In this document: positions 1 through 32,530 of the stretch, piece after piece | Position numbering within the stretch: the stretch's first letter is position 1 | Layout of the letters: each line of letters starts with the position of its first letter | Notes under the pieces: generated by a model | What the model saw: the letters and a program-made list of their open reading frames with translations, nothing else | Databases searched by the model: none | Told to the model about the DNA's origin: nothing | Source of the DNA: a bacterium (Candidatus Blackallbacteria) CG13_big_fil_rev_8_21_14_2_50_49_14 | Lineage (GTDB): Bacteria > Cyanobacteriota > Sericytochromatia > UBA7694 | Assembly (NCBI GenBank): GCA_002783405.1 | Contig: PFGG01000024.1 | Location: forward strand, 1 to 32,530 | Reading direction: 5' to 3' | DNA length: 32,530 nt | Position numbers and translations under genes: made by a program

Positions 1-77
1 CCTCTGTTCTTGCTTTTCTCAACTGAACTCAAAAATTCAGTCTTTCATTCTGAAGCACTGGCTTTGGTTTTGATTGC

Positions 78-107
78 TTGACAGATTTGCTTTATTTCAA
101 TTATAGT
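78..107 (+). promoter_or_regulatory. sigma70-type promoter upstream of the prepilin genes
   Basis: A perfect -35 hexamer TTGACA (78-83) is followed, after 18 bases, by TATAGT (102-107), a five-of-six match to the -10 consensus. It points toward the prepilin genes and would give a leader of about 90 nt before the start at 204. The spacing is one base longer than optimal. An upstream pilin operon could also read through, which cannot be judged from this window. Confidence 0.5.
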
Positions 108-203
108 TAGACCATAAAGGTGTAATTTTTTTTGTTCAAGAACGCCAGTAATGAGAAGTTTCTGAACAGTTTTCAAATCTAATCTTGGATATAGGGTATA
201 CTC

Positions 204-809
204 ATGTCTATTCGCATGCGAATTTTTAGACAAAGTCAAAAAGGTTTTACCATATTAGAACTTTTAATGGCTTTGGTTATTTTTATCATGGTTACCGCAG
301 GGATTCAGCTGTTTGTAATTTCAGCGATGACCTCGATGAGCCGTCAAACCAAGGCTGAAATTGCAGAAGATTTGGGCGAGATGGTCAGCACCCAGGTCGC
401 AAGAAGTTCTACTAATTTTCAAGTGTTGGATGATATCGTGGGCTTAAATCGTGCTGCTTATACCGCAGCACCCCTTGCTCTGACGCTGTATTCAAATGCA
501 AACCCCAATGTAAATCCGTTGAACCCGAACAGTAATACTACTGTTTCTGGGCTTTTCGGTACCCAGGGCCTGAGCAATATTGACGCCCAGGCGAAAAAAT
601 TACCTTGGGTAGAAATCAAGCTCTTTGCAAAACCGATGCCGGCTGAGCAGGAAATTCCTTTTACCAACCCTACTCAATACATTACGGTTCCCTCTTTAAC
701 TCAAATTGAAGTTTCAACGGAAGTCAGTTGGAAAAATCCTGCCAGTACCAAGGTGCGCACACGCACGTTTACACGCGTTTTAAGCAAAGACTTTTCTTCA
801 TATCCTTAG
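204..809 (+). CDS. type IV prepilin-like protein (PilV-like minor pilin)
   Basis: This 201-residue protein has a class III prepilin leader. A short basic segment ends in Lys13-Gly14, followed by a hydrophobic helix starting FTILELLMALVIF. Cleavage by the prepilin peptidase would fall after Gly14, giving Phe at +1 and the conserved Glu at +5 (Glu19). The helix (about 15-40) would anchor it in the inner membrane and pack in the pilus core. The remaining ~160 residues form a Ser/Thr/Asn-rich globular head with no recognised domain. Length and a neighbouring larger prepilin suggest a PilV-like minor pilin or pseudopilin of a type IV pilus or type II secretion system. The head is too divergent to tell which. 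The start at 204 gives a normal leader; Met5 (216) is an alternative. Confidence 0.8.
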   Translation: MSIRMRIFRQSQKGFTILELLMALVIFIMVTAGIQLFVISAMTSMSRQTKAEIAEDLGEMVSTQVARSSTNFQVLDDIVGLNRAAYTAAPLALTLYSNANPNVNPLNPNSNTTVSGLFGTQGLSNIDAQAKKLPWVEIKLFAKPMPAEQEIPFTNPTQYITVPSLTQIEVSTEVSWKNPASTKVRTRTFTRVLSKDFSSYP

Positions 810-830
810 CTGATAGGAAACAATTTAAGC

Positions 831-1595
831 ATGGTTTTTTTGAGAAAATTCAAAACGAAATCCCAGCAGCGATTTCAAAAAGGTTTGACTTTGGTTGAAC
901 TGATGGTGGTGATGGGTTTGATGAGCATTGTGATTGTTGCAATTACCAAGTTGATGTTCTCTTTTACCACCAAAATGAATCAACAAAATTTAAGTATGCA
1001 AGTTCGAGAAGAGCTGCGCAATACCCTGCGCGGTTTGGAAAAAGAATTGCGTAATGGCAGTGGCGTGATCGCCTCTTGCAGTTCCTCACGCTGTGGTGGC
1101 CAAACCTATAACAGCGGAGCTGATGTTTTGGTGATTGCACAACCCATTTACAATCCTGACGCAACACCTAAATCTCTCAACCCCTATGGCACGGGGGGCA
1201 ATGAAATGGATTTTGATGTTGTTGTTTTTGAAAAAATCACCGACAATACCAAAATTCCACCTGTCAAAAATCTGGTCATGAGTCGTTTTCCTGGAACCGG
1301 AAGTGCTCAGGTGCCTCTCAATAAACAAGTGAGGTACAGAGGGCTTTCCGATATCAATACAGGTTTGCATGGCAAAGCAGGAACCTCTGCCTATGAGCGT
1401 TTTTCCTATTACAATAGCAATGGCAATAAAATTACAAGTGCGCTCAGCTGTCCTGCGGTGCCTGAGACGCCGTCTAAATGTCCCCGTGTGGTTGAAATTC
1501 AACTTTGTGGCTTAAAAACCTACGGGGCCCATAACCTTGTGGAATGCAAAATGGTAGACACCCGTTTTCTTTGGCAAAGTTATTTTTCCTTATAA
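831..1595 (+). CDS. type IV prepilin-like protein (PilW/GspJ-like minor pilin)
   Basis: This 254-residue protein has a prepilin leader ending Gln-Lys-Gly18 followed by LTLVELMVVMGLMSIVIV, so cleavage after Gly18 leaves Leu at +1 and Glu23 at +5. The head is larger than that of the preceding prepilin and contains a clustered Cys pair (CSSSRC, about 83-88) plus four cysteines in the last 50 residues. That suggests disulfide-stabilised loops, as in PilW-type minor pilins. The gene lies 21 bases downstream of the first prepilin and is very likely co-transcribed. Minor pilins prime pilus assembly and can form the tip. PilW versus GspJ cannot be settled without the rest of the operon, which would lie to the left of this window. 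Confidence 0.78.
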   Translation: MVFLRKFKTKSQQRFQKGLTLVELMVVMGLMSIVIVAITKLMFSFTTKMNQQNLSMQVREELRNTLRGLEKELRNGSGVIASCSSSRCGGQTYNSGADVLVIAQPIYNPDATPKSLNPYGTGGNEMDFDVVVFEKITDNTKIPPVKNLVMSRFPGTGSAQVPLNKQVRYRGLSDINTGLHGKAGTSAYERFSYYNSNGNKITSALSCPAVPETPSKCPRVVEIQLCGLKTYGAHNLVECKMVDTRFLWQSYFSL

Positions 1596-1707
1596 GATTA
1601 ATTTTGTGTAAAGACTCTGTTTAAAGGCGCTACCTGCCTGCTCTTTTTTGGGATAAGGCATAAGGTATGATCTGTGAACAGGGAGGCCTCCTGCTATTCG
1701 TCTTGGA

Positions 1708-3654
1708 ATGATGTATCTGCGTGGCAAAGATTTTGATCAAAGCAAAGTCATTGCTCCGCTTGCCTTTGGCTATCTTTCTGCCTATCTGCGTGAATATCTC
1801 AACTTTAGCGATATTGTGTTGACGATTGATAATCCAGACGCGCTTTTGGCTCAAAATCCACAGATTATTGGAATTTCTTCCTTTACCGAAACCTTTGAAG
1901 ATGTTATTCGCCACGCCCGTTATTTTAAACGGGTAGCTCCTGAAATCCCGATTATTTTGGGCGGGGAGCATATTTCTGCTTTGCCTGAAAGTTTACCAGA
2001 GGCTGTGGATATTGGCATTTTGGGGGAGGGTGAAGAAACCCTGACGGAAGTTATGGATCTCTATTTGCGCAAAGAAGCCACTCCTGAAAATCTGGCCAAG
2101 GTCAACGGGCTGGTGTTCTGGAATCAGGGGCAACGGGTCATGAGCCCTGCCCGTGCCTGGATTGCGGATCTGGATAAAATCCCTGCCCCTGATCGCTTTC
2201 TTTTGCATGAAACCAATTCCAATTGGCAACAGGCGATCTTTACGGCCCGTGGCTGCCCTTATAAATGCACCTTTTGTGCCTCTACCCGTTTTTGGCAAAA
2301 AACACGCTATCATTCAGTCGATCGTGTGATTGAAGAGATTGAGTATATCCGCAGGCATTTTCCCAATCAGGCGCTGATCGCGATCAATGACGATTTGTTT
2401 CCCTTGAATAAAAAGCGTCTGAAACAAATGGTGGAAGCTATTCGTGCCCGTGGAATTCACCGTCAGGTGGGTTTTGTGCTCAATGCCCGTGCCAGTGTTT
2501 TTGATGAAGAAATTGCGCAATTGGTGCAGGCCATGAGTGGTCAGGTGGTGGGGTTTGGGTTTGAATCTGCCAGTGACCATGTTTTGACTTCTATCAAAGG
2601 CAAGACCTCGGCCCGTGAAAACTTAAAAGCCTTGGAACTGTGTGAAAAATACGGTTTGGCCGTGGTTGGGAACTTTATGGCGGGTGGCCCCGATGAAAGC
2701 CTTGAAGACATGGCCAAGACCTGGTGGTTTATTGAAAAAAACAAGCATCGGATTTGGCATCCTTCTGTGGGACTGGCAACGCCCTATCCGGGTACTGAAT
2801 TCTGGCAGAAAGCTGAAACCATGGGGCTGATTACACCTGCGTTTGAGCGCTGGAATGTATTGGATCTGGGGTTTCGTTATGAAGATTCAGTTTATATGAA
2901 TTCCCAGGTGACGCGGGAAGAATTTGTTCCTATTTATGAGCAATTCAGGCAATTCCAGGCCCGTGGTGATCTCAGCCGGGAACAGTTTGCCCAGTTTCGC
3001 GTACGTCAGCGCTATCTTGAACAGGTGTTTGAAGCACTGGCTCAGGATTATCAGGGTGTTGAGTCGATTTTGGAAATAGGCATTGAGCGCTCTCCTTTGC
3101 ATGAAGCGCTGCCTGAGACAGCCATCAGCTATCTCTCACCCCTTAAAGGAGAATTGAAACTTGAGACTTTGCAGAAAAAAAACTTTTCTCTGATCGTATT
3201 GGTACATGCCCTTGAAAAACTGCGGGATCCGCTTAAAGCTCTTGAAGCGCTCAAACCCCTGCTCGCACAGGACGGTGAGTTGGTTTGCCTGTGTTACCAT
3301 GCAGGCCATCTTTCGCTTTTGGTGGATTTACTCAAAGGGCGTTGGGAACCTCAACTTTTTGCAGTTCATCATCCTGCTGCCCTGCGCTTTTTTGCAGCTC
3401 AAAATCTTTCAGATTTATTCGAGGCCGCAGACCTGTCACTGGTTCAACAGGAGTATTTCAAATTTCCAGATCCGAAGCTTCAAGATGCGGCTCGACAGCT
3501 CAACGAATTACTGGCCCCCGTACTTGCGAACTCGAAGGCCGCTCAAACCTGGGATTGTTTCAGTCTTGTCTTGAAAGCTCGTCATCCACAGGCAGTTTCT
3601 TCTCAGCGTCCTGAAGCGCGAATGACGGAACTGGCTCTTCCCCAGGGCCGATAA
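1708..3654 (+). CDS. cobalamin-binding radical SAM protein with C-terminal methyltransferase-like domain
   Basis: This 648-residue protein has three parts. Residues 1-165 resemble the B12-binding Rossmann domain of class B radical SAM enzymes (GISSF, IILGGEHIS, GILGEGEE). Residues 175-400 are a radical SAM core with the cluster motif CPYKCTFC (Cys183, Cys187, Cys190), followed by FGFES and GGPDES segments typical of the family. Residues about 450-630 look like a class I methyltransferase fold: an ILEIG strand, a 'LVHALEKLRDPLKALE' helix and 'DGELVCLCYH'. They lack a glycine-rich SAM loop. Family members usually methylate or rearrange unactivated carbons; the substrate is unknown. It heads a three-gene set (spacing 34 and 4 bases). 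The ATG at 1708 is the first possible start after an in-frame stop at 1675, and the usual first beta strand seems missing. Confidence 0.8.
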   Translation: MMYLRGKDFDQSKVIAPLAFGYLSAYLREYLNFSDIVLTIDNPDALLAQNPQIIGISSFTETFEDVIRHARYFKRVAPEIPIILGGEHISALPESLPEAVDIGILGEGEETLTEVMDLYLRKEATPENLAKVNGLVFWNQGQRVMSPARAWIADLDKIPAPDRFLLHETNSNWQQAIFTARGCPYKCTFCASTRFWQKTRYHSVDRVIEEIEYIRRHFPNQALIAINDDLFPLNKKRLKQMVEAIRARGIHRQVGFVLNARASVFDEEIAQLVQAMSGQVVGFGFESASDHVLTSIKGKTSARENLKALELCEKYGLAVVGNFMAGGPDESLEDMAKTWWFIEKNKHRIWHPSVGLATPYPGTEFWQKAETMGLITPAFERWNVLDLGFRYEDSVYMNSQVTREEFVPIYEQFRQFQARGDLSREQFAQFRVRQRYLEQVFEALAQDYQGVESILEIGIERSPLHEALPETAISYLSPLKGELKLETLQKKNFSLIVLVHALEKLRDPLKALEALKPLLAQDGELVCLCYHAGHLSLLVDLLKGRWEPQLFAVHHPAALRFFAAQNLSDLFEAADLSLVQQEYFKFPDPKLQDAARQLNELLAPVLANSKAAQTWDCFSLVLKARHPQAVSSQRPEARMTELALPQGR

Positions 3655-3659
3655 CTCTG

Positions 3660-3668
3660 TGGTATATT
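3660..3668 (+). promoter_or_regulatory. possible extended -10 element before the second gene of the set
   Basis: TGG followed by TATATT (3660-3668) resembles an extended -10 element in the 34-base gap between the first radical SAM gene and the next one. There is no convincing -35 hexamer. It may allow extra transcription of the two downstream genes, but this is weak. Confidence 0.2.
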
Positions 3669-3688
3669 AAGCGCAGGGTATTTAACGC

Positions 3689-5668
3689 ATGAAACTTGCC
3701 TTTTTTCCTCTTTTTCATCCTTCCAGCTTTGATGGCAAAGGTTTCCAAGGTACAGGCATTGATTTCATGTCGGCCTATTATCTGACAGGCCTTTTGCCTT
3801 TCCTTGAAAAACATTTTCCTGATTTACAGACCTGCGTTGAAATTACGTTGCCGCGTATATTGTTGCAACGCCCTGATCTGGTGGTGATTTGGAGCAGTAC
3901 ACCGTCCTTTGAACAGGTTGAAACGGTGGCTGAAGTGATTAAACAGAATTTAGAAATTCCAATTTTATTGGCGGGCCCACATATTTCACATTTGCCCACA
4001 GCTTTGCCTGCCCATGTCGATATTGGTATTTTGGGTGAACCTGAAATCCCGCTGCACCAGCTATTGGGCATCTTCAGCAAGGATTTGCAAGCCGGGCCCA
4101 TGAAATATGGCAAAGTACCCGGTTTGATTTACCAGAGCCGGGGGCGTATTTATTCAGGTTCTCCAGCTAAAAGTATTCAACAGATTGATCAGTTGCCCAT
4201 GCCCCGGCACAGTTTATTGCACTCCCTGCCAGGCCGTTCGATCCCCTTGGTTTCTGTTTCTCGCGGCCCGCACTCTTTGATGGGCTTGCTGACCCAACCG
4301 CCTTCAGGGCGTGTGCGTTTTTTCTCTCCTGAGCGCACAGTGGCCGAGATTGCGCAGATTGCAGCAGATTATCGACAGCTCTATAGCAAGTGGCCCGTGC
4401 CTGCGGAAATGCTGGCTTATATTTTTCCGGTTTATATTGCCGATGAACTTTTTCTGGCTCAGCCTGAACGCTTTCAGGCGATTTGTGAGGGAATTCTTGC
4501 GCAAAACCTGCACAAATCGGTTTTCTTTATGGTGAATGCCTACCCGTCACAATTGAATCCAGAAACTTGTCGTTGGTTGCAATTGATCAATACCCGTAAA
4601 ATCATTTTGACTTTCCCCAGTTTTTCGACCCGCGAAGCGCCTTGGATGCCGGCTTGTTCTGCGGAACTCTTAACCCGGACTTTGGATGTCTGTGAGCAGT
4701 ACCGTCTGGGTGTGATTGGCAATTTCTTGCTCAATCCCCTGGCCGAAACCACCCGTCGTGAAATGGCCCATACCTATTGGACACTCTGGGAAAACAGACG
4801 TCGTTTTGATAAATTGAAAGCCTTTTATCTGCCTCCGATGCCCGGCACCCCCCTTTGGGAACAATACCAACAGCAGTACAAACTCAAAGCTGAAGATTTG
4901 GAGCGTCTACCCTGGCAGCAATTTGATCCTGAGCGGTTTACCCCCACTGTTCCGCTGGTCAACCGCACGGTGGATGCTGAGAGTTTTGCCTCAATCATGA
5001 AGGGCTTTCAAGTTTTGGCTGCCGATGATGGCGGGGTTCCAGATCAGGAAAAAGCCCCCATGAAACAGGATCAGGCCTACCAAATGCAGTTACAGTCTGC
5101 AAAGGCTTTACAAAAAAAATACTTGCATCCCGGCATGGACGTTTTAGAGGTTATTTTAGACGAGAGTTTTTCGCTCAAACCCTATTTGGCATCTGATTTC
5201 TGTGATTTACAGCAATTGAAGGTTGAAGGCGGACAGCTCAAGGGGCCCGCTCCGCGCCCTGTGGATTTGATCATTCTGCGTGGCTCACTGGCGGGTTTAC
5301 GCGAGCCACAAGCCGCTTTGGTGAGCCTCAGTCAGTCGCTTAAACCCGATGGGCAGATGCTGATCAGTCTGTTAAATGCGCAAAATATTGCCTTTATTCT
5401 TTCTGCCTTGAATTGGAGCTTGGAGCGCAGCAGTTATCCCTATAAGCTTTTGCGCTATTATTCTGAAAATACAGCACGTGAGCTGATTCAATCGGCCGGT
5501 TTGAAGATTCTGGACTTAGAATATACTATAATGAATAATATCCAGGGTTTTCGGGACTCCGTGGAAGGTTTGTTGAAACGTTTTGAAACCTTCTGGCCCC
5601 TTGCTGTAAGCGAAGAACGCCTTTATATTATGGAAATCAGCATGCTGGTAAAGAAAAACAGGAAGTGA
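3689..5668 (+). CDS. degenerate radical SAM paralogue lacking the cluster cysteines, with methyltransferase-like tail
   Basis: This 659-residue protein aligns along its length with its upstream neighbour. The B12-binding-like domain keeps the same framework (IPILLAGPHIS, VDIGILGEPE, residues 90-120). At the position of the neighbour's ARGCPYKCTFC it reads SRGPHSLMGLL (191-201), so all three cysteines that would hold the [4Fe-4S] cluster are gone. Downstream features such as IGNFLLNPLAE and PMPGTPLWEQ still match, so the fold is probably kept. A class I methyltransferase-like tail follows (about 485-655) with 'DVLEVI' in place of motif I. The frame is intact, which argues against a simple pseudogene. 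I infer a non-catalytic partner or substrate/cobalamin-binding subunit. It sits 34 bases after the active paralogue and 4 bases before the third gene. Confidence 0.72.
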   Translation: MKLAFFPLFHPSSFDGKGFQGTGIDFMSAYYLTGLLPFLEKHFPDLQTCVEITLPRILLQRPDLVVIWSSTPSFEQVETVAEVIKQNLEIPILLAGPHISHLPTALPAHVDIGILGEPEIPLHQLLGIFSKDLQAGPMKYGKVPGLIYQSRGRIYSGSPAKSIQQIDQLPMPRHSLLHSLPGRSIPLVSVSRGPHSLMGLLTQPPSGRVRFFSPERTVAEIAQIAADYRQLYSKWPVPAEMLAYIFPVYIADELFLAQPERFQAICEGILAQNLHKSVFFMVNAYPSQLNPETCRWLQLINTRKIILTFPSFSTREAPWMPACSAELLTRTLDVCEQYRLGVIGNFLLNPLAETTRREMAHTYWTLWENRRRFDKLKAFYLPPMPGTPLWEQYQQQYKLKAEDLERLPWQQFDPERFTPTVPLVNRTVDAESFASIMKGFQVLAADDGGVPDQEKAPMKQDQAYQMQLQSAKALQKKYLHPGMDVLEVILDESFSLKPYLASDFCDLQQLKVEGGQLKGPAPRPVDLIILRGSLAGLREPQAALVSLSQSLKPDGQMLISLLNAQNIAFILSALNWSLERSSYPYKLLRYYSENTARELIQSAGLKILDLEYTIMNNIQGFRDSVEGLLKRFETFWPLAVSEERLYIMEISMLVKKNRK

Positions 5669-5672
5669 ACCC

Positions 5673-6362
5673 ATGTACGATCAATACCGTCAACAAATGG
5701 CTGAAAAGCTCAAGAGTTTGATTAAACCCGAGCATCAACGGGTTTTGTGTGTGGGAGATCCTCTGGCGCTGATTCAAACACAGATTCAAGAGCAAGGGGG
5801 GGAGTTTGTTCTGGTAGAGAGCCTGAACCCCAACTGGCGTGATATCAGCCGTGATCAACCCAAATTGCCTTTGGATTTACCTGAAAAGCATTTTGACCTG
5901 CTTTTGGTCTACCATGCGCTTGAACAGGCGATTGACCCAGAACGCTTGATTTTGGAATTGCGCAAATATATGCAGCCTGAAGGCCAGATTTATATTGTGG
6001 CCTATAATGTTGGCCATATCTCCACGATTATCAACCTGCTGACAGAAGGCTGGGCCTACCAGGATGATGGCGCTTTGCGCCACAGCCATGTGCGCTATTT
6101 TTCCAATGAATCTTTGCGCAAACTGATGGATCAGGTGGGGTTTGAATTTGTAGATGAAGTGGTCTATCAGATTCAGCAATTGCCTGTTTTAACCCGCCAA
6201 TTGTCGCAGATTATGAAAAACCCCTATCTCAGTATTTTGAGTTTTATTATGATTGGCCGCAAAATCAATAGTTTTCCCTTTATTGATTTTGAAGATGATT
6301 CTGAAAAAGAAGCGCCTGTCAAAGCCGATAAAAAATCTGAATCCCCTGCGAGCCCTAATTAA
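5673..6362 (+). CDS. stand-alone class I methyltransferase-like protein
   Basis: This 229-residue protein corresponds to the C-terminal domains of the two preceding genes. It has a first strand RVLCVGDP, an acidic strand end FVLVES, a motif HFDLLLVYHALEQAIDP, a strand EGQIYIVAYN and a C-terminal RYFSNESLRKLMDQVGFEF typical of Methyltransf_11-like proteins. The usual GxGxG SAM loop is replaced by VGDPLA, so binding of SAM is uncertain. After about residue 205 there is a charged, disordered Lys/Glu/Ser tail. The gene begins 4 bases after its neighbour with AGGAAGTGA as ribosome binding site. It ends in an 8-base tail-to-tail overlap with the converging glycosyltransferase gene. It may be an active methyltransferase or a structural paralogue. 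Confidence 0.7.
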   Translation: MYDQYRQQMAEKLKSLIKPEHQRVLCVGDPLALIQTQIQEQGGEFVLVESLNPNWRDISRDQPKLPLDLPEKHFDLLLVYHALEQAIDPERLILELRKYMQPEGQIYIVAYNVGHISTIINLLTEGWAYQDDGALRHSHVRYFSNESLRKLMDQVGFEFVDEVVYQIQQLPVLTRQLSQIMKNPYLSILSFIMIGRKINSFPFIDFEDDSEKEAPVKADKKSESPASPN

Positions 6363-8229
6363 GCTCTGTCTGAGGTGAGTCCGCTAGATAGTAGGTCAAT
6401 TGACGCAAGCGCCTGAATTGGCTTTGTTCGGATTCAAAACGAGGAATCGTATCAAACAAGGGCTGCATGGTTTTGAACCATTCACAGGCCTTTTCGTATT
6501 GCTGTGTTTCCACAAGTAACTCCAAAAACTCCTGATGGGCCTGGGCCTGAAAAAAGTGTTGCCTAAGATAGGTCTGATAGCTTTGCAAGGCTTTTTCCGG
6601 TTGGTTTTGTAGGCGTTGAATGCGGGCCAGTTCAAAACCTACACTGCCAAATTCAGGAAGTAGCGCCAGAGCTTCAGCATATAAAACCTCGGCTTGGTTT
6701 AAACCGAAGCTGGATTGGCTCAGGATGCGAGCCTGTAAAACCTTGTGGTTCCAAAGCAAAAGGTTTTTCAAGGCCTCAGGTGCCTGTTGCTTTTGATAAA
6801 TCTGTGCCAAAAGTCTTTGCCAGTGTAAAAAGAAGCTGTTGTGGCCAAAGGGCAAGAGTGCATCTAGCCAGGTGAGCAGCAGTGTGGGGTTGAATTTAGC
6901 TAAATTCAGCAGTTGGACGGCTCCCTGGCTATAGGCCAAGGCCCTCTGAAAATCGCCTCTCAAAAAACAATACCAGGCAGCATTGGTCAAGATCAGGGGG
7001 TGATGCGGTGTTTGAAACAAACGGGCAAAAATTTGTTCCGCGCTGATTTCAGAGCGATAGCCCGAGGGCTCAGGGTTGAATTCATAATCGGTCAGGCAGG
7101 CCGCCATGGCATTGAGTGCTTCCGGAGAGGAGGTCTCGCTTTGCCATTGCATGATTTCACGTACGGCGACTTCTCTGGCGCGATCCAGGAGCAGATGGTA
7201 GGTCTGACGTATTCTCAGCAGGGCACGCTGGCTAACGGCCTGTTGTTGAGTGCGGCGAATTCTTCGCGGGAGCTTGAGTATTTCAGGCAGGCGTTTGAGT
7301 AGTTTTTCGAACTGATGAGCCGCCGTTTGGGTTTTGACAGCCCTTAAGGCAAAGTCTGCAATTTTTTGGAGCGCTTGTGGGTTTTCTAAATAACTTTCAA
7401 TCTGTGCTTCAAAATTTTCGCTGTTGTAGAGAATACAGCCTTGATCGGGGGGCAGATAGTCTCGGATTTCAAGATTGCTTTCTTCCATCAAAACAACGGC
7501 ACCACAGCTTGAGGCCTCAAATGCTCTCAGGTTCATTTCGCTGCGAACACTGTAGTTAAATATCAGTTTGCTTTGATTGAGGATTTTACGAAAATCTTCG
7601 CCATAGCGATGGGTATCGATCAAAATTTTATAGCGCTTGCTGAGTTTGAGCAGACGCTGAAGATAGACTTCACGCATGGGATGCAGAGAAAAATTGAGGC
7701 TACCCAGATAGGTGACATCATACATTCTTTCAAGTGGCGGAGACTCCAAATAGGTGCGCTCTGGGTAAAGTGCATAACTGGGCCAATACGTGCAGTGGCT
7801 ATGCCCCGCTTGATTTAAGATTTTGACCAGAGCCCGGTCACAGAGAATATGATCGAAGGCTTCGACATAGCGTAAAACCACGCTCAGGTTTTCGTGCCAG
7901 TCAGAGACCACCAGCAGGGTGGGAATGGGGCATTCTGCAATATCGAGCGGCACGGGTGCGTAAAGGCCCCACCAGATCAAAAGCTCGGGTGGACTTTGGG
8001 GGGGAAATTGGGCCAGGAGAGACTGGATATTGCTCTGGGCATAGTCATAATTGAGAAGCCGCCCGGTGGAGGGAAACTGATCCGTAACCATATCGTAACC
8101 TGGGGGCATATCCGACCATTTGATGCCATTCATGACAAAAACATAAATATTGGGATCAAAGAGGTAATCGCCCAATAATTGGGGGTGGTAGAGCGGGCCG
8201 ATCAGAGTTTTGAAAGGTGAGGGCATCAT
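6355..8229 (-). CDS. CgeB-like glycosyltransferase with C-terminal TPR-type repeats
   Basis: This 624-residue protein has an N-terminal half resembling the CgeB/Glyco_trans_1_2 group of GT-B glycosyltransferases. Residues 100-180 carry TLLVVSDWHENL and YDVTYLGSLN. Residues 220-270 carry SKLIFNYSVRSEMNLRAFEA and the acidic donor-site pair region (AFEASSCGAVVLMEES). Residues about 340-620 are helical with repeated Ala/Leu/Tyr patterns (for example EKALQSYQTYLRQHFFQAQA) suggesting tetratricopeptide repeats. Such proteins transfer sugars to protein or surface glycans, and the repeats often bind the acceptor. The start overlaps the stop of the upstream radical SAM gene as ATGA, implying translational coupling. 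The sugar and acceptor are unknown. Confidence 0.72.
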   Translation of the reverse strand: MMPSPFKTLIGPLYHPQLLGDYLFDPNIYVFVMNGIKWSDMPPGYDMVTDQFPSTGRLLNYDYAQSNIQSLLAQFPPQSPPELLIWWGLYAPVPLDIAECPIPTLLVVSDWHENLSVVLRYVEAFDHILCDRALVKILNQAGHSHCTYWPSYALYPERTYLESPPLERMYDVTYLGSLNFSLHPMREVYLQRLLKLSKRYKILIDTHRYGEDFRKILNQSKLIFNYSVRSEMNLRAFEASSCGAVVLMEESNLEIRDYLPPDQGCILYNSENFEAQIESYLENPQALQKIADFALRAVKTQTAAHQFEKLLKRLPEILKLPRRIRRTQQQAVSQRALLRIRQTYHLLLDRAREVAVREIMQWQSETSSPEALNAMAACLTDYEFNPEPSGYRSEISAEQIFARLFQTPHHPLILTNAAWYCFLRGDFQRALAYSQGAVQLLNLAKFNPTLLLTWLDALLPFGHNSFFLHWQRLLAQIYQKQQAPEALKNLLLWNHKVLQARILSQSSFGLNQAEVLYAEALALLPEFGSVGFELARIQRLQNQPEKALQSYQTYLRQHFFQAQAHQEFLELLVETQQYEKACEWFKTMQPLFDTIPRFESEQSQFRRLRQLTYYLADSPQTELN

Positions 8230-10163
8230 TGCTTGCTGGGGGCTTCTACTTGCAATTCATAGGGGGGGCCCTGCCAGTTTTTAAAATAGCGCAGCGGCTG
8301 AGCTTTGAGTTGCCAAGGCAAGCCTGAAAGCAAGGCCTGATAAACTTCAGGCAAATTGAAGTCGAGATTTACTTCGAGAGTTTCTTGGTGAAAAGGCAGC
8401 ACAGGATCCCCCAAAGCGGTCATATAACTGGTTTTAAACAGTGCGGCATTCAAGGCAATGCTTTGACGCAAAAGCTGCTCTGAAAAAGAAGATTGAAGGG
8501 GCTGTAAAAATTCAAGCAAAAGGCTTTCCACTTCGCTGTAAAAAGCGTTGAGCTGATTTTCCTGACAGAGTGTAAGCAGCAGGTATTGTTCCGGTGGAAC
8601 AGGTATTTCCAGCCCAACACGTGTTGGATGACTCATCCAGCAGGTTTCTGTCTGGCCGGCCTGCAGGCCCTGGGCTTTTTCCATAAAAAAGTGCGTGAGC
8701 GATGCCAGGCAAGGCCATGTGTGGGGATCTGCTTCCATAAAGCGTTCTATCAGTTGCCGAAAAGGAATTTCTCCGATTTGGTTCAGAAGCAACAGCGGAA
8801 TTTGCAGGGGTTTGTGAATATAATAGAGAAATTTTGTGAACCAGGCAAAGACACGGGTTTTGAGCCAATCGGCTCGCGGCAGGCTGGCGGTGGCAATCAC
8901 CATTTCACCCTGTTCAATAATATCGTGCGCATGCAGGCGTTCGGGATGCAGGGTGATCATGGCGGTTTCAATGCCATGGTGTGCCCGGTAGCTGGCTTGG
9001 CCCATCTCGGCATTGGGCAGAACCAGGGCATTGTAAAATTGCATGCGACTGTGTTGACCGCTGGCAATGACGGCTTCGACCCCCCGTGTAAACGAGGCAT
9101 AGGTCTCACCGGGCAATCCCAAAATCATGTCGGTATAGGTCGGCACACCCATGGCCTGAAAACGTTTTTGTAGCTCGAGAAATGTTTGCAGTGAAATATT
9201 GTCGCGTTTGATTTGCTTGAGAGTATGGGCGTCCATCGACTGCAAAGAAAGCGTGACTTCGGTATAAATGCCCGCCTTTGCGAAGATTTGGTGAAGTTCC
9301 CAGGTGCGTTCGGGTGCGTTTTTAGCGGTCTGCTGATGAAAGGTATGTGGATAGCCTTTGCGTTGAAAAACACTGCCGGCATAGGCTGCGATTTCAAGAT
9401 CCCGCTTGAGAATGCCAAAATTGGCATCACAGCAGAAAATCATGTCAATTTGGTGATTGCCAAACCATTCCAGGTCACGGTAGAGCATTTCCTGATCAAA
9501 CTGACTGATTTTGCTCGCAGTGGCTGAACCCCAGTCACAGAAGCTGCATGAAAAAGGGCAGCCCCGATTGGTTTCCCAGGGGGCAATCCAGCGTAAATGG
9601 GGATAGGCTCTGAGCAGGGGCAGAAAAACTTCACTGTGATAGGGTGAGGGAATATCTGCCAAAGAGCGCTGACGGGGGGCGGGGGGCTGGTAGATATAGT
9701 TTCCCCGGTCGTCGAGATAACTGAGACCCGGTATGTTCTGCCAGTTTTGGATTGAATAATTTTCTAAAATTTGGGTAAATGCGGCTTCACCGGGCCCGTG
9801 GCAACAGAGATCGACCCAGGGGTTTTCTCGTAAAAAAGTTTCAGCTTGATCAGGAATTTGCGGGCCGCCAAACAGAATCAAGACTTGTGGATTCTGCAGT
9901 TTGAGCATTTGAGCCAGGGCCAGAGAGCGTCGGATATTCCAGACATAAACAGAAAAGCCGACAATCTGTAAATCTTTCAGGCGCGTGGCCAATATTTCAA
10001 CAGCTTCGGGCAGAAAGAGAGGGGGACAGAATTCAAAGTTTTCTGGTTCTGTCAGATATTTTTGTGCATAGGCCTGAAGCAGGCCTGCAGAATAGGGAAA
10101 AAATTGGTGCCCCTGAAAAATTTCGCTGAACTGAACCAGCCCCACCTGAACAGGGCTTTTCAT
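8226..10163 (-). CDS. B12-binding radical SAM enzyme (CDWG type)
   Basis: This 645-residue protein has an N-terminal cobalamin-binding domain (about 5-150; VGFSVYVWN, LILFGGPQIP, CCHGPGEAAF). It is followed by a radical SAM core with CPFSCSFC (Cys202, Cys206, Cys209) preceded by TNRG and followed by DWGS. LSLQSMD and MILGLPGET segments match the second half of the barrel. The CDWG signature resembles cobalamin-dependent C-methyltransferases of the KedN5-like group, from memory and not checked. Residues about 440-645 form an extra domain I do not recognise. It is less related to the 1.7-5.7 kb pair than those are to each other. The first codon follows AAAGGA at 7 bases. The stop overlaps the glycosyltransferase start, so the two form a coupled pair. 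Confidence 0.8.
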   Translation of the reverse strand: MKSPVQVGLVQFSEIFQGHQFFPYSAGLLQAYAQKYLTEPENFEFCPPLFLPEAVEILATRLKDLQIVGFSVYVWNIRRSLALAQMLKLQNPQVLILFGGPQIPDQAETFLRENPWVDLCCHGPGEAAFTQILENYSIQNWQNIPGLSYLDDRGNYIYQPPAPRQRSLADIPSPYHSEVFLPLLRAYPHLRWIAPWETNRGCPFSCSFCDWGSATASKISQFDQEMLYRDLEWFGNHQIDMIFCCDANFGILKRDLEIAAYAGSVFQRKGYPHTFHQQTAKNAPERTWELHQIFAKAGIYTEVTLSLQSMDAHTLKQIKRDNISLQTFLELQKRFQAMGVPTYTDMILGLPGETYASFTRGVEAVIASGQHSRMQFYNALVLPNAEMGQASYRAHHGIETAMITLHPERLHAHDIIEQGEMVIATASLPRADWLKTRVFAWFTKFLYYIHKPLQIPLLLLNQIGEIPFRQLIERFMEADPHTWPCLASLTHFFMEKAQGLQAGQTETCWMSHPTRVGLEIPVPPEQYLLLTLCQENQLNAFYSEVESLLLEFLQPLQSSFSEQLLRQSIALNAALFKTSYMTALGDPVLPFHQETLEVNLDFNLPEVYQALLSGLPWQLKAQPLRYFKNWQGPPYELQVEAPSKQ

Positions 10164-10192
10164 CTTTCATTCCTTTGTCTGCACATGAAGGT

Positions 10193-10221
10193 ATCATACC
10201 GGCAGGCTGTATCTGGAGCAA
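10193..10221 (-). promoter_or_regulatory. promoter for the radical SAM/glycosyltransferase pair
   Basis: On the minus strand TTGCTC (10216-10221) is followed after 17 bases by TATGAT (10193-10198), which matches five of six -10 positions. The -10 lies in a small perfect palindrome GGTATGATACC. It lies about 30 bases before the start codon at 10163, so the two-gene unit probably has its own transcript separate from ftsH. Confidence 0.4.
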
Positions 10222-10249
10222 GCTGTAAGTTTTGTGCCAGTCAAGGCAC

Positions 10250-11056
10250 TTAAGAGGCGGATTGACTCTGTTTTACGCTGGCTTCGTGTTTCAGATAGGA
10301 TTCACGGGCCTCAAGCAGCCCCTCATGCGCTTTAGAAAAGTCTGCGAGCAGACGCTTATAATCGGCATACACCAGCTCAAAATCATGCAAATTGTGATAG
10401 CGCTGTTTGATGGTGCTGGCAAGTACCTCGTACTGATCCTCGGATTTGATCGTGCCTGCGGCGGTAAAGCATTGCATGCACTCGTTGGCTTTTTCATTGA
10501 GCACATGGCGATCCTTGATCAGTTGATCCCAGGTATCGGCTACCTTTTCTTTGAGGAACTCAAGTTGCTCAAAGGGGTTCATTTCTTCAAAACTTTTTTC
10601 AACTGGGCGATAGGTTTCTATCTCCGCCTGTTGGGCTGCTTTTTCTGCCGCCAGAATTTCTTCGGTAATATATTCATGGGGTTCTACGAAAAAGGCGCCA
10701 CAATCAGGGCAAAAACCATCGTGCCCATCCAGGGGAACAATGTGTTGGCATTCTTGGCAACGAATTTTGAGCTGATCTCGGGGAACATCGGGTGGGGGAG
10801 CGCTATTGAGCGGTTTATTCTGAACGATTGGCGTGCTGTGGGCCACGCTTTCTTCTTTGTTGCCGCCTCCAAACAGAGACGAAAACAGGCCGCCGCCCTT
10901 TTTCTTTTCCGGCTTGGGCATGGCGCGGTTGGTATTATTGACCGCAGCGCTTTCGTCGACAATATCCAGGGGTTCCACATACATGGCACCACATTCAGGG
11001 CAAAAGCCGTCATTTTTTTTTGCGACAAAATTACATTCTTTACAACGGACTGCCAT
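10250..11056 (-). CDS. double zinc-ribbon protein downstream of ftsH
   Basis: This 268-residue protein has two C4 zinc ribbons of near-identical design: Cys5/Cys8/Cys19/Cys22 and Cys100/Cys103/Cys116/Cys119. Each follows the pattern CxEC...DGFCPxCGA and ends in VEP. They are joined by a Lys/Gly/Ser-rich flexible linker (about 45-90). From 130 to the end it is charged and helical, probably coiled coil (EKAAQQAEIE, KRLLADFSKAHEGLLEARES). No signal peptide or membrane segment is present, so it is cytoplasmic. It begins 5 bases after the ftsH stop, and its ribosome binding site AAAGGTG lies in the last ftsH codons, so the two are co-expressed. A role as adaptor or substrate-delivery factor for FtsH is only an inference from position. 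Confidence 0.7.
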   Translation of the reverse strand: MAVRCKECNFVAKKNDGFCPECGAMYVEPLDIVDESAAVNNTNRAMPKPEKKKGGGLFSSLFGGGNKEESVAHSTPIVQNKPLNSAPPPDVPRDQLKIRCQECQHIVPLDGHDGFCPDCGAFFVEPHEYITEEILAAEKAAQQAEIETYRPVEKSFEEMNPFEQLEFLKEKVADTWDQLIKDRHVLNEKANECMQCFTAAGTIKSEDQYEVLASTIKQRYHNLHDFELVYADYKRLLADFSKAHEGLLEARESYLKHEASVKQSQSAS

Positions 11057-11061
11057 GGAAC

Positions 11062-13080
11062 TTACACCTTTTCAGTTTCTTCGCTGGGTTGGGAATCGTT
11101 GGGCAAAACCTCTGTCTGCTCATCAGCACTGACTTGGGTTGCTTCTGCAGATTCTGTATTTTCCTGTTTGACAGGTTCTGTGGGCGGGGTTTCACCGTCT
11201 TCTAAAACCTTAACGGTTTTAGCCTGCCAGGAGGCGTATTTGCGCTCAGGTTTAGAGGGGGGCGCTTTGCCTTCTACCTGTTCCAGCAATTCATCCAATT
11301 GTGCGTTATCAAGGGTTTCTCGCTCAATCAAAAGACGGGAAATTTCGTGCAGGGCATGTTTGTGGTGCTCCAGCAGATCCTTGGCCCGATCATGGTTTGC
11401 ATCCAGCAGACGGCGAATTTCGCGATCCACATCGGCAGCAACTTCTTCGCTGTAATTGCGAATATCGCCAAAATCGCGGCCCAAGAAAACCTGTTCGTTT
11501 TTCTTGCCTACGGTACGGGGGCCAATTTTTTCGCTCATGCCGTATTCAACGACCATTTTGCGGGCAATTTCAGTGGCCCGTTCAATATCGTTGCGCGCCC
11601 CGGTGGTGATTTCTTCTGTGCCAAAAATCATTTCTTCGGCAATTCGGCCACCGAGTAGCATGGCAATTTGATCGTGGAGATAAGACTTGGAGGCTGAAAC
11701 ACGATCTTCGGGCAAGGACATGGTCAGACCCAGGGCCATGCCGCGGGGGATAATCGTGACCTTGTGAATGGGGTCGCAATGCTCCAGAAAACGTCCCACC
11801 AGGGTATGTCCCATTTCATGATAGGCCGTGATTTCTTTTTCTTTTTCAGTGATCAGTTTGGTCTTTTTCTCTGGGCCGGCAATGACGCGATCCAGGGCTT
11901 CTTCCAGATGCTTCATCTGAATTTCTTTTTGGTTTTCACGGGCTGCCAGCAGCGCGCCTTCATTGGCCAGATTGGAAAGATCTGCACCGGTAAAACCTGG
12001 GGTGCGACGGGCCAATACTTCGACTTTCACATTCTTGGCAAGGGGTTTGTTCTTGGTGTGAACCTCAAGAATTTTTTCACGGCCTTCGACATCGGGCCGA
12101 TCAACAATCACCTGGCGGTCAAAACGGCCGGGACGCAGAAGGGCTGCGTCCAGAATATCCGGGCGGTTGGTTGCTGCAATGACGATCGTGCTGTGATTGT
12201 CCTCGAAACCGTCCATTTCAATCAACAACTGGTTGAGAGTCTGTTCACGTTCATCGTGGCCCCCCCCCAGACCGGCGCCACGTTGACGGCCCACGGCATC
12301 AATTTCATCGATAAAAATCAGGCAAGGAGCATGTTTCTTGGCCTGCTCAAACAGATCGCGTACCCGTGAGGCACCGACCCCGACAAACATTTCTACAAAC
12401 TCAGAACCACTGATGCTGAAAAAAGGGACAGAGGCTTCGCCTGCCACAGCTTTGGCAATCAAGGTTTTTCCTGTTCCAGGCGGGCCGACCAAGAGAACGC
12501 CTTTGGGGATTTTGGCACCCAAGGCCTGGTATTTGTCGGGGGATTTGAGGAAGTCGACGATTTCTTCGAGTTCCTGTTTGGCCTCATCGGCACCTGCGAC
12601 ATCATCAAAAGTGACTTTGGGGCGGTTTTCCATGACCATTTTGGCCTTGCTCTTACCAAAGGAAAGGGCCTGGCTGCTGCCACTCTGGGCTTGGCGAATC
12701 ACGAAAATCCACAGCAAGACAATGATCAACAGGGGAATCAGAATGGGAGAGAAGAAAGACAACCACCAATTGCTTTCTGCAGGTTGTTCAACGCGGACTT
12801 GAACCCCTTTATCGACCATGCGGGTGACGAGTTGGGGGTCGTTTTTGGGGGTGTAAATTTTCAAACGGGTACTGTCATCCCGCGTGCGTGCCAGGACGAC
12901 CTGATCCTTGATCAGAACTTCTTCTACCTGACCCTTGTCAATTTTTTGTAGAAACTCTGTATAGCTGATATTCTTTTCACGGTAACTCTGTTTATAAAAA
13001 GAACTGGCAAAAACCAGTGTTACCAGAATCAGAAAAATATATAAACCTGCGTTTTTTAAGCCCTTATTCAAAAGATGCAC
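11062..13080 (-). CDS. ftsH: ATP-dependent zinc metalloprotease FtsH
   Basis: This 672-residue membrane-anchored AAA+ protease degrades misassembled membrane proteins and some regulators. Visible in order are: a first membrane segment (about 11-28); a periplasmic domain (30-103); a second membrane segment (105-128); Walker A GPPGTGKT (199-206); Walker B LIFIDE (254-259); the second region of homology with RPGRFDR (316-322); the zinc site HEMGH (421-425); and the third ligand Asp498 in RNDIERA. Most FtsH proteins have HEAGH, so Met423 is a minor variant. After about 610 there is an acidic, disordered Glu/Pro/Thr-rich tail longer than in E. coli. The frame opens with GTG at 13080. A TTG at 13071 would give MNKGLKN, which looks like a more typical FtsH start, so the start is uncertain by three codons. 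Confidence 0.96.
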
Positions 13081-13163
13081 CCCATCCAGATCAGAATCAG
13101 TCGGTGGTTTCAGTCAGTCGCTCCGGACAGATGGCGCCAGTTATAAGCAGCCATCACAAGACG

Positions 13164-13214
13164 GTGAGAGCTTGAACCAGATATACTATAACAAGTTTAA
13201 GGCTTGAAAGTTAA
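13164..13214. promoter_or_regulatory. overlapping divergent promoters for ftsH and murQ
   Basis: Two weak but properly spaced promoters overlap here. On the plus strand GTGAGA (13164-13169), 17 bases, then TATAAC (13187-13192) points to murQ. On the minus strand TTAACT (13209-13214), 18 bases, then TATAGT (13185-13190) points to ftsH. The shared -10 area suggests that polymerase binding in one direction may exclude the other. The hexamers are only four to five of six matches. Confidence 0.33.
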
Positions 13215-13219
13215 GAGTT

Positions 13220-13252
13220 TCGCTAGAGAGACGCAGCGAGACGATTTAGCGA
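13220..13252. repeat. inverted repeat in the murQ leader
   Basis: TCGCTA (13220-13225) is repeated as its reverse complement TAGCGA (13247-13252), with GAGACG-like direct repeats between them. It lies downstream of the predicted murQ -10 and about 20 bases before the start codon. It could be an operator or a leader hairpin; six-base arms can also arise by chance. Confidence 0.25.
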
Positions 13253-13274
13253 GAACAGTAAAGGATATGGTGTG

Positions 13275-14177
13275 ATGTCTGAAGTTCTTCCTTTGACTGA
13301 ACGGGCCAATCCCCGCAGTCAGGCCCTTGATTCTCTGAGTATTGCCGAAATTATTGCGCTAATGCGTGCAGAGGATCAGTCTGTGCTTGCCGCATTTGAA
13401 CCGGTTTTGAAGCCTTTGGAGCAATTGATTGAAACGGTGGTCGCCTGTTTGCGTGCGGGTGGACGACTGATCTATATGGGCGCAGGCACCAGTGGGCGTT
13501 TGGGAGTCTTGGACGCCGCAGAATGTCCGCCTACTTTTCGTACGCCACCGGGTTTGGTGGTGGGATTGATTGCTGGAGGTGAAAAAGCTCTGCAAAATGC
13601 TGTGGAAGGCGCAGAAGACAGCCTTGAGGGAGCGCAAGAAGATTTGTTGGCGCTGGCTTTACAGCCTCAAGATATTGTGATTGGAATTGCAGCCAGTGGC
13701 AGTACCCCCTATGTTCGAGCGGGTTTGCGTTTCGCACGCGCAGCGGGAGCGCACACCGCTTTGCTCTCGTGTACGTCTCTGCCCACAGAGGATGTGGCGA
13801 TTGAACACACGCTGATTTTGGCGGTTGGCCCTGAAATTATTACCGGCTCCACCCGTCTAAAAGCGGGAACCGTGACCAAATTGGCCCTGAATATGATATC
13901 CACCATTAGCATGATTCAATTGGGCAAAGTCTACGGCCACTATATGGTGGATGTGACCATCAGCAATGCCAAGCTGAAGCGGCGTGCCCAACGCATGATT
14001 CAGGAACTGACAGGTTTGGATGAGACAAAGGCCTCAGATTTGCTGGAACAGGCCCAGGGTGAAGTGAAAACGGCCTTGATGATGCATTTGGGGCAGTTTG
14101 ACGCTGATACTGCGCGTCAGCGGCTGGCTTTGGCCGCTGGTCATTTAAGACGGGCTCTGGAAGGAGCCCCTTCATGA
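13275..14177 (+). CDS. murQ: N-acetylmuramic acid 6-phosphate etherase MurQ
   Basis: MurQ cleaves the lactyl ether of N-acetylmuramic acid 6-phosphate to give N-acetylglucosamine 6-phosphate and D-lactate in cytoplasmic peptidoglycan recycling. The 300-residue length is standard. The SIS-fold sugar phosphate site MGAGTSGRLGVLDAAE (68-83) and the second phosphate motif GIAASGSTPYVRAG are intact. Glu83 and Glu114 fall at the same numbers as the catalytic glutamates described for E. coli MurQ. The C-terminal helical part contains NAKLKRRA and the small three-helix end. I choose ATG 13275 because AAAGGA (13260-13265) is about 9 bases upstream; an in-frame GTG at 13272 is an alternative. The next gene overlaps as ATGA. 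Confidence 0.96.
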   Translation: MSEVLPLTERANPRSQALDSLSIAEIIALMRAEDQSVLAAFEPVLKPLEQLIETVVACLRAGGRLIYMGAGTSGRLGVLDAAECPPTFRTPPGLVVGLIAGGEKALQNAVEGAEDSLEGAQEDLLALALQPQDIVIGIAASGSTPYVRAGLRFARAAGAHTALLSCTSLPTEDVAIEHTLILAVGPEIITGSTRLKAGTVTKLALNMISTISMIQLGKVYGHYMVDVTISNAKLKRRAQRMIQELTGLDETKASDLLEQAQGEVKTALMMHLGQFDADTARQRLALAAGHLRRALEGAPS

Positions 14178-14857
14178 GTATGAAGGGCGGATACGGCCTG
14201 ATGGTGGATTTGGGCGATGCACCAGCATCTGAAGATCTTGAAAAACTTTACAAGACCCTTTGGCAAAATTCTGATTTGAATGGCCCAGAACAGACCTTTT
14301 CAACTTTTGGAACGATCCCCAGAGGGGCCCAGGGGCAATTGCGTCTGGCTTCAGGCTCGGAAATTTCCTTGTATACTCGTTTTGAACAGGACAGTCTGGG
14401 CTATCCACCGGGTTGGGAAAGTCCTGTTCTGCTCAGTATTGGCTTGGCAGAGACCGAGCCTGAACTGCCTGAAAACCTTGAACTGCAAAACAGCTTGCAA
14501 CGGTTTTTAAAAACCATTGCTGAAATTTTACCTTTTCGCATGGCTGTGATGGGGCATAGCAGTCTGTATCATGTGAATGCTGAATTTATGTCTGAAGACT
14601 GGCTCGATTTACACCATGAGCTTTTGCTTTCGGTTTGGTTGGAAAAAAAACACCCGCTGCTGAAACGCTTGTCTGCGACTGCTTGGCAGCATTTTCCTTA
14701 CGCCTGTCTTTTTCCTAGCGATTGGGCCGGCATTCTGAGCACACAGTCGGAGCAGGAAAAGTATTTGCGCTATAAGCAAAATTTATCGAAAGCGTTACAT
14801 ACGCCGAAACTTCAATTAACGTGGGAGTCCTCGGAAAATTTCAGGCCCGAAGATTGA
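14174..14857 (+). CDS. protein of unknown function coupled to murQ
   Basis: I do not recognise this 227-residue protein. It has no signal peptide or membrane segment and appears to be a soluble globular protein with several Trp and aromatic residues (PPGWESPVLLSIGLAE, FRMAVMGHSSLYHVN, AWQHFPYACLFPSDWAG). The start overlaps the murQ stop by four bases and is preceded by a strong ribosome binding site AAGGAG (14161-14166) inside the last murQ codons. Translation is therefore almost certainly coupled and the gene is real. The partnership hints at a role in cell-wall sugar metabolism or its control, but no motif supports a particular activity. The 3' end overlaps the converging small gene by 17 bases. 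Confidence 0.7.
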   Translation: MSMKGGYGLMVDLGDAPASEDLEKLYKTLWQNSDLNGPEQTFSTFGTIPRGAQGQLRLASGSEISLYTRFEQDSLGYPPGWESPVLLSIGLAETEPELPENLELQNSLQRFLKTIAEILPFRMAVMGHSSLYHVNAEFMSEDWLDLHHELLLSVWLEKKHPLLKRLSATAWQHFPYACLFPSDWAGILSTQSEQEKYLRYKQNLSKALHTPKLQLTWESSENFRPED

Positions 14858-15137
14858 TGACTTCCCCGAGCATTTCATCGCCGGTTTTTAAGCTGCGAAT
14901 GGCAGCCTCTGAAAGGCGTTTAACATTCAATTGAGTGGTGCTTTCTTCTGTTATTTCGGTCGCTTCACCCGTGCTTTGTTCTTCGGCTTGAACGCCCGTG
15001 GGGGCTTGTTCGCGAAAAACGGTGCGTCGGGCTTGGAACTCAGGAGTGTTCAGATTGGCGAGATTCTGCGCAGAAGTATTCAGGGCTTGAGAGGCCGCCT
15101 GAACCGCTGAAATACTCGCTGAAAAAAACTGACTCAT
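14841..15137 (-). CDS. small flagellar rod/hook-like protein
   Basis: This 98-residue protein looks like the two ends of a flagellar axial protein joined together. The N-terminal helix SAVQAASQALNTSAQNLANL is followed by NTPEF, matching the conserved 'NiANanTpGy' motif of rod and hook proteins. The last helix SLKTGDEMLGEVINLRA resembles their C-terminal coiled-coil segment. The middle (about 45-70) is an acidic Glu/Thr/Ser linker with no hook domain. I choose ATG 15137 because AGGGAG lies 7 bases upstream; the longer frame to 15143 would begin with TTG. No other flagellar gene is present in the window. Similar short orphan proteins occur elsewhere, usually of unknown function. Export by a flagellar-type system is possible but not shown. 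Confidence 0.62.
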   Translation of the reverse strand: MSQFFSASISAVQAASQALNTSAQNLANLNTPEFQARRTVFREQAPTGVQAEEQSTGEATEITEESTTQLNVKRLSEAAIRSLKTGDEMLGEVINLRA

Positions 15138-15235
15138 GGTCAAACTCCCTAAGAATTGCTGAAAAGAGGCTGGTACAGATTCAAAGATTTAGATATACTA
15201 ATTTTAATCTACCCAAGGCTTCTGAAGTCGTTTTA

Positions 15236-15268
15236 TCGCTTTTCCGATAGATAAAGATTATCTTGCGA
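15236..15268. promoter_or_regulatory. dyad symmetry, candidate operator of the ArsR-type regulator
   Basis: AGATAA (15249-15254) and TTATCT (15258-15263) form a perfect inverted repeat around three bases. Outside them TCGC (15236-15239) and GCGA (15265-15268) also pair, though asymmetrically. It sits about 65 bases before the regulator start, in the divergent gap shared with the flagellar-like gene, where an autoregulatory ArsR-family site would be expected. Binding is not demonstrated. Confidence 0.38.
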
Positions 15269-15332
15269 CAGCCATTTGAAACCTTGCTGATCATGATTAT
15301 ACGAAAAAAAGGGTTTAAGAGTAAATACGTCC

Positions 15333-15734
15333 ATGCCAGCACGTCTTTTAGTTACCAAAGAACTCTCTAAATTTTTAGGCGTTCTTTCGCATGCGCACCG
15401 CATTCGGATTGTGGAAGAACTGCGCCATGGAGAGCGGGATGTCAATTTTTTAGAAGGTGCTTTGGGGATCAGTCACGCCAGGGTTTCGCAGCACCTGGCT
15501 CTGATGCGCTCTCACCGTTTGGTGCTTGAACGCCGTGATGGGCGCCGGGTTTTTTACCGTCTCTCTCAACCTGAATTGGCTGTCTGGCTTTTAGAAGGTC
15601 TGCGTTTTATTGAACAAGATATCACCGCAGTCCAAGATATTCGTCAGGCTGTTCAGGAAGTCAAATCGCTTTGGTCTGAAGACCAGACTTTGGCTGAAAC
15701 AGAGCTGAGTACCGTTCATAAAGAGCCAAAATGA
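15333..15734 (+). CDS. ArsR-family winged-helix transcriptional regulator
   Basis: This 133-residue protein has the ArsR/SmtB winged helix-turn-helix. It starts with LSKFLGVLSHAHRIRIVEEL and a recognition helix region ISHARVSQHLALMRSHRLV (about 47-65). The wing is LERRDGRRVFYRLS. The C-terminal helix is long and acidic. There is no cysteine at all, so the classic ELCVC metal site on the recognition helix is absent and metal sensing of that kind is unlikely. It may respond to another ligand or redox-independent signal. The stop overlaps the start of the following lipoprotein gene by four bases, so the two are translationally coupled. The start codon has only a weak ribosome binding site. Confidence 0.85.
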   Translation: MPARLLVTKELSKFLGVLSHAHRIRIVEELRHGERDVNFLEGALGISHARVSQHLALMRSHRLVLERRDGRRVFYRLSQPELAVWLLEGLRFIEQDITAVQDIRQAVQEVKSLWSEDQTLAETELSTVHKEPK

Positions 15735-16129
15735 AGCCCTTTTTATTTTTTCGTATTTTTCTTGGCTTTTTCTCTTGTTTGAGCTTGAGCGCTTGTTTGC
15801 AGCGTCAGGCCCAACAGACAGATTTGCCACCTTCGGGTGAAATTTATATTCTCAAATCGATTCCCGCAGATTTAAAGTGTGAGTTTATTGCCAAACAGAC
15901 CCTGACGGATGGAACAGGGTGTGGCCAGCTGACCTCAGGGGTTGCCCCTGCTTACAGTGAGCGTTTGTGGTTTAATTTGCGCAAACGTGCCCGTCAGGAA
16001 GGCGCCAATCTGGTGGTCACGCATCAGCTGAGTGCGGGCGAGTCTTTGGAGGGCTGCGCGCGCAATCAGATGGAAGTCAGTTTTTCTTTGTACCGTTGTA
16101 AACTCAGGGACATTTCTGCCCATCCTTAG
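15731..16129 (+). CDS. small lipoprotein, DUF4156-like
   Basis: This 132-residue protein starts with a lipoprotein signal peptide whose lipobox LSAC places the acylated Cys at 22. The mature part has five cysteines (CEFIAK, GCGQL, EGCARNQ and SLYRC) that could pair as disulfides. The segment LRKRARQEGANLVVTH resembles the 'Lr..A...GAN.v' core of DUF4156/YjeI-like lipoproteins. It should be tethered to the outer membrane, facing the periplasm. It is coupled to the ArsR-type regulator by an ATGA overlap and ends in a 4-base tail overlap with the converging TolC-family gene. No function is known to me for this family. Confidence 0.68.
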   Translation: MKPFLFFRIFLGFFSCLSLSACLQRQAQQTDLPPSGEIYILKSIPADLKCEFIAKQTLTDGTGCGQLTSGVAPAYSERLWFNLRKRARQEGANLVVTHQLSAGESLEGCARNQMEVSFSLYRCKLRDISAHP

Positions 16130-17553
16130 CGCAGACGGTTCAGGATATCCAAGCCCAGGGACTGATAAAGCTTTGCCAGGCGTGTATTCAAATCAAAGCG
16201 GGCTGTGATCAGCGAATTCTTGGCCTGAAGCATCGTGATTTGGGCATTGATGACATCCATGCTGATGCCCACTCCCTCACGGTAGCTGACCTGTGCGACA
16301 CGTAGGTTTTCTTGGGCAACCTGCACGCCAGCTTTTGCCATCAACATGCGTTCGCGGGCTTCCTGAATATCTAAATAGGCCTGTTTGACTTCTACCAGTA
16401 CTCTTTGGCGCAATTGATCTAAATTGATTTGCGCTTGGGTTGCACTTTCCTGGGCGCGTTGCGCTTTGGCATTGGCGGCCAGACCGTCAAAAATCGGCCA
16501 GTTCATGTTCAGGGTATAGTTCATATTCTGAACGTTGTTGGTATTGCCCCCAATTACCTGGTTGTCCTGCAGGCTGTAAACCACTTGGGCAGAAACGGTC
16601 GGCCAGATACTGCGCCCCTGAATGGTGGCGTTGAGTTCGCTCATTTCCTTTTGCAAGGCCAGCTGTTTGACTTCAGAGCGGTTGCCCAGTGCCAATTGCA
16701 GACTTTCGCTTTCCTGCTTATCCAGATCTACCACCGAAGCCTGTTGATTGAGTTCCATCGGGAAGTCGGCTTCGCGGCCCATGGCCAGATTGAGATTCAT
16801 TTTTGCTTTTTGATAATTGCCCAGATCTTGGCTCAGGCGTTGCTGAATCTGGATGACCTGACTTTGGGCCTGCAAAATTTCAAGCTTGACCCCTGTGCCC
16901 GCTTTGACGCGGGCTTCGGCCAGGCGCACCTGTTCGCGTGCCTGTTCAAGGGATTCTTTGTCAATCTGCACAACTTCCCAGTTTCTGAGTGCGCCGAAAT
17001 AGGCGTTGGTGACCTGATAGGCGACGTTTTGACGGGCAAGGCGCAGGCTTTCTTCCATCAGGTTGACATTGATCTGGGCCAGACGTACGCCATCGACCAC
17101 ACGAAAACCAGCAAAGAGTAACTGGCTCAAAGTCAAGCGGCTTTGAAAGGTATTCACGCTTGCCAAACCTAAGAAGGCTGCCAATTGGGGATTGCTGCCA
17201 AAGCCGCTGCCACCGCTGCCACTGGTATCTGAAGCCGAACCCAAACGAATCGGGTCCTGGCGGCCATAGCTTGCGCTTAAGCTGAGTTGGGGCAGGCCTT
17301 GAGCGCTTGTTTCGGTAATTTGCAGGTGTGCGTCTTTGATTTTCTCTTGTGCCATCAAGACGTCATAATGGCCGCCGATGGCGACGTCAATGGCTTCAGT
17401 CAGCGTTAAAAAATACTGAGGAGAAGGATTGACCGGCGGCGTGACGGGAGCCAGACTGGGGGTTGGGGCGGGGGTTTCTGCCGAGAATGCAGCGCCAGTG
17501 CCTAAACCCAGGCTGGTCATTGCGATTAAACCGAGAAGAGATGCGCGCTTCAT
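16126..17553 (-). CDS. TolC-family outer-membrane efflux protein
   Basis: This 475-residue protein has a signal peptide (MKRASLLGLIAM to about Ala24), a Pro-rich mature N-terminus and the two-fold repeated helical hairpin layout of TolC/OprM proteins. The first half has LTEAIDVAIGGHYDVLMAQE and RLAEARVKAGTGVKLEILQA; the second has RVLVEVKQAYLDIQEARERM and VSYREGVGISMDVINAQITM. It would form a trimeric channel-tunnel through the outer membrane and periplasm. I choose ATG 17553 because it overlaps the upstream stop as ATGA and begins a proper signal peptide; the frame is open to 17577. It is the third gene of the MarR unit. The RND adaptor and pump are encoded divergently, so it is the likely exit duct for that pump. 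Confidence 0.92.
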   Translation of the reverse strand: MKRASLLGLIAMTSLGLGTGAAFSAETPAPTPSLAPVTPPVNPSPQYFLTLTEAIDVAIGGHYDVLMAQEKIKDAHLQITETSAQGLPQLSLSASYGRQDPIRLGSASDTSGSGGSGFGSNPQLAAFLGLASVNTFQSRLTLSQLLFAGFRVVDGVRLAQINVNLMEESLRLARQNVAYQVTNAYFGALRNWEVVQIDKESLEQAREQVRLAEARVKAGTGVKLEILQAQSQVIQIQQRLSQDLGNYQKAKMNLNLAMGREADFPMELNQQASVVDLDKQESESLQLALGNRSEVKQLALQKEMSELNATIQGRSIWPTVSAQVVYSLQDNQVIGGNTNNVQNMNYTLNMNWPIFDGLAANAKAQRAQESATQAQINLDQLRQRVLVEVKQAYLDIQEARERMLMAKAGVQVAQENLRVAQVSYREGVGISMDVINAQITMLQAKNSLITARFDLNTRLAKLYQSLGLDILNRLR

Positions 17554-18653
17554 TGGAGTTTTGCCGCAACGGTCCAAGGATCCACCGAAACCCCGAGGTG
17601 GAAGAAATGGACATTGTTCAGATAATTGGCGCCAGCGCCATACCAGAGTTGGGTATTGTAATTGGCTATGGCATAGATGCCAGGCATGATTTCAAAGCGG
17701 CCTTTCAGACCCAAATCACCTGCCAGCAGAAAATCAACAGGACTGCTGCCTGGGCGGTTGCGCACAAAATTGAGGCCCACTGGGTAAATGCTCAAATCGG
17801 GAAAAAGCGTCAGGCGATCGTTGATTTTCCAAGCCAGGCTGGCCCGTGCGCCTAAGGAAACCCGATTTTGCTCAAAATCAAGAACACTGCCCGTAAAGGG
17901 AACAGGGGTCTGATCCTGACTGCTGCGGTTATCAGGGGATTGATTGTGAAAAAGCAAATCGCCTCCCAGATAGATCTGCAGATTGGGATTGAGATCCTGA
18001 ATCCAGCCTGTGCCAATTTTAGCTTGCAGGGTATTGACGAAGAAGGCGGGTTGAAAGGGGAAATTGGCCACATTGACAGGCAGTCGGCCCCGGTAGAAGC
18101 GTCCCCGAATCGCCAGGGGGTAGAAGAGCAGGAGATCAGTATCCAATCCCATTTCATTCATGGCGGCCCCTTGAATACCCACATTCTGTTCAAACAGCAT
18201 GGAATAATTCATTTGGTAAAAGAGGGTGAACTGATCTCCAAAAATATGCAGATTATCGGTGGCCTCGGGCTGGCTGTGCGCGGGAGCCAGGCTGGGCTGA
18301 TAATTTTTGAGGGGTTGGAGATTGATGCGCAGGTTTTGGCTGCTGTTCTGAAAGGGCAGAGCCACAGACTCATAGCCTTCACGGCTGAAAACAAGCACAG
18401 AAGGGAAACCGCGCATCAGGCGCAGGCTGAATTTTCCACCCGCCTGACTGAATGCTGCATTCAATGAGTCTTCCTGCTTGATATAGACGTTTTCAAGTGG
18501 TTTTCCACTGGCAGCGTCCTGTACCAGGCCTTCAATGCTTACGCCTTGCTCCATGCTGGTCTCTGTGACCGCCGGGTTGGGGGGGAGTTCTGCGGCTGTA
18601 GCTGGCAGGCTCAAAAGCAGAGCTAAAACCGTGAGAGAGAGTTTATTCCACAT
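17550..18653 (-). CDS. secreted carboxypeptidase-regulatory-like domain plus predicted beta-barrel outer-membrane protein
   Basis: This 367-residue protein has a signal peptide (cleavage near ATAA, about residue 21). Residues about 37-112 resemble a carboxypeptidase regulatory-like domain (VSIEGLVQDAASGKPLENVY, a Gly-Lys-Phe strand, VLVFSREGYESVALPF). The rest, from about 135, is made of alternating aromatic and Gly/Asn-rich strands (QFTLFYQMNYSMLFEQN, NLQIYLGGDLLFHNQ, RLTLFPDLSIYPVGLNF) as in an outer-membrane barrel. The last residue is Gln, not the usual Phe. It overlaps the MarR gene by 11 bases and the TolC gene by 4. I infer an accessory outer-membrane component of the efflux locus; the family is not recognised beyond the N-terminal domain. 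Confidence 0.68.
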   Translation of the reverse strand: MWNKLSLTVLALLLSLPATAAELPPNPAVTETSMEQGVSIEGLVQDAASGKPLENVYIKQEDSLNAAFSQAGGKFSLRLMRGFPSVLVFSREGYESVALPFQNSSQNLRINLQPLKNYQPSLAPAHSQPEATDNLHIFGDQFTLFYQMNYSMLFEQNVGIQGAAMNEMGLDTDLLLFYPLAIRGRFYRGRLPVNVANFPFQPAFFVNTLQAKIGTGWIQDLNPNLQIYLGGDLLFHNQSPDNRSSQDQTPVPFTGSVLDFEQNRVSLGARASLAWKINDRLTLFPDLSIYPVGLNFVRNRPGSSPVDFLLAGDLGLKGRFEIMPGIYAIANYNTQLWYGAGANYLNNVHFFHLGVSVDPWTVAAKLQ

Positions 18654-19104
18654 GCTTTAATTTTTCCTTGAACAGGGCGTGAACCTTAAGAAACAAACGA
18701 CGCTCCTCAGGTTTTAACCCTTTGATAATATTTTTCAGTATGGCATGTCGGCGTTGACGCATGCGCTCGATCAGATTCAATCCGCGCTCACTGATCGTGA
18801 CATATACCACGCGGCGGTCTTCTTCTGAGCGTTTGCGTTCGACCAGTTTGAGTTTGACGAGACGATCCACCATACCGGTAGAGGCCCCATGGGTCAGATG
18901 CATTTGCTGGCTGAGCGCAGACATCGTCGTTTGGCCGTTCATATGCAGGCAATGCAGGAGCCCAAATTGAGGTGGAGTGACCAATTCATTGTCAATGCTT
19001 TCTTCCATGATTTGGTTTTTTATAAAATACATCATGCCAATGATGCCTTCATCCATTACCTGAACCAGATGTTCATCTCCCAAATCCATATCTTTTTCAG
19101 TCAT
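18643..19104 (-). CDS. MarR-family transcriptional regulator
   Basis: This 153-residue protein has the MarR winged helix-turn-helix: TTMSALSQQMHLTHGASTGM as the DNA-binding helices and the signature wing SEEDRRVVYVTISERG (about 95-110). It is flanked by N- and C-terminal dimerisation helices. It starts the unit encoding a barrel protein and TolC, and is divergent from the RND operon. Such regulators typically repress both their own unit and the pump until a ligand (often an aromatic compound) binds. The start at 19104 is preceded by GGAAG 4-5 bases upstream. An imperfect palindrome just downstream of its own predicted -10 could be the autoregulatory site. Confidence 0.9.
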   Translation of the reverse strand: MTEKDMDLGDEHLVQVMDEGIIGMMYFIKNQIMEESIDNELVTPPQFGLLHCLHMNGQTTMSALSQQMHLTHGASTGMVDRLVKLKLVERKRSEEDRRVVYVTISERGLNLIERMRQRRHAILKNIIKGLKPEERRLFLKVHALFKEKLKHVE

Positions 19105-19221
19105 TCATCGCTTCCGTAGATCTGCTTTTTTTCAATTCAATTTTCCAGGTGAAACAATTTCTTAAGCCTTTTCATTCCTGGATCACACCTGTTTACTTAT
19201 TTCATCGGTTAGGGTGAAGTT

Positions 19222-19245
19222 ATGTAATTCGCTAACATCATTATA
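19222..19245 (-). promoter_or_regulatory. marR-unit -10 element and adjacent palindrome
   Basis: On the minus strand 19240-19245 reads TATAAT, a perfect -10, but no good -35 lies 16-18 bases upstream. Immediately downstream, covering the expected start of transcription, is the imperfect palindrome ATGTAATTCGCTAACAT (19222-19238). A repressor bound there would block this promoter, which suits autorepression by the MarR protein. This is inference from position and symmetry only. Confidence 0.38.
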
Positions 19246-19270
19246 TAGAAGTCCTGCTAAAATGGTTACA

Positions 19271-19319
19271 GTCTAAAATGTTTTTGTGGTAAAAATTTTA
19301 TATAGTAAAATATTTAGAC
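19271..19319 (+). promoter_or_regulatory. RND operon promoter region flanked by inverted repeat
   Basis: GTCTAAA (19271-19277) recurs as TTTAGAC (19313-19319), framing an AT-rich stretch. Inside are TTGTGG (19284-19289), then 16 bases, then TAAAAT (19306-19311), as well as TATAGT (19301-19306). Either could be the -10 of the lipoprotein-adaptor-pump operon. The flanking inverted arms could be regulator contacts. The start codon at 19351 follows AAAAAGGA at about 8 bases. Confidence 0.33.
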
Positions 19320-19350
19320 CTAAAGCTTGACTCCGTAAAAAGGACATTGA

Positions 19351-21492
19351 ATGAACGTAGCAGCCCGCTTTCTTCCCGTTTCTCTGATTTGTTTACTGGG
19401 CTTAAGTGCCTGTGATACCCCGCTGGGACTTACTGCCCAATTTTCAGCGGCCCGACAGACAACTTTGCGTGCGACCTTACAGGCTTCAGCCTCTGGGCAG
19501 GTTCTGGCTTTGGCGGATCCTTCTGCTTTGCCAGAGGGCCTGAAGCAGGCAAGAGAAATCAAAGCCCTGCTTGATAATAGCAATACGCTTTATCCCGTTA
19601 CCCGCAATGCCGATGGCTCGCTTTTGATTCCCTTGCCAGCCGGACGTATTCCCGACAGTTCTGGGCGCATTGAGGTGATTTTAACGGATGAAAATCGTCA
19701 GACCTATTTCTTAAAAATTGAAACAGGCCCTCTGCTGCGTTTGAGTGATCCTGGCATTCAGGTCTCTCCTGCCCAGGGCATTTTGCCGGGCAGCCGGGTT
19801 GCCTTGAGCCTGAACCCGATTGAAAAGACAGCTGATCTCAGTGCTTATTATTTTAACTGGTCTTATGCTGCCGGTGCGCAAGGGCCTTGGGTTGCTCTCA
19901 GTGGTTCGGATTCGAGCCTGACCTGGGAGCCCTCCCAGCCGGGCAATTATTATCTGCGGGTTGAAACGGTTGAAAAGCAGTCGAAAACCAGTACGATTTA
20001 TACCAGTCCTGTGGCCCTTGTCAATGTATTGGATAGCCGCAGGATAGCCGAAACGATTCCTGCTTCTGGCGCCATTCGTCTCGGTCAGCTGATTCAATTA
20101 AAGGCTGCTTTGCCTGATGCTGTTACTGCGCAGCGCTATCGCTGGTCTTATAGTCAAAGTCCTGTGGGCCCTTTCTCACCGATTTCCGATGAGGGCGAGC
20201 GTATTGATTGGGAGCCCAAGCTGTCGGGAGCCTATTATCTTAGGCTTCAAGTTTTTTCCGCAGACGGGACTTCAGCCACTTATACCTCTTCAGATTCAAT
20301 GGTGCAGGTTTCTGAGGCCGATGACGCGATTCAGACCGAACCTGCCTCTGGGGCCTTGATCCGGGGAGAAGAAGTACTTCTGAAAGCAAGTATCCCCGGT
20401 GAACTTCCTGCCCAGGCCAGTTACCGCTGGTTCTATAGCAACAGTGCCCAGGGGCCTTTCAGCCCTATCAATGGCGAAACCCAGAATGTTCGCTGGAGCC
20501 CAGAACAGACGGGTGAATTTTATTTGCGCGTGCGCATGTATGACCCCCAGTCACAACAGGAAAGAACTTTTACCAGTTCAAAGGTTCAAGTCAGTGTGAG
20601 AGATTCAGATGATTCTTTTGCACTCTCTCCACAACCCGCGAGCCTGATCCGTGGTCAGGCCGTTCAGATTCAATTAAAACGGCCAGCAACCAACCGTTCG
20701 GTTTCCTGGCTTTATGCTTCGACACCGCAGGGCCCTTTTACCTCGATTGCGGGTCAAGGCCCTGAAATCAGCTGGTCGCCCGCCTTGGCTGGCAGTTTTT
20801 ATCTGCGGGCTGAATTGAGTGGCAATAATCAACCCAAATCGGCTTATACCTCTGCGACGGCTTTGGTGACTGTGGCCGAAGGCAGCAATGTCATTCAGAC
20901 CGAACCCAACCATTCGATTGGGTTTGGCAATTCGCTTACGCTGACGGCCAATACTCCTCTGAAGGGAGCCGATCTTCGCTATACCTGGTCTTATGGGGTG
21001 ACCCCTGCGGGACCTTGGCTGCCTGCCCAGAGTTTGTCTGAGGATCCGCAGGCCCGCAGCATTGTTTGGTATCCCCCTCAAAGTGGCAGTTTCTATCTCA
21101 AAACAGATGTGGTGGATGCGGCCTCAGGTACGCGCCAGAGCTTTGTGTCTTCCACCAGTTTGGCCTTTGTGACCGACAATCCTGCCTTTTTTCAAACCTC
21201 TCCTGCACCTGCCGCGATCGGCACGCAGGGGGCTGTGACGCTTACCACCCGTTTTACGGCTCCCAGTCCTGGTTTTATTTATGCCTGGTCTTACAGTCTG
21301 GCGCCGACGGGGCCCTTTACGGCGATAGGGGGAAGTTTGCAACCGCAAATTACCTGGAAACAACCGGGTCTGGCTGGAAATTATTATATTAAATTTGATG
21401 CGATTGATACGGTGCTGCACCGAACCCTTTCGTTTACCTCTTCAAATCCCCTGGTTTTTGTTTCTGAGAGCCAGACATCTACGCTAAGGTGA
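19351..21492 (+). CDS. lipoprotein with six Ig-like tandem repeats, first gene of RND operon
   Basis: This 713-residue protein has a lipoprotein signal peptide with LSAC (acylated Cys21). Residues about 30-130 form a distinct N-terminal domain. Six repeats of 92-100 residues follow, each with a W-[ST/FL]-Y...GP[FW] strand, an 'I-x-W-x-P' strand and 'G-x-[FY]-Y-[LI]-[RK]', then a Thr/Ser-rich strand. This is the pattern of beta-sandwich Ig-like domains. The repeats run nearly to the C-terminus (SESQTSTLR). It should stand on the outer or inner membrane as a rod in the periplasm or at the surface. It is 5 bases before the RND adaptor start and under the same promoter, so it probably serves the pump or reaches its substrate. 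I know of no standard RND operon with such a component. Confidence 0.75.
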   Translation: MNVAARFLPVSLICLLGLSACDTPLGLTAQFSAARQTTLRATLQASASGQVLALADPSALPEGLKQAREIKALLDNSNTLYPVTRNADGSLLIPLPAGRIPDSSGRIEVILTDENRQTYFLKIETGPLLRLSDPGIQVSPAQGILPGSRVALSLNPIEKTADLSAYYFNWSYAAGAQGPWVALSGSDSSLTWEPSQPGNYYLRVETVEKQSKTSTIYTSPVALVNVLDSRRIAETIPASGAIRLGQLIQLKAALPDAVTAQRYRWSYSQSPVGPFSPISDEGERIDWEPKLSGAYYLRLQVFSADGTSATYTSSDSMVQVSEADDAIQTEPASGALIRGEEVLLKASIPGELPAQASYRWFYSNSAQGPFSPINGETQNVRWSPEQTGEFYLRVRMYDPQSQQERTFTSSKVQVSVRDSDDSFALSPQPASLIRGQAVQIQLKRPATNRSVSWLYASTPQGPFTSIAGQGPEISWSPALAGSFYLRAELSGNNQPKSAYTSATALVTVAEGSNVIQTEPNHSIGFGNSLTLTANTPLKGADLRYTWSYGVTPAGPWLPAQSLSEDPQARSIVWYPPQSGSFYLKTDVVDAASGTRQSFVSSTSLAFVTDNPAFFQTSPAPAAIGTQGAVTLTTRFTAPSPGFIYAWSYSLAPTGPFTAIGGSLQPQITWKQPGLAGNYYIKFDAIDTVLHRTLSFTSSNPLVFVSESQTSTLR
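19747..21470 (+). repeat. six tandem ~290-bp coding repeats (Ig-like domains)
   Basis: Approximate units are 19747-20040, 20050-20328, 20329-20614, 20615-20892, 20893-21183 and 21184-21470. Each encodes the same W/Y...GPF...W.P...YYLR pattern. Divergence between units is high at the DNA level, but the third and fifth both open with ATTCAGACCGAACC, suggesting old duplications. Boundaries are judged by eye. Confidence 0.65.
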
Positions 21493-21497
21493 TCACT

Positions 21498-22715
21498 ATG
21501 TTTTCAAAACGACTGCTTTTATCTTGTTGGGTCTTGATTCTTTTAAGCGTGGGCAGCTGCAAAAAACCTGATGCCGACGCTTCAGGTGAGGCCCGGGCCG
21601 AAGTAGGGCAAAGCGAAACCCGCGTCATCAATGTGGGCACCCAGGTGGTCAAAACCCGTGCTTTTGAAGAAAAATTGATTTTGACAGGTGAGGTAGAAGC
21701 CTGGAAAAAAGCCACAGTCAGCAGTGAAGTGGCTGGTAAGTTGCAATGGCTGGGTTTGGTTGAAGGAAACGTAGTGGGACAAGGGGCTGTAGTGGCCCGC
21801 ATCAATGGGCAAGTTTTGGCTGCTCAGAAAGAGCAGGCCCAGGCCAATCTTCAATTGAGCAAGGCCCAGGAACTGTGGCAACTGCGTTCTCAAAACAAGC
21901 AAGTGGCCTTGGCTGAAACCAATTATGGCAATTCAGCCGTGCAGTTTCAGCGTCAGAAAAACCTTTTACAGGATCAGGTGGTTTCAAAACAAGCCTATGA
22001 CAATTCTGAAAACGCGCTGCAAAATGCCCGTCTGCAATTGGATATGCAGCAATTGAGCCGCAAATCTGCTGCAGAATTGAATCGCTTGCAATCGACGGTT
22101 GCTGCAGCCAATTTAAGGCTGGCCCAGGTCAATTTAGCAAAAACAGCGGTTACCAGTCCGATCAGTGGCTTTGTGAACAAGGTTTATGTTGAATCTGGAG
22201 AATATTTAAACCCCGGTGCGCCGATGGCGGATCTTGTTCAGATTGGCCAGGTAAAAGTGAATATTGGTGTGCCCGAACGCGATATCGCCGCTGTGAAATT
22301 AGGCGATCTCGTCAGTATTCATTTTGATGCCTATCCCGATCAGACCTTTACAGGTCCTGTGATTTTTATCGGAGCTGCGGCAGATTCTGCCAATAAGAGT
22401 TTTCCTGTCAAGGTGCGTCTGCAAAACCCTGATTTGCGTTTGCGACCCGGCATGATTGCCCGTGTTTCGGTGGTGAAACAACGTGTCGAAGATACCTTGG
22501 TCATTCCCTTGGATGCTGTGATTGAACAGGAAAAAGGCAGAATTGTTTTTGTGGAAGTCAATGGCGTTTCGCAACGCCGTGAAATTGAAACCGGTGCCAA
22601 ATCCGGAACGCAGGTTCGGGTCTTGAAAGGCTTGAAAGCAGGTGAGAAGCTGGTGATTTTCGGGCATCGCAGTTTGATTGGTGGTGAGAAGGTCAAGGTT
22701 ACTTCTCAGTCATGA
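21498..22715 (+). CDS. RND efflux periplasmic adaptor (membrane fusion protein), lipoprotein
   Basis: This 405-residue protein belongs to the HlyD/AcrA type. A signal peptide ends at VGSC (Cys21), consistent with lipid anchoring. The first lipoyl half-motif is VEAWKKATVSSEVAGKLQWL. A long alpha-helical hairpin runs from about 95 to 210 (QVLAAQKEQAQANLQLSKAQ to VAAANLRLAQVNLA). The second lipoyl half is KTAVTSPISGFVNKVYVESG. Beta-barrel and membrane-proximal domains follow, with LRLRPGMIARVSVV. It bridges the RND pump to the TolC-type channel. I choose ATG 21498 over an in-frame GTG at 21489, because AAGGTG at 21486-21491 serves as ribosome binding site. It lies 5 bases after the repeat lipoprotein and overlaps the pump start as ATGA. 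Confidence 0.92.
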   Translation: MFSKRLLLSCWVLILLSVGSCKKPDADASGEARAEVGQSETRVINVGTQVVKTRAFEEKLILTGEVEAWKKATVSSEVAGKLQWLGLVEGNVVGQGAVVARINGQVLAAQKEQAQANLQLSKAQELWQLRSQNKQVALAETNYGNSAVQFQRQKNLLQDQVVSKQAYDNSENALQNARLQLDMQQLSRKSAAELNRLQSTVAAANLRLAQVNLAKTAVTSPISGFVNKVYVESGEYLNPGAPMADLVQIGQVKVNIGVPERDIAAVKLGDLVSIHFDAYPDQTFTGPVIFIGAAADSANKSFPVKVRLQNPDLRLRPGMIARVSVVKQRVEDTLVIPLDAVIEQEKGRIVFVEVNGVSQRREIETGAKSGTQVRVLKGLKAGEKLVIFGHRSLIGGEKVKVTSQS

Positions 22716-25700
22716 AGATTACCAATTGGGCGATACGCAACGCCACTACTGTTTTTATCCTGATTTTTATTACGGTGATGTTGGGGCTAAACTCGTATAT
22801 GAGCGTTCCCAAAGAGGCGGCTCCGGATGTCAAAATCCCTATTTTGATCGTCACCGTGCCCTATATCGGCGTGGCCTCTCAGGATATTGAAACGCTTGTC
22901 ACGGTTCCGATTGAAAAGAAGCTCAAGGAATTGAGCAATGTGCGCTCGATTAAATCGACCTCCGCTGAAGGTGCATCGATGACGACCATTGAGTTTGAAC
23001 CCAATGTGGATCTCGATCAGGCTTTTCAGAAGGTGCGTGACAAGGTGGATTTGGCTAAGCCCGATTTGCCCAAAGATGCCGAAGAACCGATGATCATTGA
23101 AATCAATATTTCAGAATTTCCGATTATGTTCGTCAATGTTTCGGGAGAAGCTGGTTTGGTCAAACTGAAACAGATTGCCGATGAATTGGAAGATGAAATT
23201 GAGCAGGTTACAGGTGTTTTGGATGTAAACGTGGTGGGGGGCTTGAAGCGTGAAATCAAGGTGATTGTTGATTCGAATCGCCTGGATGCCTATGGCCTGG
23301 CTTTTAATGACGTGATCACTGCCATCCAGACTGAGAATGTCAATATCCCAGGGGGCTCAATTCAATTGGGCAATGTGAAATATCTGGTGCGTATTCCCGG
23401 TGAGTTTACCTCTGTGCCTGAAATTGAAAATATCGTGGTCAAAACCCCCAAAGGCCAACCCATTTATATGCGCGATATTGCCAAGGTTGTAGATGGCTAT
23501 AAGGATCGTGAAACCTATGCCCGTTTGAACGGAGAGGAAAGCGTTTCGATCTCTGTTCAGAAGCGGATTGGCGAAAATATTATCCAACTGTCCGATGCGG
23601 TCAAAAAGATTGTTGAAAAGAAACAGACCCAGGTTCCCAAGGGCATTCAAATTGTCATAACCTCCGATCAATCCACCTTTGTACGCTCGATCGTCAGCGA
23701 CCTTGAAAACAATATTATTACAGGTCTGCTGCTGGTTATTCTCGTGCTCTTTTTCGCAATGGGTTTTTCAAACGCGACCTTTGTCAGCTTGGCAATTCCC
23801 CTTTCGATGCTGATGACCTTTGTGGTGATTGAAGCCCTGGGACTGACCATGAATATGATCGTGCTTTTCAGTCTGGTGGTTTCGCTGGGGATGATTGTCG
23901 ACAATGCGATCGTGATTGTGGAAAGCATTTACCGTTTGATGCAGGAAGGGATGGATCGTTTGGCCGCCGCCAAGCAGGCGGCTGAAGAATTGGGTATTCC
24001 CATGCTGACGTCTACCTTAACAACGCTTGCTGCCTTTTTCCCGCTTTTGTTCTGGCCTGGTACGATTGGCGATTTTATGAAATATCTGCCGATGGTTTTA
24101 ATGATTACCCTTTCTGCCTCTCTCTTTGTGGCCACGGTGATCAATCCGGTTTTTGCTGCGCGCTTTATGAAAGTGCGCAAGGGAGACGTGAAAGAAAATC
24201 TTGAGCAGCTCTCGCCCTGGATGCAGACTTATAAAAATATTTTGTTGGTGGCTGTGCGCCATAAATACCTGACACTTGGGGTGGGGTTGGTCTTTTTAAT
24301 CAGCTCCTTTGTGGTCTATGGAAAATTGGGTAAGGGTGCGATTTTCTTTTCCCAGGCTGAACCCTCGAATGCCTTTGTCAGTGTGAAATGCCCTGAAGGA
24401 ACCCGTGTTGAAGTGACCAATCGGATCGTGGAACAGGTCGAAGCGATTGTCAATAAACACAAAAAAAATATGGATTTCGTGATTGCCAGTGTGGGCTCAG
24501 CCAACCAGTCTGAAGGGCCGGGTGGTGGCGGAGGTGAAGGCTCCTATTCGCATTTGGGTCGCGTTTCAATTGATTTTGTCGATTTACAAAAACGTACCCG
24601 CTCTTCAAAAGTTGTTTTGGACGAAATTCGTGATGAGCTGAAAACATTGACCGGCGCAGATTTTGAGGTCGGAGAACAGCAACAGGGGCCTCCCACGGGC
24701 GCACCCGTATCGATTGATATTTCAGGACCTGATTTTGCTGTGCTTGAACAGCTGCGTCAGGAGGTTCGGGAGATTCTGACCGGGATTCCTGGGGCTGTGG
24801 ATGTGCGTGATAATTTCAGTACGGGCAAGCCAGAAGTGCAGGTCAATGTGGATCGAGCCAAGGCCTCTTTGGTGAAACTGAGCACTTCCAGTATTGCCAA
24901 TACGGTACGTACGGCCGTGAATGGTACAGATGCATCGAATTTTCGTGAGCTGGATGAAGAATACGATATTATCGTGCGTTTGGAAGAAGACCAACGCCAT
25001 TCGATTGAAGATATTGGACGTTTAAAAATTGCCAATAAGGATGGGGATCAGATTCCGATTTCGATGGTCGCGAATATTGATACCACGGGGGGGATTGGCG
25101 CGATTCGCCGCAAGGATTCCAACCGCACGGTGACCGTCGAGGCCAATGTACAGGGACGGGTTTCTGGCGAAGTGATTGCCGATGTTGAGAAGATTTTAAA
25201 AAAGAAGTCGCTGCCGCCGGGTTATGCCATTAGCTTTGGGGGTGAACAGGAAGACCGCAAGGCCACGGGCGCATTTTTGGGCAAAGCCTTTATGATGGTG
25301 CTCTTGATGATCTTTTTGATCATGGTGACTCAATTTAACTCACTTTTACTGCCCTTGATTATTATGAGCACGATTATTCTCTCGGTTGGCGGGGTGCTCT
25401 ACGGCCTGGTGATTACACAAAGCCCCTTCAGTATTGTTTTGACAGGCTTGGCGGTGGTCAGTCTGGCTGGGGTTGTGGTCAATAACGGGATTATTTTGAT
25501 TGATTATATCCAGCTTTTGCGCAAAGGGGGACTTTCTGCTCATGAAGCGGTGATTGTCGCGGGTATTACCCGTTTGCGCCCGGTTCTGCTGACCGCAGGT
25601 ACCACGATTTTAGGTTTGATTCCTACGGCTTTGGGAGTCGGGATTGATTTCCGTACCCTGTCGCTCTCGATTGGGGGAGAGTCTTCTAAACTCTGGTTTT

Positions 25701-25960
25701 CGATGGCGGTGGGTATTATTTCTGGACTGACCTTTTCAACGGCTTTGACCCTCTTGGTGGTGCCTGCGATGTATATGATTACCGAATCGATGATGGGACG
25801 TTTTCACCGTCTACAGGCCTGGTTTGGCAAGCGTTTCCGCCGTAACGCTGAGCCTCGCATGGCGATGGTAGGGGGCAATGCCGTGGATATTCAGAATGTG
25901 CATGCTGCGCATGAGGCCATGCGAGATACTGAGCAGGACAAACCTGACGCTGAGTCATGA
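22712..25960 (+). CDS. RND-family multidrug efflux pump (AcrB/HAE1 type)
   Basis: This 1082-residue inner-membrane protein has the usual duplicated RND layout: a membrane helix (about 12-30), a large periplasmic loop, a block of five helices, another helix, a second large loop, and a final five-helix block. The proton-relay helix reads GMIVDNAIVIVE, with Asp397 in place but Asn398 where AcrB has a second Asp; VDN is common in this superfamily. The second-half counterpart is VVNNGIILIDYI. The second periplasmic loop contains a glycine-rich stretch GPGGGGGEG near residue 603. A hydrophilic tail of about 50 residues follows the last helix. Export is driven by proton antiport. Hydrophobic or amphiphilic substrates are likely, not heavy metals, as no CzcA-type signature is seen. 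Confidence 0.94.
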   Translation: MKITNWAIRNATTVFILIFITVMLGLNSYMSVPKEAAPDVKIPILIVTVPYIGVASQDIETLVTVPIEKKLKELSNVRSIKSTSAEGASMTTIEFEPNVDLDQAFQKVRDKVDLAKPDLPKDAEEPMIIEINISEFPIMFVNVSGEAGLVKLKQIADELEDEIEQVTGVLDVNVVGGLKREIKVIVDSNRLDAYGLAFNDVITAIQTENVNIPGGSIQLGNVKYLVRIPGEFTSVPEIENIVVKTPKGQPIYMRDIAKVVDGYKDRETYARLNGEESVSISVQKRIGENIIQLSDAVKKIVEKKQTQVPKGIQIVITSDQSTFVRSIVSDLENNIITGLLLVILVLFFAMGFSNATFVSLAIPLSMLMTFVVIEALGLTMNMIVLFSLVVSLGMIVDNAIVIVESIYRLMQEGMDRLAAAKQAAEELGIPMLTSTLTTLAAFFPLLFWPGTIGDFMKYLPMVLMITLSASLFVATVINPVFAARFMKVRKGDVKENLEQLSPWMQTYKNILLVAVRHKYLTLGVGLVFLISSFVVYGKLGKGAIFFSQAEPSNAFVSVKCPEGTRVEVTNRIVEQVEAIVNKHKKNMDFVIASVGSANQSEGPGGGGGEGSYSHLGRVSIDFVDLQKRTRSSKVVLDEIRDELKTLTGADFEVGEQQQGPPTGAPVSIDISGPDFAVLEQLRQEVREILTGIPGAVDVRDNFSTGKPEVQVNVDRAKASLVKLSTSSIANTVRTAVNGTDASNFRELDEEYDIIVRLEEDQRHSIEDIGRLKIANKDGDQIPISMVANIDTTGGIGAIRRKDSNRTVTVEANVQGRVSGEVIADVEKILKKKSLPPGYAISFGGEQEDRKATGAFLGKAFMMVLLMIFLIMVTQFNSLLLPLIIMSTIILSVGGVLYGLVITQSPFSIVLTGLAVVSLAGVVVNNGIILIDYIQLLRKGGLSAHEAVIVAGITRLRPVLLTAGTTILGLIPTALGVGIDFRTLSLSIGGESSKLWFSMAVGIISGLTFSTALTLLVVPAMYMITESMMGRFHRLQAWFGKRFRRNAEPRMAMVGGNAVDIQNVHAAHEAMRDTEQDKPDAES

Positions 25961-25964
25961 AGGC

Positions 25965-26041
25965 TTGCCCGGTTTGCTATGATACGTTATGATAGATGCG
26001 TTTGCTATCTATTCAACGTAGTCAAGTTTAACGTAGTCAAG
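25965..26041 (+). promoter_or_regulatory. repeat-rich promoter/operator upstream of the Rep-like gene
   Basis: TTGCCC (25965-25970), 17 bases, then TATGAT (25988-25993) makes a reasonable promoter. It is packed with direct repeats: GTTTGCTAT at 25972-25980 and 26000-26008; TATGATA at 25978-25984 and 25988-25994 (one helical turn apart); and a 15-base tandem unit at 26012-26026 and 26027-26041 sharing AACGTAGTCAAG. Such arrays resemble autoregulatory or iteron sites of replication initiators. Confidence 0.5.
26012..26041 (+). repeat. 15-bp tandem direct repeat (two copies)
   Basis: TTCAACGTAGTCAAG is followed directly by TTTAACGTAGTCAAG, identical at 14 of 15 positions. The pair ends just before the GTG start at 26052, and its last bases form part of the ribosome binding site AAGGGG. 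It may be a binding site by which the downstream protein controls its own expression. Confidence 0.7.
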
Positions 26042-26051
26042 GGGCCGCTCT

Positions 26052-27410
26052 GTGAAAAATGTTTTGAAGCAGGATCTGAATTTTCTTCAGTATCCGCTTT
26101 GGTTTCAGGTTTCACACGGACATGCGCCTTTGGTTTGGAACCATCCTGAAGGTTATACTTACCGAGCAGCCTACCGGGCGCCGGATCAGTTGGATATGTT
26201 GTTTCTGATGTACCTTCTGATGCGTGCTCAACAGGAAAACTACAAGCCCCGTTTGGAGTTCAGTCGCTATGAAATTCTCAAGGGCTGTGGCTGCCCGATC
26301 AATCCCCAATATTTAAAGCGCCTTGAAGACAGCCTGAAGCGTTGGCTGAATGTCAGTTTGGAATATGAGAACTGTTTTTTTGATGGGGTGCGCTTCCTGT
26401 CTGCAGGTTTTCGTCTGATTGAAAATTATCGCCTGCGTGAAAAAGACAAACGGATTGAAATTCGTTTAAGTGAACCTTGGTTGCAACAGATTCAGCAATC
26501 CCTTTATTTTAAATATTTGGATTTTAGTTATTATAAAGCTTTGCGTCGCCCTGTTTCCCGCAGGCTTTTTGAACTCTTGACCACGCAGTTTAAAAGCCAG
26601 AGCCAATGGCGTCTGCCTTTGGTTGAACTGGGGCACCATCTGACACTCTACAGTCGGCGAAAAATCAATGCCGAGGGCCTTGAAGAACGCGTGATTTTCC
26701 CCAGTGATGTTTTGACTGCCTTAAAATCTGCTCTGCAGGAACTGAACCAATTGTCGAGCAATGCTGAGCTTTTGCGTGAGATGGGCATGGACCCCCGTGA
26801 AATCTACGGAGTTACCTTTGAGGTGCAAAGCCATCGCAAAATGATTGAACTCAACCGGGTCTCGCTGACGCATCTTTTTGACGCTCTGACCTATAGCCCT
26901 GAGCCTGAAAAGCCAGAGCATGCTTTTGCTGAACCCCTTTTACAGGAGCTTTTAAGTTATCTCAAGCGCAGTTCGCGTCCGCTTCAAGAATTGGTAACTC
27001 AATCCTATCAAAGCTATGGGTTTGAATATGTCAAATGGAATATTTTTTATGCCAATCGCAATGGTGCGAAAAATTACGCGAATTATCTAAAACTTTGTCT
27101 TCAGCATAATTGGGCTCAAGAATTCCGTGAGGAATATGAGCGCATGTTTGCCAGCAATGAAGAGAGTTTGGACAGTCGCAAAATTTCAGCTTTGATCAAG
27201 GTGGCTGAACAGGCCGATTATCTGACCTTGCAGGATGGTCAGAAGTTCAAGATCAAACGTGTTTTTCCGAATGGCGCGCTTGAAATAACCAATCGCAACT
27301 ACAAAATGGACTTCGTGCTTTCACCAGCCCAGGCCTATGCCTGTCGTTTTGAGCGGGATTTGCCGCAGACAGAGCCACGGCGCCGGGGACGCCCGCGAAA
27401 AAATAGCTGA
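26052..27410 (+). CDS. replication initiator protein A (RPA)-like protein with AT-hook-like tail
   Basis: This 452-residue protein resembles plasmid-type replication initiators of the RPA group. Residues about 45-125 form a first winged-helix-like region with conserved acidic and aromatic positions. Residues 155-240 (YLDFSYYKALRRPVSRRLFE, LPLVELGHHLTL, FPSDVLTALKSALQELNQL) match the RPA core. The C-terminus ends RRRGRPRKNS, which contains the GRP core of an AT-hook for minor-groove binding. Translation must begin with GTG at 26052, since no ATG is in frame nearby; AAGGGG is 7 bases upstream. Chromosomal neighbours (ftsH, murQ, dnaX) suggest this is a resident copy, not plasmid-borne. It could be a captured initiator or a regulator of that ancestry. 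No partner par genes are seen. Confidence 0.65.
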   Translation: MKNVLKQDLNFLQYPLWFQVSHGHAPLVWNHPEGYTYRAAYRAPDQLDMLFLMYLLMRAQQENYKPRLEFSRYEILKGCGCPINPQYLKRLEDSLKRWLNVSLEYENCFFDGVRFLSAGFRLIENYRLREKDKRIEIRLSEPWLQQIQQSLYFKYLDFSYYKALRRPVSRRLFELLTTQFKSQSQWRLPLVELGHHLTLYSRRKINAEGLEERVIFPSDVLTALKSALQELNQLSSNAELLREMGMDPREIYGVTFEVQSHRKMIELNRVSLTHLFDALTYSPEPEKPEHAFAEPLLQELLSYLKRSSRPLQELVTQSYQSYGFEYVKWNIFYANRNGAKNYANYLKLCLQHNWAQEFREEYERMFASNEESLDSRKISALIKVAEQADYLTLQDGQKFKIKRVFPNGALEITNRNYKMDFVLSPAQAYACRFERDLPQTEPRRRGRPRKNS

Positions 27411-27414
27411 ATTC

Positions 27415-27423
27415 TGATATAAT
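27415..27423 (+). promoter_or_regulatory. extended -10 promoter
   Basis: TGA directly before TATAAT (27418-27423) makes a perfect -10 with the TGN extension, placed just after the Rep-like stop and 30 bases before the next start at 27453. No clear -35 is present, as is usual for extended -10 promoters. Confidence 0.45.
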
Positions 27424-27452
27424 CAGGGCATGTGCCTGTAAAAGGGGTTCTG

Positions 27453-28862
27453 ATGCCGTCAATTCAATCTATTTCATCTCCAATTATGCCTGCTCAGCAA
27501 GGTCGACAACGTTTGGGTGGGTTACAGCCATCCTCCTGGAAAATCCGCCCTGATCGCTCTGAAACCAGTGAATTAAAACCCCAAGACCGTTATCTGTCAC
27601 AGGGGCCGAAGATTCGCAGTTTGGATCTTTCACTTGTTTCTCTGCCCGATAAGCCCTTGGCGGTGATTTCTCATCAGGAAGTGCCAGCCCAGATCCAGTT
27701 TTCGAAAAACCATCTTTTAACCGCTTTAAATCTGGCCTTGGGAAAATTATCCAGTTCAGAGGAACACGCGCATATTCATCCTTTGGCAGAAGCTGCACAC
27801 AGTATTCGGGTGGCATCGCCCCAAGCTCTGGCGGGGGCTGAAGACAAGCTCAACCAAAAAATTCAAGCGGTTTTGGCGCAGCCACGCAGTCAGGCTTTGC
27901 GGGAACGGTTGAGTTCACGAATAGAAACATCACTTGCGCGGCTTGAAGATCGCATGGGTAAAACCGACAGTCCCCGTCTGCAACGCTTGCACGAGATTTT
28001 ATCGCAGGGTCTTGAAAGATTAAAAGCAGTAGCCACAGGTGAGCGGGCTTTGCCTGAGTCAGAAAAAAAACAAGCCATTTTGGCTTTGACCCTGAACCAG
28101 GTGGTGGGGCATCTCTGTAAAGAGGGCAGCCCGCAGGAGCAGGCCACGCGCATGCAGCAATGGGCCTTATTGGTTGAAGAACTGAAGCAAAATCAGCCCT
28201 TGACGGCTCAACTGATGTTGGATGCTGCTGCGCGTTTGAATGTCGAAGATCAAACCGCTTTGGAGCAGGATTTGGCGAGCAGTCTTGCGCTTTTGAGTGG
28301 GCCCGGTCAAAAACTTCCTGAGGGCCTTTTAAATGCTGCGCTGCCTGAAACAGGGGTTGAGGCGCTTGCTTTGATTCATGATATGAATGCCAGTGAACTC
28401 TTCACTTTTGGTTCCGCGATGAAAGCCCTCTCTGCTGAAATTCGTGGAGAGTGGTTGCCTGCTGCATCGGATCTCAATTCTGAGATCACTGCGGGTCTGG
28501 CCCAGTTGGAAATTCTTTCCAGCGATGCCCAGGATTTGATTAAAAAAGCCGATGAATTGGCTTTGGCTCCTCTTGCCCCCAAGCCCGAACCCCCCAAAGG
28601 CTTTGAAGAGGGCGTGCTTTCGCTGGTTCGTGAATTCAAAAAAATTATTCAGCAATTGGACAAAGATCAATCTGCGCTCTTTCTGAAAAATCTGGCACAT
28701 GTGCTGGAACAACGCAAACATGACAATGCCTTTATTGATCAAATACAGGCCGATTTACGTTTTGACGCAACCTTGCGCGGGCAACGCGAGAATTTGAAAG
28801 AACAGGTTGAAACCCGCTATCAGCATGTTTTGGAACAATTTCAGCAGATTGCTGTGGCCTAG
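27453..28862 (+). CDS. hypothetical helical protein
   Basis: I do not recognise this 469-residue protein. The first ~95 residues are Ser/Pro/Gln-rich and likely disordered. From about 85 on it is almost entirely helical, rich in Leu, Ala, Glu and Gln, with stretches such as RERLSSRIETSLARLEDRMG and EGVLSLVREFKKIIQQLDKD that could form coiled coils. There is no signal peptide or membrane segment. I choose ATG 27453 because AAAGGGG (27441-27447) is 5 bases upstream; the frame is open from a GTG at 27432. It is transcribed from an extended -10 promoter, separate from the Rep-like gene. The 3' end overlaps the converging secreted-protein gene by four bases. Confidence 0.72.
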   Translation: MPSIQSISSPIMPAQQGRQRLGGLQPSSWKIRPDRSETSELKPQDRYLSQGPKIRSLDLSLVSLPDKPLAVISHQEVPAQIQFSKNHLLTALNLALGKLSSSEEHAHIHPLAEAAHSIRVASPQALAGAEDKLNQKIQAVLAQPRSQALRERLSSRIETSLARLEDRMGKTDSPRLQRLHEILSQGLERLKAVATGERALPESEKKQAILALTLNQVVGHLCKEGSPQEQATRMQQWALLVEELKQNQPLTAQLMLDAAARLNVEDQTALEQDLASSLALLSGPGQKLPEGLLNAALPETGVEALALIHDMNASELFTFGSAMKALSAEIRGEWLPAASDLNSEITAGLAQLEILSSDAQDLIKKADELALAPLAPKPEPPKGFEEGVLSLVREFKKIIQQLDKDQSALFLKNLAHVLEQRKHDNAFIDQIQADLRFDATLRGQRENLKEQVETRYQHVLEQFQQIAVA

Positions 28863-29344
28863 CGCGCAAATAGGCTGAGGCGGGTAGAGCCCACATCTCC
28901 CTGCTGGGTCACCACAGAAGCCACCACAGCATAGCGCCCGCCTTTGGCAAAGGTGTATTTCAGGCTGGTTTCTTTGGGTGAACTGCTTTGGTGCAGAAAT
29001 TTATCGTCAAAATCAAGCATGGGCAACCCCAGATCAATCACCTGAAAGACATAGGCTTTGATGGGAGCAATCTTGTTTTTGTTTTTGACTTCAATTTGCA
29101 TTTTGACGGTTCCCGGAGCGACAATCACGGCATTTGAAAGCAAGGAGCGGGGCTCGGTCAAGAGTACAGGCTGGGGAATTTCAAAATCCTGATTGGGGGG
29201 TGGGGGAGCAATGTCCAGCAGAATACTTTTGAGTAAATCCTGCTGTTGGTTTTCGTTGCTGGGTTTGGGGGTGGCTTGTGGAGCTGCCCATAAGGGCGGT
29301 GCGAGGCAGAGGGCGAGACCGCAGGCGATCAGCAGGCGTTTCAT
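28859..29344 (-). CDS. secreted protein of unknown function
   Basis: This 161-residue protein has a clear signal peptide (MKRLLIACGLALCLAPPLWA, cleavage likely after Ala20/21) and a Pro/Gln-rich mature N-terminus to about residue 60. Then comes a beta-rich domain of about 100 residues (VKMQIEVKNKNKIAPIKAYV, KYTFAKGGRYAVVASVVTQQ) that reads like a small Ig-like or CARDB-type sandwich. It should be periplasmic or extracellular. Its start overlaps the stop of the upstream gene as ATGA, so it is made together with that secreted protein. I know no family for it. Confidence 0.7.
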   Translation of the reverse strand: MKRLLIACGLALCLAPPLWAAPQATPKPSNENQQQDLLKSILLDIAPPPPNQDFEIPQPVLLTEPRSLLSNAVIVAPGTVKMQIEVKNKNKIAPIKAYVFQVIDLGLPMLDFDDKFLHQSSSPKETSLKYTFAKGGRYAVVASVVTQQGDVGSTRLSLFAR

Positions 29345-29970
29345 GATTTTTCTCCTGTGCAGGAAGGTTGATAAAGTTTGAGATATTCCACAATCAGCTC
29401 CACGGCTTGCGGGCGCAAATCTTTTTGAAGACTCTTGTTTTCAAGTGCATTTTCAGTTTGCAGCCAGACCTGGCACCAGAGTTTGGGGCGGTTGATATAA
29501 TCCTGGGCTTCGGCAATGGCCAAAACCATTTGCGCCGACTGATACTGCCAGAGCTGACGTGCACCACGACGAACCCAGACCAGGCCTGGACGGGGGTGGA
29601 AATAATCATCCAGAACCATCATATAGCCCAGAATCAGCTTTTCTTCGCCGTTGAGCGGCAAAATTTCAGGGGCTGCTCCGGGTTGTTGGTAGTTTTTGCG
29701 TAAAATTTCGAGCAGACGTTGGTGGTTTTGCTGGCCTTCAAATTTCCAGCCCAGGGCATTGACCAGGGCCAGTTTCTGGTCCAGGGGTGTTTGGGAATCT
29801 GTCAAGATAGCCCCCATTTCAGGGGTTAAGACATGGTTTTGGCTGGCGGCTTGTACCCAGGCCAAATCGCCATAGGCTTCGCTGAAGGTTGTGGAGGTGA
29901 CAGGGGAGTCGGCCCACGCAGGAAAACCGAAGCTGAGCAAGGCCAAGCTGGCCAGTAGAAATTTTTTCAT
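29341..29970 (-). CDS. secreted helical protein of unknown function
   Basis: This 209-residue protein has a signal peptide (MKKFLLASLALLSFGFPAWA, cleavage after Ala20). The mature part is mostly helical with many Trp, Leu and Gln residues (GDLAWVQAASQNHVLTPEMG, KLALVNALGWKFEGQQNHQR, GARQLWQYQSAQMVLAIAEA). It has two cysteines (in LWCQVW and QPSCTG) that could form a disulfide. No family is recognised. The start has AAAGGA 8 bases upstream and an extended -10 element further up. It is the first gene of a two-gene secreted unit, sealed off from the upstream lipoprotein gene by a strong terminator. Confidence 0.72.
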   Translation of the reverse strand: MKKFLLASLALLSFGFPAWADSPVTSTTFSEAYGDLAWVQAASQNHVLTPEMGAILTDSQTPLDQKLALVNALGWKFEGQQNHQRLLEILRKNYQQPGAAPEILPLNGEEKLILGYMMVLDDYFHPRPGLVWVRRGARQLWQYQSAQMVLAIAEAQDYINRPKLWCQVWLQTENALENKSLQKDLRPQAVELIVEYLKLYQPSCTGEKS

Positions 29971-29999
29971 AGCGAAATTCCTTTTATCAGACTGTTCAA

Positions 30000-30008
30000 A
30001 TTATGCCA
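30000..30008 (-). promoter_or_regulatory. extended -10 promoter of the two-gene secreted unit
   Basis: On the minus strand TGG is followed by CATAAT (30000-30005), a five-of-six -10 with TGN extension, 30 bases before the start codon at 29970 and just past the terminator of the upstream gene. No good -35 is present. Confidence 0.33.
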
Positions 30009-30046
30009 TACCCTGTAAAAAGATGGGCTTTCGCTCCAGACAAAGC

Positions 30047-30072
30047 AAAAGCCCCCGTCACCGGGGGCTTTT
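30047..30072 (-). terminator. rho-independent terminator, potentially bidirectional
   Basis: AAAAGCCCCC (30047-30056) pairs perfectly with GGGGGCTTTT (30063-30072) around a six-base loop, giving a strong GC stem with a T tract on either strand. On the minus strand it follows the stop of the Asp-box lipoprotein by 15 bases and should end that transcript. Confidence 0.9.
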
Positions 30073-30087
30073 GGCTTTTAAACCGTG

Positions 30088-31440
30088 CTATTTTGAGGGC
30101 TGGTAGACAAAATTGTCTTCGCCATAGATCATGATTTTGCCACTGGCAAAAACCTTCACATCGTAGAGATTTTTCAGCTTGCCTTTGGGGGAAAGCTTGG
30201 TCAACTCAGGGGTCAGGTCTTTCCAGGTTTTGCCTGCGTCATCACTCATGACGGCCCAACCGCCAATCGAGTTGGGAACGAAATTGCCGACCACCACGAT
30301 AATATCTCCGCTGCCATCAACTGCACGGCCATCACGGGCGCTGTCAGAGTATTTGAAGCCATGCAGGTCGAGTTCAATACTCTGCCAACTGGAGGCGGTA
30401 TTGCAGTCTTTGCCTTCAGAGCAGAGATAAATCAAGGGCAGATAGGCCCCGCTGGTCTGATCGGTTCCTACGGTCACGATGCGGCCATTTTGCCAGACCA
30501 CCATATCCAGCATTTCGCCGTCTTGGTTGGATTTTTGCAATTGTACAGTCTGGAATTGAAAGGTGGCCCCGTCTAATTTAGAGGGCATACGCACCTGGGC
30601 CGGTTCGTTGATCTTGCGGCCCGTGGCATAGAATTTATCATTGACAGCTTGAACCGCTGTGATTTGGTAGGCCGTTGCACTGGGGTTGGCCATGGTTTCT
30701 TCACCTACGCCATGCAGTTCACAGAACATATTGCTGGCATCGGGGTTAAAATTGCTGGGATCTTTGCCCGTACAGGTGTTGGCAAACCAGCTTTTGCCAG
30801 CGGCATTCTTGCCAGGGGAATAAACGGCAGTGGTGCCTGTCAGAGAATCTACCAGGATTTGACCGTCTGAGGTGACGGCGACGCCTTCGCCCTGGGCGAC
30901 GGAGGTATAGGCATTTTTGCCACGGGCATAGAGTTCGGTATAATCCATGCGCTCGGGATTGCTTTCATTGACCGTGGCCACCGGGCCAGAGCCAATCTGC
31001 CCGCTGATATAGAGCTGGCCATTGGGGTCACGGGTAATGCCCTGAACTTTGATGCCGTCAAATTTACGTTGGGCGGTCCAGGTCATGCCCCCATCTGTGG
31101 TAGTAGAGAAACCGCCGTTGCCTGATTTTCCGCAGCCCCAGAAGCCTTTGTTGTCGTTGTCCCACCAGATCGCGGCCTTGTCGCTGCAGGGCACAGAGCC
31201 GGTGAAAAGCGACCAGCCACTGGGCATATTGGGCGCGGTACTGGGCTGGCTGCTGTCTGGGCTGGCCGAGGCGCTGGGATTGGCTGAGGCTGAAGGACTG
31301 GTCGGGCTGGAAGAGGAGGCCGCAGATGGAGAGGCCTTTGGCGTACCGCTGGGGGTGGTTGGGCTGGCACAGGAAACGCTCAGCGCCAGGGTGGCCAGGG
31401 CACTTGCCAGAAGGGCAGAAGGTAATTTGAAATTTTGCAT
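30088..31440 (-). CDS. lipoprotein with Ser/Pro-rich linker and Asp-box beta-propeller-like domain
   Basis: This 450-residue protein has a lipoprotein signal peptide ending in SVSC (Cys24). A low-complexity linker of Ser, Pro, Ala and Thr follows to about residue 75. The remaining domain contains Asp-box (BNR) motifs of the S/T-x-D-x-G-x-T-W type: TTDGGMTW near the front and SDDAGKTW near the end. It also has repeated beta strands with Gly-Gln (DPNGQLYISGQ, SDGQILVDSL, QNGRIVTVGTD, SGDIIVVVGNF), consistent with a beta-propeller. Several cysteines may form disulfides. It is probably exposed on the outer membrane. I choose ATG 31440 because GGGAG lies 8 bases upstream; the longer frame begins with TTG. 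No sialidase catalytic residues are evident, so enzyme activity is not claimed. Confidence 0.75.
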   Translation of the reverse strand: MQNFKLPSALLASALATLALSVSCASPTTPSGTPKASPSAASSSSPTSPSASANPSASASPDSSQPSTAPNMPSGWSLFTGSVPCSDKAAIWWDNDNKGFWGCGKSGNGGFSTTTDGGMTWTAQRKFDGIKVQGITRDPNGQLYISGQIGSGPVATVNESNPERMDYTELYARGKNAYTSVAQGEGVAVTSDGQILVDSLTGTTAVYSPGKNAAGKSWFANTCTGKDPSNFNPDASNMFCELHGVGEETMANPSATAYQITAVQAVNDKFYATGRKINEPAQVRMPSKLDGATFQFQTVQLQKSNQDGEMLDMVVWQNGRIVTVGTDQTSGAYLPLIYLCSEGKDCNTASSWQSIELDLHGFKYSDSARDGRAVDGSGDIIVVVGNFVPNSIGGWAVMSDDAGKTWKDLTPELTKLSPKGKLKNLYDVKVFASGKIMIYGEDNFVYQPSK

Positions 31441-31488
31441 GAAAAATACTCCCAAAATCTTGATAGTGTCTACTCTTAAGACAATGGT

Positions 31489-31517
31489 TTTTTACCGGAA
31501 TGTGAAGTCTCTGTCAA
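31489..31517 (-). promoter_or_regulatory. sigma70-type promoter of the Asp-box lipoprotein
   Basis: On the minus strand a perfect TTGACA (31512-31517) is followed after 17 bases by TAAAAA (31489-31494), a four-of-six -10. It leaves a leader of roughly 40 nt before the start at 31440. The rest of the 31441-31656 gap is AT-rich and shows no gene or obvious terminator for dnaX. Confidence 0.5.
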
Positions 31518-31656
31518 GTTATGAGTATAATATACGGATAAATAAGTCTATTTTTCGATTAAATTAGAATTTCATCAGCCTGAATTGTATTGAATCGATT
31601 GAGCTTGTGTGATAGATGCTTGAATTGTCTGAAGGCTTCTTTGGCTTGAAACGCTT

Positions 31657-32530
31657 TCAGTGATCGCGACGAATGACTTTGCCCTTGAACAGTTCTGCCA
31701 CTGCCTCAAGCGGTTGGGTGCGCGCAAAACTGACTTCTTCAGGTGAACGGGGCTTGCGTTGAGGTTCGGCGGGCCTTGTTTCTGCTGGCACAGGCGGGGC
31801 TGCACTTGGGGCTGGTGCAAGGGCGACAGGGGCTGGTTTGGCTTCTGCAGGTGTCTGAAGCACTTCTGCGGTGGGGGCTGGGAGCGGAGCCCGCTGAAGC
31901 GTTGGCTGAGGTGGTGAAACCCGTTCAGAAGATTCAGAAGGGGTTTCCCGCCTGGGGGGCGGGGGCGGCAGGTTCCCTTCGGGGGGCGCTTTGTACTGGG
32001 CGGTGGCTGGCAAGCCGGTCGCTTCTGCTTCTGGGCTTTCTCCACTCAGTTCCAAAATCAGCTGGTAGGCTTCGCCCATGATTTCTTCAAGCAAGGGGGT
32101 CAACCTGCCAGCTTTCAGGCTTTTTTCAACGCGTTCCTTGTGGGGCTTGGAATTGAAGCGCACAATCCATTGGCGGCGGCTGGGATCAATATGCATCAGT
32201 TTGCCATTTTTCATAAAACCATACAGGGGCCCCTGCTGGTCGAGCACGGCACTTAAAAAGCGTTGCCAGATCTGGCGCATGTCTTGATCGGGCACCACGG
32301 TGCCTGCCGCATAAACGGGCTCCACTTCCCGATCGGGTTCTTCAGGCAAATAGGGCTCGTCTTCAAAGGGGGGCATTTCAGGCTCAAAATCTTCAGGCAG
32401 ATCTTCTTCTGGCTCTGAATAGGCGGCTGCCTGGGGCGGCTCGGGTGCCTGAAAGGGTTTGGGAGGAGGCAAGGGGGCCGGTTTGCCCAGCGGAGGGGGG
32501 GCGCTTGGCAAGGGCAGACTGGGGCTGGGC
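31657..32530 (-). CDS. dnaX: DNA polymerase III subunit gamma/tau, C-terminal part (runs off window)
   Basis: The frame is open to the window edge; the first Met-like codon visible (TTG 32511) is internal, so the 5' part, including the AAA+ clamp-loader core, lies outside. What is seen is about 290 residues: a Pro/Ala- and then Glu/Asp/Pro-rich linker; a compact domain (IWQRFLSAVLDQQGPLYGFM, IDPSRRQWIVRF, LTPLLEEIMGEAYQLILEL) that resembles the C-terminal tau domain that follows the clamp-loader region in many bacteria; then a second Pro-rich linker and a short conserved-looking end (TQPLEAVAELFKGKVIRRDH). This assignment rests on that one domain and the linker style. The recR/ybaB genes that often follow dnaX are not downstream here. 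Confidence 0.6.
   Translation of the reverse strand, partial: PSPSLPLPSAPPPLGKPAPLPPPKPFQAPEPPQAAAYSEPEEDLPEDFEPEMPPFEDEPYLPEEPDREVEPVYAAGTVVPDQDMRQIWQRFLSAVLDQQGPLYGFMKNGKLMHIDPSRRQWIVRFNSKPHKERVEKSLKAGRLTPLLEEIMGEAYQLILELSGESPEAEATGLPATAQYKAPPEGNLPPPPPRRETPSESSERVSPPQPTLQRAPLPAPTAEVLQTPAEAKPAPVALAPAPSAAPPVPAETRPAEPQRKPRSPEEVSFARTQPLEAVAELFKGKVIRRDH

Follow-up and report, generated by a model that had tools for sequence, protein, structure and literature searches.

A putative radical SAM pseudoenzyme without cluster cysteines, encoded between an intact paralogue and a methyltransferase-like protein in Sericytochromatia

A three-gene locus and its surroundings

The window, by which we mean the whole 32,530-nucleotide stretch analysed here, is one entire contig (G000:C24) of a 5.65 Mb draft genome. 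The host order is a little-known, non-photosynthetic group within the cyanobacterial phylum, of which Sericytochromatia is a class. Among the open reading frames of the window, three co-directed genes form a group on the forward strand: P1 (1708..3654), P2 (3689..5668) and P3 (5673..6362), with intergenic gaps of 34 bases between P1 and P2 and 4 bases between P2 and P3. The frames of P1 (648 aa) and P2 (659 aa) are both open. P1 is an intact B12-binding/radical SAM/methyltransferase-like protein by its Pfam (Radical_SAM 1e-18, B12-binding 6e-13, Methyltransf_23 1e-7), AF2 and PDB matches, and carries the cluster cysteines C183, C187 and C190 (2254-2277, forward strand). NCBIfam profiles gave no family membership; the best matches of P1, to the HpnJ, BchE and ApyD profiles (E 1e-35 to 1e-38), all scored far below the curated cut-offs, for example 133 of 578 bits for HpnJ, and assignment of P1 to these families was rejected. 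P3 is, by Pfam, a stand-alone Methyltransf_23-like protein in which the glycine-rich motif I is replaced by VLCVGD.

Two prepilin-type (N_methyl) genes recognised by Pfam (204..1595, forward strand) lie directly upstream of P1. Prepilin-like genes stand 5' of P1 in all four triplet-bearing genomes, that of the window and three relatives, and the window's genome holds 11 prepilin-type genes; those upstream of P1 may be just an inherited neighbourhood. At 6355-10163, on the reverse strand, lie two overlapping genes: one is glycosyltransferase-like (Pfam Glyco_trans_1_2), the other a second, intact B12 radical SAM gene whose best NCBIfam match is KedN5 (2e-76), yet below the cut-off. G001, a related genome, has both genes as well; next to the triplets of G002 and G003 neither was seen. 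An Rfam scan of the window returned no cobalamin riboswitch and no other Rfam element.

Loss of the cluster motif in P2

Taken together, BLASTP, Pfam, profile comparison and AF2 give P2 the architecture of P1. The two proteins align by BLASTP at 28% identity over 565 columns (E 6e-48), and a profile of the Cys-less clade that includes P2 matches the intact-family profile with a probability of 100% (E 1e-80, 606 columns). Where P1 reads RGCPYKCTFC, P2 reads RGPHSLMGLL (within SRGPHSLMGLL, aa 191-201, 4259..4291, forward strand), and the ligand positions C183, C187 and C190 are taken by P194, M198 and L201. The anchors flanking the lost motif (R181, R200 and S203 in P1 numbering) are retained in all six Cys-less proteins, that is, P2 and five relatives, and CxxxCxxC is absent from every one of them. 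The initial annotation, which had P2 aligning with P1 over its length and losing all three cluster cysteines in an open frame with flanking motifs kept, is borne out on these points, and the absence of CxxxCxxC supports its claim that P2 cannot bind the canonical [4Fe-4S] cluster. A frameshift or assembly artefact was rejected as the source of the loss: the other two reading frames at 4259-4291 contain no CxxxCxxC, and the motif is lost in six genomes. We also sought replacement cysteines across the six Cys-less proteins, the initial annotation having asked whether three others might occupy the cluster position, and found no conserved set of three at the sequence level. The only cysteine column common to most of the six is C335, which is equally present in all 26 intact relatives, and replacement ligands were rejected.

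In the degenerate radical SAM barrel of P2 (aa 206-400, 4304..4888, forward strand), PGTxxW is retained and the equivalents of G284, E286 and G326 are gone. None of the six Cys-less proteins retains G284 or E286, the GxE residues in P1 numbering. G326, the glycine of GxIxGxxE in the same numbering, is lost in the four members of the window's family and kept in the other two, from genomes G005 and G006; the E330 position is E, E, Q and D in the former four and E in the latter two. From the distribution of G326, loss of the cysteines and GxE seems to have come before that of the remaining SAM site.

Pfam finds in P2 a B12-binding domain, below the cut-off, and a Methyltransf_23 domain; the radical SAM domain it no longer sees, which is a caution for annotation. 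The cobalamin-binding-type domain (aa 56-125, 3854..4063, forward strand), bounded by Pfam and supported by residue conservation and pN/pS, matches PF02310 at E 3e-4 and 21 bits against a cut-off of 32, and five of the six Cys-less proteins match this profile at E<=1. G96, H98, P103, G113, G116, E117 and E119, which include the GxH and GE.E residues, are retained in all six; G85 and G108, invariant in the intact members, are replaced in most of the Cys-less clade. The C-terminal methyltransferase-like domain (aa 509-608, 5213..5512, forward strand; Methyltransf_23 1.5e-7) is modelled by AF2 with low confidence in parts. Methyltransf_23 scores are 31.9 bits for P1, 31.7 for P2 and 40.8 for P3 (cut-off 27), and the glycine-rich SAM motif (GxGxG) is missing from all three, at ILEIGIERS in P1, DVLEVILDES in P2 and VLCVGDPLA in P3. 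Motif I of P3 has the form hhhxGD/E, with GxGxG in none of the genomes, G005 and G006 included, and P3 may be a pseudo-methyltransferase in its own right.

The AF2 models have a mean pLDDT of 71 for P2 and 82 for P1. In P2, AF2 predicts the B12 domain and the larger part of the barrel well; the surroundings of the lost motif (about 190-210) and much of the C-terminal third are poorly predicted. The best PDB matches of both models are TsrM, MgmA, CysS, TokK, OxsB and AprD4, and Foldseek compares the P2 model with TsrM, MgmA and CysS at E about 1e-14 to 1e-15; the AF2 alignments were built from the window proteins and related loci, intact relatives included, so the P2 fold is not independently proven by these matches. 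P2 shares ancestry and, as modelled, a partial TIM barrel fold with the radical SAM superfamily; though descended from it, P2 lacks the motif by which that superfamily is defined.

Distribution, origin and selection

Orthologues of P2 without the motif occur in three further genomes of its family: G001 (65% identity), G002 (34%) and G003 (43-44% over the parts before a scaffold gap, the gene being split by a contig break). Each lies downstream of a P1 orthologue and upstream of P3, and the P1-P2-P3 order is thus conserved in four genomes, in G003 across two contigs. The genes downstream of the triplet in G000 and G001 differ from those in G002 and G003. Within 1680-1713 of the window, the true start of P1 is probably an ATT at 1696 rather than the first ATG at 1708. 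An AGGAGG or AGGGAGG lies 6-9 bases before each candidate P1 start in these four genomes, and 21 bases from the first ATG of the window copy; the putative non-standard start codons are ATT in G000 and G001 and ATA in G003, and G002 has ATG (MRLGMM).

A second family of the order (f2) contributes one Cys-less relative each in G005 and G006, adjoining neither P1 nor P3. P3 relatives lie elsewhere in both genomes, and all six P2-bearing genomes have one. The initial annotation asked whether the Cys-less form always sits next to a Cys-containing twin, and adjacency to a Cys-containing relative is seen in four of the six genomes; in G005 an intact relative sharing a FWxxxRYHS stretch with P1, and by its sequence a probable P1 relative, is on another contig, and in G006 (74% complete) no intact close family member and no P1 were found. 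G004 (73% complete) has intact paralogues, and we found in it no P2 or P3 orthologue and no close P1 relative. The window genome encodes, besides P1, seven further close paralogues, all with CxxxCxxC. When 292 genomes of the phylum were searched with a Cys-less profile, no Cys-less relative from elsewhere in the phylum was seen among the 25 fetched loci ranked below the five Cys-less ones; all 25 carry CxxxCxxC and 23 are from outside the order.

G005:C432 (L197 1-3751), taken with G005:C605 (L062), bears the probable C-terminal part of the Cys-less gene of that genome. Genes for an acyl-AMP ligase, an acyl carrier protein and a glycosyltransferase follow 50 bases after it on the same strand, and these neighbours hint at a carrier-bound substrate.

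The six Cys-less proteins form one clade in two trees (support 99/98 and 100/99), in which they are long branches, making the clade less certain than the support values. Because of these long branches we turned to a separate character, the PGxxxP motif that lies shortly ahead of the lost cysteines (aa 181-186 of P2, 4229..4246, forward strand): in the alignment of Cys-less and intact proteins it is present in six of six Cys-less proteins and in none of 26 intact paralogues. Beyond its orthologues, P1 has its nearest relatives at G000:C74 and G001:C59. P2 is thus no recent copy of P1, and recent tandem duplication of P1 as the source of P2 was rejected by the trees. The two genes are consequently not the twins they had been taken for; the sequences indicate that P2 is an ancient paralogue in an older, separate clade that is not closest to P1. 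We read P2 as having a single origin, in a cobalamin-dependent radical SAM family expanded in this Sericytochromatia order; loss of the cluster cysteines would have preceded the split of the order, with SAM-binding residues going afterwards.

Between G000 and G001, P2 shows no indel in 659 codons. Pairwise dN/dS for these genomes is 0.10 for P2, 0.095 for P1 and 0.075 for P3, ratios that are rough, since fourfold sites differ at 64% and dS is saturated. Seven intact paralogue pairs give 0.06-0.16, and the relaxed selection or frequent frameshifts that might have marked P2 and its homologues as decaying were not seen, P2 lying in the intact range and the frames being open across the order. Within P2, pN/pS is 0.20 for aa 1-135, the B12 domain and the lowest of the protein, and 0.35 for the barrel, compared with 0.12 for the barrel of P1. 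This pattern fits a protein that lost catalysis and retained structure. P3 is the most conserved of the triplet, at 86% between G000 and G001. Judged from its sequence, P2 is a conserved pseudoenzyme under purifying selection, with active-type relatives, lost catalytic residues and a maintained gene.

Possible roles of P2

The class B cobalamin-dependent radical SAM methylases TsrM, CysS, TokK, OxsB and MgmA have the same order of domains as P1 and P2, B12-binding and then radical SAM; unlike them, P2 lacks CxxxCxxC and the GxE residues, and both P1 and P2 carry a C-terminal methyltransferase-like domain. The radical SAM dehydratase AprD4 (6fd2), among the best matches, shares the fold class with P1 and P2 but differs from P2 in being an active enzyme with a cluster; AprD4 has a degenerate B12 domain and functions together with a partner enzyme. 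Among other classes of enzyme, pseudoenzymes are a familiar phenomenon. In the full text of open-licence papers we found none on a clusterless radical SAM pseudoenzyme, which does not prove their absence.

The reading we favour, with a probability of roughly 0.55, is that P2 is a conserved pseudoenzyme that serves as a non-catalytic subunit, a scaffold or a substrate- or cobalamin-binding one, acting with P1 and the methyltransferase-like P3; we infer this partnership from linkage, common architecture and selection. P2 would scaffold or present the substrate, or hold cobalamin, for the radical reaction of P1, keeping its cobalamin-domain face, barrel fold and C-terminal methyltransferase-like domain, and P3 would be a third component beside the two. 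A works-like model is the eukaryotic tRNA-guanine transglycosylase QTRT1-QTRT2, in which a catalytic subunit is joined by an inactive related subunit required for activity (PMC6165067); its enzyme family is unrelated, and binding between P1 and P2 is putative. What speaks most strongly against an obligate pairing of P1 with P2 is the stand-alone Cys-less genes of G005 and G006, apart from P1 and P3 and, in G006, with no intact close family member seen in the 74% complete genome. They leave room for an independent ligand-binding role; where no P1 adjoins, P2 might act with a partner encoded elsewhere. An old gene cluster inherited jointly could likewise explain the synteny. Were the partnership real, it would mean that a radical SAM barrel can take on a scaffolding role, and such a natural heteromer would allow the roles of the cobalamin domain and of the cluster to be told apart. 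More speculatively, and with considerable doubt, the triplet might be an order-specific three-part machine in which P1 needs both a clusterless P2 and a P3 without the SAM glycine motif, perhaps acting on the prepilin-type proteins encoded upstream.

P2 could instead be, by itself, a cobalamin- or ligand-binding protein (a carrier, store or sensor) whose place beside P1 is an inherited neighbourhood. Such a role is possible, as no part of P2 is better kept than the B12-domain signature, where pN/pS is lower than in the barrel, and as two genomes have the gene away from P1 and P3; we consider it rather unlikely, since the barrel and C-terminal domain are also constrained, beyond the needs of a cobalamin carrier, the triplet order persists in four genomes and the otherwise invariant G85 and G108 are mostly replaced. 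A new, cluster-independent catalysis in the old barrel, through R192, R210, S213 and D252, appears improbable: the six Cys-less proteins agree at these positions, but so do the 26 intact relatives, so that structural conservation accounts for the agreement, and the P2 barrel is much less constrained than that of P1.

Dph1-Dph2 has an architecture different from that of P1 and P2. This asymmetric radical-SAM-type pair of diphthamide synthesis holds its clusters by distant cysteines, with no CX3CX2C (PMC11048331), and resembles P1-P2 in consisting of asymmetric related subunits. That P2 should bind a cluster in such a non-canonical way, with cysteines far apart in sequence, is very improbable; both Dph subunits hold a cluster, whereas P2, with C335 as its one widely shared cysteine, has no candidate ligand set. 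That P2 is a decaying copy, as its degraded barrel and SAM motifs and its faster amino-acid change than P1 might imply, is hardly credible given frames open across an order despite near-saturated synonymous sites, purifying selection, the lack of indels between G000 and G001, a conserved PGxxxP motif of its own, flanking domains still recognised by Pfam and fold, and a constant position between P1 and P3 in four genomes, and here the preference of the initial annotation for a pseudoenzyme is supported.

At G000:C80 (L049 3854-7710) and G001:C62 (L047 4213-8183), two adjacent intact B12 radical SAM paralogues overlap in one operon, and both members have CxxxCxxC, a paired arrangement without cysteine loss. 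Two B12 radical SAM genes, with products 34-35% identical to P1, occur on IMGVR_UViG_3300045960_000077 (L087, L088), a contig listed as viral that may be a bacterial one wrongly assigned.
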